This document shows positions 1 through 64,000 of a stretch of 64,000 nucleotides of DNA, in pieces. The stretch spans positions 1 to 64,000 of the forward strand of contig NZ_JADDXW010000005.1 in assembly GCF_017183135.1 (NCBI RefSeq), read 5' to 3'. The DNA comes from Aurantimonas marina. GTDB taxonomy: Bacteria; Pseudomonadota; Alphaproteobacteria; Rhizobiales; Rhizobiaceae. Under the pieces are notes generated by a model. The model was not told the origin of the DNA. It searched no databases and saw nothing but the letters and a program-made list of their open reading frames with translations. Each line of letters opens with the position of its first letter. Within the stretch, counting starts at the first letter, position 1. The translations under genes were made by a program, and so were the position numbers.

Positions 1-1873
1 CCTCCGCGGGATGCGCAGTTCTGCTTATGCCCACGGCATCCGCGACAATCGAGGCGCCGCTGCGCGCAGAGTGAACGAGGGCACCGATCTGTTCTGCGGC
101 CATCGGCCGGCCGAAGTAAAAGCCCTGGACTTCCTCGCATCCCTGCGCTCTCAACAGGTCGGCTTGCTCGATCGTTTCGACCCCTTCGGCATTTGATTTC
201 ATGCCGAGGGCGCGACCGAGGCTGATGACTGCGTTGATGATACTGTCGGCATCCTTGTCACGGCCGATATCGGCGATGAAGGACCGGTCGATCTTGATCT
301 TGTCGAAGGGAAAACGCCGGAGATAGCTCAAGCTGGAATAACCTGTTCCAAAATCATCCATGGCAATCTTCACGCCCAATTCCTTCAGTGCGGTCAGGAT
401 GGCGATGGTTGCGTCGGTATCTTGCAGCAGAACACCCTCGGTGATTTCCAACTCCAAACGCCCGGCATCCATGCCGCTCTCTTCGAGTGCATGCTGGACC
501 ACCGCCACCAGATTGCCGCGGCGAAACTGCACCGGCGAGACATTGACCGCGACTTTCAACGACGGCCAAGCCTGGGCCTGGCGGCAGGCCGTATGAATGA
601 CCCAGTCGCCGATCGGCAGGATCAACCCCGTCTCTTCGGCAAGGGGAATGAAACGATCCGGCGCAATCCATCCCTGCTCCGGATGATTCCAGCGGATCAG
701 GGCCTCGACGCCGATGAGCGCGCTTGTCGCCAGGTCGATCTGAGGCTGGAAGTGCAACTGCAACTGGTCGTTTGCCAACGCCCGGCGCAGGTCGATTTCC
801 ATCATCTTTCGCTCCAGTAAGCGACGATTCATGTCCTCCTCGAAGAATTGGTAGTTTCCGCGCCCGCCGCTCTTGGCGCGATAAAGCGCCATATCGGCCT
901 GCTGAAGCAGATGCGATGGATCGGCTTGTCCGCCGGGCTCACAAATCGTGATGCCGATGCTTGCGCCGATCATCACCTCTTGCCCTGAAAGGTCGAACGG
1001 CTCTGCGAGAATGGCGACAAGTCTTTGCGCCAGCCGTGCGGCGCCTGCGGGTTGGACAATGCGCTTCTGAATGATGGCGAACTCATCCCCACCCAGGCGA
1101 GACAACACGTCGTTCTGGCGTAGGGCCGCGCTCATTCGCTCACTGGCCTGTTGCAGCAACTGGTCGCCTGCGGCGTGACCCAACAGGTCGTTGACTTCCT
1201 TGAAGTGATCGAGGTCGAGAAAAAGCACGGCGGCAGGCGTTCCGTCACGCTCGACATCGGCCATCGTGTGGGCCATCCACTCTTGAAAAACGGCGCGATT
1301 GGGCAAGTTGGTGAGGGCGTCGTGGCTTGCCAGAAACGAGGCTCGTTCGATCACTTTCCGTAACACGCACAGTGGTACCGCGCGCAAGGCGATGAAAATG
1401 CCCGCGCCGAAAAGGCCGGACAGCAGGAACACCATGAAGCTCTGGATCAGCTGCGGCCGCAGCGAGCGCTCGAACTCTACACGCCCGACGATCACTCCGG
1501 CATCGTAAAGCGCGTGGCTATCGCGAATGATGGGTCCCAGAAGGGGCGCGTCTGTTGCGCGTTCGGCGACGAGATCGCCATTCTTGGCGAAAACCCGTTG
1601 AATGTCTGTGGTGGTGTCGTGCTCGGTGCTGACGAGCAACTCCTCGATGCGCAGTGTTTCGAACTGCCACATTCTCGGGTTGTTGCCGATCAGTTGCGAA
1701 ATCAGCTTCGCGTTGATTTCAGTGGTGGATTCAATATATCCGTTATTGTATTCATAAACATAATAAAAGTGCAGGGCGGGCAAAACCAATGCGACGATCA
1801 TGGCCGCCGCCGCCGCCACTGCCGTGGTAAACGCTAAGGCAGAATCGTCTATCTCTTTCGATCGATTGAGCAC
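1..1873 (-). CDS. Membrane GGDEF-EAL cyclic-di-GMP protein with extracytoplasmic sensor (3' partial)
   Basis: Bifunctional-type c-di-GMP enzyme; the C-terminus runs off the left edge in frame. The start is GTG at 1873, because TAG lies in frame a few codons upstream. About 624 codons are visible. A membrane helix lies near residues 19-40, an extracytoplasmic segment of about 100 residues follows, and a second helix spans about 143-163. The GGDEF domain has an intact GGDEF motif near residue 260 and an RQND inhibitory site five residues before it. The EAL domain keeps EALIRW, NVSPVQF, the Glu of LEITEG, MDDFGTGYS, KIKIDRSF and VQGFYFGRP, so both activities look possible. It starts 21 nt after the stop of the binding-protein gene at 1895-2725 and is probably cotranscribed. 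I infer that the binding protein feeds a periplasmic signal to it. Net synthesis or hydrolysis cannot be predicted. Confidence 0.9.
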   Translation of the reverse strand, partial: MLNRSKEIDDSALAFTTAVAAAAAMIVALVLPALHFYYVYEYNNGYIESTTEINAKLISQLIGNNPRMWQFETLRIEELLVSTEHDTTTDIQRVFAKNGDLVAERATDAPLLGPIIRDSHALYDAGVIVGRVEFERSLRPQLIQSFMVFLLSGLFGAGIFIALRAVPLCVLRKVIERASFLASHDALTNLPNRAVFQEWMAHTMADVERDGTPAAVLFLDLDHFKEVNDLLGHAAGDQLLQQASERMSAALRQNDVLSRLGGDEFAIIQKRIVQPAGAARLAQRLVAILAEPFDLSGQEVMIGASIGITICEPGGQADPSHLLQQADMALYRAKSGGRGNYQFFEEDMNRRLLERKMMEIDLRRALANDQLQLHFQPQIDLATSALIGVEALIRWNHPEQGWIAPDRFIPLAEETGLILPIGDWVIHTACRQAQAWPSLKVAVNVSPVQFRRGNLVAVVQHALEESGMDAGRLELEITEGVLLQDTDATIAILTALKELGVKIAMDDFGTGYSSLSYLRRFPFDKIKIDRSFIADIGRDKDADSIINAVISLGRALGMKSNAEGVETIEQADLLRAQGCEEVQGFYFGRPMAAEQIGALVHSARSGASIVADAVGISRTAHPAE

Positions 1874-1894
1874 GTTTACACCACCAGGTTTCTA

Positions 1895-2725
1895 TTATTC
1901 GGCCATCGGGCTATGGCCCGTATTGGCAAGGATGTTTTGACCTTCTGCTGAGTTCACGAAGGCGACGAACGCCATCGCTGGCGTGGTGGTGTCAGACTTG
2001 GTCACGAGATGCAGATCCTTGACGAAGTCGTAATCAGCTTGCGCGGCGAGGACGGCCGTCGGCATGACGCCGTCCAGCGACAGAACCTTGAGCCGCCGGC
2101 CTTCTGTCGCAATCTGGCCGATCGCAATGAGGCCGATTGCGCCCGGCAACCGCTCCAGCGCCTCGGCATTGTCCTGATCGTTCGTGGCCGAGACCAACCC
2201 AGGACGACCGAAGGCGACGTCGACGGCGCGTTCCATGCCGGGCGAAAGCTGGCGCAGCAACTGGATGTCGGTCTCCGAAGCTGGGCGCAGCACAAGGCGT
2301 ATGATCGTTCCGTCCGGCCACCGCGTCGTTTCGCCCGCATAAATAGCCGCGAGTTCACCGGGGGTGATTTCTGCGATGGGCGCGTCAGGTGATGTCACGA
2401 CGGCGAGGGGCGTGCGGGCATAAAGACGGCTTGTCGCGCCGGCCGTGCGTTCCTCGTCCTTGAGGGCGCGGGAACTGACCGCAATATCCACGGCGCCCGC
2501 AAGCAATGCCTTGATGCCACCGCTGCTACCCAGGCTGGGCAGTACCTCGATCTGAGTGGCGGGGTGTTCCTTCATGAAGGACGCGCCGAGAAGCCGCATC
2601 CCGCCAAGTGCCCCGCCCGTCCCGCCGATCCGGACAGTCTCGGCTTGTGCCAGCGCAATGCCGGCCAGTGTCGTGGCGGCAATAATAGTTGAGAGTGAAA
2701 CTATTGGAAATATATTCAGTCTCAT
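1895..2725 (-). CDS. PstS-like periplasmic substrate-binding protein
   Basis: Type 2 periplasmic binding protein of the PstS kind, 276 residues. A signal peptide occupies about residues 1-28, with cleavage after IALAQA. The mature start carries a Gly-rich strand, and the segment GSSGGIKALLAGAVDIAVSS matches the phosphate-type ligand loop of PstS relatives. No permease or ATPase gene (pstC, pstA, pstB) is next to it, which argues against simple uptake. The downstream partner is the membrane GGDEF-EAL protein only 21 nt away. I infer a sensor role: ligand-bound protein contacting the extracytoplasmic domain of that enzyme. The ligand (phosphate, another oxyanion, or none) cannot be read from the sequence. 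Upstream are inverted repeats at 2808-2845. Confidence 0.82.
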   Translation of the reverse strand: MRLNIFPIVSLSTIIAATTLAGIALAQAETVRIGGTGGALGGMRLLGASFMKEHPATQIEVLPSLGSSGGIKALLAGAVDIAVSSRALKDEERTAGATSRLYARTPLAVVTSPDAPIAEITPGELAAIYAGETTRWPDGTIIRLVLRPASETDIQLLRQLSPGMERAVDVAFGRPGLVSATNDQDNAEALERLPGAIGLIAIGQIATEGRRLKVLSLDGVMPTAVLAAQADYDFVKDLHLVTKSDTTTPAMAFVAFVNSAEGQNILANTGHSPMAE

Positions 2726-2807
2726 GTAACAATTACCTTGTCCGCATGACTTTCCGGTACGGTGCCAAAATCTACGCAGAGAAAGTTTACGATTTGGTCG
2801 ATTGCTT

Positions 2808-2845
2808 TTGCCGTGGCAATAAGTCGCTTATGTTAACAATAAGCG
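2808..2845 (-). promoter_or_regulatory. Candidate operator: two inverted repeats upstream of the binding protein/GGDEF-EAL operon
   Basis: Two inverted repeats lie 80-120 bp upstream of the binding-protein start. One is CGCTTAT-N7-ATAAGCG at 2825-2845, the other TTGCC-N2-GGCAA at 2808-2819. Both sit in an AT-rich patch that stands out from its surroundings. This arrangement is typical of a regulator-binding region. It does not match the Pho box pattern (CTGTCAT repeats), so PhoB control is not supported. No regulator can be named. Confidence 0.4.
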
Positions 2846-2994
2846 GCCACGGGCCTGAGTTCGGCCGACGCGCGTGATGGCGACATGCCCACCCGCCCGA
2901 TGCGCCGACACAAGGCAGGCCGTCAGGGAAGCTTGGGTTCTCGACAGCGGCACTCACCAGGCCGGAGGGATGGCCAAACTATTTGTGCGTCCGT

Positions 2995-3513
2995 TCACCC
3001 GCCCCACCGTAGTCGCCGCAGCGCTTCGCCCGCAGCCATGCCGGTGGCGATGGCAAGGTTGAGCGAGCGGCCGCCGCCGTCCATCGGGATGGTCACCGCG
3101 GCGTCGGCGAGCGCATGGACCGTGTCCGGAACCCCGGCGCTTTCGCGGCCGAACAACAGGATGTCGCCGGGTGCAAAGGCGAAGTCGGTATAGCGGAGCG
3201 ACGCCTTGGTGGTGAACAGGACGAGCCGCCGCTCGGCCGCCCTGCGCGCCGCCTCGAAGGCGGACAAGTCCACATGGCGGACGAGGCGGGACATGGCGAG
3301 GTAATCCATGCCCGCCCGCTTCAGCGCCCGGTCGGAGAGGTCGAATCCCGCCGGCTCGATGATCTCGACGGCAAGGCCAAGACAGGCGCCGAGCCGCAGG
3401 ATCGTGCCGGTGTTGCCGGCGATGTCGGGCTGGTAAAGGGCGAGGGACACCGGTCCGGGCCCCATCGGGACGGCCATCTTGCCCGGCTCGTGGTCGTCGC
3501 GATCCTGCGTCAT
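2995..3513 (-). CDS. trmL: tRNA (cytidine(34)-2'-O)-methyltransferase TrmL
   Basis: SPOUT-class methyltransferase, 172 residues, that would use S-adenosylmethionine to methylate the wobble ribose of certain leucine tRNAs. The trefoil-knot motifs are visible: LYQPDIAGNTGTILRL near the N-terminus, LLFGRESAGVP, and IPMDGGGRSLNLAIATG near the C-terminus. The first 12 residues are polar and poorly defined, so Met13 (3477) is an alternative start that would give the usual family length. It is divergent from the ABC exporter pair. The 270 bp downstream hold the control region of the binding-protein operon rather than a gene. Confidence 0.92.
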   Translation of the reverse strand: MTQDRDDHEPGKMAVPMGPGPVSLALYQPDIAGNTGTILRLGACLGLAVEIIEPAGFDLSDRALKRAGMDYLAMSRLVRHVDLSAFEAARRAAERRLVLFTTKASLRYTDFAFAPGDILLFGRESAGVPDTVHALADAAVTIPMDGGGRSLNLAIATGMAAGEALRRLRWGG

Positions 3514-3691
3514 CGGTAGCCTTGCCTGACATCATGGGGGCGGCAAGCCGCGTCCGACGTCGCCGAAGCCGTGAATCCGCCTCGGTTCGTCCTATATCGA
3601 AGGTACCGCCTCGCCACAGCCGGTTGCCGTCCGAAAAAGCTCGGTCCTGCCTGTTTCGTCGAATGGGCGTCCGATCCGATGGGAAGTTTTG

Positions 3692-5572
3692 ATGTTTTCG
3701 TTGTTCGAGCGGATGGTCGAGCCGTTTCCCGACCAGGAGCTTGAGACCCCGCCGGGCGGCGGGCTGTTCCGCTTCGTCTGGTTCTATGCCAAGCCGGCCT
3801 GGCCGTTGCTCGCCGCGATGGCGGCGCTCACCGCGCTGATCTCGATCGTCGAGGTCTCGCTGTTCGCGTTTCTCGGCCAGATCGTCGACTGGTTCTCCGG
3901 CATCTCGCGCGAGACGTTCATCGCTGAGCGGGGATGGGCCCTGGCCCTGATGGGCTTCGTCGTGCTGGCGGTGCTGCCGGGGCTGGTGTTCCTGTCGGGC
4001 CTCGTCACCTTCCAGGCGCTCGCCGGCAATTTTCCGATGCGGTTTCGCTGGATGGTGCATCGCTGGCTGCTCGGCCATTCGATGAGCTTCTTCAGCGACG
4101 AATTCGCCGGGCGGATCTCGACCAAGCTGATGCAGACCGCGCTGGCGGTGCGCGAGACGGTGATGAAGGCGCTCGATGTCCTGCTTTATGTCGCGGTGTA
4201 TTTCACCGGCGTCGTGGTGCTGGTGGCGGCGGCCGACTGGCGGCTGGCACTGCCCTTTCTCGGCTGGCTGGCACTCTACGCGCTGATGTTGTGGTATTTC
4301 ATCCCGCGCCTCGGCGCCGTCGCCGAGCGGCAGGCCGGCGCCCGCGCCGAGATGACCGGGCGGGTAGTGGATGCCTACAGCAACATCGCGACGGTGAAGC
4401 TGTTCGCCCATACGCGGCGGGAGGCCGACTATGCCCGCGACTCCATGCGCGGCTTCCTGACGACGGTGCATGGCCAGATGCGGTTGGTGAATCTGTTCCA
4501 GCTGTCGCTTTACCTCCTGAACTCGATGCTGCTGACCGGTGTCGGTGCCCTTGGCATTTCGCTTTGGCTGTCCGAACTGGTCACGGTCGGGGCGCTCGCG
4601 GCGGCGATCGGCCTGGTGCTTCGCATCAACGGCATGTCGCAATGGATCATGTGGGAAGTGGCGGCGCTGTTCGAGAATATCGGCACCATCCGCGACGGGA
4701 TGGCGACGTTTTCGACGCCGCGGACGATCGCCGATCGACCGGAAGCGCCGAAGCTTGTGGTGCCGACGGGCGAGATCGTCTTCGACCGGGTGTCCTTCGA
4801 TTACGGCAAGGGTGGTGGCGTCTTGCGCGATTTCGACCTCAATGTGCGGCCGGGCGAAAAGATCGGCCTGGTCGGGCGCTCCGGCGCCGGCAAGTCGACG
4901 ATCCTCAACCTCCTCCTGCGCTTCCACGACGTCGAGGCGGGGCGCATCCTGATCGACGGGCAGGATATTTCCGGCGTCACGCAGGCTTCGCTGAGAGAAC
5001 AGATCGGCATGGTAACGCAGGACACCGCGCTGCTGCACCGCTCCATCCGTGACAACATCCTCTACGGGCGCCCTGAGGCGAGCGAGGCCGAACTGACGCG
5101 CGCCGTCGAACGGGCGGAGGTCGCCGGCTTTATCGAGGAGTTGCGCGACGCCGAGGGGCGGCAGGGCCTCGACGCCGAGGTCGGCGAGCGCGGCGTCAAG
5201 CTGTCGGGCGGCCAGCGTCAGCGCATCGCGATCGCCCGGGTCATGCTGAAGGACGCGCCGATCCTCCTTCTCGACGAGGCCACCTCGGCGCTCGATTCGG
5301 AAGTGGAGGCGGCGATCGCCGCCAATCTCTACCGGCTGATGGCGGGCAAGACGGTCATCGCCGTCGCCCACCGGCTGTCGACCATCGCCGCGCTCGACCG
5401 GCTGGTTGTCCTCGATCGCGGCCGCATCGTCGAAGAGGGCACCCACGCCGAACTGGTGGGCCGGGACGGGCTCTATGCCCAGCTCTGGGCGCGGCAGGCC
5501 GGCGGCTTCCTCTATTGCGATCCGCCCGAGGACGGGACGGGCGAGGAATCGGATCTCAGGGCGGCGGAATGA
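3692..5572 (+). CDS. ABC exporter half-transporter (first of tandem pair)
   Basis: Fused membrane-ATPase half-exporter of the MsbA/multidrug type, 626 residues, in the inner membrane. The N-terminal half holds a six-helix type-1 exporter domain (about residues 25-330). The C-terminal nucleotide-binding domain has Walker A GRSGAGKST near residue 395, signature LSGGQRQR near 505, Walker B ILLLDEATSALD near 525 and a switch His in AVAHRLS. The ATG at 3692 is preferred over the TTG directly before it and has GGGAAG upstream. Its stop overlaps the start of the second half-transporter by 4 nt (ATGA), so the two are translationally coupled and probably act as a heterodimer. Substrate unknown. This pair ahead of petABC is, as I recall, a common rhizobial arrangement. 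Confidence 0.9.
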   Translation: MFSLFERMVEPFPDQELETPPGGGLFRFVWFYAKPAWPLLAAMAALTALISIVEVSLFAFLGQIVDWFSGISRETFIAERGWALALMGFVVLAVLPGLVFLSGLVTFQALAGNFPMRFRWMVHRWLLGHSMSFFSDEFAGRISTKLMQTALAVRETVMKALDVLLYVAVYFTGVVVLVAAADWRLALPFLGWLALYALMLWYFIPRLGAVAERQAGARAEMTGRVVDAYSNIATVKLFAHTRREADYARDSMRGFLTTVHGQMRLVNLFQLSLYLLNSMLLTGVGALGISLWLSELVTVGALAAAIGLVLRINGMSQWIMWEVAALFENIGTIRDGMATFSTPRTIADRPEAPKLVVPTGEIVFDRVSFDYGKGGGVLRDFDLNVRPGEKIGLVGRSGAGKSTILNLLLRFHDVEAGRILIDGQDISGVTQASLREQIGMVTQDTALLHRSIRDNILYGRPEASEAELTRAVERAEVAGFIEELRDAEGRQGLDAEVGERGVKLSGGQRQRIAIARVMLKDAPILLLDEATSALDSEVEAAIAANLYRLMAGKTVIAVAHRLSTIAALDRLVVLDRGRIVEEGTHAELVGRDGLYAQLWARQAGGFLYCDPPEDGTGEESDLRAAE

Positions 5573-7470
5573 TGGACCGGTTCCTCAAGCGCTTCGAGAC
5601 GCTGCTCGATCCGTTCGACGACGAGGGCGCCGGTGGCGGGGGCTCGGCGCCCGACCGGATCGGCCAGCTCCAGCCGCTGCCGGATGAGACCAACCGCTTC
5701 ATCTGGCACTTCGCCAAGCAGGCGAAATGGCCGCTGCTGGGCCTGCTGGCCACCGGCGGCCTGACCGGCGGCATCGAGGCGGTGTTGTATACCGGCGTCG
5801 GCTGGCTGATCGACGCGCTGGCGCGGTCGTCGCCGGCGACGCTGTTCGGGGAGCATTTCTGGCTGATCGCGGGCCTCGCCTTGCTGACGCTGGTCGGCCG
5901 GGCGGCGATCCTGCTTCTGTCGTCGGTCCTCGAGGAACAGGTGATCTCGCCGAGCTTCTACAACCGCATCCGCTGGCAGAGCTACCGCCGGCTGATGGAG
6001 CAGCCCTACACATTTTTCCAGAACGACTTCGCCGGCCGGCTGGCGCAGAAAGTTCAGCAGGTGGGCGCGGCGACCGGCGACCTGATTACCACGATCCTGC
6101 AGACCTTCTGGTCCTTCGTCACCTTCATCGTACTGACCGTGACCATTCTCGGCGTGCTCGACTGGCGCATGGCGGTTGTGCTCGGCGCCTGGGCGCTCGG
6201 CTATGTCTGGATCGTTCGCAACCTCTTGCCGAAAATCCGCAAATACGGCCGGGCGTCTGCCGACGCGCGCTCGATCGTCTCGGGCCGGGTCGTCGACAGC
6301 TTCACCAACATCCTGTCGGTCAAGCTGTTCGACTCGGCGCGCAGTGAGGATTCCTTCGTCAAGGCGGGATTCTCGAATTTGGTCGACGCGACCCGGCGGA
6401 TGACGCGGGCGCTGACCGAGGTGCGCACCGCCGTCGCCGTCCTCAACGGCGTCATGATGACCGGCGTCGGCGCGGTGGCGATCCTTGGCTGGCAGGCCGG
6501 CGGCATCACCACCGGCGGCGTCGCCACCGCCCTCGGCCTGGTGCTGCGGCTCAACCAGATGTCCGGCTGGATGATGTTCAACATCAACGGTCTGGTCCGC
6601 AATTACGGCACTATCCAGGACGCCGTCGCGACCGTCGGACAGCTGCCGACGTTGGTTGACGAGCCCGATGCCGAACCGCTGAACGCCGAGCGCGGAGCCA
6701 TCCGCTACGAGAATGTCAGCTTCCACTATGGCAAGGGCGGCGGCGTCGTCGAGGATCTGTCGCTGGCGATCCGGCCGGGCGAGAAGATCGGGCTGGTCGG
6801 CCGCTCGGGCGCCGGCAAGACGACGCTGGTCAATCTGCTCCTGCGCCTCTACGACCTCGAGGGCGGACGCATCCTGATCGACGGCCAGGATATTTCCGGC
6901 GTGACGCAAGCCTCGCTGCGCGGCGCCATCGGCGTCGTCACGCAGGACACCTCGCTCTTGCACCGCTCGATCCGCGACAACATCGCCTATGGAAGGCCGG
7001 GTGCCGACGAGGGCGACATATTGTCGGCGGCCGAACGGGCCAACGCCGAGGATTTCATCCCCACCCTGCGCGACCCGAAGGGCCGCACCGGCTACGACGC
7101 CCATGTCGGCGAGCGCGGCATCAAGCTGTCGGGCGGCCAGCGCCAGCGCATCGCGATCGCCCGTGTGCTTTTGAAGGACGCGCCGATCCTGGTGCTGGAC
7201 GAGGCGACTTCGGCGCTGGATTCAGAGGTCGAGGCGGCCATCCAGGAGAATCTGACGAAGATGATGGAGGGCAAGACCGTCATCGCCATCGCCCACCGTC
7301 TTTCGACCATCGCCGCGATGGACCGGCTGATCGTGCTCGACGAAGGCCGGATCGTCGAGGAGGGCAGTCATGCGGAGCTGGTGGCGCGGGACGGACTCTA
7401 TGCCAGCCTCTGGGCCAGGCAGTCGGGCGGGTTCCTGTACGGGCGGCAGGAGGAGGAGGCGGCAGAGTAG
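5569..7470 (+). CDS. ABC exporter half-transporter (second of tandem pair)
   Basis: Second half-exporter, 633 residues from the ATG at 5569 that overlaps the previous stop. It is clearly paralogous to its upstream neighbour: long near-identical stretches occur around Walker A (GRSGAGKTT near residue 410), the signature (LSGGQRQRIAIARV near 519) and Walker B (ILVLDEATSALD). Both proteins keep the catalytic Glu after Walker B and canonical signature motifs. If they heterodimerise, both ATP sites should be competent, unlike heterodimers with one degenerate site. The C-terminus ends in an acidic run. Homodimers cannot be excluded. Substrate unknown; lipid or drug export are family possibilities only. 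Confidence 0.9.
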   Translation: MMDRFLKRFETLLDPFDDEGAGGGGSAPDRIGQLQPLPDETNRFIWHFAKQAKWPLLGLLATGGLTGGIEAVLYTGVGWLIDALARSSPATLFGEHFWLIAGLALLTLVGRAAILLLSSVLEEQVISPSFYNRIRWQSYRRLMEQPYTFFQNDFAGRLAQKVQQVGAATGDLITTILQTFWSFVTFIVLTVTILGVLDWRMAVVLGAWALGYVWIVRNLLPKIRKYGRASADARSIVSGRVVDSFTNILSVKLFDSARSEDSFVKAGFSNLVDATRRMTRALTEVRTAVAVLNGVMMTGVGAVAILGWQAGGITTGGVATALGLVLRLNQMSGWMMFNINGLVRNYGTIQDAVATVGQLPTLVDEPDAEPLNAERGAIRYENVSFHYGKGGGVVEDLSLAIRPGEKIGLVGRSGAGKTTLVNLLLRLYDLEGGRILIDGQDISGVTQASLRGAIGVVTQDTSLLHRSIRDNIAYGRPGADEGDILSAAERANAEDFIPTLRDPKGRTGYDAHVGERGIKLSGGQRQRIAIARVLLKDAPILVLDEATSALDSEVEAAIQENLTKMMEGKTVIAIAHRLSTIAAMDRLIVLDEGRIVEEGSHAELVARDGLYASLWARQSGGFLYGRQEEEAAE

Positions 7471-7790
7471 GTGCGATCTACGATCGTACGTGGCATGCTC
7501 ATTGGACAGCCGTCCATTGCCCGCACAACGCTCCTTGAAGGGCACAAGGCGCCCGGCCGGGTGCGTTCCGCGTCAGCGCGACAAGCGTTTCCGACTCACT
7601 TGCGCATACGTCGTCATGCCGCAGTCTTTCATCTGGACAATCGCTCGTTTCCCCGCCTAAAACCCGCGCGAAATCTCGATCTTTTTGGGGAGTGCGGCGA
7701 AAATGCGTCGCCTCTCCCCTTGCCGCGCGGGTTTAAATCCGCAAGAAGCGGTGCAATCCGCGCGAGACCAGTCAAGGAGTGGCAGCCGCC
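7471..7790 (+). promoter_or_regulatory. petABC leader region with nested inverted repeats
   Basis: This 320-bp gap between the ABC pair and petA holds no credible gene. It contains an 11-bp perfect inverted repeat, AAACCCGCGCG at 7660-7670 and CGCGCGGGTTT at 7724-7734. Inside it is a second hairpin, GGGGAG...GGCGA at 7687-7699 facing TCGCC-T-CTCCCC at 7708-7719. No U-run follows, so it is not a plain terminator; it could be a structured 5' leader of petABC or a protein-binding region. A 10-bp palindrome, TACGATCGTA, lies at 7479-7488. AAGGAG at 7774-7779 is the petA ribosome-binding site. Confidence 0.4.
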
Positions 7791-8351
7791 GTGAGCGTCA
7801 ACGAACACGCCGACCCGAACCGTCGGGACTTTCTCTACATCGCCACCGGCGCGATTGGCGCGGTCGGCGCCGCCGCCTTCCTCTGGCCGTTCATCGACCA
7901 GATGAATCCGGACGCCGCGACGTTGGCGCTGTCCGAGATCGAGGTTGACGTCAGCCAGGTCGCCGAGGGTCAGTCGATTACCGCCAAGTGGCGCGGCAAG
8001 CCCGTCGCCGTTCGGCAACGCACGGCCAAGGAAATCGAGGAAGCCAAGGCCACGGGTCTCTCCGACCTCAAAGACCCTGTGGCACGCAATGCCAACCTCG
8101 CGGGCGACGCCCCGGCGACCGACGTGAATCGGGCTGCGCCCGGCAAGGAAGCCTGGCTCGTGATGGTGCAGGTCTGCACTCATCTCGGTTGCATCCCGCT
8201 GGGCGAATCGGGCGTGTATGGCGGCTGGTTCTGCCCGTGCCACGGCTCCGCCTACGACACGGCCGGTCGCATCCGTTCGGGCCCGGCGCCGGAGAACATG
8301 GCGATCCCGCCCTTCGAATTCACGTCCGACACGACCGTTCGCATCGGCTGA
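7791..8351 (+). CDS. petA: Ubiquinol-cytochrome c reductase Rieske iron-sulfur subunit
   Basis: Rieske [2Fe-2S] subunit of the cytochrome bc1 complex, passing an electron from ubiquinol to cytochrome c1; 186 residues. The N-terminus has a twin-arginine NRRDFLYI motif followed by a single hydrophobic segment (about residues 17-36), so the cofactor domain is Tat-exported and stays anchored. Cluster ligands are C129-T-H131 with C134, and C148-P-C150-H151-G-S; C134 and C150 form the usual disulfide. The GTG at 7791 is chosen over the GTG at 7779 because AAGGAG ends 11 nt before it. It is first gene of petABC, 18 nt before petB. Confidence 0.96.
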   Translation: MSVNEHADPNRRDFLYIATGAIGAVGAAAFLWPFIDQMNPDAATLALSEIEVDVSQVAEGQSITAKWRGKPVAVRQRTAKEIEEAKATGLSDLKDPVARNANLAGDAPATDVNRAAPGKEAWLVMVQVCTHLGCIPLGESGVYGGWFCPCHGSAYDTAGRIRSGPAPENMAIPPFEFTSDTTVRIG

Positions 8352-8369
8352 CAGGGAGAAAGTTCGAAT

Positions 8370-9686
8370 ATGAGTGGTCATTCTTCCTACGTGCCGACGA
8401 GCGGCTTCATGCGCTGGCTGGACGCACGGTTGCCGCTGCCGCGTCTCATGTATGACTCCTTCGTCGCCTATCCGGTGCCGCGCAACCTGAATTACGCCTA
8501 CACTTTCGGCGGCATTCTCTCGATCTTCCTGGTGCTGCAGATCCTGACCGGCGTCGTGCTCGCCATGCACTATGCCGCGTCCTCGGCGATCGCCTTCGAA
8601 TCGGTCGAGAAGATCATGCGTGACGTCAACTGGGGCTGGCTGCTGCGCTACATGCACGCCACCGGCGCATCGTTCTTCTTCATCGCCGTCTACATCCACA
8701 TCTTCCGGGGGCTGTATTACGGCTCCTACAAGCAGCCGCGCGAGGTCCTGTGGATTCTCGGCGTGATCATCTTCCTGTTGATGATGGCGACGGCCTTCAT
8801 GGGCTACGTGCTGCCCTGGGGTCAGATGTCGTTCTGGGGCGCCACCGTCATCACCGGCTTCTTCACGGCATTTCCCCTGATCGGCGAGCCGATCCAGCAG
8901 CTGCTGCTCGGCGGTTTCGCGGTCGACAACGCCACCCTGAACCGCTTCTTCTCGCTGCACTATCTCTTGCCGTTCATGATCGCCGGTGTGGTGATCCTGC
9001 ACGTTTGGGCGTTGCATGTGGTCGGTCAGACCAACCCGACCGGCGTCGAGGTCAAGTCGTCGAAGGACACGGTGCCGTTCACGCCGCACGCGACGATCAA
9101 GGACGGCTTCGCCATGATCGTCTTCCTGGCGATCTTTGCCTATTTCGTCTTCTACCTGCCGAACTTCCTCGGTCATCCCGACAACTACATCGAGGCCAAC
9201 CCGCTCAAGACGCCGGCGCATATCGTGCCCGAATGGTATTTCCTGCCGTTCTACGCGATGCTGCGCGCCATCACCTTCGACATTGGACCGATCGATTCCA
9301 AGCTCGGCGGCGTCCTGGTTATGTTCGGCTCGATTCTGGTGCTGTTCTTCGTGCCCTGGCTCGATACCTCTCGGGTGAAATCGACGGCGTTCCGGCCGCT
9401 CTACAAGATCTTCTTCTGGATCCTCGTCGCCGACTGCATCTTCCTCGGCTGGCTCGGCGCCAAGCCCGCGGAAGGCATTTATCCGATCCTCGCGCTGTTC
9501 GGCACGATCTACTATTTCGCGCACTTCCTGATCGTACTGCCGGTTCTTGGCCTCATCGAGACGCCCAAGAAGCTGCCCAACTCGATCAGCGAGGCGGTGC
9601 TCGGACCCAATCGCGGCGTCGGCACGGGCACGGGCGGTGGAGCCGCCCCCGCATCGACGGCCTCGGCGCCGGAAATCAGAGGCTGA
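8370..9686 (+). CDS. petB: Cytochrome b subunit of the bc1 complex
   Basis: Full-length cytochrome b, 438 residues, carrying both b hemes and the quinol-oxidising and quinone-reducing sites. The N-terminal four-helix part contains the paired heme-ligand His residues ([14 protein letters not shown] and LHYLLPF regions). The Qo-site PEWY motif is seen in [15 protein letters not shown]. Family length and eight-helix pattern are intact, with a short Gly/Ala-rich tail. Cytochrome c1 is encoded separately downstream, so this is not the fused fbcH arrangement of Bradyrhizobium. A GGGAGAAAG ribosome-binding site precedes the ATG. Confidence 0.96.
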
Positions 9687-9707
9687 GCTGAGGCTTCGGA
9701 GAAAGAC

Positions 9708-10664
9708 ATGCCAATGACCAGACTACTGTCAGCCCTTCTCGCCGCTGGCGTCGTCTTCGCGCCGATTTCGGTCGCGGTTGCCCAGGACGCGCCGACGCCG
9801 GCCGAGACCACCGAGACGCAGCCTGCCGCGGCAGCGGCTGCGGAACAGCCGTCCGCGGAAACCGAAGCGGCCGCTGCCGGAGAAGAGCACGCCGAGGCCG
9901 AGACTCCGCATTATCCGATCAAGAAGCCCGAGGAGCTGTCCTGGAGCTTCGCAGGCCCGTTCGGCCAATGGGACATCGGACAGCTTCAGCGTGGCCTCAA
10001 GGTCTACAAGGAAGTCTGCTCCGCCTGCCATTCGCTTAACCTCGTCGCGATGCGTAATATCGAGGCACTCGGCTACAGCGAGGAGCAGGTGAAGGCCTTC
10101 GCGGCCGAATATCAGGTCACCGACGGACCGAACGGCGACGGCGAGATGTTCGAGCGGCCTGGCATTCCCGCCGACCGTTTCCCAGCGCCGTTCCCCAACC
10201 CCGCGGCGGCGGCCGCGGCGAACAATGGCGCGCCGCCGCCGGACTTCTCGCTGATCGCCAAGGCGCGCGCTGCCGAACGCGGCTTCCCGACCTTCGTCTT
10301 CGACATATTCACCCAGTATGCCGAGTCAGGACCCGATTACATCCACGCGCTTCTGACAGGCTACGAGGAAGCACCTGCGGGCGTGGAGTTGCAGCCGGGC
10401 ACATACTATAATCCGTATTATCTTTATGGCCCGGCGCTGGCGATGGCACAGCCGATCTCCGACGATCAGGTCGACTATCCCGATGGCGCGCCGCAGACCA
10501 CCGATCAGTATGCCAGAGACGTGGCGGCGTTCCTGATGTGGGCTGCCGAACCGCATCTCGCCGAGCGCAAGGCGACCGGCCTGATCGTCATGCTGTTCCT
10601 CATCGTGTTCGCGGCGCTGATGTTCCTGATCAAACGGCGGGTCTGGGCGGGGAGACCGCACTGA
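9708..10664 (+). CDS. petC: Cytochrome c1 of the bc1 complex
   Basis: Membrane-anchored c-type cytochrome that accepts the electron from the Rieske protein, 318 residues. A signal peptide (residues 1-26, cleaved after SVAVA) is followed by an unusual Ala/Glu/Pro-rich stretch of about 40 residues before the conserved domain. Heme attachment is C104-S-A-C107-H108. The axial Met probably lies in GPALAMAQPISDD. The C-terminal helix (GLIVMLFLIVFAALMFLI) anchors the protein, ending with basic residues on the cytoplasmic side. Last gene of petABC; a strong terminator follows at 10696-10725. Confidence 0.95.
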   Translation: MPMTRLLSALLAAGVVFAPISVAVAQDAPTPAETTETQPAAAAAAEQPSAETEAAAAGEEHAEAETPHYPIKKPEELSWSFAGPFGQWDIGQLQRGLKVYKEVCSACHSLNLVAMRNIEALGYSEEQVKAFAAEYQVTDGPNGDGEMFERPGIPADRFPAPFPNPAAAAAANNGAPPPDFSLIAKARAAERGFPTFVFDIFTQYAESGPDYIHALLTGYEEAPAGVELQPGTYYNPYYLYGPALAMAQPISDDQVDYPDGAPQTTDQYARDVAAFLMWAAEPHLAERKATGLIVMLFLIVFAALMFLIKRRVWAGRPH

Positions 10665-10695
10665 CCGCAGTAACTGTCGGGGTCGAAAACAATGG

Positions 10696-10725
10696 AAAAG
10701 GGGGCTTTTAGCTCCCTTTTTTCTT
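10696..10725 (+). terminator. Intrinsic terminator after petABC
   Basis: A 10-bp stem with one G-U pair (AAAAGGGGGC, loop TTTTA, GCTCCCTTTT) runs into more Ts and lies about 30 nt after the petC stop. It separates petABC from the monooxygenase-like gene. Confidence 0.8.
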
Positions 10726-10802
10726 GGCCAAGACGTGCCATGTGGGCCGAGAGTCGAATGGGCGGCCGACGTGTCGAACAAACGCGGATGGAGGAACCAG
10801 CA

Positions 10803-11123
10803 ATGTATATCGCCATGAACCGCTTCAAGGTGTTGCCAGGCGCGGAGTCCGAGTTCGAGACGCTCTGGCTGAACCGTGAGTCGAAGCTGCGTGAGGTGCC
10901 CGGCTTCGTCAAGTTCCATATGCTGCGGGGGCCGGGGCGGGAGGGCCATACGCTCTACGCCTCACACACTATTTGGGAGAGCCCGGCCACCTTCCAGGCT
11001 TGGACAAAATCCGAGGCGTTCCGCGCCGCCCATGGAAGCGCCGGCAGCACCCGGCCGCTCTATGAAGGTCATCCGGAATTCGAGGGCTTCGAGGTCATCC
11101 AGACCATCGGCGCGGCGGATTGA
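10803..11123 (+). CDS. Antibiotic-biosynthesis-monooxygenase-fold protein, candidate heme-degrading monooxygenase
   Basis: Small ferredoxin-like ABM-fold protein, 106 residues, starting at ATG 10803 with GGAGG 8 nt upstream. The N-terminal MYIAMNRFKVLPG is typical of the IsdG/HmoA/MhuQ-like group. N6, W67 and H77 fall at almost the same positions as the catalytic Asn-Trp-His triad of IsdG (N7, W67, H77). That suggests heme binding and ring opening, but the ABM fold also serves other chemistry. It sits alone between the petABC terminator and apt, and no heme-uptake genes are nearby. Function is inferred from motif spacing only. Confidence 0.72.
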   Translation: MYIAMNRFKVLPGAESEFETLWLNRESKLREVPGFVKFHMLRGPGREGHTLYASHTIWESPATFQAWTKSEAFRAAHGSAGSTRPLYEGHPEFEGFEVIQTIGAAD

Positions 11124-11167
11124 ACCTCCCATTATGATTTTTGTTCTTCTGAGAGGTCGGTAACCAC

Positions 11168-11698
11168 ATGAACGATTTCGCTGCCGCCATCCGTACCATT
11201 GCCGACTATCCTAAACCGGGTATCCAGTTTCGCGACATCACGACGCTGCTGGCCGATCCGGCGACCTTTCGCGCCGCCGTCGACACGCTGGTCGATCCCT
11301 ACAAGAACGCGGGCGTAGACCACGTCGCCGGGATTGAGGCGCGCGGCTTCATCCTTGGCGGGGCGCTTGCCCATCAGTTGTCGGCCGGCTTCGTGCCGAT
11401 CCGCAAGAAGGGCAAGCTGCCGCACGAAACCATTCGCGTCGCCTATAGTCTGGAATACGGGGTCGACGAGATGGAAATGCACCGCGACGCGGTCAGCCCC
11501 GGTCAGCGCGTGCTCCTCACTGACGACCTGATCGCAACCGGAGGTACGGCTGAGGGCGCAGTCAAACTCTTGCGCGAGATCGGCGCCGAGATTGTCGCCG
11601 CCTGCTTTGTCATCGATCTGCCGGATCTTGGGGGGCGCAAGAAGCTCGAGGCATTGCACGTGGACGTTCGAACACTTGTGGCGTTCTCCGGCCACTGA
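11168..11698 (+). CDS. apt: Adenine phosphoribosyltransferase
   Basis: Purine salvage enzyme making AMP from adenine and PRPP, 176 residues, normal for the family. The PRPP loop [14 protein letters not shown] is intact, as is the N-terminal [13 protein letters not shown] signature and the [10 protein letters not shown] segment. The ribosome-binding site is GAGAGG, 9 nt before the ATG. It follows the ABM-fold gene by 44 nt and converges on the PAS-GGDEF-EAL gene, with only about 40 nt between the stops and no clear terminator. Confidence 0.97.
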
Positions 11699-11741
11699 AG
11701 CGCGGTTCATGAGCTTGCGGAACCGGCCGTGGGGGGAGTAA

Positions 11742-14120
11742 TCAGCCGCCGATAGGAAGGCCTGCGGTCAGATGACCTCGCTGCGAGGGGTCGGCGGTAG
11801 AGCGCCTGAATTCGTTCAGGAGGTAGCCGCCCACATCGGTTTCGGCCATCGGCCGACTGAAGTAGTAGCCCTGTAACTGGCTGCAGTTCAGGCCGCTGAG
11901 AATGGCGAGCTGCGCATCGTCCTCAACGCCCTCGGCGGTTACGCAGAGGTCGAGGACACGGCCGAGGATCATGATCGTTTCGAGAATGCCGCGGGCTACG
12001 GGGTCGTCCTTGATCGCGCTGACGAAAGATCGGTCGATCTTCAGCTTGTCGAAGGGGAAGCGACGCAGATAGGACAGACTGGAATAGCCTGTGCCGAAAT
12101 CGTCGAGGGCGATTTTGACGCCGATGTTTCGCAGTTCGTGGAGGATCTCGACGACTTGTTGCGCATCGTCGATCAGGACGCTTTCGGTGATTTCCAGTTC
12201 CAGCCGATCGGCGCGCAGGCCGGTTCGCGCCAGCGCGTCCTGCACCACCCCGATGATTCCGCCGTCCTTGAACTGGTGGGCCGAGACATTGACCGCGACC
12301 GAAAGTTCCTCCGGCCAGGATGCCGCGGCCCCGCAGGCCTGATGGATGACCCACGCGCCGATCTCCGTGATGGCGCCGATTTCCTCCGCCAGCGGGATGA
12401 ACCGGTCCGGGGCGACCCGTCCGTGCTCGGGATGCTGCCACCGCAGCAGCGCCTCGAAACTGACTGTCCTGCGTGTGCCGTTGTCGACGAGCGGCTGATA
12501 CTGAAGGAACAGTTCCCCATTGCCGATGGCGTCGCGAAGATCCTGTTCCAGGCGGTGGCGTTCGATGCGCTGGCGGGCCATCGCGAGGGTAAAGAATCGA
12601 TAGGTTCGCTTACCCTCCTCCTTGGCGTGATAAAGGGCGAGATCGGCGCTCTTGAGAAGATGTTCGGTGGTCGTGCCGTCCTTGCCGGGAAAGGCGATGC
12701 CGACGGACGATCCGACGCTCGCCGTTTCGCATCCGAGATCGAACGGCTTGGCGAAGCTCTCCAAGATCGCCATCGCCAACCGGGCGGCCGTGTACTCATC
12801 TCGGGCACTTCGGGCGATGATGGCATATTCGTCGCCGCCGATGCGCGACACCGTGTCCTCGGGTCCGACCACATCCTTCAACCGGACGCCGACCGCTTTC
12901 AACAGCCGGTCGCCCATCGTATGGCCACGGGTGTCGTTGATGGCTTTGAAGTTGTCGAGATCCAGATAGAAGATGCTGCAGACCGGTCCGTCGCAACCGC
13001 TCTCGCGGAAAGTCGCCTCGATCTGCTCCGCGAAGTGGGCCCGATTGGCCAAGCCGGTCAGGCTGTCGTGATGAGCCAGATAGTAGATGCGGGTTTCGGC
13101 GTCGCGAGCGGCGGTGATATCCGACGCCACGCCGCGAAAGCCGATAAACTCGCCGCTACAATCGAAGATCGGTTTGCCCGAAATGGACATCCACCGCGAG
13201 GCTTGCTGCGCGTCGACTTCAACGAGCTGGTCGCGAAACGGTGTCCGGGCCGCTAGATGGTCTAAAATCGGGGTGAGACCTTGGATCATTCCGCTGGGGC
13301 AGGAAAGAATGGATTGCAGCGTCGTGTTGCCGTCGAGCCGAATTTCGTCAGCGGCCTGACAGCGGAACTGCGAGAACCGTTCGATGCCGCGGGTGAGTGC
13401 CCCGCCGGCATCGGTTTCCCATAGCCAGTCGCTGGTTCCTTCTTCGAAGTCGCGCAGCAAGAGTTCGATAATGGCCGACTGCTCGGCAAGTTTCTCCTGA
13501 TCCTCAAAATTTCCCCTGATCAGTCGCCCGCGGGCGAATCCGCTCTGGATGACGATGAAGGAGAAAGCACCGAGCAGGACCGTAAAAAGAAAATCATGCG
13601 GGTTGCCGGAAAGAAACAGGGCCGTAGCGCCCCCGGTGATGACGGGGAGCATGTAGTTGAGCATGGCCGCAGGGAGCGCGCAGAGGGCGAAGGCGCTACC
13701 GGAAATCAGCCCCACGACGATCGTGGCGGCGATCGCCTTCCCATCGCTGTCGGCCGCCGGATAGATGACGAGGATGCTGGCCGACCACCAGGATCCGAGC
13801 AGCAACGCCGAAACCTTGGCGCGTTCCACGGCGCGCCGCGATGCGGTTTGGAGGTATCCCGACTTCACGATGCGGTTCCGCGATTGGGCGGCGGCGAAGA
13901 CGAAATAGAGAAGCGGGACGCACCAGAATAAAAATGCCGGGGCGAGACCGGCTTTGTAGGCGACAGGAAATATGACAGTTGCGCTGACCACGTTGCCAAG
14001 CATCATGATCTGCGTGAATTTCAAAATGTTGTTGATCTGGACGCCGCGAAAGCGGCGCGAAAACTCTGTTTCGACAGAAACGGATCGCGGGTTCGTTCTG
14101 TTAAAAGTAATTGTAAGCAT
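11742..14120 (-). CDS. Membrane PAS-GGDEF-EAL cyclic-di-GMP protein
   Basis: Multi-domain c-di-GMP enzyme, about 792 residues from ATG 14120. GTG 14174 is an in-frame alternative that would add 18 residues; neither has a convincing ribosome-binding site. Several hydrophobic segments in the first 200 residues form a membrane sensor, followed by a PAS-like domain ending GFRGVASDITAARDAETR. The GGDEF domain carries the variant RIGGDEYAII and lacks the RxxD inhibitory site (GPED at that place). The EAL domain keeps FEALLRW, NVSAHQF, LEITES, LDDFGTGYS, KLKIDRSF and LQGYYFSRP. Product inhibition through the I-site is therefore unlikely, and the phosphodiesterase half looks complete. No partner gene is adjacent. 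Confidence 0.9.
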   Translation of the reverse strand: MLTITFNRTNPRSVSVETEFSRRFRGVQINNILKFTQIMMLGNVVSATVIFPVAYKAGLAPAFLFWCVPLLYFVFAAAQSRNRIVKSGYLQTASRRAVERAKVSALLLGSWWSASILVIYPAADSDGKAIAATIVVGLISGSAFALCALPAAMLNYMLPVITGGATALFLSGNPHDFLFTVLLGAFSFIVIQSGFARGRLIRGNFEDQEKLAEQSAIIELLLRDFEEGTSDWLWETDAGGALTRGIERFSQFRCQAADEIRLDGNTTLQSILSCPSGMIQGLTPILDHLAARTPFRDQLVEVDAQQASRWMSISGKPIFDCSGEFIGFRGVASDITAARDAETRIYYLAHHDSLTGLANRAHFAEQIEATFRESGCDGPVCSIFYLDLDNFKAINDTRGHTMGDRLLKAVGVRLKDVVGPEDTVSRIGGDEYAIIARSARDEYTAARLAMAILESFAKPFDLGCETASVGSSVGIAFPGKDGTTTEHLLKSADLALYHAKEEGKRTYRFFTLAMARQRIERHRLEQDLRDAIGNGELFLQYQPLVDNGTRRTVSFEALLRWQHPEHGRVAPDRFIPLAEEIGAITEIGAWVIHQACGAAASWPEELSVAVNVSAHQFKDGGIIGVVQDALARTGLRADRLELEITESVLIDDAQQVVEILHELRNIGVKIALDDFGTGYSSLSYLRRFPFDKLKIDRSFVSAIKDDPVARGILETIMILGRVLDLCVTAEGVEDDAQLAILSGLNCSQLQGYYFSRPMAETDVGGYLLNEFRRSTADPSQRGHLTAGLPIGG

Positions 14121-14377
14121 TACGAAGTGCCGCGAGCCCCTGATTGTCCAAAGGGCATCCAATACCAAACGCACTAAGAAGTAGTGAATTAAAGCTATCG
14201 CATGTAACGGTAGATGCGCCTTGTGCTCGGGTTATTCGCTTGGGCAACGGAACCGTGCCTTCAGGTTTCTTCCGGATCGCTTTGACGTTCATTTCAGCCG
14301 GAACGATGGAAACCGGCAAGGACCGGCCGCAGGAAAGCCCTCACGGTCGACGGCCTTGGCGGCCCAACCTCGTGCGG
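14121..14377. other. Intergenic region upstream of the PAS-GGDEF-EAL gene
   Basis: About 257 bp between the GGDEF-EAL start and the end of the second MaoC gene, both on the minus strand. It is AT-richer near 14100-14200, as expected of a promoter. I see no gene, strong repeat or clear terminator in it. Confidence 0.5.
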
Positions 14378-14848
14378 TCAATCGATGCCGCTGAATGCAG
14401 CGCCATCGAAGGAAAATACCGGCTCGCCGTTCTGGTTGACGCCAAGCGTGGTGAATTCCAGGACACCCCAGCCTGGACGGCTGGCGGATTTCCGCTTCGC
14501 CGTCACGGTCTGACGGAAGGTCACCGTGTCGCCGGCATAGACCGGTTTCAGCCAGCGCAGATTGGTGACGCCGGGGGAGGGGCCCATTTTCGGTGCCGGG
14601 TTGCCCGCAGCGATCCATTCGCGGGCTTGGGCGGCGCGGGTATCGACATTGAGCCGCATGCACACCGCGGCGGTATGCCAGCCGGAGGCGCAGAGCCCGC
14701 CGAACATCGACGCCTTTGCAGCCTCCTCGTCCAGATGAAAGCTTTGCGGGTCATATTTTGCCGCGAACTGTTTGATGGCGTCCGCTTCGAAGCCGTGCGA
14801 GCCGAGTTCGATCGTTTCGCCGACGGTGATCGTCTCCCAGTAACTCAT
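14378..14848 (-). CDS. MaoC-like (R)-specific enoyl-CoA hydratase family protein (second of tandem pair)
   Basis: Hot-dog-fold hydratase-like protein, 156 residues from ATG 14848. The active-site region reads KYDPQSFHLDEEAAKASMFG, with the Asp and His expected of hydratase 2 enzymes, followed by ASGWHTAA. The start overlaps the stop of the upstream paralogue by 4 nt (ATGA). The two proteins align along their length and may form a mixed dimer acting on acyl-CoA or a related thioester. Substrate unknown. As I recall, MaoC genes after ychF are common in rhizobia. Confidence 0.87.
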   Translation of the reverse strand: MSYWETITVGETIELGSHGFEADAIKQFAAKYDPQSFHLDEEAAKASMFGGLCASGWHTAAVCMRLNVDTRAAQAREWIAAGNPAPKMGPSPGVTNLRWLKPVYAGDTVTFRQTVTAKRKSASRPGWGVLEFTTLGVNQNGEPVFSFDGAAFSGID

Positions 14849-15303
14849 GCCGCCGCGGCCTCGCGGGTCAGGAGGAACAGCGTGTGCTCGCTTTCCAGAA
14901 CGGTTTCGGCGCTTCCATTGCGCAGTTCGGTGGAGATACGTGCGAGGCCAATCGTCGGACGTTTGGCCGAAATCCGTGTGGAGAGCACGCGGGCCGTTCC
15001 GGACAGGATGTCGCCCGGGCGGACGGGACGCCGCCATCTGACGAAATCGACGCCCGGCCCCCCCTGCGACGTGGAGTCGAGCACATAGGCGTCGGCCATC
15101 ATCCGCATCATCATCGCACAGGTATGCCAGCCTGACGCCGACAGGCCGCCGAGCATGCTCGCCTTCGCCGCCTCTTCGTCCAGGTGGAACGGCTGCGGAT
15201 CGAACTCGGCCGCGAATTCGATCACCGCCTGCTTCGTGACCTCATAGGGGCCGAGGGCGATCTCCAGGCCTTCGGTGAAATCCTCGAATGCGCGCAATGT
15301 CAT
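14845..15303 (-). CDS. MaoC-like (R)-specific enoyl-CoA hydratase family protein (first of tandem pair)
   Basis: Hot-dog-fold protein, 152 residues, paralogous to the gene it overlaps. It has EFDPQPFHLDEEAAKASMLG and SASGWHTC, so the catalytic Asp/His pair is present. The later segment VRPGDILSGTARVLSTRIS is the usual hot-dog strand region. It lies 66 nt after ychF on the same strand and is probably part of the rplY-pth-ychF transcription unit or has its own promoter in that gap. Reaction inferred from fold; the physiological substrate is unknown. Confidence 0.87.
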   Translation of the reverse strand: MTLRAFEDFTEGLEIALGPYEVTKQAVIEFAAEFDPQPFHLDEEAAKASMLGGLSASGWHTCAMMMRMMADAYVLDSTSQGGPGVDFVRWRRPVRPGDILSGTARVLSTRISAKRPTIGLARISTELRNGSAETVLESEHTLFLLTREAAAA

Positions 15304-15369
15304 CTTTCCACGTTCATCAACCGGTGGACCTGACCGCCGCGATTGCGATTCAAGACCAATATGTTGGAG

Positions 15370-16473
15370 TTAATTGTTGAATTTGAACATTAGCACGTCG
15401 CCGTCCTGGACGACATATTCCTTGCCCTCGTCGCGGGCCTTGCCTGCTTCCTTGGCCGCAGTCTCGCCGCCGAGCTCGACGAAGTCGGCAAAGCCGATCG
15501 TCTGGGCGCGGATGAAGCCCTTTTCGAAGTCGGTATGGATGACGCCGGCCGCCTGCGGCGCCTTTGATCCGCGCTTCACTGTCCAGGCGCGCGCTTCCTT
15601 CGGCCCGGCGGTGAAATAGGTGATCAGGTCGAGGAGTTCGTAGCCGGCCTGGATCAGCCGGTCGAGACCGGGTTCGCTCAGCCCCATTGCCTCCAGATAG
15701 TCGCCCACTTCCTCGGGTGGAAGCTGGGCGATCTCCGACTCGATCTCCGCCGAAATCACCACGGTTCGCGCACCTTGGCGCTCGGCCATCGCCGCTACCG
15801 CTTCGGAATGCGCGTTGCCGGTGGCCGCGTCGTCCTCGGCGACGTTGCAGACATAGAGGACCGGCTTGGAGGTCAAAAGGTTGAGGTTGCGCAATTCGCG
15901 CCGTTCCTCCGGGTCCATCCCGGCGAGCAGCACGCGCACCGGTTCGCCGGCCTGCAGCTTCTCCAGCGCTGCCTCCATGACCGGAAGAGCCTGCTGCGCC
16001 TCCTTGTCCTTGCCGGCAGCCTTCTTGCGGGTGGCGACCGTGCGCCGTTCCAGGCTTTCCAGATCCGACAGCATCAACTCGGTCTCGACGGTCTCGGCGT
16101 CGGCCACGGGATCGATCGTGCCCTCGACATGGACGATGTCGTCATTCTCGAAGCAGCGCAGCACGTGGACGATCGCGTCGACCTCGCGGATATTGGCGAG
16201 GAACTGGTTGCCGAGCCCTTCGCCCTTGGAGGCGCCGCGCACCAGGCCCGCGATATCGACGAAGGTGATCCGCGTGGCGATGATCGCCGCCGATTTGGCG
16301 ATCCGGGCGATGTCCTTCAGCCGCGCGTCCGGCACCGGCACGTCGCCGGTGTTCGGCTCGATGGTGCAGAACGGGTAGTTCGCCGCCTGGGCGGCGGCCG
16401 TCTTTGTGAGGGCGTTAAACAGCGTCGATTTGCCGACATTCGGCAGGCCGACGATACCGCATCTGAAACCCAT
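15370..16473 (-). CDS. ychF: Redox-regulated ATPase YchF (Obg-like)
   Basis: Translation-associated P-loop NTPase of the OLA1/YchF family, 367 residues, family length. G1 is GLPNVGKSTLFNAL and G3 is FVDIAGLVRGASKGEG. The G4 position reads VCNVAED rather than NKxD, the known YchF change linked to ATP preference. A helical insertion (about residues 130-200) and a C-terminal TGS domain (VIHTDFEKGFIRAQTIGF) follow. It binds ribosomes and takes part in stress responses in other bacteria. It lies between pth and the MaoC pair on the minus strand. Confidence 0.97.
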   Translation of the reverse strand: MGFRCGIVGLPNVGKSTLFNALTKTAAAQAANYPFCTIEPNTGDVPVPDARLKDIARIAKSAAIIATRITFVDIAGLVRGASKGEGLGNQFLANIREVDAIVHVLRCFENDDIVHVEGTIDPVADAETVETELMLSDLESLERRTVATRKKAAGKDKEAQQALPVMEAALEKLQAGEPVRVLLAGMDPEERRELRNLNLLTSKPVLYVCNVAEDDAATGNAHSEAVAAMAERQGARTVVISAEIESEIAQLPPEEVGDYLEAMGLSEPGLDRLIQAGYELLDLITYFTAGPKEARAWTVKRGSKAPQAAGVIHTDFEKGFIRAQTIGFADFVELGGETAAKEAGKARDEGKEYVVQDGDVLMFKFNN

Positions 16474-16585
16474 GGGGTCTGGTCCTTGTCTCTAGATCAC
16501 CGGTGAAAGCGGGATGCGGGCGGAAGTCCGGTTTCCAGATGTCCACATCCGGCTCGTAAGGGAGGAGGGGCGGGCATGGTGCCGC

Positions 16586-17326
16586 TCAGTCCTTCGCTCC
16601 GAAAATTCGTTTCAGCATCTCGGCCATCGGCCCCTTTTCGGGCGGCTTCAAGACAGGACCCGTGCCGCGTGCCTGGCGAATGTGGCTTTGGCCCTTGCCG
16701 TTGCCCTGGCGCTTGGCGGAGCCTGTCGACGCGCCCTTGGCGCCCGCCGGTTCACTCGATCCGGTGGCAACGCTCACCTTGTTCATGAACAGGGCGTCAT
16801 CGCCGGCGACCAAACTGTCGATGTGACGGGCGATAGCCTCCAGCAAGGGATCGAGCCATTCCCGGTCCACCTTGGCGAAATCGCCCAAGACGTGCGGCGT
16901 GACCGCCTCTTTCGCGCCGGGATGGCCGATGCCGAGGCGCATGCGCCGATAGTCCTTGGTGCCGAGATGGGCGTCGATCGATCGAAGTCCGTTGTGGCCG
17001 CCATTGCCGCCGCCGGTCTTTACCCGCAGCTTGCCGGGCGCCAGATCGAGTTCGTCATGGATGACGACGATGTTCGCGGGCTCGATCTTGAAGAAGCGGG
17101 CCGCCTCGCCGACCGAGCGGCCGGACTCGTTCATGAAGGTCTGGGGTTTGACGAGAAGCACCTTCTCCGCACCGATCTGGCCTTCGGCGATCTCGGCGGA
17201 AAACTTCTTCGACCAAGGGGAGAAGGACGGGGCCCTGGCGATCTCATCGACCGCCATGAACCCGATATTGTGGCGATTGCCGGCGTAGCGGGAGCCGGGA
17301 TTGCCCAATCCTGCGATCAGCAACAT
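16586..17326 (-). CDS. pth: Peptidyl-tRNA hydrolase with basic C-terminal extension
   Basis: Releases stalled peptides from peptidyl-tRNA; 246 residues. The core (residues 1 to about 185) has [21 protein letters not shown] with the catalytic His, PQTFMNESG, and the HDELDL and [13 protein letters not shown] segments. Most Pth proteins end near residue 190. Here a Gly/Ser/Lys-rich linker and a final short helix-like segment ([15 protein letters not shown]) add about 55 residues. The upstream rplY gene is 47 nt away on the same strand, the usual rplY-pth-ychF order. Confidence 0.96.
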
Positions 17327-17373
17327 CGCCCGGCTCCTTTTTCTCGTGAACGTGGCTCGGTGGAGCCGGCCGC

Positions 17374-18048
17374 TTACTTGTCCTCGCCGGACTCGTTCTC
17401 AGCGTCGCCTTCAGCAACCTCGGTCGCCTCGACTTCGTCAGCCGCTTCCGTCTCCGCTGCCTCATCTTCTTCCGACCGAAGCGCGGCCGGAGCCGCGATC
17501 GTCGCGATGGTGAAATCGCGGTCGGTGATCGTCAGATCGACGCCCTTCGGCAGCGTCAGCGCCGAGGCATGGATGGAATCGCCGATATCGAGACCGGTGA
17601 GATCCAGCGTGAACGCCTCGGGAATGGCGCTTGCCGGCGCGACAACCTCGACCGCATAGCGCACGACGTTGAGAACACCGCCGCGCTTCAGGCCCGGGGC
17701 ATCATCCTCGTTCTCGAAGTGAACCGGGATTTCGACGGTCACGCGGGTCTTTGCGGAAACGCGCAGAAAGTCGACATGCATCAGAAAGTCGCGGACGGGC
17801 TCCAGTTGATAGTCTTTCGGGAGCACCTTGATCTTCTTGCCGTTCAGCTCGATCGTCGCGACATGGGTCATGAAACCGCCGGCGTGCAACGCCAGAAAGG
17901 TTTCCTTGTAGGGGATCGCGATCGGCTGGGGATCTTGCTTGTCGCCGTAGATGACGGCGGGAATCATTCCGGAGCGGCGAAGATGTCTGGCGGCCCCCTT
18001 GCCGACCTTGTCGCGCGCCTCGGCTTTGACCGTAAAGGTCTCGCTCAT
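17374..18048 (-). CDS. rplY: 50S ribosomal protein L25/general stress protein Ctc
   Basis: 5S-rRNA-binding ribosomal protein of the long Ctc type, 224 residues from ATG 18048. An AAAAGGAT ribosome-binding site precedes this start; the longer frame would be non-conserved. The N-terminal L25 domain ([24 protein letters not shown]) is followed by the C-terminal beta domain ([10 protein letters not shown] to about residue 185). The tail is strikingly acidic (Glu/Asp/Ala, about 35 residues), which is common in alphaproteobacterial homologues. It leads the rplY-pth-ychF cluster. Confidence 0.96.
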
Positions 18049-18180
18049 GGCTATATCCTTTTGTTTGCGAGGTGGTCGCGCGGACGTCTTGTCCGAAACG
18101 ACGAAAAGCGGACCCGTCGGCAAAAGCCGACCAGACCGCTCAACTCCGCGCTGCCTCCAAGGGTGTCTGCGCGGACGGAG

Positions 18181-18437
18181 TGCCTATAGCGCAAGGCGCG
18201 GGGAGGAGCAAGGCGCGCGCGAATAGTTCCGCACCGACTTCTCGACGATGGCGTGAAGCCGTAACAGGCGTCCGCGACACGGTAATTGAAGATGAAGCTG
18301 GAGCCGGCGATGGTCAGATACGGCTTGTCGGCGACGTTCTCGCGGGTCGCCAGGCCAATCGCCAACAGGATCGCGACAAGGCCGATGCTGGCGAGGAGCA
18401 CCTGCCGGACGCTGATCCGGTCGAGGCTGTGGAGCAT
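18181..18437 (-). pseudogene. Probable broken small membrane/exported protein gene
   Basis: The frame from ATG 18437 starts like a real protein: a hydrophobic segment (VLLASIGLVAILLAIGLA) and then YLTIAGSSFIFNYRVADACY, with strong GC3 bias. After about residue 62 it turns Arg/Ser/Pro-rich, as a lost frame does. Shifting one base near 18250-18255 continues the coding style as AIVEKSVRNYSRAP before a TAG near 18184. I read this as the frameshifted, 3'-shortened remnant of a small conserved membrane protein between prs and rplY. An intact but unusual short protein is the alternative. The rest of the prs-rplY gap (18049-18180 and 18438-18543) shows no gene. Confidence 0.35.
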
Positions 18438-18543
18438 GGCCAGGCTCCCGATTTTCGGGTCAGGCCATGAATGTTACGCCGGAAATCGCTGCGCGGCCAG
18501 AAGCGGCCGGGCGCCGAGCGATCGCGCCGGCGCTGTCAGCCCG

Positions 18544-19476
<933 letters not shown>

Positions 19477-19657
19477 CGCGTTCTTTCCGGTAATCGGGCC
19501 ACCGACTGGGCAAGCAGCTTGAGGTGCCGTTCCGTCGGTGTCCTTCGCGAGGCCGATCGATGGAAGGGGCTCATAACAACATCGCGCAAATCGTCAACCC
19601 GCGCGGTTTCGCAGTGCGGCAAGAATCGCAGAACTGGTACGCAAGGGGAAGCGGCGG

Positions 19658-20464
19658 TCAGCCGGCGCGGGGGGACAATTCGGCCGCTTCGCTGAGCGTG
19701 CGCCTGGCGACGGCTTGAAAGGTCGTAAGATCGACCGCGGCCCACGGATCGTCGGTCTTGCCGGGAATGGCCTCCTGGCCCTGGATGCGCTTGATGCGCT
19801 GGTCGTTGGCGTCGAGCACGTCCCAGACATAGACGAGCGTTGTGGTGGAGCCGTCGTTGAACGCCGAGAAATAGCCCTTGAGCCGGACATCCGCGACCGC
19901 CTCGGAGGCAGGCCGTATCCGCAGGCCCTGCGCTGCCGCCGTTTCGGATAGCGCGCGGGCGAGCAATTCGGCCTTGTCCTGAGGCGCTCCGACCAGGGGC
20001 AGGAACTGGACTTCGCCCGCGGCCCGGACTGCCGCGGTGGCGGAAGCGGGCATAGCCGCTGGTTGCGGCGTGGCGGCCACTTGGGTCGGTGGCGGGGCGA
20101 GTGGCTGGGATGCGAGCGTTGCGGGAGGAGGAGCGAGAGGCTCGGATGCGACCGCGGCACGCCGGGGCGTGAGCGGCTCGGACGCAGGAGGCGGATAGGC
20201 TGCGGCCGGAGAAGTGGTTGCCGGATAGGCGGCGACTGGATATTGGGCCTGCGGCGCGGCCGGCGGGGCGCCTATGCTGCCGCCGGCTGCCGCGGACATG
20301 GAGCCCACCGGCGCTCCGAGCGTGCTTGTCGAGCCGATGTCGACGCTCGGCATCGGGCCATTCGCTCCCATGCCGATGGTGCCATCGATGCCGGTGCAAG
20401 CGGTGAGGGCGGCGGTAAGGCTGACGGCAATGACCGGCGCGCGACGGGCGTTTCGGGTTTTCAC
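19658..20464 (-). CDS. Proline-rich lipoprotein with conserved C-terminal domain, function unknown
   Basis: Predicted lipoprotein of 268 residues: a basic N-terminus, a hydrophobic stretch and a lipobox LTAC with Cys23. Residues about 30-140 are Ala/Pro-rich and contain near-repeats of the type SEPLxPP/SQPLAPPP, likely an extended linker. The C-terminal half (from about residue 145, EVQFLPLVGAPQDKAELLARAL) is compact and looks like a globular domain with YVWDVLDANDQRI. I do not recognise a named family. It is separated from prs by 181 bp and from the M24 gene by 137 bp, so it is probably transcribed alone. An envelope location is inferred. Confidence 0.7.
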   Translation of the reverse strand: MKTRNARRAPVIAVSLTAALTACTGIDGTIGMGANGPMPSVDIGSTSTLGAPVGSMSAAAGGSIGAPPAAPQAQYPVAAYPATTSPAAAYPPPASEPLTPRRAAVASEPLAPPPATLASQPLAPPPTQVAATPQPAAMPASATAAVRAAGEVQFLPLVGAPQDKAELLARALSETAAAQGLRIRPASEAVADVRLKGYFSAFNDGSTTTLVYVWDVLDANDQRIKRIQGQEAIPGKTDDPWAAVDLTTFQAVARRTLSEAAELSPRAG

Positions 20465-20601
20465 GGGAGCTGTTCCCTTGCCGTTTTCAGGTCTGGCGTT
20501 TCCATCAGTCGAACGTCAGCAATCTCTTGCAGGGAAAACTTAAAAAACTCTCGAAACGGGCGCCTTGTCCCGGTCGATGCGCGCGATTTTATTATCGTGC
20601 T

Positions 20602-21750
20602 TTACAGAACGATAAGATCGAGGGGCAGCCGTGACAGCGACTCCGGCTTGGCCGTCGTCGTCAAATAGGTGCGCCCGAGCGTCATCGCGGTCTCGCTATC
20701 GGAATCCATGACGATCATGTGGGCGAACAGAGTCATGCCCGGCTCGATGACAGCCGGATTACCGGAATGGAACATCGGCATGTCCATCCAGGATGGCGCG
20801 AAGCGCGCGCCGAGCGAATAGCCGCAGGCGCTCAGCCGGTGGCGCGCCAGTTCGTGCGCCTCCATGACGGCGGCATGGGCGTCGAACACATCGCCGAACG
20901 TATGGCCCGGCTGCATGGTCGCCTCCACCGCCTGCAGCGCCTCCCGGGCGGCGGCATGGAGTTCGAGATGCCGGTCGGAGGGCCGGCCGACGATCACGGT
21001 CCGCATCAGCGCCGCGTGGTACTGGGCCTTGACGCCGGCCCATTCGAGCGTCAGTTGGTCGTTCTCGTCGAGCCTGCGGCGGCCGGATTTGTAGCGGCAG
21101 AGCAGAGCGTCGCGACCAGATCCGACGATGAAGGGGTTGGCGGGGTAGTCGCCTCCCTGTCGAAGGACCTCGCCTTGCATTGCCGCGAGGATTTCGGCCT
21201 CGTCGGCCCCCGGGCGGATCAGCGGCCGGGCAGCCGCGAAGGCGTCGTCGGCGAAGCGCGCGGCTTCGCGGACCATGTCGATCTCGGCGGGGCTTTTGAC
21301 CGCCCGTAACATCGGGATGAGCGGCGAGGCGTCCTTCAGCGACGCGAACGAACCGAGCCGCTCCTCGACCTGCTGGCCGCTGGCGGCGGTAAGCCCATGG
21401 GTCGCCCATTCCACGCCGATGCGCGCCCCAAGCAAGCCCATCTCGTCCAGCATGTCGCGCAGCTCTATGACGGGATCGGCATTGCCGCGGTCACGCCAGA
21501 CCGTGATCGCGTCGAGAATCGAGGTATGGCGGGCCTGGCGAAGATCGGCCGAGCGGGTCAAAAGGCGCATGTCGCCATCGGCCTTCACCACGAGGCACTG
21601 GAAGAAGCAGAACCCAAAGGAATCGTAGCCGGTCAGCCAGTACATCGAATCCTGGGCGAACAGCAGCATCGCATCCAGCTTTTGCTCGCCCATTTCGAGG
21701 ATCAGCCGGTCCCGCCGCGCCTCGAATTCGTCCCGTCCGAAATGCAGCAT
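20602..21750 (-). CDS. Creatinase-like M24-fold protein lacking metal ligands
   Basis: Pita-bread-fold protein of the Xaa-Pro aminopeptidase/creatinase family, 382 residues: an N-terminal creatinase domain (1-150) and a C-terminal M24 domain. In metal-dependent members the first two Asp ligands sit in a motif like DxG...SDxTR. Here the same place reads LEWAGVKAQYHAALMRT, so the second Asp is replaced. The A-L-x-R-T pattern resembles creatinase and ectoine-hydrolase-like members, which work without metal. It is therefore probably an amidinohydrolase- or ectoine-hydrolase-like enzyme rather than a prolidase; substrate unknown. It ends the lgt-methyltransferase-pgeF run, starting 3 nt after pgeF stops. 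Confidence 0.78.
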   Translation of the reverse strand: MLHFGRDEFEARRDRLILEMGEQKLDAMLLFAQDSMYWLTGYDSFGFCFFQCLVVKADGDMRLLTRSADLRQARHTSILDAITVWRDRGNADPVIELRDMLDEMGLLGARIGVEWATHGLTAASGQQVEERLGSFASLKDASPLIPMLRAVKSPAEIDMVREAARFADDAFAAARPLIRPGADEAEILAAMQGEVLRQGGDYPANPFIVGSGRDALLCRYKSGRRRLDENDQLTLEWAGVKAQYHAALMRTVIVGRPSDRHLELHAAAREALQAVEATMQPGHTFGDVFDAHAAVMEAHELARHRLSACGYSLGARFAPSWMDMPMFHSGNPAVIEPGMTLFAHMIVMDSDSETAMTLGRTYLTTTAKPESLSRLPLDLIVL

Positions 21751-21753
21751 CGG

Positions 21754-22563
21754 TCAGCCTCTCAGAGCGATGGCGGATAGCTGGCGGCCATAGTCGGGCT
21801 CGCCGCGATGGGTCGTGCGCCGGAACGAGAAGAATCGATCAGCGTCGCCATAGGTGCAGGTGCCGACGAAACTCGCGGCGACGCCGCTCGCCCGCAATTG
21901 CGCGAGGATGAAGCCCGGCAGGTCGAACTGGCGTTTGTCGGGCGACACTCCGCCGAGAAAGAAGCGCTCGCGCGTCGCGTCGCCGTCGAGGAACTCGGCC
22001 ATCATCTCGATGCCGACCTCGTAATTGGCCTGTGTGATCGTCGGTCCCAGCACGGCCGCGATCGAATCCCGGTTCGCGCCGGCGCTCTCCATGGCAGCGA
22101 TTGTCGCTTCGAGAACGCCGCCGAGCGCCCCGCGCCAGCCGGCATGGGCGGCGCCGACAACGCCGTTTTTCGGGTCGGCTAAGAGCACGGGGCCGCAGTC
22201 GGCGGTGACGACCCCGACGGCGAGCCCGGGCCGGTTGGTCACGATGCCATCGACGCGCGGTCGGTCTCCCGTGAAGGGTCCATCAACTACGACGGCTTCC
22301 CCGGAATGGACTTGCCACGGAGTTGCGAGATCGCCTGGTGTCGCGCCCAGCGTAGCCGCCGCCCGGGCGCGATTCTCCTCGACATCATCGCGCCGGTCGT
22401 TCGATCCGGCACCGACGTTCAGCCCCTCATAGATGCCTCCCGACACGCCGCCGAGGCGCGTGAAGAAGGCATGGCTGACACACCCGGCGCCGGTCAGGCG
22501 GTCCGAGCGGATGAGCGCCGAATCGGCGAGGGGCGTGGCGGGACTGGCTCGGGTATCTGACAT
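21754..22563 (-). CDS. pgeF: PgeF/YfiH family multicopper-oxidase-like protein (peptidoglycan editing factor)
   Basis: YfiH-type laccase-domain protein, 269 residues. Conserved metal-site segments are PWQVHSGEAVVVD (His), TADCGPVLLADP (Cys) and GAAHAGWRGALGG (His). In E. coli the homologue trims or edits wrong peptidoglycan precursors (L-Ser for L-Ala); purine nucleosidase activity has also been reported in the family. It follows the methyltransferase gene by 22 nt and precedes the M24 protein by 3 nt. The link with lgt and the dcw genes is envelope quality control, by inference. Confidence 0.9.
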   Translation of the reverse strand: MSDTRASPATPLADSALIRSDRLTGAGCVSHAFFTRLGGVSGGIYEGLNVGAGSNDRRDDVEENRARAAATLGATPGDLATPWQVHSGEAVVVDGPFTGDRPRVDGIVTNRPGLAVGVVTADCGPVLLADPKNGVVGAAHAGWRGALGGVLEATIAAMESAGANRDSIAAVLGPTITQANYEVGIEMMAEFLDGDATRERFFLGGVSPDKRQFDLPGFILAQLRASGVAASFVGTCTYGDADRFFSFRRTTHRGEPDYGRQLSAIALRG

Positions 22564-22585
22564 GGCGCGGGATGGTGGTGGAGGG

Positions 22586-23707
22586 TCAGGGTGAAGTCAA
22601 TCCGGCGTCGGCCACCCCGAAAGGCGGTAAAGACAGTGGGCGAGAAGACGCGGACAATACCTTGAAAAGAATCCCCATCTCTTTCTCGCCTGTGCCTGCC
22701 AAACGCGCGACCGCGGCCCCGATTTCCTCCCGCCCGGCCTCGCTCATTTTGTTGCCGAGAGCGCCGGCGCGTTCCAGCAGCCCAAGCGCGAGGAGAACGT
22801 CTCCTTGTGGAACCGTTGGTGAGACGGCGAGCCCCGCGTGTCGAAACGGCGCCGCGACCCGCTCGAAATCGACATGGCTGGTGAGGTCCACTTCGCCCGG
22901 CCGGTCGAGCGGGTCCGCGAAGGCATGGCCGTGGATCGCCTGCAACGTGTCCCCGAAGCCGGTCGCGGCATGGCCGTAGTCGATGAAGAGCCCGGCACCG
23001 CCTTCCTCGGCCAGATGCTGGGCGATCGTCGCCGCCAGGGTCTCGCGCGCCGGCGACAATTCGAGCACCGCGCCGGCCATCGGCGGGTGCGGCAAGGTCG
23101 CGGCGATCTTGCTGGGCAGCTCCGGCCTTGCCGAGCACAGCACGAACTCGAACCGCCCGCTATCGGCGACGGAGATGCAGCGCTCGCGCCAGGTCTCGCC
23201 GTCGAAGACGAACTGGCGGATGGCGAGTGCGTCGAAGAGTTCATTGGCGACGAGAAGCAGTGGCTCCCGTTCCAGATCCGCGATCCGTCTGACCCGGCGG
23301 ATCGGCAGATCGAAGCGGTCGAGTGCGGCCATCTGCTCGGCGGCGAGCCGATCGCTCGTTTCCACCAATCGGACCTTGGCGGCCTTGAGGCAGTCCGGGG
23401 CGACGGACCGCAGGGTCCGCAACATGTCGGCCATCAGCGTACCGCGTCCCGGCCCGATCTCAGCGAGCAGGAACGAAGCTGGGGACCTGTGTTCGCGCCA
23501 GGCTGCGGCGATCCAGGCGCCGATCAACTCGCCGAACATCTGACTGATCTCCGGCGCGGTGATGAAATCGCCGGTCCGGCCGAACGGCTCGCGCGCCGCG
23601 TAATAGCCATGCTCGCGGTCGAACAGCGCCAGGTTCCAATAGCGATCGAGGCCGATCGCCCCCTCGATGCGGATCAACTCCGCGATCTTGCGGGCGAGGG
23701 GTGTCAT
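22586..23707 (-). CDS. SAM-dependent methyltransferase, MidA/NDUFAF7 family
   Basis: Class I methyltransferase of the DUF185/NDUFAF7 family, 373 residues from ATG 23707, which overlaps the lgt stop by 4 nt. The characteristic N-terminal segment GDFITAPEISQMFGELIGAW is followed by the SAM-binding AEIGPGRGTLMADMLR. In mitochondria NDUFAF7 dimethylates an arginine of a complex I subunit; bacterial homologues are little studied. It sits between lgt and pgeF in an apparent operon. Target unknown; a role in respiratory complex assembly is possible by homology only. Confidence 0.88.
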   Translation of the reverse strand: MTPLARKIAELIRIEGAIGLDRYWNLALFDREHGYYAAREPFGRTGDFITAPEISQMFGELIGAWIAAAWREHRSPASFLLAEIGPGRGTLMADMLRTLRSVAPDCLKAAKVRLVETSDRLAAEQMAALDRFDLPIRRVRRIADLEREPLLLVANELFDALAIRQFVFDGETWRERCISVADSGRFEFVLCSARPELPSKIAATLPHPPMAGAVLELSPARETLAATIAQHLAEEGGAGLFIDYGHAATGFGDTLQAIHGHAFADPLDRPGEVDLTSHVDFERVAAPFRHAGLAVSPTVPQGDVLLALGLLERAGALGNKMSEAGREEIGAAVARLAGTGEKEMGILFKVLSASSRPLSLPPFGVADAGLTSP

Positions 23708-24597
23708 GGCCGGGTTGCATTGGTCCCGCCGGTGGACTGCGCGTCCTCGGCCTCGCGCGGTTCGTAGGCACGATGCTTGGCGGTAGCCATGCCCCAGATG
23801 CCGATCAGCAGCATCGGGATCGAGAGCACCATGCCCATGGTCAGCCAGCCGCCATACAGATAGCCGAGCTGTACGTCCGGCATGCGGAACAGCTCCACGA
23901 AGATGCGAGCGCAGCCATAGCCGAACAGGAACAGTCCCCCGACGAAGCGGGGACGGCCGAGCATCTTGAAGTGATGGGTGGCGATCCAGAGAATCAGCCA
24001 CAGAAGAATGCCTTCGAGCGCGGCTTCGTAGAGCTGGCTCGGGTGCCGGGGCAGCGCATCCGGGGCATCGGGAAACACCATCGCCCAGGAGACGCTCGTC
24101 GGCGCCCCCCAGAGCTCGCCATTGATGAAGTTGGCAATGCGTCCGAAGAACAGCCCGAACGGGACCGATGCGGCGACCACGTCGATGAGGCTCCATACCG
24201 GAACCTTGTAGACCCGGCAGAAGATCAGCATAGCCACGACGACCCCCAACAGCCCGCCATGGAAGGCCATGCCGCCCTCCCAGACCTTGAAGATGGCCAG
24301 CGGTTCGGCGGCATATCGCTCGAAATCGTAGAAGAACACGGAGCCCAATCGTCCGCCGATGACGATGCCAAGGGTGAGATACAGGATCAAATCGTCGATA
24401 TGGGTCTTGGTGATCGGCGAGACGCCGTTCGGCCAGAGCTTGGTATTGCCGACGAGATAGCGCCCGTAGAGCCAGCCGCAGAGAATGCCGGCGACATAGG
24501 ACAGGCCGTACCAGCGCAGTTGAACCGGTCCGAGATCGAGAAAGACCGGATCGATCTGCGGATAGGTCAGAACGCCGAGGGTGGGGAGGGTGAGCAT
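23704..24597 (-). CDS. lgt: Prolipoprotein diacylglyceryl transferase
   Basis: Inner-membrane enzyme that moves diacylglyceryl from phosphatidylglycerol to the lipobox Cys of prolipoproteins; 297 residues from ATG 24597. A longer frame to 24705 would add a basic, non-conserved stretch. Family signatures are FHGGLLG, GRIANFINGELWG and RHPSQLYEA, within seven or so membrane helices. It would process the lipoproteins in this window (BamD, the GH25 lysozyme, the Pro-rich lipoprotein). It heads the lgt-methyltransferase-pgeF-M24 run and is divergent from the EF-hand gene. Confidence 0.95.
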   Translation of the reverse strand: MLTLPTLGVLTYPQIDPVFLDLGPVQLRWYGLSYVAGILCGWLYGRYLVGNTKLWPNGVSPITKTHIDDLILYLTLGIVIGGRLGSVFFYDFERYAAEPLAIFKVWEGGMAFHGGLLGVVVAMLIFCRVYKVPVWSLIDVVAASVPFGLFFGRIANFINGELWGAPTSVSWAMVFPDAPDALPRHPSQLYEAALEGILLWLILWIATHHFKMLGRPRFVGGLFLFGYGCARIFVELFRMPDVQLGYLYGGWLTMGMVLSIPMLLIGIWGMATAKHRAYEPREAEDAQSTGGTNATRP

Positions 24598-24716
24598 CGA
24601 ACCGCCGTTGCGAGATTGTCGACGCCGGGCGCCGCTTTGCATGCGGCGGGACATAGACCTTGTCCCCACTGGAGGGTCAAGGGTGGCGCTGGATGATTGA
24701 AGCATCGCGCGAAGCG

Positions 24717-24730
24717 TTGATTTGCGTCAA
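24717..24730. promoter_or_regulatory. FNR/FixK-like box
   Basis: TTGATTTGCGTCAA fits TTGA-N6-TCAA, the binding pattern of FNR/FixK-type oxygen-response regulators. It lies 155 bp before the EF-hand gene and 120 bp before lgt in the divergent gap, so it could control either. It is the only clear match I noticed in the window. Confidence 0.45.
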
Positions 24731-24884
24731 TGCCGCGACTGGCCGTGAGGCCGATAACCCAGCTATCGCCTATGTCGCCGAACACAGCCGCGGACGAATC
24801 TCGGAAGCAGTTTCGCGCGTGACAGTGCAAGGCAACGAGGCTCAATGCCGGGCTGTGCCCCGGCGATCAAAAAGGAGACCACCG

Positions 24885-25406
24885 ATGATCAAGTCCATAC
24901 TGACGCTGACGACATCCGCGTTGATCCTGGCGGGAAGCGCCATGGCCGCCAATAGCCAGCAGACCCCGGGAGCCGCCGGACAGCAGGATCGGCCAGGCAG
25001 GATGATGCAGCAGCAGGACGACGACATGATGCGTCCGGGCGGGCAGCGATCGGAGCGCGCGCAGAACGACGACGACGACATGATGCGATCGGGTCGGCAA
25101 CGCTCGGAGCGTGATGACGACGATGACGATCGGTGGGGAATGCCGGGCCAGTTCTACGGGCAAGGTGGGCCCGATTGGAGGCGGGGTGGCATGATGGGAC
25201 CGCGCATGGGCGGCCCCCACATGATGCGGATGATGATGATCCTGCTCGATACCGACGGCGATGGAGCCCTGTCGCTCGATGAGGTCCAGGCCGTGCACGC
25301 GCGGTTCTTCAAGGCGGTCGACGCCAACGGGGATGGCAAGGTCACGACCGAGGAAATCCAGGCCTTCATGTCGCCGAGGGGTGGCAGGACAATGCCCCGC
25401 CAGTAG
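24885..25406 (+). CDS. Exported EF-hand protein with Asp-rich repeats
   Basis: Small predicted calcium-binding periplasmic or secreted protein, 173 residues from ATG 24885 with AAAGGAG upstream. A signal peptide (1-21) precedes a low-complexity part with two copies of a DDDMMRxGxQRSER unit (about residues 45-58 and 62-76) and a DDDDDD run. A Met/Gly-rich linker follows. Two canonical EF-hand loops stand at residues 122-133 (DTDGDGALSLDE) and 146-157 (DANGDGKVTTEE). The role is unknown; calcium buffering or sensing in the envelope is a guess. It converges on the esterase gene across a hairpin. Confidence 0.82.
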   Translation: MIKSILTLTTSALILAGSAMAANSQQTPGAAGQQDRPGRMMQQQDDDMMRPGGQRSERAQNDDDDMMRSGRQRSERDDDDDDRWGMPGQFYGQGGPDWRRGGMMGPRMGGPHMMRMMMILLDTDGDGALSLDEVQAVHARFFKAVDANGDGKVTTEEIQAFMSPRGGRTMPRQ

Positions 25407-25419
25407 GCTCTTGATGTGA

Positions 25420-25457
25420 CGGGAAGCCGGGTGCGGTTGGTTGCGCCCGGCTTCCCG
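25420..25457. terminator. Hairpin between convergent genes
   Basis: A perfect 12-bp stem (CGGGAAGCCGGG and its complement, 14-nt loop) lies between the EF-hand gene and the esterase gene, whose stops face each other. No T-run follows on either strand, so it may act as a bidirectional transcription or mRNA-end barrier. Confidence 0.6.
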
Positions 25458-25477
25458 CACGGTTTCGCGCGGGCCGT

Positions 25478-26620
25478 TCAGCCGCGCGTCGGGTCGGCTT
25501 GCGCGCGGAAGAAACGCAGCATTTCGCGGCTCGCGTCCGGTCCCTTCGGTTCGGTATAGGTTCCGGCGGGACTACCGCCGGACCATGCGTGGCCAGCGCC
25601 ATGCAGGACCCAATGTTCCAGCGTCGTTCCCCGCTCTTCGTCGGCGTGGACCGTTTGGGTATACCGTATCCCGCCGGGGGCCTCGCCCTGACTGATTTCG
25701 GTCCGGATGCCGGCGGCGGCCTTGGCCTGTTCAATCACATGCTCGCCATTGGCGGGATGGACGGTGGCGTCACGATCGCCGTGGAAGACGATGGTCGGGA
25801 TGATCCCGCGGGACGCCGATGTCCAGGCGGCGGGGGCGCCGCCGTTGCGCATGGCTGCGAAGGCGGATCCCATGTCGCGCGCGGCTCCGTGGGCCAGGCC
25901 CGAATGAACGCCGACGGCCGCATAAAGGTCGGGATAGGTCGCGCCCATGATCGCCGCCGCAGCGCCGCCGGCGGACAGTCCCGCGATATAGACCCGGCCG
26001 GGCTCGACCGCGAACTCCGCCATGATCTGGCGGGTGATCCCTGCAATCAAAGAGGGCTCACCGCGATCCCGTTCCTGGTCCGCCGCATTGAACCAGTTCC
26101 AGCATTTTGAGGTATTCGCTGTCCGGGACTGGGCGGGGTAGGCGACGAGGACGATCTGCTCCTCCGCCAACTCGTTCATCCGCGTGCCGGCGGCGAAATC
26201 GTCGGGCGATTGGGTGCAGCCATGCAGCATGACGACGAGCGGCACAGCCTGTCCGTGATATCCGCTCGGCACATAGAGCTTGTAGTCGCGGCTCCCTGCG
26301 GCGTTGGTGTAGCTGCTGGAGACAAAGCGCGCGCCGGCGGGCAATGGGCCAGCATTCGGGACGGTCCGCGAAGCGGAGAATGCCTCCGCATCTTGGGTGC
26401 CGAGCCGGTCAAGATAGCGGCGAAGCACCCGGGGAACGAGTGATGGTGCCGCACCGTCCGCGTGGTACTGCGGCCGTGCTTCCGCCGAGGTTCCCGAGCC
26501 GAGGGTCGATGAACGCGCCCGCCCGCCGGCCCCTCGCAAGAGAGCGGTGGCTTCGTGGATCTGCCCGTTTCGGGTCAGACGGGCGGCCTCCATCATGGTG
26601 GCCTTGGACAGTATGTTCAT
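25478..26620 (-). CDS. PHB-depolymerase-family esterase
   Basis: Alpha/beta hydrolase of the poly(3-hydroxybutyrate) depolymerase/LpqC family, 380 residues. The nucleophile Ser sits in AGLSAGGAAA, the oxyanion region in VVMLHGCTQSPDDFA, the likely Asp in VFHGDRDATVHP and the His in HGAGHAWSGG. There is no obvious signal peptide; the first 100 residues are a polar extension beginning MNILSKATMMEAARLTRNGQ, seen in rhizobial members I recall. Substrate could be PHB oligomers or other esters. The neighbour upstream is a ribbon-helix-helix regulator on the same strand, 102 nt away, perhaps controlling it. Confidence 0.87.
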   Translation of the reverse strand: MNILSKATMMEAARLTRNGQIHEATALLRGAGGRARSSTLGSGTSAEARPQYHADGAAPSLVPRVLRRYLDRLGTQDAEAFSASRTVPNAGPLPAGARFVSSSYTNAAGSRDYKLYVPSGYHGQAVPLVVMLHGCTQSPDDFAAGTRMNELAEEQIVLVAYPAQSRTANTSKCWNWFNAADQERDRGEPSLIAGITRQIMAEFAVEPGRVYIAGLSAGGAAAAIMGATYPDLYAAVGVHSGLAHGAARDMGSAFAAMRNGGAPAAWTSASRGIIPTIVFHGDRDATVHPANGEHVIEQAKAAAGIRTEISQGEAPGGIRYTQTVHADEERGTTLEHWVLHGAGHAWSGGSPAGTYTEPKGPDASREMLRFFRAQADPTRG

Positions 26621-26722
26621 AAAATCGGATCCTGTGAGAAAAGGGCTCGCGGGCGAGCTTCGGGTGGTCTGGAACCAAACACTGCACGGCGGCCGGCCGC
26701 AAAGCCGCCTCTGGCGGCGCTG

Positions 26723-27151
26723 TCAGGCAGTGCGTTGGCGCAGTGCCGCCTTGACCGCCGGGCTGGCCTGCAGGGAACCCAACACCTGAACGGAAGCGAT
26801 GGTTGCAAGCGCCAGTTCGGCGGAGACGTCGGGTGCAATGACTGCTAGGCCGAGAACCCTAATATGCAGCAATTCGCCCTTCGCCTTCAGGGCCTCGAGC
26901 TGGCGCCTCGTGACGTGGCACAGACCGAGATCGAGCCGGCGCCGCGTCACCGATTGCTTGACTGCATCCGCATGACGATCAAGCTGGTTGCGCGCCGCCG
27001 TCCGGAGGAAATCCGAGCGGTTGGAGTAGAATCCCTCCTTCACCAAGAGGTCGATGTGGCCCAGATCGACAAAGCCGAGATTGATCGTGATCTTCTCGCT
27101 CTCCGTCGATCGAAGCCGCATGTCCTGCTTCGTCGCGCTCATGTTCGCCAT
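26723..27151 (-). CDS. Ribbon-helix-helix (CopG-like) regulator
   Basis: Small predicted DNA-binding protein, 142 residues from ATG 27151 (or 139 from ATG 27142). The N-terminal part EKITINLGFVDLGHIDLLVKEG then SNRSDFLRTAARNQL has the strand-helix-helix pattern of Arc/MetJ/CopG regulators. The C-terminal half has no obvious domain but contains a hydrophobic stretch (LHIRVLGLAVIAP). A palindrome lies 8 bp upstream of the first ATG, suggesting autoregulation. The gene after it is the PHB-depolymerase-like esterase, a plausible target. Confidence 0.7.
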   Translation of the reverse strand: MANMSATKQDMRLRSTESEKITINLGFVDLGHIDLLVKEGFYSNRSDFLRTAARNQLDRHADAVKQSVTRRRLDLGLCHVTRRQLEALKAKGELLHIRVLGLAVIAPDVSAELALATIASVQVLGSLQASPAVKAALRQRTA

Positions 27152-27158
27152 CCAGGGT

Positions 27159-27174
27159 CCATCCAGGTGGATGG
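27159..27174 (-). promoter_or_regulatory. Palindromic candidate operator of the RHH gene
   Basis: Perfect inverted repeat CCATCC-AGGT-GGATGG just before the regulator start. RHH proteins often bind short repeats overlapping their own promoters. Binding here is inferred from position only. Confidence 0.4.
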
Positions 27175-27287
27175 TATGTGGATGCTCAACGATCCCATTG
27201 CAATGCGGAAAAGGGATAACGCCGCCGACCAAGCAAGGGCCCCGCCGATCGGGGCGACGCTTGAGCCACTCGCGGTCGGAGGGAGCC

Positions 27288-28475
27288 TTACAACGCCGAC
27301 AGAAGATCCCGCGTCGGCCAGCCGTCTGCCGGTAGGCCGAGCCGCTGCTGTTCGCGGCGTACGGCCGAGCGGGTATTCTCGCCGAGGATGCCGTCGACGC
27401 CGCCGACGTCGTGGCCGAGCTCGACCAGCTTCTGCTGCAAGCGCTTGGTCTGATCGAGGTCGAGGCCAGGTCGCGGATTGCCCATTTCGATGGGCGGGGC
27501 ACCAGCGAGGCGGGTCGAGAAATACGCCGCGGTCAGCGAGTAGACCAGCGACTTGTTCCATTTCAGATAGATGTCGAAATTCGGATAGGCGAGGAAGGCC
27601 GGGCCGCCGCGCCCCATCGGCAGGATCAGCGCCGCCGGCAGTTCGTCGGCGGGAAGCGGCGAACCATCGGCCCTGGTGACGCCGAGCCCACTGAAGTCGG
27701 CCCGTGGCTCCTTGTTGACGAGGGCCGCGCGATCCCAAGGGAAATCGGCCGGCACTCGCACCGCTTCCAGCCACGGCTCGCCGCCGCGCCAGCCGAGCGA
27801 CTGGATATATTTGCCGGTGGTGGCAAGGACATCCGCCGCGTCCTTGCGCAGGTCGACCCGGCCATTGCCGTCGGCGTCCGTGCCGAAGGCGATGTATTCC
27901 TCGGGTAGAAGCTGTGTCTGGCCGATCTCGCCGGCCCAGGCACCCTTCATCTCCGATGGGGTCAGGTAGCCGCGATCGACGATCTCGATCGCGCCGATGA
28001 GATGCGGGCGGAACAGCTCCGGCCGGCGGCAGTCATGGGCCAGCGTCGCCAGCGCCGCCAGCGTGTCGAAATTACCGAGCACCGCGCCGTAATCGGTCTC
28101 CAATCCCCAGAAGGCGGCGATCACCGGACCCGGGACGCCCGTATCGGCCTCCACCTTGGCAAGGACGCTGGAATATTTCTGAAGGTTTGCCTTGCCCTGG
28201 GTCAGCCTGTAGCTGTTGACCATGCGGGTGGCGAATTGCTGCCAATCCTGGGCGAACACGCCTTGCGCGCGGTCAGCGGCGAGAACCTTCGGGTCGAGCC
28301 GCATGCTGGCGAGCGCCGTATCGACGGCAGCCGGAGACAGGCCCTTGGCGAGCGCTTCGGCCCGGACGCCGTCGAGGAACTGCGAGAAGTCACCGCCGCA
28401 CTGCTGGGCCGCCGCGAGACTGGTGCCGGAGAGGAGCAATGTCAGGGTCAGGGCAAGACGGCGGGCTCGAAGCAT
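27288..28475 (-). CDS. MltB-like lytic murein transglycosylase with peptidoglycan-binding domain
   Basis: Periplasmic lytic transglycosylase, 395 residues from ATG 28475; a longer frame adds a non-conserved lead. The signal peptide covers about residues 1-24. The SLT_2/MltB catalytic domain has FWGLETDYG with the catalytic Glu near 126, and GEIGQTQLLPEEYIAFGTDADG. A C-terminal PG_binding_1 domain (about 340-395) has VELGHDVGGVDGILGENT. It cleaves glycan strands to anhydromuropeptides. No lipobox is seen, so it is probably soluble. It is one of four peptidoglycan hydrolase genes between 27.3 and 31.9 kb. Confidence 0.92.
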   Translation of the reverse strand: MLRARRLALTLTLLLSGTSLAAAQQCGGDFSQFLDGVRAEALAKGLSPAAVDTALASMRLDPKVLAADRAQGVFAQDWQQFATRMVNSYRLTQGKANLQKYSSVLAKVEADTGVPGPVIAAFWGLETDYGAVLGNFDTLAALATLAHDCRRPELFRPHLIGAIEIVDRGYLTPSEMKGAWAGEIGQTQLLPEEYIAFGTDADGNGRVDLRKDAADVLATTGKYIQSLGWRGGEPWLEAVRVPADFPWDRAALVNKEPRADFSGLGVTRADGSPLPADELPAALILPMGRGGPAFLAYPNFDIYLKWNKSLVYSLTAAYFSTRLAGAPPIEMGNPRPGLDLDQTKRLQQKLVELGHDVGGVDGILGENTRSAVRREQQRLGLPADGWPTRDLLSAL

Positions 28476-28549
28476 CGCGGTGATCCTTTTCTCTAAAGAC
28501 GGCGAAGGCGCACGCCGATTAGCCACGCAAGATGGCGGATTGAAGAAGC

Positions 28550-29362
28550 TCAGCGCGCGAGATTGGCTTCCAGCCACTTTTTCCAATCCTCGCGGGTTCC
28601 AGCGAAGGCGTTGCGGTCGACCTCGCCATTCACACCGGGAACGGTTCCCTTCTCGGTATACTGCCAGAACCGGAATTTGCGGTTCTCATAGACATTGTCT
28701 GGATGGTCGCGGACCGCGCGGACCCAGACCTCGTGGCGCGGGAAGGCGCCGACCAGCCGGTCGCGGTGCACGTCGATCGGGATGTAGAGCAGCGGCCGTT
28801 GGCCGTAGTGCTTTTCCAGGGCATCGGCCATCGCCGTCACCTCGCGAACCAGCTCCTCGCGCGGCGGGCGCTTGGTGCAGGTCGGCGAGAAGGGAGTCCA
28901 TTCGATGTCGATTACCGGCGGCAGCGACAGGCGATCCTTGGGAACGGCGTTGATGAAGGCGCGTGCCTGCTCGATGCCCGGCCGGCAATGATACCAGAAA
29001 TGGTAGGCACCGCGCGGGATGCCGGCCGCCCGGGTCTTCCGCCAGTTCTCCCGGAACATTTCATCGACGCGGTCGCCGCCCTCGGTCGCCTTCAGCCAAG
29101 CGAACGCGACGCCGCTGTCGCGGGCCGCGTCCCAGTCGATCGTGCCCTGATATTTCGAGATGTCGACGCCGTGGACCGGATATTGATAGGCTGATTCAGC
29201 GGCCACGTTCGAAAGGCCGAGATCCTTAACGTCGAGCACGGTGGAGCGGCAACCGCCAACCAGCAGCGCCGCCGCCACGCCGGCCAGGACGAGCGCCCGC
29301 CTGCCCAGGCCGCGGCGCGCTTGTGTCGATGGGGCCGGGTGGGTCGAAAAAAAAGGCTTCAT
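28550..29362 (-). CDS. GH25-family lysozyme-like lipoprotein
   Basis: Glycoside hydrolase family 25 muramidase-like protein, 270 residues. The N-terminus has basic residues, a hydrophobic stretch and a lipobox VGGC with Cys38, so it is a predicted lipoprotein. The GH25 pattern is clear: HGVDISKYQGTIDW with Asp67, and PPVIDIEWTPF with Asp152 and Glu154, the usual catalytic residues. It probably cuts the MurNAc-GlcNAc bond in the periplasm. It precedes the MltB-like gene by 74 nt on the same strand and may be cotranscribed. No phage genes surround it. Confidence 0.92.
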   Translation of the reverse strand: MKPFFSTHPAPSTQARRGLGRRALVLAGVAAALLVGGCRSTVLDVKDLGLSNVAAESAYQYPVHGVDISKYQGTIDWDAARDSGVAFAWLKATEGGDRVDEMFRENWRKTRAAGIPRGAYHFWYHCRPGIEQARAFINAVPKDRLSLPPVIDIEWTPFSPTCTKRPPREELVREVTAMADALEKHYGQRPLLYIPIDVHRDRLVGAFPRHEVWVRAVRDHPDNVYENRKFRFWQYTEKGTVPGVNGEVDRNAFAGTREDWKKWLEANLAR

Positions 29363-29686
29363 CGTCGGCTCGGATCGGTTCGAGGTGGGCCATCATGATG
29401 GCGGGTCGGGGCAAATCGCAAGTGGCGGCGGCATAGGCTTTCAAGCCTTGGCCACCAGGCGTGGACAGCTGCCAGGGCGATCGGGCTGGTTCAACGCAAA
29501 CCAGGACGAAATTCGCGCAATCTCGCTTCGATCAGATCAAAGTGAGCTTGACCGAAGCTTGCCGGCATCATTTACAGGGACACGTGCGATCCCGGCCTTG
29601 ATGGTGGCGCGGAGCGACGCGGCATTTGCCTCGCCGGGAGCGGTCGCCGATAATTGCGAATCGACAAAGGGGGGCGAGCCTCCGCA
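29363..29686. other. Divergent intergenic region with an inverted repeat
   Basis: 324 bp between the GH25 gene (minus) and the TerB-DnaJ gene (plus); no gene is supported. An inverted repeat with 10-bp arms and one mismatch, GCTTCGATCA and TGACCGAAGC separated by 14 nt, lies at 29525-29558. It could be an operator serving either gene. Confidence 0.4.
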
Positions 29687-30400
29687 ATGCAGATTCTGTC
29701 CAATCTCAATACCGTACTCCAGGCGATCCCGGCGGGCGGCCGGGCAAGTCTCGAGGCGATTCTGGAAAGCATCCGGGCGTTGTTCGGCGGCGATCGGGAG
29801 ACGCGCAGGCGGGTCGCCTTCGGCGTGGCTGTGATCGCGCTGTCGGCCAAGATGGCGAAAGCCGACGGCATCGTTTCACAGCCGGAAATTACCGCATTTC
29901 GGCAGATTCTCGAAATTCCGCCGGAAGAAATGCGCAACGTCTTTCGCCTCTACGACATCGCCAAGGAGGACATTGCCGGCTTCGAGATCTATGCCGCGCG
30001 GCTGCGGGCGTTGTGCCGCGACGAGGACGGCGACTGCCAATTGCTGGCCGATGTCCTCGATGGCCTGTTCCACATCGCCAAGGCGGATGGACTGGTCCAT
30101 GAGCGCGAACTGGCGTTCCTTGCAGAGATCGGGCGCATCTTCGGTCTGACCGAGCAGGAATTCGCCCGGATCAAGAACCGCCATATCCTGGGAGCGGAGA
30201 ATCCCTATGCGGTGCTCGGGCTCGATCCCGGTGCCCCCCTGGCGGAGACCCGCGCGCGTTATCTGTCGCTGGTGCGCGAGAACCATCCCGACCGGCTGGC
30301 CGCCCGCGGTGTGCCGGACGAGTTCATGTTCATCGCCACGGAGCGAATGAAGGCGATCAACGCCGCCTATCACTCCATCTCCGGAAAGACCGCGGCTTGA
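29687..30400 (+). CDS. TerB-DnaJ (DjlA-like) co-chaperone
   Basis: J-domain protein, 237 residues from ATG 29687. The N-terminal and middle part (about 35-160) is a helical TerB-like domain (VIALSAKMAKADGIVSQPE and LFHIAKADGLVHERE). The C-terminal J domain starts NPYAVLGLDPGAPL and keeps the HPD motif (ENHPDRLA) needed to stimulate DnaK. Unlike E. coli DjlA there is no N-terminal membrane helix. Its stop overlaps the TTG start of the amidase gene, so the two are translationally linked, which suggests an envelope-related role. Confidence 0.88.
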   Translation: MQILSNLNTVLQAIPAGGRASLEAILESIRALFGGDRETRRRVAFGVAVIALSAKMAKADGIVSQPEITAFRQILEIPPEEMRNVFRLYDIAKEDIAGFEIYAARLRALCRDEDGDCQLLADVLDGLFHIAKADGLVHERELAFLAEIGRIFGLTEQEFARIKNRHILGAENPYAVLGLDPGAPLAETRARYLSLVRENHPDRLAARGVPDEFMFIATERMKAINAAYHSISGKTAA

Positions 30401-31185
30401 AACCCGACGCCGCGCGAATCGACGAGGTCCGGCCGTCGCCCAATCACACCGAGCGGCGTGTGGCGGACGGGCCGGACATGCTGATTCTGCACTACACCGG
30501 CATGGGCTCGGGCGAGGGGGCAGTGCGTTGGCTGTGCGATCCGCAAAGCGGCGTGTCCTGCCATTATCTCGTGCATGAGGACGGCAGAGTCGTGCAGATG
30601 GTACCGGAGGCGCTGCGCGCCTGGCACGCCGGCGTGGGCAACTGGCGCGGGCGCGACGACATCAATTCCCGTTCGATCGGCATCGAGATCGTCAATGTCG
30701 GCCACGACAACGGCTACCCGGATTTTCCCGCCGCGCAGATCGAAGCAGTGGTGGAATTGTGCAGGGATTGTGTCGGCCGCTGGCCGATCCGGTCCGAATT
30801 CGTCCTGGCCCATTCCGATATCGCGCCCGCGCGCAAATCAGACCCCGGCGAAAAGTTCCGGTGGGATCAACTTTTTCTTGCCGGCATCGGGCACTTCGTC
30901 CCGCCGACGCCATTGCGGGGCGGGCGTTTTTTCGGCCGGGGCGATCACGGGGAGCCGGTGGCCGCCTACCAATCGCTGCTGGCCGCCTATGGCTATGAGG
31001 TGTCGACCGACGGGGTTTTCGAGCAAACCACGCGTTTGGCGACGATCGCCTTCCAGCGGCATTTCCGTCCCGAGCGGGTCGATGGCATCGCCGATTTCTC
31101 GACGATCGATACGCTGCATCGGTTGCTGACGGCGTTGCCCCGTTCGCCCTTCGATCATGATGAAAGCAGCGCCGGTACCGTCTAA
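30397..31185 (+). CDS. N-acetylmuramoyl-L-alanine amidase (AmiD-type) with peptidoglycan-binding domain
   Basis: Amidase_2 zinc enzyme, 262 residues. It starts at TTG 30397, overlapping the previous stop as TTGA. Zinc ligands are in ILHYTGM (His), and in AHSDIAPARKSDPG (His, with the downstream Asp typical of the family); GIEIVN carries the catalytic-region Glu. A C-terminal PG_binding_1 domain (about 190-245) is present. No signal peptide or lipobox is seen, so it may act on recycled anhydromuropeptides in the cytoplasm, as AmpD does, or be exported another way. Coupling to a J protein is unusual. Confidence 0.88.
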   Translation: MKPDAARIDEVRPSPNHTERRVADGPDMLILHYTGMGSGEGAVRWLCDPQSGVSCHYLVHEDGRVVQMVPEALRAWHAGVGNWRGRDDINSRSIGIEIVNVGHDNGYPDFPAAQIEAVVELCRDCVGRWPIRSEFVLAHSDIAPARKSDPGEKFRWDQLFLAGIGHFVPPTPLRGGRFFGRGDHGEPVAAYQSLLAAYGYEVSTDGVFEQTTRLATIAFQRHFRPERVDGIADFSTIDTLHRLLTALPRSPFDHDESSAGTV

Positions 31186-31355
31186 TCCTGCGCAAAAATG
31201 TTTCAGCATGAAATGTCGCGTGATCAGATCGCCACATTCTGGGTCATATTGCGCTGCACATAAAAATTCCGCCGAGGCCGCGATGCAGTCGTGGCGAGGG
31301 GTAGACAGCCGTCCTGACAAGGGGTTGGGCGGCATTCGATCAATTTGGGGTATTC

Positions 31356-31865
31356 ATGCACAGACTGACTGCCGCGGCGCTCGCCGCGACGATTTTCTTC
31401 GGCCAGACCACTGCCATTTTCGCCCACGAGACCGCCGTTGAACATGCCGAAACCGCCGGAGTTCAGATGGCGTCGGTCGAGCGCTTTTCCGAACGGCCTT
31501 ATGCCGCCATTATCGCCAAGCACGCAAAGGCCAATGGCGTTCCGGTCGCTTTGGCGCATGCCGTAGTGAGTGTCGAAAGCCGCTATCGCGCCAAGGTGAC
31601 CGGCGCAGCCGGCGAAGTGGGACTGATGCAGATCAAGCCGGCGACGGCGCGCGGCATGGGCTACAAGGGCAGCACCAAGGCGCTCTACAATCCCGACACC
31701 AATATCAAATGGGGCATGCGTTACCTCGCCGGCGCGGTGAAGCGTGGCGGCGGCACGACCTGCGGAACGATCCTGAAATACAATGCCGGCCATTATGCCA
31801 AGCGGATGAACCCGGTGTCCAAGCGCTATTGCTCGAAGGTGAAGGTCGAGCTCGCGCGGGCGTAG
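31356..31865 (+). CDS. Small exported lytic transglycosylase (SLT domain)
   Basis: Compact soluble lytic transglycosylase, 169 residues. The signal peptide spans residues 1-23 (cleavage near IFAHE). The catalytic domain has AVVSVESRYRAKV with Glu74, AGEVGLMQIKPATARGMG, and NIKWGMRYLAGAV. Two Cys near the C-terminus could form a disulfide. The protein is almost only the catalytic domain, as in secretion-associated or housekeeping small transglycosylases; no secretion genes are nearby. It has its own promoter gap of 170 bp and a strong terminator after it. Confidence 0.92.
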   Translation: MHRLTAAALAATIFFGQTTAIFAHETAVEHAETAGVQMASVERFSERPYAAIIAKHAKANGVPVALAHAVVSVESRYRAKVTGAAGEVGLMQIKPATARGMGYKGSTKALYNPDTNIKWGMRYLAGAVKRGGGTTCGTILKYNAGHYAKRMNPVSKRYCSKVKVELARA

Positions 31866-31890
31866 GCGCGCTCCATCATTGCCTGGAAAC

Positions 31891-31930
31891 AGAACACCCG
31901 GCGCGGGGGCGCCGGGTGTTCTGCGTTTTT
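31891..31930 (+). terminator. Intrinsic terminator after the SLT gene
   Basis: A perfect 14-bp stem (AGAACACCCGGCGC with its complement, loop GGGG) is followed by GCGTTTTT. It lies 26 nt after the stop. Confidence 0.9.
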
Positions 31931-32004
31931 GGGGTCGCCGCAAATTGCGGGATGGGCAAGTTGCCGACCCAAAATGGATGAACGCTAGAAAATCAGGCTC
32001 GTCT

Positions 32005-32469
32005 CTAAAGCGAACGACGTTGAGACGAGAGGTGGGGCGAGCGGGATTTCAAGCGCAGCCCGTCCCGCATGTTCAATCCGAGGAGCGTGATGTTCACGGC
32101 TCCAGCCACAAGCTCGACGATCTGCACACCATAGAACGCCGCGTCGAATTCTCCCGCGCGCGCCTTGAAGGCCAGGAACAGCGCGGCGGGAATCAGGATC
32201 AGGATCCCGTTTCCGGCTATGAAGGGCATGCGCTTTCGTTTGGCGTCGATCAGCCCGTTGCCCGGCCGCTTTTTCGAGAGGGTAAAGCCTGATCCGCCGG
32301 CTGCCATCAAGGCAGGGATCAGCACGAAAAATCCCCAGGGTATCAGCGTTTTGACCATGACGATCGTGGCGAGGGGGCTGAAGAGTTCCGAGACCGTCGT
32401 GGAGATCCAGAAGGTCAGAATGGTCACGAGAGCCAGCGTTCCAGCGATCGGGTGAATGGCTTTGGTCAT
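32005..32469 (-). CDS. Four-helix membrane protein, function unknown, divergent from marR-type gene
   Basis: Predicted integral membrane protein, 154 residues, with about four hydrophobic segments: IAGTLALVTILTFWISTTV, then about 36-58, about 84-102, and a last helix around VQIVELVAGAVNITLLGL. The C-terminus is short and basic. I do not recognise a named family, though size and layout resemble small DoxX/DUF-type membrane proteins. It is transcribed away from a MarR regulator across an 82-bp gap holding perfect palindromes. One of these covers its predicted -35 (TTGCAT, 17 bp, TATATA as -10). MarR repression is therefore a strong inference. Confidence 0.75.
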   Translation of the reverse strand: MTKAIHPIAGTLALVTILTFWISTTVSELFSPLATIVMVKTLIPWGFFVLIPALMAAGGSGFTLSKKRPGNGLIDAKRKRMPFIAGNGILILIPAALFLAFKARAGEFDAAFYGVQIVELVAGAVNITLLGLNMRDGLRLKSRSPHLSSQRRSL

Positions 32470-32498
32470 TTAGCGCTTCCTTAAGCAGGTGGTTAAAC

Positions 32499-32536
32499 AT
32501 AGCAAGCTATATATAATTGCATAGCGGACTATGCAA
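32499..32536. promoter_or_regulatory. Palindromic operators in the MarR divergon
   Basis: TTGCATAG-CGGA-CTATGCAA (32517-32536) is a perfect inverted repeat with 8-bp arms. A second, ATAGC-AA-GCTAT, lies at 32499-32510 and shares the core ATAGC. On the minus strand a promoter-like TTGCAT, 17 bp, TATATA overlaps both. This is the classic layout for MarR autoregulation plus repression of the divergent gene. Confidence 0.65.
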
Positions 32537-32551
32537 GTGCCATAATCCGAT

Positions 32552-32995
32552 ATGAAATTTTCCAAGCGCGAATCGGCGGGATATCTCGCCAACCACATGG
32601 CTAGGCTATTCGCCCGGGGGCTGCAGGCGAGGATCAAGCCGCTGGGCCTGACGACGGGTACGTTCCCGGCGCTGCTGGAATTGTGGGAGACGGATGGTCT
32701 GACCCAGAAGGAGCTGGTGCAGCGGCTCGACATAGAGCAGGCCACCATGGCCAACACTCTCGCGCGGATGGAGCGCGACGGACTGGTGACCCGCCGCGAC
32801 GACCCCCAGGACGGTCGGTCCCAGCGCGTGTGGCTCACCGATAAGGCACGGGCCTTGCAAGCGCCCGCGGTCGCGGCGGCCATGCACCAGAACGCCGTGG
32901 CCCTGGCGGACTTATCGGAATCCGAGCAGCGACAGTTCCTCCGGCTGATGCAACGGGCCATCGCGGCGATGCAGGATCCGGCCAACTCATCGTAG
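32552..32995 (+). CDS. MarR-family transcriptional regulator
   Basis: Winged-helix regulator, 147 residues. The recognition region LTQKELVQRLDIEQATMANTL and wing MERDGLVTRRDDPQDGRSQRVWLT are canonical for MarR proteins. Helical N- and C-termini form the dimer and ligand-binding pocket; no Cys suggests a redox switch. It is divergent from the four-helix membrane protein at 32005-32469, with palindromic operators between. Ligand unknown; aromatic or phenolic compounds are usual for the family. Confidence 0.92.
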   Translation: MKFSKRESAGYLANHMARLFARGLQARIKPLGLTTGTFPALLELWETDGLTQKELVQRLDIEQATMANTLARMERDGLVTRRDDPQDGRSQRVWLTDKARALQAPAVAAAMHQNAVALADLSESEQRQFLRLMQRAIAAMQDPANSS

Positions 32996-33076
32996 CGAAC
33001 CAAGGGGCTGCCGGCGCTATAGTAACGGGGACGCTAGATCGAGGCGTTCCTGTTTTCTCATGGACCGAATAGGATC

Positions 33077-33265
33077 TCAGCGGGCCATGGCTTTGGACTC
33101 GAACGTGATCAATCGCTCGGCGGATGGCTGCGCTTCGCACCGAGCGACCCAATCGCGAATGGCTGGTACGTCCGGTGTCGCCTCGGGGAGCCAGGTGAAC
33201 GGCGAGCTGAGCAGAAGGTCGGCTGCGGTGAGATTCCCATTGACATCCGCCAGCCGCGCAGACAC
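33077..33265 (-). pseudogene. Fragment of a glutathione S-transferase gene (C-terminal part only)
   Basis: About 62 codons read NLTAADLLLSSPFTWLPEATPDVPAIRDWVARCEAQPSAERL when followed in segments, the typical C-terminal helical part of a GST (TAADLLLSSP...PAIRDWVARCEA). A TAG stop stands directly before the first codon, and no N-terminal thioredoxin-like domain exists upstream. There the sequence passes at once into the RNase P RNA gene. It is therefore a truncated remnant, cut at or within a few bases of the rnpB 5' end. It should not be called a functional enzyme. Confidence 0.55.
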
Positions 33266-33269
33266 CTAC

Positions 33270-33724
33270 GAGGTGCCAGTCGGCTGGGCGGCCGCTCCCG
33301 TCATACGTCGAAAGACGGCGGGGGAGGAAAGTCCGGGCTCCACGGAGAAACGGTGCCGGATAATGTCCGGCGGGGGCGACCCCAGGGAAAGTGCCACAGA
33401 AAACAGACCGCCCCGCCTATAGTGCGGCTCGACCGGCGCAAGAGCCTCGGCAGCGGAGCCGCACTATTGGCGGGGTAAGGGTGAAACGGCGGGGTAAGAG
33501 CCCACCGCGCTTCCGGCAACGGCAGCGGCACGGTAAACCCCACCGGGAGCAAGACCGAATAGGGACGACGCGGCGGTTCGCCTTCGGGTGACATCGCCAG
33601 CCCTTCTCCGGGCCTGTCGTCCGGGTGGGTTGCTCGAGGCGGTTCGCAAGAACCGTCCCAGAGGAATGGTCGCCAGGCGGCTTTCGCCGCTCACAGAACC
33701 CGGCTTACAGGCCGACTGGCTCTC
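33270..33724 (+). ncRNA. rnpB: RNase P RNA (catalytic RNA, bacterial type A)
   Basis: The catalytic RNA that trims tRNA 5' leaders. The conserved core GAGGAAAGTCCGGGCTC stands at about 33323-33339, GGGAAAGTGCCACAGAAA follows, and the 3' conserved part reads GAGGAATGGTCGCC and ACAGAACCCGGCTTA. Helix P1 closes the molecule: GCCAGTCGGC near 33275-33284 pairs with GCCGACTGGC near 33711-33720. Length is about 455 nt; the exact ends are estimated from P1. The antisense frames here are not genes. Position ahead of mraZ matches other Rhizobiales as I recall. Confidence 0.93.
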
Positions 33725-33750
33725 GCCCTCGTTCTCCATGCAGAAGGCCC

Positions 33751-33786
33751 CCGGCGGGCTTCCGCCCGTGACGCTCCAGTTTTTTT
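33751..33786 (+). terminator. Weak candidate terminator after rnpB
   Basis: A short GC hairpin (GGCGG-GCTT-CCGCC) followed 13 nt later by a run of seven Ts. Stem and spacing are poor, so this is tentative. Confidence 0.3.
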
Positions 33787-33952
33787 CTTCGTTCATGGGA
33801 CGCACTCACACCGGCCCTGCGATTCCCCGGAATCATTCGTCTTTCAGTCGAATTCCGGCTGGCGCACCGACATCTTCGACCGCCCGGACAGCTTCGGGCA
33901 AGTGCCGAGACAAAAATCCAAGCCGTTTCGAAAATATCAATATTAATAGGGT

Positions 33953-33967
33953 GTTAAGACTGTCATC
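33953..33967. promoter_or_regulatory. CtrA-type box upstream of mraZ
   Basis: TTAA-TAGGGTG-TTAA fits exactly the TTAA-N7-TTAA consensus of the alphaproteobacterial cell-cycle regulator CtrA. It lies 266 bp before the mraZ start, in an AT-rich patch of a long non-coding stretch (33725-34233) that otherwise shows no gene. Chance occurrence is small at this GC content. Confidence 0.55.
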
Positions 33968-34166
33968 TTAAGACTTGGGTGTGACTCAAGATAGATGTCG
34001 TGTGGTCTGTTCCCATTGACGCCCAAGAATGCCCATGCTATTCGGTAAGTCATCATTAAGGGGTCATGCGACGCCCCATTTCGGACATGACGGGCCAGGC
34101 TTCGGAGGAGCTGAAGCAAGGGGAGCGTGCCGCACGGCATGCTTTGCTGCGGCGAAATTGCGTCGA

Positions 34167-34187
34167 TGGGGCGGTGGGCAAGCGGGG
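34167..34187 (+). promoter_or_regulatory. G-rich direct repeats, possible MraZ box
   Basis: Three five-base units, TGGGG, TGGGC and CGGGG, start at 34167, 34175 and 34183, an exact 8-bp period. They lie about 50 bp before mraZ. MraZ of E. coli binds repeated TGGGN units ahead of its own operon but with a longer period, so the match is only suggestive. Confidence 0.3.
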
Positions 34188-34233
34188 GTTTTGATGGAAT
34201 GCGAGCCGGCCGCTTCAGGACAATTACGGGCTG

Positions 34234-34695
34234 ATGGACCGGTTTCTCTCCAACTGGGTGAACAATGTCGACGCCAAGGGCCGGGTGTCGGTGCCGGCCC
34301 CTTTCCGACAGGTCATTGCGGCACGCGGCATTCGCGAGTTGTTTGCCATGCGCAGCCTGGGCCAGCCGGTGATGGATGTCGGCGGCCCGGATCTTCTGGA
34401 GCGCTTCGAGCGGCAGATGGATGCGACCAGTCCGTTCAGCGAGGCATTTCAGGACCTGTCGGTCTTCGCCTTCGGCGATGGAGCGTATTTGAAGTTCGAC
34501 GGGGAAGGCCGGATCACGATGACCGACTTTGTCCGCTCGCATACGGGGATCACCGATCAGGTGGCCTTCGTAGGCGCCCGCGATTTCTTCCAGCTTTGGG
34601 AGCCGTCGCGGTTCGAGGCGTACCGGACCGAAGCGAGGGCGCGCCTTCTGGCGGCGCGTGGTTCGGTCGGCACGTCAACGGGATCACCGGAATGA
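34234..34695 (+). CDS. mraZ: Transcriptional regulator MraZ
   Basis: First gene of the dcw cluster, 153 residues. It carries two SpoVT/AbrB-like half-domains: [22 protein letters not shown] at the N-terminus (split here by position 13-21 DAKGRVSVP) and [13 protein letters not shown] near residue 90. In other bacteria MraZ forms rings and represses its own operon. G-rich repeats at 34167-34187 could be its site. Its stop overlaps the rsmH start by 4 nt. Start chosen at ATG 34234 from conservation of MDRFLSN. Confidence 0.94.
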
Positions 34696-35726
34696 TGGCG
34701 GGCCACGGTGGGGCCGAGGATCCCGCCGTTGGCGGACCGGCTCGTCACGTTCCGGTGCTTCTCGACGAGGTTCTGACAGCGCTCGCCCCGCAAGGCGGTG
34801 AGACGATCATCGACGGTACCTTTGGCGCCGGCGGCTATACCCGCGCCATCCTGGATCGCGGCGCGAGCGTCGTGGCGATCGACAGGGATCCGTCCGCGGT
34901 GGCGACCGGCCACGAACTGGCGGACGCTTTCGGCAACCGGTTGACGATGGTCGAGGGTCGCTTCGGCGATCTCGAGGCGATCGTCGAAAACCATGGCGGT
35001 GCGGTCGACGGCATTGTCCTCGACATCGGCGTCTCGTCGATGCAGATCGACGCGGCTGAGCGCGGCTTTTCCTTCCAGAAGGACGGGCCACTGGACATGC
35101 GCATGGGCGCATCCGGTCCGACCGCCGCCGACGTCGTCAACCGGCTGAAGCTGGGCGATCTGGCGCGAGTCCTCGGATTCCTGGGTGAGGAGAAGCAGGC
35201 GGGTCGGGTGGCGCGGGCGATCGAGGTGCGCCGGGCGGAAAAACCATTCACCCGGACCCTCGATCTCGCCGCGGTCATCGGCCGGGTGGTGGGGCGCTCG
35301 CCCAAGGATCGGATTGATCCCGCGACCCGCAGTTTTCAGGGGCTGCGCATTTTCGTCAATGACGAGCTGGGCGAACTCGCCCGGGCGCTGGTCGCGGCCG
35401 AGCGGGTGCTGAAGCCCGGCGGCCGCCTCGTCGTCGTGACCTTCCACTCGCTTGAGGATCGCATCGTCAAGCGCTTCCTGCGCGATCGCTCGTCGCCGCC
35501 GTCGGGATCGCGGCACCTGCCGGACATCGCCCCCGCGACGCAAACCTTCGAGGCCCGCAACAGGGCGGTCGCCGCCTCCGATGCGGAAGCTGCCCGCAAC
35601 CCGCGGGCCCGCTCGGCCAAACTACGCTCGGGTGTGCGAACCGCCGAAGCGCCGCGCGGCGCGGCCGATGCGCTCGCTTTCGCCGCCCTGCCATCGCTCG
35701 CCGACCTTCCGCAGACCGGAGACTGA
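34692..35726 (+). CDS. rsmH: 16S rRNA (cytosine(1402)-N4)-methyltransferase RsmH
   Basis: SAM-dependent methyltransferase acting on C1402 of 16S rRNA (former MraW), 344 residues. [13 protein letters not shown], then [14 protein letters not shown], the insertion domain with [14 protein letters not shown] and DGPLDMRM, and late [13 protein letters not shown] are canonical. The start overlaps mraZ (ATGA), with a second ATG immediately after. The C-terminal tail is Ala/Arg-rich. ftsL follows after 5 nt. Confidence 0.97.
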
Positions 35727-35731
35727 CCGCC

Positions 35732-36088
35732 ATGTTGAAGACCCTCGACATCGTTCTCATCGCGGTCATGATTTCCGCCGCGGCCTGGACCTACAAGATC
35801 AAGCACGAGGCCGAGTTGCTCGAGGCGGAGGTCGCCAAGGTCGAGCGACGGATAGCAATGGAGCGGGAGACCGTCGCCTTGCTCGAGGCCGACTGGAGCC
35901 TGCTCGACCAGCCCGGTCGCCTGCAGCGTCTGGTCGATGCCTTCGCGTCGGACCTCAAGCTCCAGCCAATGCGCCCGGATCAGATCGTGGAGCCTGACCA
36001 ATTGCCCGCGCGGCCGGTGAACTTCCTTCCCGACCAGACCAATACGCTCGGCGGGTATGCCGACAGCTCGGAAACGGTGGTCCGGTGA
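35732..36088 (+). CDS. ftsL: Cell division protein FtsL
   Basis: Small bitopic division protein, 118 residues: an N-terminal membrane helix (LDIVLIAVMISAAAWTYKI), then a periplasmic coiled coil rich in Glu/Ala/Lys (ELLEAEVAKVERRIAMERE). It bridges FtsB, FtsQ and the FtsWI synthase in other bacteria. Sequence is poorly conserved across phyla, so the call rests on position between rsmH and ftsI plus topology. The stop shares a base with the ftsI ATG. Confidence 0.9.
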   Translation: MLKTLDIVLIAVMISAAAWTYKIKHEAELLEAEVAKVERRIAMERETVALLEADWSLLDQPGRLQRLVDAFASDLKLQPMRPDQIVEPDQLPARPVNFLPDQTNTLGGYADSSETVVR

Positions 36089-37821
36089 TGCGTATCGCAA
36101 ACCCCTTCAAACGCGCCGCCCCGACGACATCGGTGTCGACGGCCCGCGAACCCGATGTCTCCGGTCGGCGACGCCGCAATATCGCGCCGAAAAACCGCAG
36201 CCGCTTCACCATCGCCATCGGCCTCTTCGTGGCCGTCTATGGCGTCATCGGCGGCCGCCTCGTCATGTGGGGCGTCGCGCCGGCCGAAACGGCATCGTCC
36301 AGAGGCGCCAGCGACCTGATCATGGCCGCCCGGCCGGACCTCGTCGACCGCAACGGCGAAGTGCTCGCCACCGACATCAAGACCGCTTCGCTCTTCGCCG
36401 AGCCTCGCCGCATCATCGATCCGGACGAGGCGAGCGAGCTGTTGCTCTCGGTCCTGCCCGACCTCGATCCCAAATGGCTCTATCGCCGGCTGGCCAGCGA
36501 GGCCGGCTTCATCTGGCTGCGGCGCGAGCTGACACCGGGCCAGCAGCAGGCGATCCTCGACCTCGGCATTCCCGGCATCGGATTTCGCACCGAGACGCGC
36601 CGCTTCTATCCGGGCGGCAGCACCGCCGGCTTCATCGTCGGGACGGTCAATGTCGACAATCAGGGCATCGCCGGCATGGAGAAGTATGTCGACGATCAGG
36701 GCTATCGGGCGCTGCAGAACACCGGGCTTGCCGTCGACACGGAACTGGAGCCGGTGCGCATGTCGATCGACCTGCGGGTTCAACACATCGTGCGCGACGA
36801 GGTGGCGGCGGCGATGAAACGCTACCGGGCGATCGCTGCCGGTGGTGTCGTGCTGGACGTCGAGACCGGCGAGGTCGTCGCCATGACATCGCTGCCCGAT
36901 TACGACCCCAACGACCCGAAGCAGGCGCTGGAAAAGGACCGCATGAACCGCATGTCGGCGGGTCTTTACGAAATGGGGTCCACATTCAAGACCTTCACCA
37001 CCGCGATGGCCCTCGATTCCGGCAAGGTGAAGATCACCGATTCCTTCGATGCGACGAAGCCGATCCGGATCGGCGGTTTCACCATCAGCGATTTTCACGG
37101 CAAGCGCCGGGTGCTGAGCGTCCCCGAGATCTTCATCTATTCGTCGAACATCGGCACGGCCAAGGAGGCCGAGACCGTCGGTGTGGCGGCTCACCAGGAG
37201 TTCCTGACCCGGCTCGGACTGCTGAGCAAGATGCAGACCGAACTCCCCGAAGTTGCGTCCCCGACCCAGCCCAAGGAATGGAAACAGATCAACTCGATCA
37301 CGATTTCCTTCGGCCACGGCGTTTCGACCACGCCGCTGCAGACGGCGGTCGCCGCGGCCGCGCTGATGAACGGCGGCAAGTTGATCCCGCCGACCTTCCT
37401 GCCGCGCAGCCGTGAAGACGCGGAGGCCTTGGCGACGCGGGTGGTTTCGCAAAAGACCAGCGATCAGATGCGCTATCTCTTCCGTCTCAACGTCGCCGAC
37501 CAGCGCGGCTCGGGAAACCGGGCGGACGTGCCTGGCTACAAGGTCGGCGGCAAGACCGGGACCGCCAACAAGGTGGTCAACGGGCGCTATTCCGACACCA
37601 AGAAATTCAATGCCTTCCTGTCGGCCTTTCCGACCGACAAGCCGCGCTACGTCGTCCTTGTCGTGGTCGACGAGCCGAAGGCGGAGGAGGGCCAGGTCTA
37701 TGCCACCGCGGGCATGAACGCGGCGCCGACGGTCGCCAGTATCATTCGGCGGTCGGCGACGCTGTTGAAGGTCCGTCCGGATTTCGGCGAGGACGGAAAG
37801 TCGCTGCTCGTCTCCTATTAG
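36088..37821 (+). CDS. ftsI: Peptidoglycan D,D-transpeptidase FtsI (PBP3)
   Basis: Class B penicillin-binding protein, 577 residues from ATG 36088 (GTG 36085 is in frame one codon earlier). A membrane helix lies near residues 33-56 after a basic cytoplasmic tail. The pedestal domain carries RPDLVDRNGEVLATDI. Transpeptidase motifs are GSTFK near residue 296 (SxxK), SSN in FIYSSNIGT, and GGKTGTANK near 488. It crosslinks septal peptidoglycan with FtsW as partner. The next gene, murE, begins after 109 bp without an evident terminator. Confidence 0.96.
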   Translation: MRIANPFKRAAPTTSVSTAREPDVSGRRRRNIAPKNRSRFTIAIGLFVAVYGVIGGRLVMWGVAPAETASSRGASDLIMAARPDLVDRNGEVLATDIKTASLFAEPRRIIDPDEASELLLSVLPDLDPKWLYRRLASEAGFIWLRRELTPGQQQAILDLGIPGIGFRTETRRFYPGGSTAGFIVGTVNVDNQGIAGMEKYVDDQGYRALQNTGLAVDTELEPVRMSIDLRVQHIVRDEVAAAMKRYRAIAAGGVVLDVETGEVVAMTSLPDYDPNDPKQALEKDRMNRMSAGLYEMGSTFKTFTTAMALDSGKVKITDSFDATKPIRIGGFTISDFHGKRRVLSVPEIFIYSSNIGTAKEAETVGVAAHQEFLTRLGLLSKMQTELPEVASPTQPKEWKQINSITISFGHGVSTTPLQTAVAAAALMNGGKLIPPTFLPRSREDAEALATRVVSQKTSDQMRYLFRLNVADQRGSGNRADVPGYKVGGKTGTANKVVNGRYSDTKKFNAFLSAFPTDKPRYVVLVVVDEPKAEEGQVYATAGMNAAPTVASIIRRSATLLKVRPDFGEDGKSLLVSY

Positions 37822-37930
37822 CAACTGTGAACGCCCGAACCGACCTTCACCAAGCGGCCCGCAGGTTATAGAAGTCCGACGAGTCGGCGAGGGATGCGCC
37901 GGCTATTCGGTGCAGCGCGGATATTGGTGA

Positions 37931-39379
37931 ATGAAGCTATCCCAACTCGCAGACGACCTGGCCCAGACCGGCGGCGACGACGATCCGGAGATCGCCGGAT
38001 TGTCGGCTGACTCCCGCAGCGTCGGCGACGGGTTCCTGTTCGCGGCATTGTCGGGAACACGGGCCGACGGCGCCCGTTTCGTCGCCGCCGCCGAGGTCGG
38101 CGGCGCCGTCGCCATTCTCGCGGCGCATGGCGCGGCGATCGAATCACGGCTGCCCATCCTTCGCGCTGACGATCCGCGCCACGCCATCGCGGTCATGGCG
38201 GCGCGGTTCTATGGCGCGCAGCCCGAGCAGGTCGTGGCTGTCACCGGCACGGCCGGCAAGACCTCGATCACGACCTTCGTCCGTCAGATCTGGGCGAGCC
38301 AGGGGATCGCCGCCGCTTCGATCGGCACCACCGGCGTGGTTTCGCCGAGCCGCGACGACTATGGCACGCTGACGACGCCCGATCCGGTGGCGCTTGCCAG
38401 ACTGATGGCCGAGCTGGCGTCCGAAGGTGTCACCCACGCGGCGATGGAAGCATCGAGCCACGGTCTCGATCAGCGGCGGCTCGACGGCATCCGGCTCGCG
38501 GCGGCGGGGTTCAGCAATCTCGGCCATGACCATCTGGACTATCATCCCGACGCCGAGTCCTACTTCGGTGCCAAGATGCGGCTGTTTACCACCCTGTTGC
38601 CGAAGGGCGCTCCGGCGGTGATCTTCGCCGACGACCGCTGGTCGGGACGGGCGATCGAGGTCGCGACTAGTGTCGGCGCGAAGGTGCTGACCGTCGGGCG
38701 AAACGGCGGCTTTCTCACCCTGAAGCGGCTGGAACACCAACGGCATTGCCAGGTCGCGGAAATCGAGGCCGAGGGTCGTATCCATCGCATCGTCCTGCCG
38801 CTGGCGGGCGAGTTCCAGATGTCCAATGCCCTGGTGGCCGCCGGGCTGGCGATCGCCACCGGCGTTGCGACCGACGCCGCGCTGGCCGCGCTGGAGACCC
38901 TAAAGGGCGCGTCCGGCCGGCTGGATCTGGCCGGCACGACGGCAGAGGGTGCTCCGGTCTTCGTCGATTACGCGCACAAGCCGGATGCGCTCGAGAACGT
39001 GCTGGCGTCCGTGCGTCCTTTCACCACCGGCCGTATCGTCGCGATCATCGGCTGCGGCGGCGACCGCGATCGGGCCAAGCGGCCGATGATGGGCGAAATC
39101 GCCGCGCGACTGGCCGATGTGGTCATTGTCACCGACGACAATCCGCGCTCGGAAGACGCCGCGACGATCCGGGCGGCGATCATGGCGGCGGCCCCCGGTG
39201 CCACCGAAATCGCCGATCGCCGTTCGGCCATTCGCGAGGCGGTGCGGCGGGCGCGGGCCGGCGATACGGTCGTGATCGCCGGCAAGGGGCACGAGGTCGG
39301 CCAGACGGTGGGCGACATCACCCATCATTTCAGCGATCATGAAGAGGTCCGAGCGGCGATCTCGGAGACGGGCCGATGA
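37931..39379 (+). CDS. murE: UDP-N-acetylmuramoyl-L-alanyl-D-glutamate-2,6-diaminopimelate ligase
   Basis: Mur ligase adding the third stem-peptide residue, 482 residues. The ATP loop is [12 protein letters not shown] near residue 105. The segment [11 protein letters not shown] contains DNPR, the motif for meso-diaminopimelate rather than lysine, so the wall is mDAP-type. [10 protein letters not shown] and the C-terminal AGKGHE are also present. It overlaps murF by 4 nt. Confidence 0.97.
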
Positions 39380-40851
39380 GCGAAGCGCTTTGGGAGACAT
39401 CCGCCCTGATCGAGGCGATGAACGCGCGTCCGGTCGGAGATCTGCCGGAAGCGATCTCCGGCATTTCGATCGATACCCGGACGCTCGGGACGGGCGAGGC
39501 CTTCTTCGCCATCCAGGGCGAGCGGTTCGACGGCCACGACTTTCTGACGGCGGCGACGAAAGCCGGTGCGGCTCTGCATGTGGTGGCGGAGCACAAGCTG
39601 CCGGCGCTCGGCAGCGTTCAGTCACCGCTGCTGGTCGTCGACGACGTGCTGCAGGCCCTCTCGCGCCTGGGCGAGGCGGCCCGCGCCCGCTCGAGCGCGA
39701 AAATCATCGCGGTGACCGGCAGCGTCGGCAAGACCACCACCAAGGATGCGCTGCGGCACGGCCTGTCGGCGGTCGGCCGCGTCCATGCGAGCGCGGCTTC
39801 GTTCAACAACCATTGGGGCGTGCCGCTGAGCCTGGCCCGGATGCCGCTCGACAGTCGCTTCGCGATCTTCGAGATCGGCATGAACCATGCGGGCGAAATC
39901 CGCCCGCTGGTCAAGCTGGTGCGTCCGCATCTGGCGATCATCACGCTGATCGCCCCGGCCCATCTCGGCCATTTCCGCGATCTCGACGAGATCGCCGCGG
40001 CGAAGGCCGAGATTTTCGAGGGGCTGGTCACGGACGGCACAGCGATCCTCAACGCCGACGATCCCTATTGTGGACCGTTGGCGACCATGGCCCGCAAGGC
40101 CGGCGTGACCGCCATCGCGACCTTCGGCGAGGCGAATGGCGCCGATTTCCAGTTGACCCGCTTCGAAACGACGGCCGAGGGGGCGGTGATCGAAGCGGTC
40201 ATCGGCGGCGAAGCGGTCCGGTTGCATCTGGCCTCCAGCGGCCGGCACATGGCACAGAATATCCTCGCTGTGCTCGGTGCGGCCAAGCTTGCCGGCGCGG
40301 ATGTCCAGACGGTGGCGGCGGCGCTGTCGAGCTGGCACGCGGTCAAGGGGCGCGGCGCGCGCTCGCGTCTGCCCATGCCGGGCGGTGGCTCGATCGACCT
40401 CATCGACGACAGCTACAACGCCAACCCGGCCTCGATGCGCGCCGCGCTCGCCGTCCTGAAGGCCGCGGCGGTCGGGCAGGGGGGGCGTCGCATTGCCGTC
40501 CTCGGCGATATGCTGGAACTGGGCGATCACGCGCCGGCGCAGCACGCCGAACTCGCCGGGCCGATCACCGAGGCGGGAGTTGATCGGGTCTTTCTCGCCG
40601 GTGCCGAGATGAAGGCGCTTGATGACGTTCTGGAAGGTCGGGTGGACCGCGAATGGCATGACAGTGTCGAGGAACTCCTGGTCAGCCTGTTGAAGACGAT
40701 CCGCGCCGGCGACGTCGTTATGGTGAAGGCCTCGAAAAGCATCGGCTTCACCGTTTTGGTGGAAACAATGCTGACGACCTATCCGCCGCAGACGTCCACC
40801 GGCGCGGCCCCGGTACCTGACAAAATCGACCCGGCTGGAGCTGCCCGATGA
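39376..40851 (+). CDS. murF: UDP-N-acetylmuramoyl-tripeptide-D-alanyl-D-alanine ligase
   Basis: Adds D-Ala-D-Ala to complete UDP-MurNAc-pentapeptide, 491 residues. [18 protein letters not shown] marks the MurF N-terminal domain, [14 protein letters not shown] the ATP loop near residue 114, [11 protein letters not shown] and [12 protein letters not shown] the middle domain, and [15 protein letters not shown] the C-terminal one. Its D-Ala-D-Ala substrate comes from ddlB later in the same cluster. ATGA overlaps at both ends (murE, mraY) show tight coupling. Confidence 0.97.
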
Positions 40852-41930
40852 TCGCCTATCTCGGCCAGTTCGCCGCCGACTTTCCGCTCTTCAACGTCTT
40901 TCGCTACATCACCTTTCGGACCGGCGCTTCGATGATCACGGGCTTCATCGTGGTGTTTCTGTTCGGCCCGGCGATCATTGCCAATTTGCGTATTCGACAG
41001 GGCAAGGGCCAGCCGATCCGCGCCGACGGCCCGCAGACCCATTTCAAGAAGGCCGGCACGCCCACCATGGGCGGGCTGATGATACTCTCGGGCTTTCTCG
41101 TCTCGGCGCTTCTGTGGGCGGATCTGACCAATCTTTATGTCTGGACGGTGCTGCTGGTGACCGTCGGCTTCGGCGCGATCGGATTTTACGACGACTATCT
41201 GAAAGTGACCAAGCAGAACGACAAGGGGTTTTCCGGCAAGTTCCGCCTGGTCCTGGAATTCCTGATCGCCACGATCGCGGCGGTCCTGATCGTCTATGCC
41301 GGAAACGGAAGCTTCGCGACCTCGCTGGCCTTCCCGTTCGTTAAGTCCTTGCTGCTCGATCTCGGCTGGTTCTATGTCGGCTTCGCTGCCTTTGTCGTGG
41401 TCGGCTCCGCCAACGCGGTGAACCTCACCGACGGACTCGACGGGCTGGCAATCGTGCCGATCATGATCGCCGCCGCTGCTTTCGGGCTGATCGCCTATAT
41501 CGCCGGCAATGTGAACTTCTCGAATTATCTGCAGATCCATTACGTCGTCGGCACGGGTGAACTGGCGCCGCTCTGCGGCGCGGTCATCGGCGCCGGGCTG
41601 GGATTCCTGTGGTTCAACGCGCCGCCGGCGGCAATCTTCATGGGCGACACCGGCTCGCTCGCCCTCGGCGGGATGACCGGTACGATCGCCGTCGCGACCA
41701 AGCATGAACTGGTACTGGCGATCATCGGCGGCCTGTTCGTCATTGAGGCGCTGTCGGTGATCATCCAGGTCGCCTCGTTCAAGCTGACCGGCAAGCGGGT
41801 GTTCCTGATGGCGCCGATCCACCATCATTTCGAAAAGCTCGGCTGGACCGAAAGCCAGGTCGTGGTTCGCTTCTGGATCATCGCGTTCATGTTGGCCTTC
41901 GTCGGCCTGTCGACCCTAAAACTGCGGTGA
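40848..41930 (+). CDS. mraY: Phospho-N-acetylmuramoyl-pentapeptide transferase MraY
   Basis: Ten-helix membrane enzyme making lipid I from UDP-MurNAc-pentapeptide and undecaprenyl phosphate, 360 residues. Mg-binding and active-site segments are [35 protein letters not shown] and the HHHFE loop ([11 protein letters not shown]). Family length and topology are complete. murD starts after 4 nt. Confidence 0.97.
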
Positions 41931-41934
41931 GGCC

Positions 41935-43347
41935 ATGATCCCGGCGCGATCCTTCTCCGGACAATCGGTCGCCCTGTTCGGGCTCGGCGGCTCAGGCCGC
42001 GCGACAGCACGCGCGTTGGTCGAAGGTGGCGCAAATGTCATCGCCTTCGACGACAATCCGGCGAGTGTCGAAGCCGCGCGCGCCGAGGCAATCCCCACGG
42101 GTGATCTGCGCGCTATTGATTGGTCGCGCTTTGCCGCCTTCGTTCTTTCGCCGGGCGTGCCGCTTACCCATCCCAAGCCGCACTGGACCGTGGAGCTTGC
42201 CCGCGCCGCCGGAGTCGAGGTGATCGGCGACATCGAATTATTCAGCCGCGAACGCCGCGCCACCGCGCCGGCGTCGCCGTTCATCGCGATCACCGGCACC
42301 AACGGCAAGTCGACGACCACCGCTCTGATCGCCCATTGCCTCCGTTCCAGCGGGCGGGACACGCAGTTCGGCGGCAATATCGGCGTCGCCGTGATGACTC
42401 TCGATCAGCCGGCGCCCGAGCGCCACTACGTCGTTGAGTGCTCGTCCTATCAGATCGACCTGGCGCCGACGCTGGAACCCTCGGTCGGAATCCTGCTCAA
42501 CCTGACGCCCGATCATCTCGACCGGCATGGATCGATGGGCAATTACGCCGCGATCAAGGCACGCCTCGTCGCCGGCTCCGGCCTGGCCGTGGTCGGCGTT
42601 GATGACGCGCCGTGCCGGCAGATCGCCGACGAGCTGGAATCCGAGGGCAAGACCGTGGTGCGGATCTCGCAAGGGGAGGCCCCCGGCCCCGGCGTCGACT
42701 TCGACGGCCGGATGCTGCGACGCCGCATGGCAGGAACCGAAGAAACATTCTTCGACCTTTCGGCGATCGGCTCCCTGCGCGGACGCCACAATGCCCAGAA
42801 CGCCGCCGCGGCGGTTGCCGCCTTGAGCGCGGTCGGGCTGTCGGACGTCGAAATTCGCGCGGGTCTCGAAAGTTTCCCGGGATTGGCACACCGCATGGAG
42901 GAGGTCGGGCGGCGCGGCCGGGTTCTCTTCGTCAATGATTCCAAAGCCACCAATGCCGAGGCCGCCGCGCCGGCGCTGGCGGCATTCCCGCGCATCCACT
43001 GGATTGCCGGCGGGCTGGCGAAGGACGGCGGTATCGCGGCGCTGGCGCCGTACTTTCCCAGAATCGCCAAGGCCTATCTGATCGGTGAGGCGGCGCCCGC
43101 TTTCGCCGCGAGTCTTGGTAAACGAATTCCTTACGAAATTTCCGGTACGCTTGCCGTTGCGGTCGAACACGCGGCGGCCGACGCCGAGGCGAGCGATGGG
43201 GTTCCAGCGCAGGAGAGCGTCGTACTCCTGTCGCCGGCCTGCGCGAGTTTCGACCAGTTTCGCAATTTCGAGGTGCGGGGCGATGCGTTCCGCAAGGCGG
43301 TGGGCGCGCTCGCGGGCATCGAGATGGCCCACAAGGGGGATGCATGA
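41935..43347 (+). CDS. murD: UDP-N-acetylmuramoylalanine-D-glutamate ligase
   Basis: Adds D-Glu to UDP-MurNAc-L-Ala, 470 residues. The N-terminal nucleotide fold has [14 protein letters not shown], the ATP loop is [14 protein letters not shown] near residue 120, [12 protein letters not shown] is the conserved middle motif, and [13 protein letters not shown] and [12 protein letters not shown] complete the C-terminal domain. ATGA overlap with ftsW. Confidence 0.97.
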
Positions 43348-44498
43348 CGAGCCGGGTCAAACGAGGCGTGATCAGCGACTGGTGGTGGGGCGTCGATCGC
43401 TGGTTTTTGGCGGCATTCCTGATACTTTTGGTCGGCGGCCTCGTGTTTTCCTTTGCCGCCAGTCCACCGGTTGCCGAACGCATTGGGGTGGAACCCTTTC
43501 ACTTCGTCAAGCGTCATGCCGTCTTCCTCATTCCCACGGCTTTGGTGATGTTCGGCTGCTCGCTTCTCAGCCCACGCGGCGTGCGCCGCGCCGCGCTGTT
43601 GATCCTTGCGGCGTCCTTGGTCTTGATGGTGTTGGCGTTGTTCGTCGGCACCGAGATCAAGGGCTCGCGCCGCTGGATCGATTTCGGCCCGCTCAACATC
43701 CAGCCATCGGAATTCATGAAACCGGCCTTCGTGGTGATCTGCGCCTGGCTGTTCGCCGAAAAGCAACGCCGCCCGGATATTCCCGGCAACCTCTTTGCGC
43801 TGATTCTGCTCATCGTGGTTGTCGCGTTGCTCGTCGCGCAGCCGGACCTCGGCCAGACCATGCTCGTAGCTGCGGCCTGGGGCGGCCTGTTCTTCATGGC
43901 GGGCATGCCATGGGTGTGGATCGCGCTGCTTGGGGGCGTGGCTGTCGGCGGCTCGATGCTCGCCTATCTTGCCTTCCCCCATGTCGCCAGCCGCATCGAC
44001 CGGTTTCTCACCGGCGAGGGCGATACCTTCCAGACCGACACAGCGCGGGAGGCGATCATGCGCGGCGGCTGGTTTGGCCAGGGTCCGGGCGAGGGCACGG
44101 TCAAACGCATGCTGCCCGACAGCCACACAGATTTCGCCTTCGCGGTTCTCGCCGAGGAATTCGGCATCATCGCCTGCATGCTGGTGGCATCGATCTTCGC
44201 CTTCATCGTGGTGCGCGGCCTGTCGGCGGCGCTCGCCCAGCGCGATATCTTCGATCGGCTGGCGATTTCGGGCCTGGTGCTGCTCTTTGGATTGCAGTCG
44301 ATCATCAACATGGCGGTCAATCTGCAATTGATGCCGGCCAAGGGCATGACCCTGCCCTTCATCTCCTATGGTGGCTCGTCGATGCTGGCGATCGCCATAT
44401 CGGCCGGCTTCATCCTGGCGCTGACGCGCCGCCAACCGGCAAATCGCTCGCATACCGATCGGTTGATGGAACGGACCTACCAGCTACACGGTGTGTGA
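43344..44498 (+). CDS. ftsW: Septal peptidoglycan glycosyltransferase FtsW
   Basis: SEDS-family glycosyltransferase, 384 residues, about ten membrane helices, acting with FtsI on lipid II at the septum. Conserved segments are [29 protein letters not shown] with the catalytic-region Asp, and [10 protein letters not shown] near the end. The short cytoplasmic tail ends the first tightly overlapping block of the cluster; a 210-bp gap follows before murG. Confidence 0.96.
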
Positions 44499-44708
44499 GG
44501 CGAGGGGCGGGGCTCGCCTGGGACGCTTGAGCGTCCCATGGTCGCCGGTACCGTGGGCTGTATCCTTTCCGCCTTTATCGGCCATGGCCGGGAACGGCTG
44601 GCGCGTCTCGGCATTCTGTGAGCGAATTGGTGTCGTTCCTGCGGTCTCAGCTGCACGAAGCAATGGCAACGAGGCCAACTCCGATCCGAAGAGGCGACCT
44701 TTTCCGCG
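44499..44708 (+). other. Gap between ftsW and murG with hairpins
   Basis: This is the longest interruption inside the mraZ-murB block. GGGACGC-TTGA-GCGTCCC at 44520-44537 is a perfect 7-bp hairpin, preceded by a weaker GCGAG...CTCGC. No T-run follows. It may attenuate transcription or mark a site where murG has its own promoter. Confidence 0.4.
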
Positions 44709-45797
44709 ATGACAACGATCCTTCTCTCCGCTGGCGGCACTGGCGGCCATCTCTTTCCGGCCGAGGCCCTGGCGCATGAGCTTGTCGCGCGCGGCTTCGA
44801 GGTTCATCTGGTCACCGACGATCGGGCGGGCCGCTTTGCCGATCGCTTCCCGATCAAGGCGGTGCATCGCGCGCGCTCGGCGACCTTCGCCTCGAAAAAC
44901 CCGCTGAAGGTCGCATCCGCGTTGTGGACGCTGTGGCGCGGCTTCCGCGAAGCCGGCGATCTGGTGCGCCGCCTGCGACCAGCGGTCGTCGTCGGTTTCG
45001 GCGGTTATCCGACGGTGCCGCCGCTGATGGCGGCGCTCCGCGCTGGCCGGCCGACGCTAATCCATGAACAGAACGCGGTGATGGGCCGGGCGAATCGGTT
45101 CCTCGGCTCCCGCGTCGATCGCATCGCCGCGGGAATTCCGCAGGACAAGGTCGATCCGGCGATAGCCGCCAAGATCACCGTCACGGGGAATCCGGTGCGT
45201 CCGCCGATCCTGGGGGCCGCGAAGACCCCGTACCGGCCGCCCGAGCCGGGCGAGCGGTTCAATCTCGTGGTGTTTGGCGGCAGCCAGGGCGCGCAGTTCT
45301 TTTCCGAGCGCATTCCGGCGGCGATCGAACGCCTGCCCGAGCAACTGCGAAAGCGGCTGGTCGTCACCCAACAGGCGCGCAGCGACGACGAGGCGAGCGT
45401 ACGACGCTTCTATGAAGAGCGCGGCGTTCCGGCGACCGTCGCCCCATTCTTCACCGACATGGCCGAACGGCTGGGGGCCGCGCATCTGGTGATCAGCCGC
45501 TCGGGCGCCTCCACGGTATCCGAGCTGGCTGTGATCGGCCGGCCGGCGATCCTGGTGCCTTATCCCTATGCCCTCGACCACGACCAGGCGGCCAATGCCG
45601 CCAAGCTCGAGGCCGAGGGCGGCGCACTGGTCGTGCGGCAGGCGGACCTTTCGGCCGATCGGCTGGCCGGTCTCATCGCGGAGATTGCCGGCGACCCGCA
45701 AAGGGCCGCGACCATGGCGGCCGCGGCGAAGGCGACGGGCATCCCCGATGCGGCGCGGTTGCTTGCCGACCTGGTTGCGGCTATGCCCCGAGCCTGA
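44709..45797 (+). CDS. murG: UDP-N-acetylglucosamine-undecaprenyl-pyrophosphoryl-MurNAc-pentapeptide transferase MurG
   Basis: Peripheral membrane glycosyltransferase converting lipid I to lipid II, 362 residues. The first Gly-rich loop is [17 protein letters not shown], then [27 protein letters not shown], and the UDP-GlcNAc-binding half with [11 protein letters not shown] and [14 protein letters not shown]. Family length. 40 nt separate it from murC. Confidence 0.97.
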
Positions 45798-45837
45798 AAC
45801 AAAAGCGAAGATCGTTAGAATACAGGGGGATGCGGCC

Positions 45838-47252
<1,415 letters not shown>

Positions 47253-47253
<1 letters not shown>

Positions 47254-48212
47254 TGGATGGCGAGGCAATGCTGACAGGTCTCGGCGATCGGCTCAGCGGC
47301 GTTCGCGGCAGGCTGACGCCCGGGGCTGGCATGGACAAGATCACCTGGTTTCGGGCCGGCGGTCCGGCGGAGCTATTGTTTCAGCCGGCCGACGAGGAGG
47401 ATCTCGCCGCGTTTCTGGCGGCACTACCCGACGAGGTGCCCGTGCTTGTTGTCGGTATCGGCTCCAACCTGTTGGTGCGCGACGGCGGCGTGCCTGGTGT
47501 CGTCATCCGCCTGTCGGCCAAAGGCTTCGGCACCGCCGAGGCAATTGGCGGGACGGCGATCCGTGCTGGCGCCGCGACGCCCGACAAGCGGCTGGCGGCG
47601 ACAGCGCTGGAAGCGGGCATCGGCGGTTTTCATTTTTATCACGGCATTCCGGGCGCGGTCGGCGGGGCGCTTCGCATGAATGCCGGCGCCAACGACGTCG
47701 AGACCCGCGAGCGGGTCCGCGAGGTCCGCGCGCTCGATCGCAAGGGCAATGTCCATATCCTGTCCAATGCCGAAATGGGCTATGCCTATCGGCATTGCGA
47801 CGCGGCGTCCGAACTGATCTTCACCTCGGCGATCTTCGACGGCTATGCGGCGGGCAAGGACGATATCCGCGCGAAGATGGACGAGGTCCAGGAGCACCGC
47901 GAAACGGTTCAGCCAATCCGCGAGAAGACCGGTGGCTCGACTTTCAAGAACCCGCCGGGCACTTCCGCCTGGAAGGAGGTCGACAAGGCCGGCTGCCGCG
48001 GCCTGACGGTCGGCGGTGCGCAGATGTCGAAACTGCACTGCAACTTCATGATCAATATGGGCACAGCCACCGGCTATGATCTCGAATGCCTCGGCGAGAC
48101 TGTTCGCGCGCGGGTGCTCGAAACGTCCGGCATCCGGCTCGACTGGGAGATCAAGCGGCTCGGCCACTTTGCCAATGGGCGTGTCGTGGAGCCGTTTTTG
48201 GGGCAAGGGTGA
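47253..48212 (+). CDS. murB: UDP-N-acetylenolpyruvoylglucosamine reductase
   Basis: FAD enzyme reducing UDP-GlcNAc-enolpyruvate to UDP-MurNAc, 319 residues from ATG 47253 (TGATG overlap with murC). FAD-binding segments are [27 protein letters not shown] and [17 protein letters not shown]. The late [10 protein letters not shown] segment contains the catalytic Ser region of type I enzymes. After it comes a 336-bp gap (48213-48548) with no gene that I can support. Confidence 0.97.
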
Positions 48213-48548
48213 GAGTGGGAAGAACTGCCGCCCGCCGGTGGTGGCAGATCTTCGAAAAATCGCCTTGTGCGGGGGCCGCCATTTGGCGGCCAGGCGAGGC
48301 CCGGGCGCCAGCACGGCGTCCGACTGAAACGGGATGGAACGGTTACAGATTTTTCGGCGAGGAGGCCGTCACCGAAGCGGCTGACGACCAGCGTCGCCGG
48401 GCCTCGTGCTGAGATCTCCGCTTTGGTCCTCTTCCCCGAATAGCCCCGGCTCCGGCCGCTGCGTGATGCTTGCTTTCCCACCTGTTGCGGAACCCTGAAG
48501 CACCGCCGAGTATTGCAAAAATATGGAAGCGGATCGGGAGACGAAAGA
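48213..48548. other. Gap between murB and the EEP-family gene
   Basis: 336 bp with no supported gene. The last 15 nt hold GGGAG, the ribosome-binding site for the following GTG. No intrinsic terminator or strong repeat was found. Confidence 0.5.
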
Positions 48549-49652
48549 GTGAGCGATCAAAGGTCCAGGTCCCTAGCGCGAAAGATCAGGCTGTATGTCT
48601 TGGTGCCATTATTGCTTGCGCTGGCGGTCTTTTCGCTGCTGCCGCTTGTGGAGTCCAACCGGTGGTGGATCCGTTTTCTCGACTTTCCCCGGATACAGGT
48701 AACGATCGCTCTTCTTCTCGTACTGGCGCTCTACGTGATCCTGGGCGGCTGGCGTGGCCGGTTCGGTCTGGCGACGATCGTTCTGTCGATCATCGCGCTC
48801 GGCTACCAGGCCTACCGTCTCTATCCTTACACGCCGCTGGTCGAGCCGATGGCGCTGCGGATAACGACGTGCCCGGCGGACGCACGCTTGGCGGTCATGG
48901 TCGCCAACGTCAAGCGGACGAACCGGAGGGCCGACGCGCTCTTGCGGATCATCGAACAGGCCGAGCCGGATCTTCTTCTCGTTCTCGAGACCGACGAGTG
49001 GTGGGATCGCCAACTCGCGCCGCTCGACAAGCGGTTCGGCTTCAACGCACAACACATTCCCACCGATGCCGAATATTACGGGATGCATCTTTTCTCGCGC
49101 TACCCACTGATAGATGCGCAGGTGAAGTTCCTTTTCGGGGCCGACACGCCGACGATCTTCTCGGGTGTTCGTTTGCCGAAAGGTGAGGTGATACACTTCG
49201 CTGGTCTTCATCCGCGGCCGCCGCAGAGTTGGTCGCGACCGACCACCATGCGCGACGGCCATCTGGCCACTGCGGCACTGGCGGCGGCCGATTCCGATGC
49301 GGCGAGCGTGATCGCCGGAGATTTCAATTCGGTGCCATGGGAACGCATCACGCGGCGCGTTATGCGGCTGGGTCAACTACTGGACCCGCGTGTCGGCCGT
49401 GGAACCTACCCGACCTACGACGCACAGAGCTGGATCCTGTCCTGGCCGCTGGACCAGGTGCTCTACCAGACGCGTTTCGGATTGCTCGGCTACGATACGC
49501 TTCCCGAATTCGGCTCGGATCATTATCCGATCCTGGCCGAACTCTGCTACTCGCCGGCCATGGCCGACCGGCAATCGGCTCCGGCACATGAGGAGGGCGA
49601 TCGCGAGGAGGCGCGAACGGCTATCGAGGCGGCGCGACAGCTGGAAAGATAG
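48549..49652 (+). CDS. Membrane-anchored endonuclease/exonuclease/phosphatase (EEP) family protein
   Basis: Predicted EEP-fold hydrolase, 367 residues from GTG 48549 (GGGAG 8 nt upstream; TTG 48513 is an alternative). Three N-terminal membrane helices (about 14-33, 49-67, 71-90) precede the catalytic domain. Active-site segments are MVANVKRTN (Asn120), LLLVLETDEWWD (Glu147), AGDFNSVPW and EFGSDHYPIL with the final Asp-His, so the metal centre looks intact. The fold covers nucleases, phosphatases and phospholipases; the substrate here is unknown. It lies inside the dcw cluster between murB and ddlB. As the catalytic domain follows the third helix, it may face the periplasm if the N-terminus is cytoplasmic. 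Confidence 0.88.
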   Translation: MSDQRSRSLARKIRLYVLVPLLLALAVFSLLPLVESNRWWIRFLDFPRIQVTIALLLVLALYVILGGWRGRFGLATIVLSIIALGYQAYRLYPYTPLVEPMALRITTCPADARLAVMVANVKRTNRRADALLRIIEQAEPDLLLVLETDEWWDRQLAPLDKRFGFNAQHIPTDAEYYGMHLFSRYPLIDAQVKFLFGADTPTIFSGVRLPKGEVIHFAGLHPRPPQSWSRPTTMRDGHLATAALAAADSDAASVIAGDFNSVPWERITRRVMRLGQLLDPRVGRGTYPTYDAQSWILSWPLDQVLYQTRFGLLGYDTLPEFGSDHYPILAELCYSPAMADRQSAPAHEEGDREEARTAIEAARQLER

Positions 49653-49737
49653 GGCCATTCATCGCCCGACGTCCCGGCCCTCTTCCTCCCGTGGAGGGCT
49701 TATCTCCTTACGAAAATCTTTCTTTCGCCACAGTTAG

Positions 49738-49756
49738 TTAACTGCTGCTTAACCAT
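49738..49756. promoter_or_regulatory. CtrA-type box upstream of ddlB-ftsQAZ
   Basis: TTAA-CTGCTGC-TTAA (49738-49752) exactly fits the CtrA full-site consensus, and its right half extends to TTAACCAT, the CtrA half-site described in Caulobacter. It is 57 bp before ddlB and fits a promoter activated or repressed at its -35 region. CtrA control of ftsQAZ is known in Caulobacter and other alphaproteobacteria. Confidence 0.7.
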
Positions 49757-49809
49757 CCGCCTGCGATGAATGGCTCCTAGCCTCGTTTGAGGATCGGATC
49801 GGGCGGTTC

Positions 49810-50733
49810 ATGGCCAAGCATGTCGCGGTATTGATGGGTGGTTTTTCGTCGGAGCGGCCGGTCAGCCTTGCCTCCGGCAACGCCTGCGCCGATGGCCTCC
49901 AGGCCGCCGGCTACGCGGTGACGCGCGTCGACGTCGACCGCGACGTCGCCCGCGCGCTGGCCGAGCTGCGGCCCGACATTGCCTTCAACGCCCTGCACGG
50001 TCCCTATGGCGAGGACGGCACGATCCAGGGCCTCCTCGAATATCTGGCGATACCCTACACCCATTCCGGCGTTCTCGCCTCGGCGCTCGCCATGCATAAG
50101 GAACTGGCGAAGACGGTCGCGAAGGTGGCCGGTGTGCCGGTGGCCGAAGCCAGGGTGTGCCATCGCCGCGACGCCGCCGGCAAACACGTCCTGTCACCGC
50201 CCTATGTGGTGAAGCCGGTGGCCGAGGGTTCCAGCTTCGGCGTCCTGATCGTGCGCGAGGACCAGGCTCATCCGCCGCGGGAACTCACCAGCGACGAATG
50301 GCCTTATGGCGACATCGTCATGGTCGAACGCTTCGTCGCCGGACGGGAATTGACCTGCGCGGTGATGGGCGACGTGGCGCTCGAGGTCTGCGAGATTACC
50401 ACCGAGGGCCACGCATTTTACGACTACGATTCCAAATATGCTCCCGGCGGATCGCGCCATGTTGTGCCGGCCGAAATTCCCGCCAAGGTCTCCCGGCGTA
50501 TTCAGGAATGGTCGCTCGCCGCCCACAGGGTGATCGGTTGCCGTGGCGTGACGCGCTCGGACTTTCGCTATGACGACCGCTTCGGCGAGGGTGGCGAGGT
50601 GATCTGGCTGGAGATAAACACCCAGCCCGGCATGACCAAGACCTCGCTTGTGCCCGACATTGCCGCCGCCTCCGGCCATTCCTTTCCCGAACTTCTGACC
50701 TGGATGGTGGAGGACGCCTCGTGCAATCGCTGA
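49810..50733 (+). CDS. ddlB: D-alanine-D-alanine ligase
   Basis: ATP-grasp ligase making D-Ala-D-Ala for MurF, 307 residues. [19 protein letters not shown] is the N-terminal substrate loop, [17 protein letters not shown] and [16 protein letters not shown] follow, [13 protein letters not shown] binds ATP, and [17 protein letters not shown] holds the metal ligands. The ftsQ GTG lies 13 nt before its stop, so the two are coupled. It opens the second half of the dcw cluster behind a CtrA-type box. Confidence 0.97.
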
Positions 50734-51635
50734 CGGCCGAGCGCCGCCCTAACGACATGCGCGCCGGTACGCCCGGGCGACTCACCTTGCGTATGCTGCG
50801 CGCCGGACGCCGGGCTTCCGGTCTCGCCGCCAGCGTTGCGCGACTGCCCATACCGCCTTTCGGTGCGCTGGCCGCGGTGGTGATCGGATCGGCCGTCGTC
50901 TACGGCATATCGGTGGGCGGCCACACCGTGACGGTCGTCGACGGCATTGCGCAGCCGCTCGGCTTTCCGATCGAGGCGATCGACGTGACGGGCAATTCGG
51001 AAACTTCCGAGATCGATGTCCTGCAGGCGCTCTGGCAGACCGGCTCGCAGAGCCTGTTCTCGCTCGATCCGGCCGCTGCCCGCCAGGCCCTGGAAGAGAT
51101 GCCCTGGGTCGATCGCGCTTCAGTGGCCAAGGTCTTTCCCGATCGGGTCCGGATCACCCTGTCCGAACATCGCCCTTACGCCGTCTGGCAGAAGGGGCGA
51201 GAGTTCGTTGTGGTCAACCGCGAGGGCAAGGAGATCGTGCCCTTCACCCCCGGCCGCTTCGCCAATCTGCCTGTCGTTGTAGGGACCGGCGCGGCCGCCC
51301 ACGCCGCGGCTCTCCTCGACGAGTTGGAGGTCCTGCCCGAGCTTCGCGCAAGGGTGAAGGCGTATATCCGAGTGGGGAATCGTCGTTGGGACTTGCGGCT
51401 CGAAAACAGCATCGCGATCGAGCTTCCCGAGGATGATCCAGTCGAGGCACTGGCCGAGGTGGCGCGGATGGACCGGGAGAACGGGCTTTTGTCTCGCGAC
51501 ATCGCGGCCGTCGACATGCGGCTTGCTGACCGGATCGTGATCAAGCTCACGCCCGACGCGTTGATTCGGCGTAATGCGGCTCTGAAGGAGCGTGAGAAGA
51601 TTTTCAAGCGTAGCCGGAAGGATGACCCGGTATGA
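50721..51635 (+). CDS. ftsQ: Cell division protein FtsQ
   Basis: Bitopic division protein, 304 residues, GTG start at 50721 inside the end of ddlB. A basic cytoplasmic tail is followed by a membrane helix (about 48-67). The POTRA domain has [20 protein letters not shown], and the beta domain has [19 protein letters not shown]. It recruits FtsL/FtsB. Overlaps ftsA by 4 nt. Confidence 0.95.
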
Positions 51636-52960
51636 GTTTGTTTCAACGTGGCCGGGACGAGCTTCCGCGCATCAAGGCGCTACCGAAGCGCCGCTCCCGC
51701 GTGATCTCCGTGCTGGATGTCGGCTCGGAAAAGGTCTCCTGCCTGATCGCTCGGCTGACGCCGCGCGTTGCCAGTGAGATGTTGCCCGGCCGGACCCATA
51801 CGATCGAGGTAATCGGCGTAGGTCACCAGCGCTCGCACGGCATCAAATCCGGAGTCGTCGTCGATCTCGACGCGGCGGAGCAATCGGTCCGGCACGCGGT
51901 CGCCGCGGCCGAGCGGATGGCCGGACTGACCATCGAATCGCTGATCGTCTCCGTCACGGCCGGACGGCTCAAAAGTCTGCGCGGCGCCGCTGAGATCGAC
52001 ACCGTCGGGGAGATTTCTCAGGCGGATGTTTCGCAGGTCCTTGGTCTCGCCGCGAAGGTGCCCCTCGAGGAGCGCCGAGTGGCGCTGCATTCGCTCGCCT
52101 TCGATCTGTCGATCGACGGCGAGAGCGGGCTCGACAAGGTCGTCGGCATGAGCGGCAATCGGCTAGGCGCGGACATGCATGTGCTGACCGCCGAGGAAAC
52201 ACCGTTGCGCAATCTCGAGGCGGTCGTCAATCGTGCGCGGCTGATGGTCGAGGCGTTCGTGGCGACGCCTTATGCCAGCGCGCTTTCGACATTGGTCGAA
52301 GACGAGGCGACGATGGGTTCGGCCTGCATCGACATGGGGGGCGGTGCGACGACCATCGCGATCTTCCAGAATGGTCGCTTCGTCTATGCCGATCAGGTCG
52401 CGCTCGGCGGCAACCACATCACCATGGACCTCGCACGCGGATTGTCGATCCGTCCGGCCGATGCGGAGCGGCTCAAGGTCATGCACGGCTGCACCCTGAG
52501 CGAGTTGATGCAGGACGACGACAGGGTGCCTGTCGTGCCGCTCGGGGAAGAGGGCGGACACGACTCCAAATCCACCGTCGCGCGTTCGCTGATCGCTAAG
52601 ATCATCCGGCCGCGCGTCGAGGAAACCCTGGAGCTTGTCCGCGACCGTCTGGCCGCCTCAGGGCTCGGCCACGTCATCGGGAAGCGCGTGGTCTTGACCG
52701 GCGGTGCCAGCCAGCTTGCCGGCATGAGCGATACGGCGCGCGGTATTCTCCAGCGCAATGTTCGGCTCGGACGACCGGTCGGGGTTGCCGGGCTCAATCC
52801 ATCCAACAAGGGGCCAGCCTTTGCGACCTCGGTCGGCCTGCTGATCTACCCGCAGGTCGCCCATCGCGAGAACACCGGCCAATCGTCGATCGCGGCCTTC
52901 GCGCTCGATCAGAACACCAGGACGGGACGTTTCGGATCCTGGCTCCGGCGGAGCCTTTGA
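51632..52960 (+). CDS. ftsA: Cell division protein FtsA
   Basis: Actin-like membrane tether for FtsZ, 442 residues. Phosphate-1 region VLDVGSEKVSCLIA, phosphate-2 region IDMGGGATTIAIF, adenosine region VVLTGGASQLAGM. The C-terminal RTGRFGSWLRRSL is the amphipathic membrane-targeting helix. It overlaps ftsQ and precedes ftsZ by 130 bp, a gap that may carry an extra ftsZ promoter. Confidence 0.97.
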   Translation: MSLFQRGRDELPRIKALPKRRSRVISVLDVGSEKVSCLIARLTPRVASEMLPGRTHTIEVIGVGHQRSHGIKSGVVVDLDAAEQSVRHAVAAAERMAGLTIESLIVSVTAGRLKSLRGAAEIDTVGEISQADVSQVLGLAAKVPLEERRVALHSLAFDLSIDGESGLDKVVGMSGNRLGADMHVLTAEETPLRNLEAVVNRARLMVEAFVATPYASALSTLVEDEATMGSACIDMGGGATTIAIFQNGRFVYADQVALGGNHITMDLARGLSIRPADAERLKVMHGCTLSELMQDDDRVPVVPLGEEGGHDSKSTVARSLIAKIIRPRVEETLELVRDRLAASGLGHVIGKRVVLTGGASQLAGMSDTARGILQRNVRLGRPVGVAGLNPSNKGPAFATSVGLLIYPQVAHRENTGQSSIAAFALDQNTRTGRFGSWLRRSL

Positions 52961-53090
52961 GACAGCGCGGCCGGACTGCCGGCCGGCCGCGAAAACATAC
53001 GGTGCGCGCCGCGCGCCGTAGCAACTGACAATGCGAACGGCCGCGCGGCGAAACGGCCCGAAACTGCGATATGCGATAGAGGAACAGGAT

Positions 53091-54632
53091 ATGAGCACGA
53101 ACCCGAACAAGACCGACATCACCGAGTTGAAGCCCCGCATCACCGTTTTCGGCGTTGGCGGAGGCGGCTGCAATGCGGTCAACAACATGATCAACGCCGG
53201 CCTCGAAGGGGTCGAGTTCGTGATCGCCAACACCGACGCCCAGGCGTTGCGCTCGTCCAAGGCCGAACGGATCATCCAGATGGGCGTCGCCGTGACCGAG
53301 GGACTCGGCGCCGGTTCGCAGCCGGAAGTCGGCCGTGCCGCGGCCGAGGAATCGATCGACGAGGTCTGCGACCATCTCCTCGGCTCGCACATGTGCTTCG
53401 TCACCGCCGGCATGGGCGGCGGCACCGGCACCGGCGCCGCGCCAGTGGTCGCGCGAGCGGCTCGCGAAAAGGGCATCCTCACGGTTGGCGTCGTGACAAA
53501 GCCGTTCCATTTCGAAGGTCAGCGCCGGCTGCGGATCGCCGACGAAGGTATCGAGGAACTGCAGAAGAACGTCGATACCCTGATCGTCATTCCGAACCAG
53601 AACCTGTTCCGGATCGCTAACGACAAGACCACCTTCGCCGACGCCTTCGGCATGGCCGATCAGGTGCTGTATTCGGGCGTCGCCTGTATCACCGACCTGA
53701 TGGTGAAGGAAGGGCTGATCAATCTCGATTTCGCCGACGTGCGTTCGGTGATGCGCGAAATGGGCAAGGCGATGATGGGTACCGGCGAGGCGTCCGGCGA
53801 AGGACGCGCGATGGCCGCCGCCGAAGCCGCGATCGCCAACCCGCTGCTCGACGAGACGTCGATGAAGGGCGCGCGTGGGCTGTTGATCTCGATCACCGGT
53901 GGCCGCGACCTCACCCTCTTCGAGGTCGACGAAGCGGCGACCCGCATCCGCGAAGAGGTGGACCAGGACGCCAACATCATCCTCGGTGCGACATTTGACG
54001 AGAGTCTTGAGGGGATTATCCGCGTGTCGGTGGTCGCGACCGGTATCGACAAGGTCGAGATGGCGCTGGCGGGACACGCTGCGGAACGCTATGCCGCGCC
54101 CGTTGCCGCGGCGCCCCGTGCCGTGCCGCAGGCCGAATCGGCAACGTCCCGTGTCGCGGTGGCGGAGCCGACGCCGGTCCTCCCGGCCGCAGTCGCGATG
54201 GATGAATTTGACGAAGAGATCGAAGACGACTTCACCGACGCGCTCGAGGCCGAGATTGCCCAGGTCAGCTCGTCGACTCCCTCTGCGGATATTCCAGCGC
54301 CTCGTATGCCGCGAGTCGAGGATTTTCCGCCCGTCGTACGCGCCGAGATCGAGAGCCGATCTGCCGAGTACCACGGTGAGGACCGCGGTCCGATGGGGCT
54401 GTTGCGTCGGCTGACGACGGGCTTGTCGCGACGCGACGAAGAAGAGCACTCGACCGCCGAAATCCGTCAGAGCACGCCGGAAGCGTCACGCCGGGCGGTG
54501 GTTGAGCCGAATCCCTATGCGCCCCGCCGCGTGGCCGCCGAATCAGGTGCCCGGCCGGTGCCTCAGGCACGCTCGGTCAGTGATGACGATCAGCTTGAAA
54601 TCCCTGCGTTTTTGCGCCGTCAGGCCAACTGA
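53091..54632 (+). CDS. ftsZ: Cell division GTPase FtsZ
   Basis: Tubulin-like Z-ring protein, 513 residues from ATG 53091. The GTP-binding core is [16 protein letters not shown] and [14 protein letters not shown]; the T7-loop region reads [12 protein letters not shown]. The core ends near residue 320, then a long Ala/Glu/Arg-rich linker of about 170 residues, typical of alphaproteobacteria, leads to the conserved C-terminal peptide [13 protein letters not shown] that binds FtsA. A terminator hairpin follows at 54660. Confidence 0.98.
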
Positions 54633-54659
54633 TCGCCCACTGTTACCGGTTTGACACAA

Positions 54660-54695
54660 GGTCCGCCGACATTTCGGCGGACCTATGTATTTATA
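54660..54695 (+). terminator. Hairpin terminator after ftsZ
   Basis: A perfect 10-bp stem, GGTCCGCCGA-CATT-TCGGCGGACC, is followed by the T/A-rich TATGTATTTATA. It lies 28 nt after the ftsZ stop. The rest of the gap to lpxC (54696-54946) is AT-rich near 54700-54730, likely the lpxC promoter, with no gene. Confidence 0.75.
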
Positions 54696-54946
54696 AGTCA
54701 TTGAAAAAAAACGAATTTGTGCCTCGTATAAGCCGCCATCCAGTAACAACGGGTAAGAATCCGTGATTTGGCTGATGAACGGCTCCGTTCTAGGTGTTGC
54801 AGCGTGTTTTAGACATCTCGGCGGCGCGACCCTCCTGGGGGAGGTGGGTAGGCAAGAGCTGAAGGGAAGTCTCCCGATGAGGGTGCCAACCTCCAGGAAG
54901 TGCGAAGTGATCTTCGTTTGATGGTTGGCGGGAAAGGTTGCCAATT

Positions 54947-55891
54947 GTGTTGATGTTCCAGCAAACGCTTGGTTCGCGGGTCGATTTTGACGGCGTAGGC
55001 GTCCACAGCGGTCTTCCTGTTCAGCTCAGTCTTCTTCCGGCCGAGGCTCACACCGGCATCGTCTTCCATCTGTTTGACAAATCCGACCTGCTGCATGAGA
55101 TCAAGGCGGTCTCGGCGAATGCCGCGCTTATGGATCTTTCCACCGTCGTCGGCGATCCGCGTGGCGCTCATGTCGCCACGATCGAGCATTTGATGGCAGC
55201 GCTCTATGCTATGGGCATCGACAATGTCGTCGTGCAGATCGATGCGCACGAAACCCCGATCATGGACGGATGCGCCGCCGGCTTTATCGCGGCGATCCGC
55301 GAATCGGGCATCATCAGCCAGGCGGCCAGGCGGCGCTTCCTGCGCGTATTGAAGCCCGTGACCGTCGAGATGGACGGCGCGCGGGCCGAATATCGCCCGC
55401 ACAACGGCACGCGGTTCGAGATCGAGATCGATTTCGATAGCCCCGTCATCGGACGCCAGACCTATTGCGCCGATCTCACGGCGGACCGCTTCGCCGAGGA
55501 TCTGTCGCGGGCGCGCACCTTCGGCTTCATGAAGGATGTGGAGCGTCTCTGGGCCGCAGGCTATGCACTCGGGTCCTCGCTGGACAATTCCGTGGTCATT
55601 GGCGACGATGGCCGGATCATCAATCCCGACGGCCTGCGCTATACGGACGAGTTCGTCCGCCACAAGGCACTGGACGCGGTCGGTGACCAGGCGCTCGCCG
55701 GCGCGCGCGTGCTCGGCTGCTACCGCTCCTATCGCGGCGGTCACAAGCTCAACGCGCTGGCGCTGCAGGCTCTGCTCGCGGACCATCGCGCCTATGAGAT
55801 CGTCGAGATGCCGTCACGCCTCGTCGACCCGGTTCGCCATGCGCCACTCGTCGCGGTGGCGGCGCCCGCCTACGGTCCGCAGATCCTCTAA
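54947..55891 (+). CDS. lpxC: UDP-3-O-acyl-N-acetylglucosamine deacetylase LpxC
   Basis: Zinc deacetylase, first committed step of lipid A synthesis, 314 residues from GTG 54947. GGGAAAGG ends 9 nt before this GTG; ATG 54953 is the alternative and is 15 nt away. Zinc ligands appear in [17 protein letters not shown] (His near 79) and [11 protein letters not shown] (His and Asp near 239 and 243), matching E. coli spacing. LpxC after ftsZ closes the dcw cluster in many proteobacteria. Confidence 0.96.
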
Positions 55892-56019
55892 GACAGCGTC
55901 AGGGGGCGGTCCACCCGGGTGCCCGCGTCACAAAAAAGGCGGGTTGGTTCGGCTTTCAACGTTGCTGGCGTCGAGGGCACGGCGTAAACAGGCCTTCGAA
56001 CGGCAGGGGATCGGCACGA

Positions 56020-56901
56020 ATGAGCAATCCGCACAGCATTGAGATCACGCGCCGCTGGCGGACGGGACGGCTCGGGCTCTGTCTGGCGATCGGGCTGGCG
56101 GCTCTCGGCCTCGGCGGTTGCGCCTCGTCCGGCACCAGCGATGTCGAGGCCTTGGCGCTTGCCGCGCAGACAGAGCCTCCAGACGTCCTCTACAATCAGG
56201 GGCTGGCCAATCTCGAGGGTGGTCGCCTGGGTGAGGCAGCGAAGAAATTCGAGGCCATCGATCGTCAGCATCCCTATTCTGAATGGGCCCGCAAGGCGCT
56301 GGTCATGAACGCATTCGCCAGTTACCGCAGTGGTGACTACGACGGGGCGATCAATTCGTCCAAGCGCTATCTATCGCTCTATCCTGGCAGCGAGGAAGCG
56401 GCTTACGCGCAATACATCATCGGCTTGGCCTATTATAAGCAGATCCCGGACGTCACCCGCGACCAGAAGGAAGCCGCCCGCGCGGCTGCGGCGATGCGCG
56501 AGGTGATGGAGAAATATCCCGACTCCGAATATGCCGAGGATGCGCGCAACAAGGTGCGAATCGCCCGCGATCAGCTGGCCGGCAAGGAGATGCAGGTCGG
56601 GCGTTATTATCTGGAACGGCGTGAATACGTCGCAGCGATCAACCGCTTCAAGAATGTCGTCGACGTCTACCCCGAATCGCGGCAGGTCGAAGAGGCGCTC
56701 GCGCGTCTGACGGAGGCCTATTACGCCATGGGTCTGACCGGTGAGGCGCAGGCCGCGGCCTCGGTGCTCGGCCAGAACTATCCGAATTCGCCCTGGTATC
56801 GCGACTCCTACCAGCTCCTGCAGAGCAAGGGTCTCGCGCCGCGCGAAGGCAGCGCGACCTCCTGGTTCGGCACCATCGGCCGAAAGATCGCTGGCGGCTG
56901 A
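56020..56901 (+). CDS. bamD: Outer membrane assembly lipoprotein BamD
   Basis: Essential lipoprotein of the BAM complex that inserts beta-barrel proteins, 293 residues. Signal peptide with lipobox LGGC (Cys34). TPR repeats follow from about residue 55: [22 protein letters not shown], then [21 protein letters not shown], the characteristic BamD/ComL segment. Location between lpxC and recN is conserved in rhizobia as I recall. A strong terminator follows. Confidence 0.95.
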
Positions 56902-56947
56902 TCACGCCGGTCCGGGCGGTCGGTAGATCGCCCGCCTCAAGCTTGTC

Positions 56948-56980
56948 GGGCGGCCGGTTGCAGAACCGGTCGCCCTTTTC
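56948..56980 (+). terminator. Intrinsic terminator after bamD
   Basis: A 12-bp stem with one G-U pair (GGGCGGCCGGTT, loop GCAG, AACCGGTCGCCC) is followed by TTTTCGTT, 47 nt after the bamD stop. Confidence 0.85.
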
Positions 56981-57070
56981 GTTCGCGCTGCCATCCTCTC
57001 GCTCGCCCGATGCGCTATCTCGGTAACGCGGTTGCCATTGGGGCGCCGCTTCATTACCGACGATCCGGTC

Positions 57071-58744
57071 ATGCTGGTTCACCTTTCGATCCGCGACATC
57101 GTTCTCATCGAACGGCTCGACCTCGCCCTGGGCGAAGGCCTCTCCGTGCTCACGGGTGAGACCGGCGCCGGCAAGTCGATCCTTCTCGACGCACTGTCGC
57201 TCGCCCTTGGCGGGCGGGGCGATGGCGGTCTCGTGCGTCACGGCGCCAGGCAGGGGGAGGTGACCGCCGTCTTCGATCTGGCGGCTGGCCTCGGCGTTCG
57301 GGCGCTTCTGGAAGAGAACGGCTTCGACGACGACGGCGATGTCATCCTGCGCCGCGTCCAGAGCGCCGACGGACGAACCCGCGGCTTCATCAACGACCGG
57401 CCCGCCAGCGTCGCGCTGATGCGCACGGTCGGGCAGGCGCTCGTCGAAATCCACGGCCAGCACGACGACCGGGCGCTGGTCGATCCGGAAGCGCATCGTA
57501 CGCTGCTCGATCAATATGGCGGCCTCGAACGCGAGGCGGCGGCGGTGGCCGGCGCGCATGTGGCCTGGCGGAGCGCAGAGCAGGAGTTGCGCGCGCACCG
57601 CGCCAGGGTCGAGGCGGCGGCGCGGGAGGCCGATTATATCCGCGCCGCCGTCGAGGAATTGTCCGATCTCGCCCCGATTGCCGGCGAGGAGGAGGAGCTG
57701 GCGGAGCGCCGCCAGATCATGATGCGGTCGGAAAAGATCGTCACGGACGTCAACGATGCCTATGAGGAACTGTCCGGGTCGGCGTCTCCGATCCCGCCGC
57801 TGGCGGGCCTCCTGAAGCGTCTCGACCGCAAGCGCGATCAGGTGCCGGGTCTGCTCGATCCGACCATCGAAAGGCTCGATATTGCCCTCGACGCGCTGTC
57901 CGACGCGCAGATGGCGTTGCAGGAGGCGCTGCGCTCGCTGGAATTCGATCCGCGCGCGCTGGAACAGACCGAGGAGCGGCTGTTCGCGCTGCGTGCGGCG
58001 GGTCGAAAATTCTCGATCCCTGTCGACGCACTGCCTGAGCTCACGGCAAAGATGATCGGCGACCTGGCCGATCTCGACGCCGGCGAGGAGCGCCTGGCCC
58101 GGCTCGAGGAGGAACTCATCGAGAAACGGGCGTTGTTCGATCGCGACGCCGCTGCGCTGTCCGAACAGCGCCAGACTACCGCGCGTCTGCTCGAAGCTGC
58201 GGTGATGACGGAGCTTCCCGATCTCAAGCTCGATCGCGCGGCGTTTCTGGTCGAGATGGCGAGCGATCCGGACCGGCCCTCGGCCGCCGGCATCGACACG
58301 GTCGAGTTCTATGTTCGCACCAATCCCGGCACCCGCGCAGGGGCGATGATGAAGGTCGCGTCCGGCGGCGAGCTGTCTCGCTTTCTGCTGGCGTTGAAAG
58401 TCGCGCTCGCTGATCGCGGATCTGCGCCGACGCTGGTCTTCGACGAGATCGACACCGGCGTTGGGGGCGCCGTCGCCGACGCCATCGGTCGGCGCCTGGC
58501 GCGGCTCGCCGGGACCGTCCAGGTGCTCGCCGTCACCCATGCGCCGCAGGTCGCCGCCCGAGCCGCGACGCATCTCTTGATTTCCAAGGCCGCCGCCGAT
58601 GCCGGCGAGGATCGGGTCGCAACCCGCGTCGCACCGATCGGCGAGGCGGGAAGGCGCGAGGAGATCGCCCGGATGCTCGCCGGCGAAACGGTCACCGACG
58701 AGGCCCGCGCCGCCGCTCTCCGGCTGATCGGCGCCGGAGCTTGA
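57071..58744 (+). CDS. recN: DNA repair protein RecN
   Basis: SMC-like ATPase for double-strand break repair, 557 residues from ATG 57071; the longer frame adds a non-conserved lead. Walker A LTGETGAGKSILLDAL is near residue 30, a coiled coil fills about 150-350, the signature is ASGGELSRFLLALKVAL, and Walker B is LVFDEIDTGVGG, followed by VTHAPQVAARA. It is 3-6 nt from the FAD monooxygenase gene. Confidence 0.96.
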   Translation: MLVHLSIRDIVLIERLDLALGEGLSVLTGETGAGKSILLDALSLALGGRGDGGLVRHGARQGEVTAVFDLAAGLGVRALLEENGFDDDGDVILRRVQSADGRTRGFINDRPASVALMRTVGQALVEIHGQHDDRALVDPEAHRTLLDQYGGLEREAAAVAGAHVAWRSAEQELRAHRARVEAAAREADYIRAAVEELSDLAPIAGEEEELAERRQIMMRSEKIVTDVNDAYEELSGSASPIPPLAGLLKRLDRKRDQVPGLLDPTIERLDIALDALSDAQMALQEALRSLEFDPRALEQTEERLFALRAAGRKFSIPVDALPELTAKMIGDLADLDAGEERLARLEEELIEKRALFDRDAAALSEQRQTTARLLEAAVMTELPDLKLDRAAFLVEMASDPDRPSAAGIDTVEFYVRTNPGTRAGAMMKVASGGELSRFLLALKVALADRGSAPTLVFDEIDTGVGGAVADAIGRRLARLAGTVQVLAVTHAPQVAARAATHLLISKAAADAGEDRVATRVAPIGEAGRREEIARMLAGETVTDEARAAALRLIGAGA

Positions 58745-58746
58745 AG

Positions 58747-59859
58747 ATGACGAAGCCTGAACGCGTTCTCATCGTCGGCGCGGGTCCAGTCGGGCTTGCG
58801 GCGGCCGTCGAGTTCCGTCGGCGCGGTTTTCATCCCCGCATCATCGACGCCGGGGAGGGGCCGACGGATGTGGCACAGTCACGGGCGCTCGGCATCCTGC
58901 CGACGACGCTCGATATCCTTGCAGCGTCGGGGATCACGGGTCGACTGCTGGCCGAGGGCGGCCGCATCGACAAGGCCGAGATTTCCCGCGATGGCAGGCA
59001 TCTGTTCAGGATCTCGACCAGGCCGGCGCGCACGCGCCACAACTTCATCCTCACCCTGCCGCAGGGGCGCACCGAGCGACTGATGATCGAGTGGCTCGCC
59101 GCCCGCGATATCGCCGTCGAATGGAACACCGCCTTCGTCTCGCTGGCCGATACCCACGCGCCGCGGGTCCGCCTGTCCAATGGCGAGATCGTTGCGGCCG
59201 ATCTGGTGCTGGGCGCCGACGGCGTGCATTCGGCGGTGCGCGAGGATATCGGCATTCCGTGGAACGGCGCGGGCTATCCGGCCGAGTTCGCGTTGGCCGA
59301 CGTGGTCTTCGAGCGGCCGATTGACGCTTCGACCGCAAGGGCCAATCTCAGGACGGCGAACGGCGGCGCCGGAGGCGCGGTCGCGCTGTTGCCTCTCGGC
59401 GAGACGAAGGGCCGCTATGTCGGCATCGCGCCGTCCACCGCAGCGCTGCTGGCCGGAATCGAGGGCATTGCGGCCGTCACTTGGGAATCACGCTTTTCCG
59501 TCAGCTTCCGCCATGCCGAGCGCATGGCCAGGGGCCGGGTGTTCCTGGCCGGCGATGCCGCTCACGTTCATTCGCCCGTCGGCGGCCGCGGCATGAATCT
59601 CGGCATCTGGGACGCGGCCTGGCTGGCCTATCTCGCCAGCGAGGGGCGCCAGAGCGAATATGAGATGCGCCGGATGCCCTCCGTGCGACGGGTGCTGGAG
59701 GATACCAGGCGGATGACCGATGTCATCGCTGCGCCACCACAGCGGGTCCTGACCACGCTGCGCTATGCGATGCCGCTGGCGACACGGCTGCCCTGGGTGC
59801 GACGCAAGATCGCCGAACGGCTGTTGGCGCTCGATCTGCCGCAGCCCGAATGGCTATGA
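58747..59859 (+). CDS. FAD-dependent monooxygenase
   Basis: Flavoprotein of the UbiH/aromatic hydroxylase family, 370 residues from ATG 58747 (TTG 58741 overlapping the recN stop is the alternative). Dinucleotide-binding VLIVGAGPVGLAAAVEFRR, the DG motif VLGADGVHSAVRED, and the GD motif FLAGDAAHVHSPVGGRGMN are all intact. The substrate is unknown; phenolics or polyketide-like compounds are usual for the family. It sits between recN and ligA on the same strand and is probably cotranscribed, though no functional link to DNA repair is evident. Confidence 0.88.
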   Translation: MTKPERVLIVGAGPVGLAAAVEFRRRGFHPRIIDAGEGPTDVAQSRALGILPTTLDILAASGITGRLLAEGGRIDKAEISRDGRHLFRISTRPARTRHNFILTLPQGRTERLMIEWLAARDIAVEWNTAFVSLADTHAPRVRLSNGEIVAADLVLGADGVHSAVREDIGIPWNGAGYPAEFALADVVFERPIDASTARANLRTANGGAGGAVALLPLGETKGRYVGIAPSTAALLAGIEGIAAVTWESRFSVSFRHAERMARGRVFLAGDAAHVHSPVGGRGMNLGIWDAAWLAYLASEGRQSEYEMRRMPSVRRVLEDTRRMTDVIAAPPQRVLTTLRYAMPLATRLPWVRRKIAERLLALDLPQPEWL

Positions 59860-59881
59860 GACTGGCGTATGAAACGGGTAG

Positions 59882-62023
<2,142 letters not shown>

Positions 62024-62308
62024 GCAACCCTCCCGATCGATTAAAAGGCCGAAGTTTCCGGCCGCGGCGAACTGGTGCGCAAGGTGGCGCATCTCAGCCC
62101 ACCGATTGACTGAGCGACATCTTTCCCGGATAGCGGTCTCCCAGCTCCCGGGGGATGAGCGGCCTGCACCTCGTCCGTGCAAGATGCGCGGTCCGACGAC
62201 GGTGCAGTGCGGTCACGGTAACCAATCGATTTCGCGTGCTCGCGAGAGCTTGTATTGCTCCCTGATGGTCGGCGGGCGACATTGCCGACGTTCGAACAAG
62301 GAATCCTC

Positions 62309-62920
62309 ATGCCTCACCATCTGCTGCGCCGTCTGCGCCGCGCGGCGCCCTGGAGCGTTGCACTTGGCCTTGCTGTGACCAGTGCCGCCTTTGCGCCGAG
62401 CGCTCGCGCTGTGGGAGAAACCGAACGAAGCGGTTCGCCGAATACGCAGGATCCCGCGACGGCAGGAAAAGCGGAGGTTCCCGCGACGCGCGGGACGGCC
62501 GGCGCGTCATCGGAAATCATCCCCGCCGACGATCTCGCCACCATGCTCGAACTCGCCCAGGGCTATGGCGAGGCCGAACTGACCGCCGTCGAGGATGGCG
62601 ACCCTGTCATCGTCGGCGAGATCAACGGCGTCGCCTACCAGTTGTTCTTTCTGAACTGCGCGGACAACCACACCGGCTGCGCCATCATGAACTTCTACGC
62701 GATCTGGGATGTCCAGGACGTCGCCATCAGTGCCATCAACGCATTCAACCGCACCCAGCCGTTCAACAAGGCGTATCTGACCGCGGACAATCTCCCGGTG
62801 GTCGAGCTCAACCTGTCGACGGAGGGCGGCATGACGCGCGGCCAGCTCGACAACGCGTTCGAGCGCTGGACCATCGTGCTGGCGGAGTTTCCGAGGCAGG
62901 TGCTGGGCGAAACGCGGTAA
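62309..62920 (+). CDS. Exported YbjN-domain protein
   Basis: Predicted periplasmic protein, 203 residues from ATG 62309 with AAGGAAT upstream. Signal peptide about residues 1-34 (cleaved near ARA), then a Thr/Ala/Pro-rich linker, then a YbjN-like domain (about 75-200) with IVGEINGVAYQLFFLNC, NAFNRTQPFNKAYL and LPVVELNLSTEGGMTRG. YbjN proteins act as type III secretion chaperone-like folds or stress proteins; no partner is visible. The 285 bp before it (62024-62308) show no gene. Confidence 0.78.
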   Translation: MPHHLLRRLRRAAPWSVALGLAVTSAAFAPSARAVGETERSGSPNTQDPATAGKAEVPATRGTAGASSEIIPADDLATMLELAQGYGEAELTAVEDGDPVIVGEINGVAYQLFFLNCADNHTGCAIMNFYAIWDVQDVAISAINAFNRTQPFNKAYLTADNLPVVELNLSTEGGMTRGQLDNAFERWTIVLAEFPRQVLGETR

Positions 62921-63017
62921 GGGGACACCGTCCCCATTTCGCCGCGCTTGCGCGTTGCGTCGCGACGAAGCATAAGCAAGCCTGAGCAAATGGTCGCCGG
63001 CACGACCCGCGACTCCG

Positions 63018-63752
63018 TTGGACCATCCGAGAATTGCATTGACCGAATCCGCCCGATCGGAGACCCGCGCCGCGCTGCGCCAACTCCTGCCCGTGCTTCT
63101 CGCCGTCGTCCCATTCGGCATGGTGTATGGCGCCATCGCGGTCGGCGCCGGGCTGACGCTGTGGCAGACAATGGGCTTTTCGGCGACCGTCTACGCCGGC
63201 GCCTCGCAGCTTGCCGCCTTGCAATTGATCGGTCTCGGAGCGCCGGTCTGGTCGGTGCTCCTGGCCGTCGTCGCGCTCAATTTCCGGCACGTCCTCTATT
63301 CGGCCTCGGTGGGCCGGCATCTGACGCGCTTTTCCGCGCCGCAAAAGGCCGCTGCGTTTTTTTTCCTAGTCGATCCTGTGTTCGGCGCCGCCGAGGCGCG
63401 GGCGAGCGGCCAGAAACTGACCAAGACCTATTATTTCGTCTACGGGATCGTGCTCTATTTCGGCTGGCTCGCGGCGACTTTGGCAGGCGCGGTATTCGGC
63501 GCAATGATCGACGACCCGCGCGCCTACGGCCTCGACTTCATCCTGCCGGTCTATTTCCTGACGCTGTTGATGACATTCCGATACCGCAGCCTGTTCTATC
63601 CGGTGGCGCTGGCAAGCGCGGCGGCATCGATCCTCGTCTACGTCACGATCGGGCCGCCCTGGCACGTCACCATTGGCGGGTTTGCCGGCATCGCCCTCGC
63701 GGCGTTTGCCCGACCTGCCGGCCATTCAACCGGGGAGGGCGCCGATGGCTGA
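63018..63752 (+). CDS. azlC: AzlC-family branched-chain amino acid exporter subunit
   Basis: Large subunit of an AzlCD-type permease, 244 residues from TTG 63018; TTG 63039 is an alternative and neither has a strong ribosome-binding site. PFGMVYGAIAVGAGL and SATVYAGASQLAALQLIG are family signatures, with NFRHVLYSASV after. About six to seven membrane helices. It overlaps azlD by 8 nt. Family members export branched-chain amino acids or analogues; substrate here inferred. Confidence 0.9.
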   Translation: MDHPRIALTESARSETRAALRQLLPVLLAVVPFGMVYGAIAVGAGLTLWQTMGFSATVYAGASQLAALQLIGLGAPVWSVLLAVVALNFRHVLYSASVGRHLTRFSAPQKAAAFFFLVDPVFGAAEARASGQKLTKTYYFVYGIVLYFGWLAATLAGAVFGAMIDDPRAYGLDFILPVYFLTLLMTFRYRSLFYPVALASAAASILVYVTIGPPWHVTIGGFAGIALAAFARPAGHSTGEGADG

Positions 63753-64000
63753 CATCTGGTGGATCATCCTGCTCGCCGGTCTGCTGACCTATCTGACCCG
63801 AGCCGGCGGACATCTCCTGCTGGCGCGGATCGGCGTGATGCCGCCGCGGCTGGAAGCGGCGCTGAACGCCGTGCCGGCGGCGGTACTCACGACCATCGTC
63901 ACTCCCGTCCTGGTGACCGGCGACTGGCCGGAGCGCGCCGCGATCCTTGTCTGCCTGGTCTTGTCGCTGCGGCTGCCGCTGATCGCGGTCGTCGCCATCG
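63745..64000 (+). CDS. azlD: AzlD-family small permease subunit (3' partial)
   Basis: Partner subunit of the AzlCD permease; 85 codons are visible before the right edge, near the usual full length of about 100. It has MADIWWIILLAGLLTYLTRAG in two stretches: a first helix to about residue 18, then PPRLEAALNAVPAAVLTTIV and LVLSLRLPLIAVVAI, giving three hydrophobic segments. Starts at ATG 63745 within the end of azlC. Confidence 0.87.
   Translation, partial: MADIWWIILLAGLLTYLTRAGGHLLLARIGVMPPRLEAALNAVPAAVLTTIVTPVLVTGDWPERAAILVCLVLSLRLPLIAVVAI

Follow-up and report, generated by a model that had tools for sequence, protein, structure and literature searches.

A promoter controlled by CtrA adjoins ftsQ in Caulobacter. 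Promoters with a CtrA motif in this organism are reported to include those of ftsQ and ftsK, and the 5′ base of a full site (TTAA-N7-TTAA) lies most often near -35 of the starts that it activates; for one full site, the same work assigns an activating role at a start for which it lies at -39 and a repressing role at a second start for which it lies at -14 (PMC4287350). In the distant lineage of Hyphomonas neptunium, the reported CtrA regulon includes ftsB and ftsAKQZ, the latter described as directly controlled; minCD does not belong to that regulon, and the term 'ddl' does not occur in the main text (PMC7200025). The timing of divisome gene expression in the Rhizobiales is unsettled. In Sinorhizobium meliloti, division control was attributed to the Min system (minCD, under CtrA) together with other, unknown means, and not to ftsQA (PMC4433202), and for CtrA of another Rhizobiales member, binding is reported at minC and ftsE and no binding at ftsZ (PMC2877005).

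GcrA targets are known to be rewired among the Caulobacterales, where division genes such as ftsN and ftsZ are predicted to come under GcrA control in some relatives and to leave it in others, in a study whose main text contains neither 'ddl' nor 'ftsQ' (PMC7987155). GANTC was reported to be enriched 4.4- to 4.7-fold in the GcrA peaks of Brucella (PMC6813329). The literature searched contained no paper joining CtrA and ddlB, CcrM and ddlB, or Aurantimonas and CtrA. CtrA control of fts genes is already known; the same searches turned up no published account of an entry through ddlB or of a swap of regulators at this promoter.

The locus described here lies in a 64,000-base stretch of Aurantimonas DNA (the window). 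It resembles the ftsQA locus of Caulobacter crescentus in that CtrA would be tied to the same division genes through a TTAA-N7-TTAA site predicted to lie near -35 (PMC4287350, PMC4433202), and differs in that the box stands before ddlB, with no half-site ahead of ftsQ or ftsZ. Direct control of these genes would likewise agree with the report for H. neptunium; unlike that organism, this genome has a full site before minC (PMC7200025). The minC site is shared in kind with S. meliloti (PMC4433202), from which the genome differs in having exact sites before both minC and ddlB-ftsQAZ. Unlike the cases described in Caulobacterales, GANTC clusters and a CtrA box are seen, in the sequences of sister groups, at one and the same promoter. 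The interest of the locus lies in the ddlB entry point with its deep footprint and in an apparent hand-over between two cell-cycle systems.

Results

The box at 49738-49752 reads TTAACTGCTGCTTAA, with TTAA halves at 49738-49741 and 49749-49752 separated by the spacer CTGCTGC. With the flanking CCAT (49753-49756) it becomes TTAACTGCTGCTTAACCAT (49738-49756). The first-pass annotation had described a full site without mismatch, extended to TTAACCAT and placed 57 bp before ddlB, and the sequence agreed in each respect: the extended half-site occupies 49749-49756, and the interval between the box and the ddlB ATG (49810) is 57 bases long (49753-49809). The features of the locus are collected in Table 1.

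Table 1. Features of the ddlB promoter region and the downstream genes, in window coordinates.
Feature	Position	Strand	Basis
Upstream conserved block ccTTnCgAnttTCTTgc	49706-49722	+	Mean pairwise identity 0.77 (37 rows) vs 0.39 outside blocks
CtrA full site TTAA-N7-TTAA	49738-49752	+ (palindrome; ddlB strand used)	Sequence; TTAAC halves invariant in 37/37
Extended half-site TTAACCAT	49749-49756	+	Sole TTAACCAT in the window
Downstream block GcgAtgaATgg, candidate -10 region	49763-49773	+	Mean pairwise identity 0.73; -10 register taken from the Caulobacter geometry (PMC4287350)
Predicted transcription start	49773-49777	+	Inferred; 5′ base of site set at -35 to -39, following Caulobacter (PMC4287350)
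ddlB (D-alanine--D-alanine ligase)	49810-50733	+	Pfam PF07478, PF01820
ftsQ, overlaps ddlB	50721-51635	+	Pfam PF08478, PF03799
ftsA, overlaps ftsQ	51632-52960	+	ORF; label from reading and gene order
ftsZ	53031-54632	+	ORF as listed; Pfam PF00091, PF12327

The first-pass annotation had called such a site rare in this GC-rich DNA. The window (64.6% G+C) contained two exact full sites against a mean of 0.04 in shuffles, and none of the 100 shuffles reached two. Full sites with one mismatch numbered four against 1.06 expected, a count that three of the shuffles reached; as these matches were not clearly above chance, weight was placed on the exact form only. Genome-wide, exact full sites were found at 24 places, compared with 6 for the reversed pattern (the palindromic pattern is found on both strands, and each genomic place was counted once). 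Between 47 and 56 kb, TTAAC occurred as two half-sites only and GTTAA only at 49737, overlapping the box, and no further full site, exact or with one mismatch, was present.

Conservation of the box was examined in 60 genomes. An exact site preceded ddlB in 12, comprising eight of the window's genus (its own included) and four of other genera, and TTAACCAT was present at the box in 11 of these 12 loci. A search of close relatives for loss of the motif found none: all 12 members of the Aurantimonas/Jiella/Fulvimarina/Aureimonas clade in this set retained the box. The idea that the whole of the Rhizobiales shares a CtrA box here was rejected: in the sequence searched ahead of ddlB (up to 600 bp; less for L056, L063, L068 and L070), 48 of the 60 genomes had no exact site, and these included all 24 genomes of other families. 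Named loci of the four clade genera carried the exact box in 17 of 17 cases among the best 80 of 583 confirmed matches, a set biased to near relatives, in which the genera sampled are those among the matches listed. Across 201 upstream regions (183 distinct), the exact site occurred in 39, at -68 to -73 in 37 and at -132 in two.

The scan of orthologous ddlB upstream regions recovered the box in every one of the 37 distinct clade rows. Both TTAAC halves were invariant in all of them, 68-73 bp ahead of the ATG, and identity in the six bases between the halves was 0.57, compared with 0.39 in columns outside the conserved blocks, so that selection holds the halves themselves. In 100 shuffles of the clade upstream regions a mean of 0.03 of the 37 contained a box, with a maximum of one. 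Two further blocks, ccTTnCgAnttTCTTgc upstream of the box and GcgAtgaATgg downstream of it, kept a fixed distance to the box across the clade. The upstream block is a candidate for a UP-like element or for the site of a second factor. In seven Jiella-group loci of the clade (L026, L091, L094, L095 and L155-L157), a single GANTC was observed at -35 to -37, on the downstream edge of the -10-like block and beside the CtrA box, an arrangement in which double control would be possible.

A quick DdlB tree (LG+G4, SH-aLRT) was built from 118 distinct proteins from 131 loci, 13 repeats having been dropped. The 37 clade rows, all with the box, were separated from the rest of the tree by a branch of SH-aLRT 98. 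Of the other 81 rows, that of Rhizobium sp. G21 had an exact box, at -132, and 16 had a match with one mismatch; some of these matches (L036, L038 and L220, for example) depart from the form usual in Rhizobium/Shinella and could be due to chance. Seventy upstream regions with little or no ddlB sequence (L046-L075, 30 regions; L112-L151, 40 regions) lay outside the tree, and one of them, L141, had an exact site, at -132. The exact full sites seen outside the clade were thus those of L213 (Rhizobium sp. G21) and L141 (another member of the family) only, both at -132. The reading of the box as a point of CtrA control of ddlB, proposed in the first-pass annotation, is therefore supported by conservation within the clade and does not extend beyond it, where 80 of 81 rows had no exact box; the observation was correct, and its interpretation is well supported by the comparison for this clade only.

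The ddlB/ftsQ and ftsQ/ftsA overlaps make a single transcript for ddlB-ftsQ-ftsA likely. For ftsZ, the ATG at 53091 is the more probable start, in place of the listed 53031. A gene of the endonuclease/exonuclease/phosphatase family (48513-49652) was observed between ddlB and murB, the identity of the latter being confirmed by Pfam. A gene of this family precedes ddlB in three of the 37 clade loci (L016, which is the window's, L019 and L152), and the murB-ddlB gap therefore differs even within Aurantimonas. In 18 of the 37 loci murB was found, ending 134 to 1,391 bp before ddlB, and it was absent from the upstream sequence examined in the other 19, three of which had the endonuclease/exonuclease-family gene in its place. 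Transcription of ddlB is unlikely to depend on read-through from murB alone, since the distance is very variable and about half of the clade loci showed murB in the sequence examined; by position, the box stays with ddlB and not with murB.

No half-site lay ahead of ftsQ or ftsZ in the 47-56 kb interval, and a second CtrA entry before either gene was rejected on this ground. Entry through ddlB rather than through ftsQ or ftsZ, as first proposed, fits these data: the sole half-sites in the interval are at ddlB, and the distance from box to ddlB is kept while that from murB varies. If CtrA acts on this interval through TTAAC half-sites, it would enter at ddlB. A sigma-70 consensus scan of 48-55 kb returned no promoters (1.1 expected in shuffles), and terminator-like sites in the same interval numbered three against 4.5 in shuffles, one of them 27 bp past the ftsZ stop; with both counts at or under the shuffle level, no conclusion was built on them.

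The genome encodes CtrA. One protein exceeded the curated cut-off of model NF045991 (424.9 bits against 350), and the remaining 32 of the 33 matches to the model fell under it and are other response regulators. The best PDB sequence match of the encoded CtrA was a chain named CtrA (residues 1-118). A GcrA gene is also present. Exact full sites were found elsewhere before genes expected to be CtrA targets, with the following distances from site to start: gcrA, about 228 bp; minC, 59 bp; ftsK, 94 bp; fliF, 93 bp; and mraZ, 291 bp. The gene families at these sites were confirmed by search, the start codons were chosen mechanically, and the assignments cover part of the 24 sites. Judged by the genes that follow it, the exact full site points to plausible targets of CtrA in this genome.

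The relatives without the CtrA box had a different upstream sequence. At least three GANTC sites were present in the 300 bp before ddlB in 72 of the 81 non-clade rows and in none of the 37 clade rows. The window's own ddlB had no GANTC in these 300 bp, and by this count was not classed as a GcrA/CcrM promoter. Compared with shuffles that keep dinucleotides, GANTC per 300 bp was 5.37 against 1.66 in the 81 non-clade rows and 0.59 against 1.61 in the clade. Among the best 80 of 583 matches, the 51 named loci without a CtrA match, a group set by that absence and not by GANTC count, averaged 6.25 GANTC per 300 bp, compared with 0.51 in the flanks of the same loci; the values were 2.75 against 0.48 for 12 Rhizobium/Shinella-type loci and 0.65 against 0.46 for the 17 clade loci.

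A common module, CTTGcCA-N2-GAATCaActCTCTGATTCT followed by aaGCGTTtcCTGATTTGAGTCG, was found in the 62 rows that combined at least three GANTC, the limit also used for the group of 72, with the lack of any CtrA match. In genera of the Mesorhizobium/Phyllobacterium type (L029-L031, L033, L112-L114, L164-L200 and others), the region from about -250 to -40 of ddlB contained a strongly conserved module rich in GANTC. The element AACTCTCTGATTC occurred once per genome in 15 of 61 family genomes, compared with one of 61 for the reversed control, and lay within 250 bp ahead of ddlB in 13 of the 15; one copy was on another contig (G008) and one was unplaceable (G064). In Rhizobium, Shinella and Allorhizobium, a box of the form GTTAAC..aaGTaAAcg.TTcaTTaaCc was often present, with a AACTCTCTGATTC-like element upstream of it. 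On the tree, two changes were needed for the exact box and six for the state of at least three GANTC, and only two independent box-versus-GANTC pairs were available, which gives no power; the mutual exclusion of box and GANTC thus rests on few evolutionary events and not on 118 independent ones.

Discussion

These data make it likely that the box is a real CtrA site, fixed in the clade, which serves under activation by CtrA-P as the core of a cell-cycle promoter for ddlB-ftsQ-ftsA-ftsZ. When base 49738 is set at -35 to -39, the start falls at 49773-49777 and the downstream conserved block lies over the -10. We infer that both half-sites, spanning the -35 region, are bound by phosphorylated CtrA, which activates this start from a -10 within GCGATGAATGG (49763-49773), and that transcription from the ddlB promoter would run on to ftsZ. 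DdlB, which performs the last cytoplasmic step of wall-precursor synthesis, and FtsQ, FtsA and FtsZ, of the divisome core, would then rise together when CtrA activity is high, before division. The presence of a conserved block in the -10 register indicates that CtrA most likely activates at this box; that the block is unlike TATAAT counts against this reading of the box, as do the absence of a consensus sigma-70 promoter from the 48-55 kb scan, the minCD-not-ftsQA result reported for S. meliloti (PMC4433202) and the reported lack of ftsZ binding in another Rhizobiales member (PMC2877005).

Control of the opposite sign is unlikely, although part of the footprint would suit it. Here TCTTGC would be the -35 of an upstream promoter whose -10 and start are covered by CtrA, and ddlB-ftsQAZ would be off at high CtrA. 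The ccTTnCgAnttTCTTgc block, which contains TCTTGC, is indeed conserved at a fixed distance upstream, and full sites with the 5′ base at -14 were assigned as repressing in Caulobacter (PMC4287350). TTAACC would, however, make a poor -10, and the second conserved block stands on the downstream side of the box, where an activated promoter would have its -10. The 32 response-regulator matches below the CtrA cut-off supply other proteins that might share a preference resembling TTAA-N7-TTAA and use the box in place of CtrA; this is very improbable, as the same exact form stands before gcrA, minC, ftsK and fliF, which are linked to CtrA in other Alphaproteobacteria. The near-chance number of one-mismatch matches in the window could suggest that the site ahead of ddlB is itself fortuitous, but its retention in 37 of 37 distinct clade upstream regions, where shuffles gave at most one, rules out chance for practical purposes.

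With activation by CtrA taken as the reading for the clade, the distribution of boxes and GANTC sites bears on how this promoter has changed. The density of GANTC by itself is no proof of GcrA control, and a link to GcrA/CcrM is probable. On balance, the comparison slightly favors the view that ddlB-ftsQ-ftsA-ftsZ changed its cell-cycle master within one GTDB family, with CtrA acting in the clade, GANTC/CcrM, probably with GcrA, in Mesorhizobium/Phyllobacterium types, and both in Rhizobium/Shinella types. If so, the Rhizobium/Shinella types would preserve an intermediate state, and expression of the division genes, themselves unchanged, would have passed from a clock set by methylation and linked to replication to the predivisional clock of CtrA. 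The CtrA-box clade, the GANTC sister groups and the mixed type would form a natural series in which the regulator of an essential operon changed while its function was kept. The predictions made here are precise enough to be addressed by reporter fusions and by the mapping of transcription starts.

Several further features accompanied these sites. The exact full site between maf and hemE (L011, G000:C8:48360-48374) lies in a gap that contained no canonical DnaA box (TTWTNCACA) and had GTCCACA and TGTGGAC-like strings. The Caulobacter origin lies beside hemE. The maf/hemE gap could be an origin region; the S. meliloti origin is reported to be without CtrA motifs (PMC4433202). The second full site of the window (33943-33957) is followed after about 291 bp by mraZ, which opens the dcw cluster. 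In four of nine regions examined mraZ was located, and in all four (the window's own included) it was preceded by an exact site, variable in its spacer, at -290 or -291. Just upstream of the dcw cluster, at 33276-33723 of the window, a bacterial class A RNase P RNA was identified (Rfam RF00010, 302 bits).
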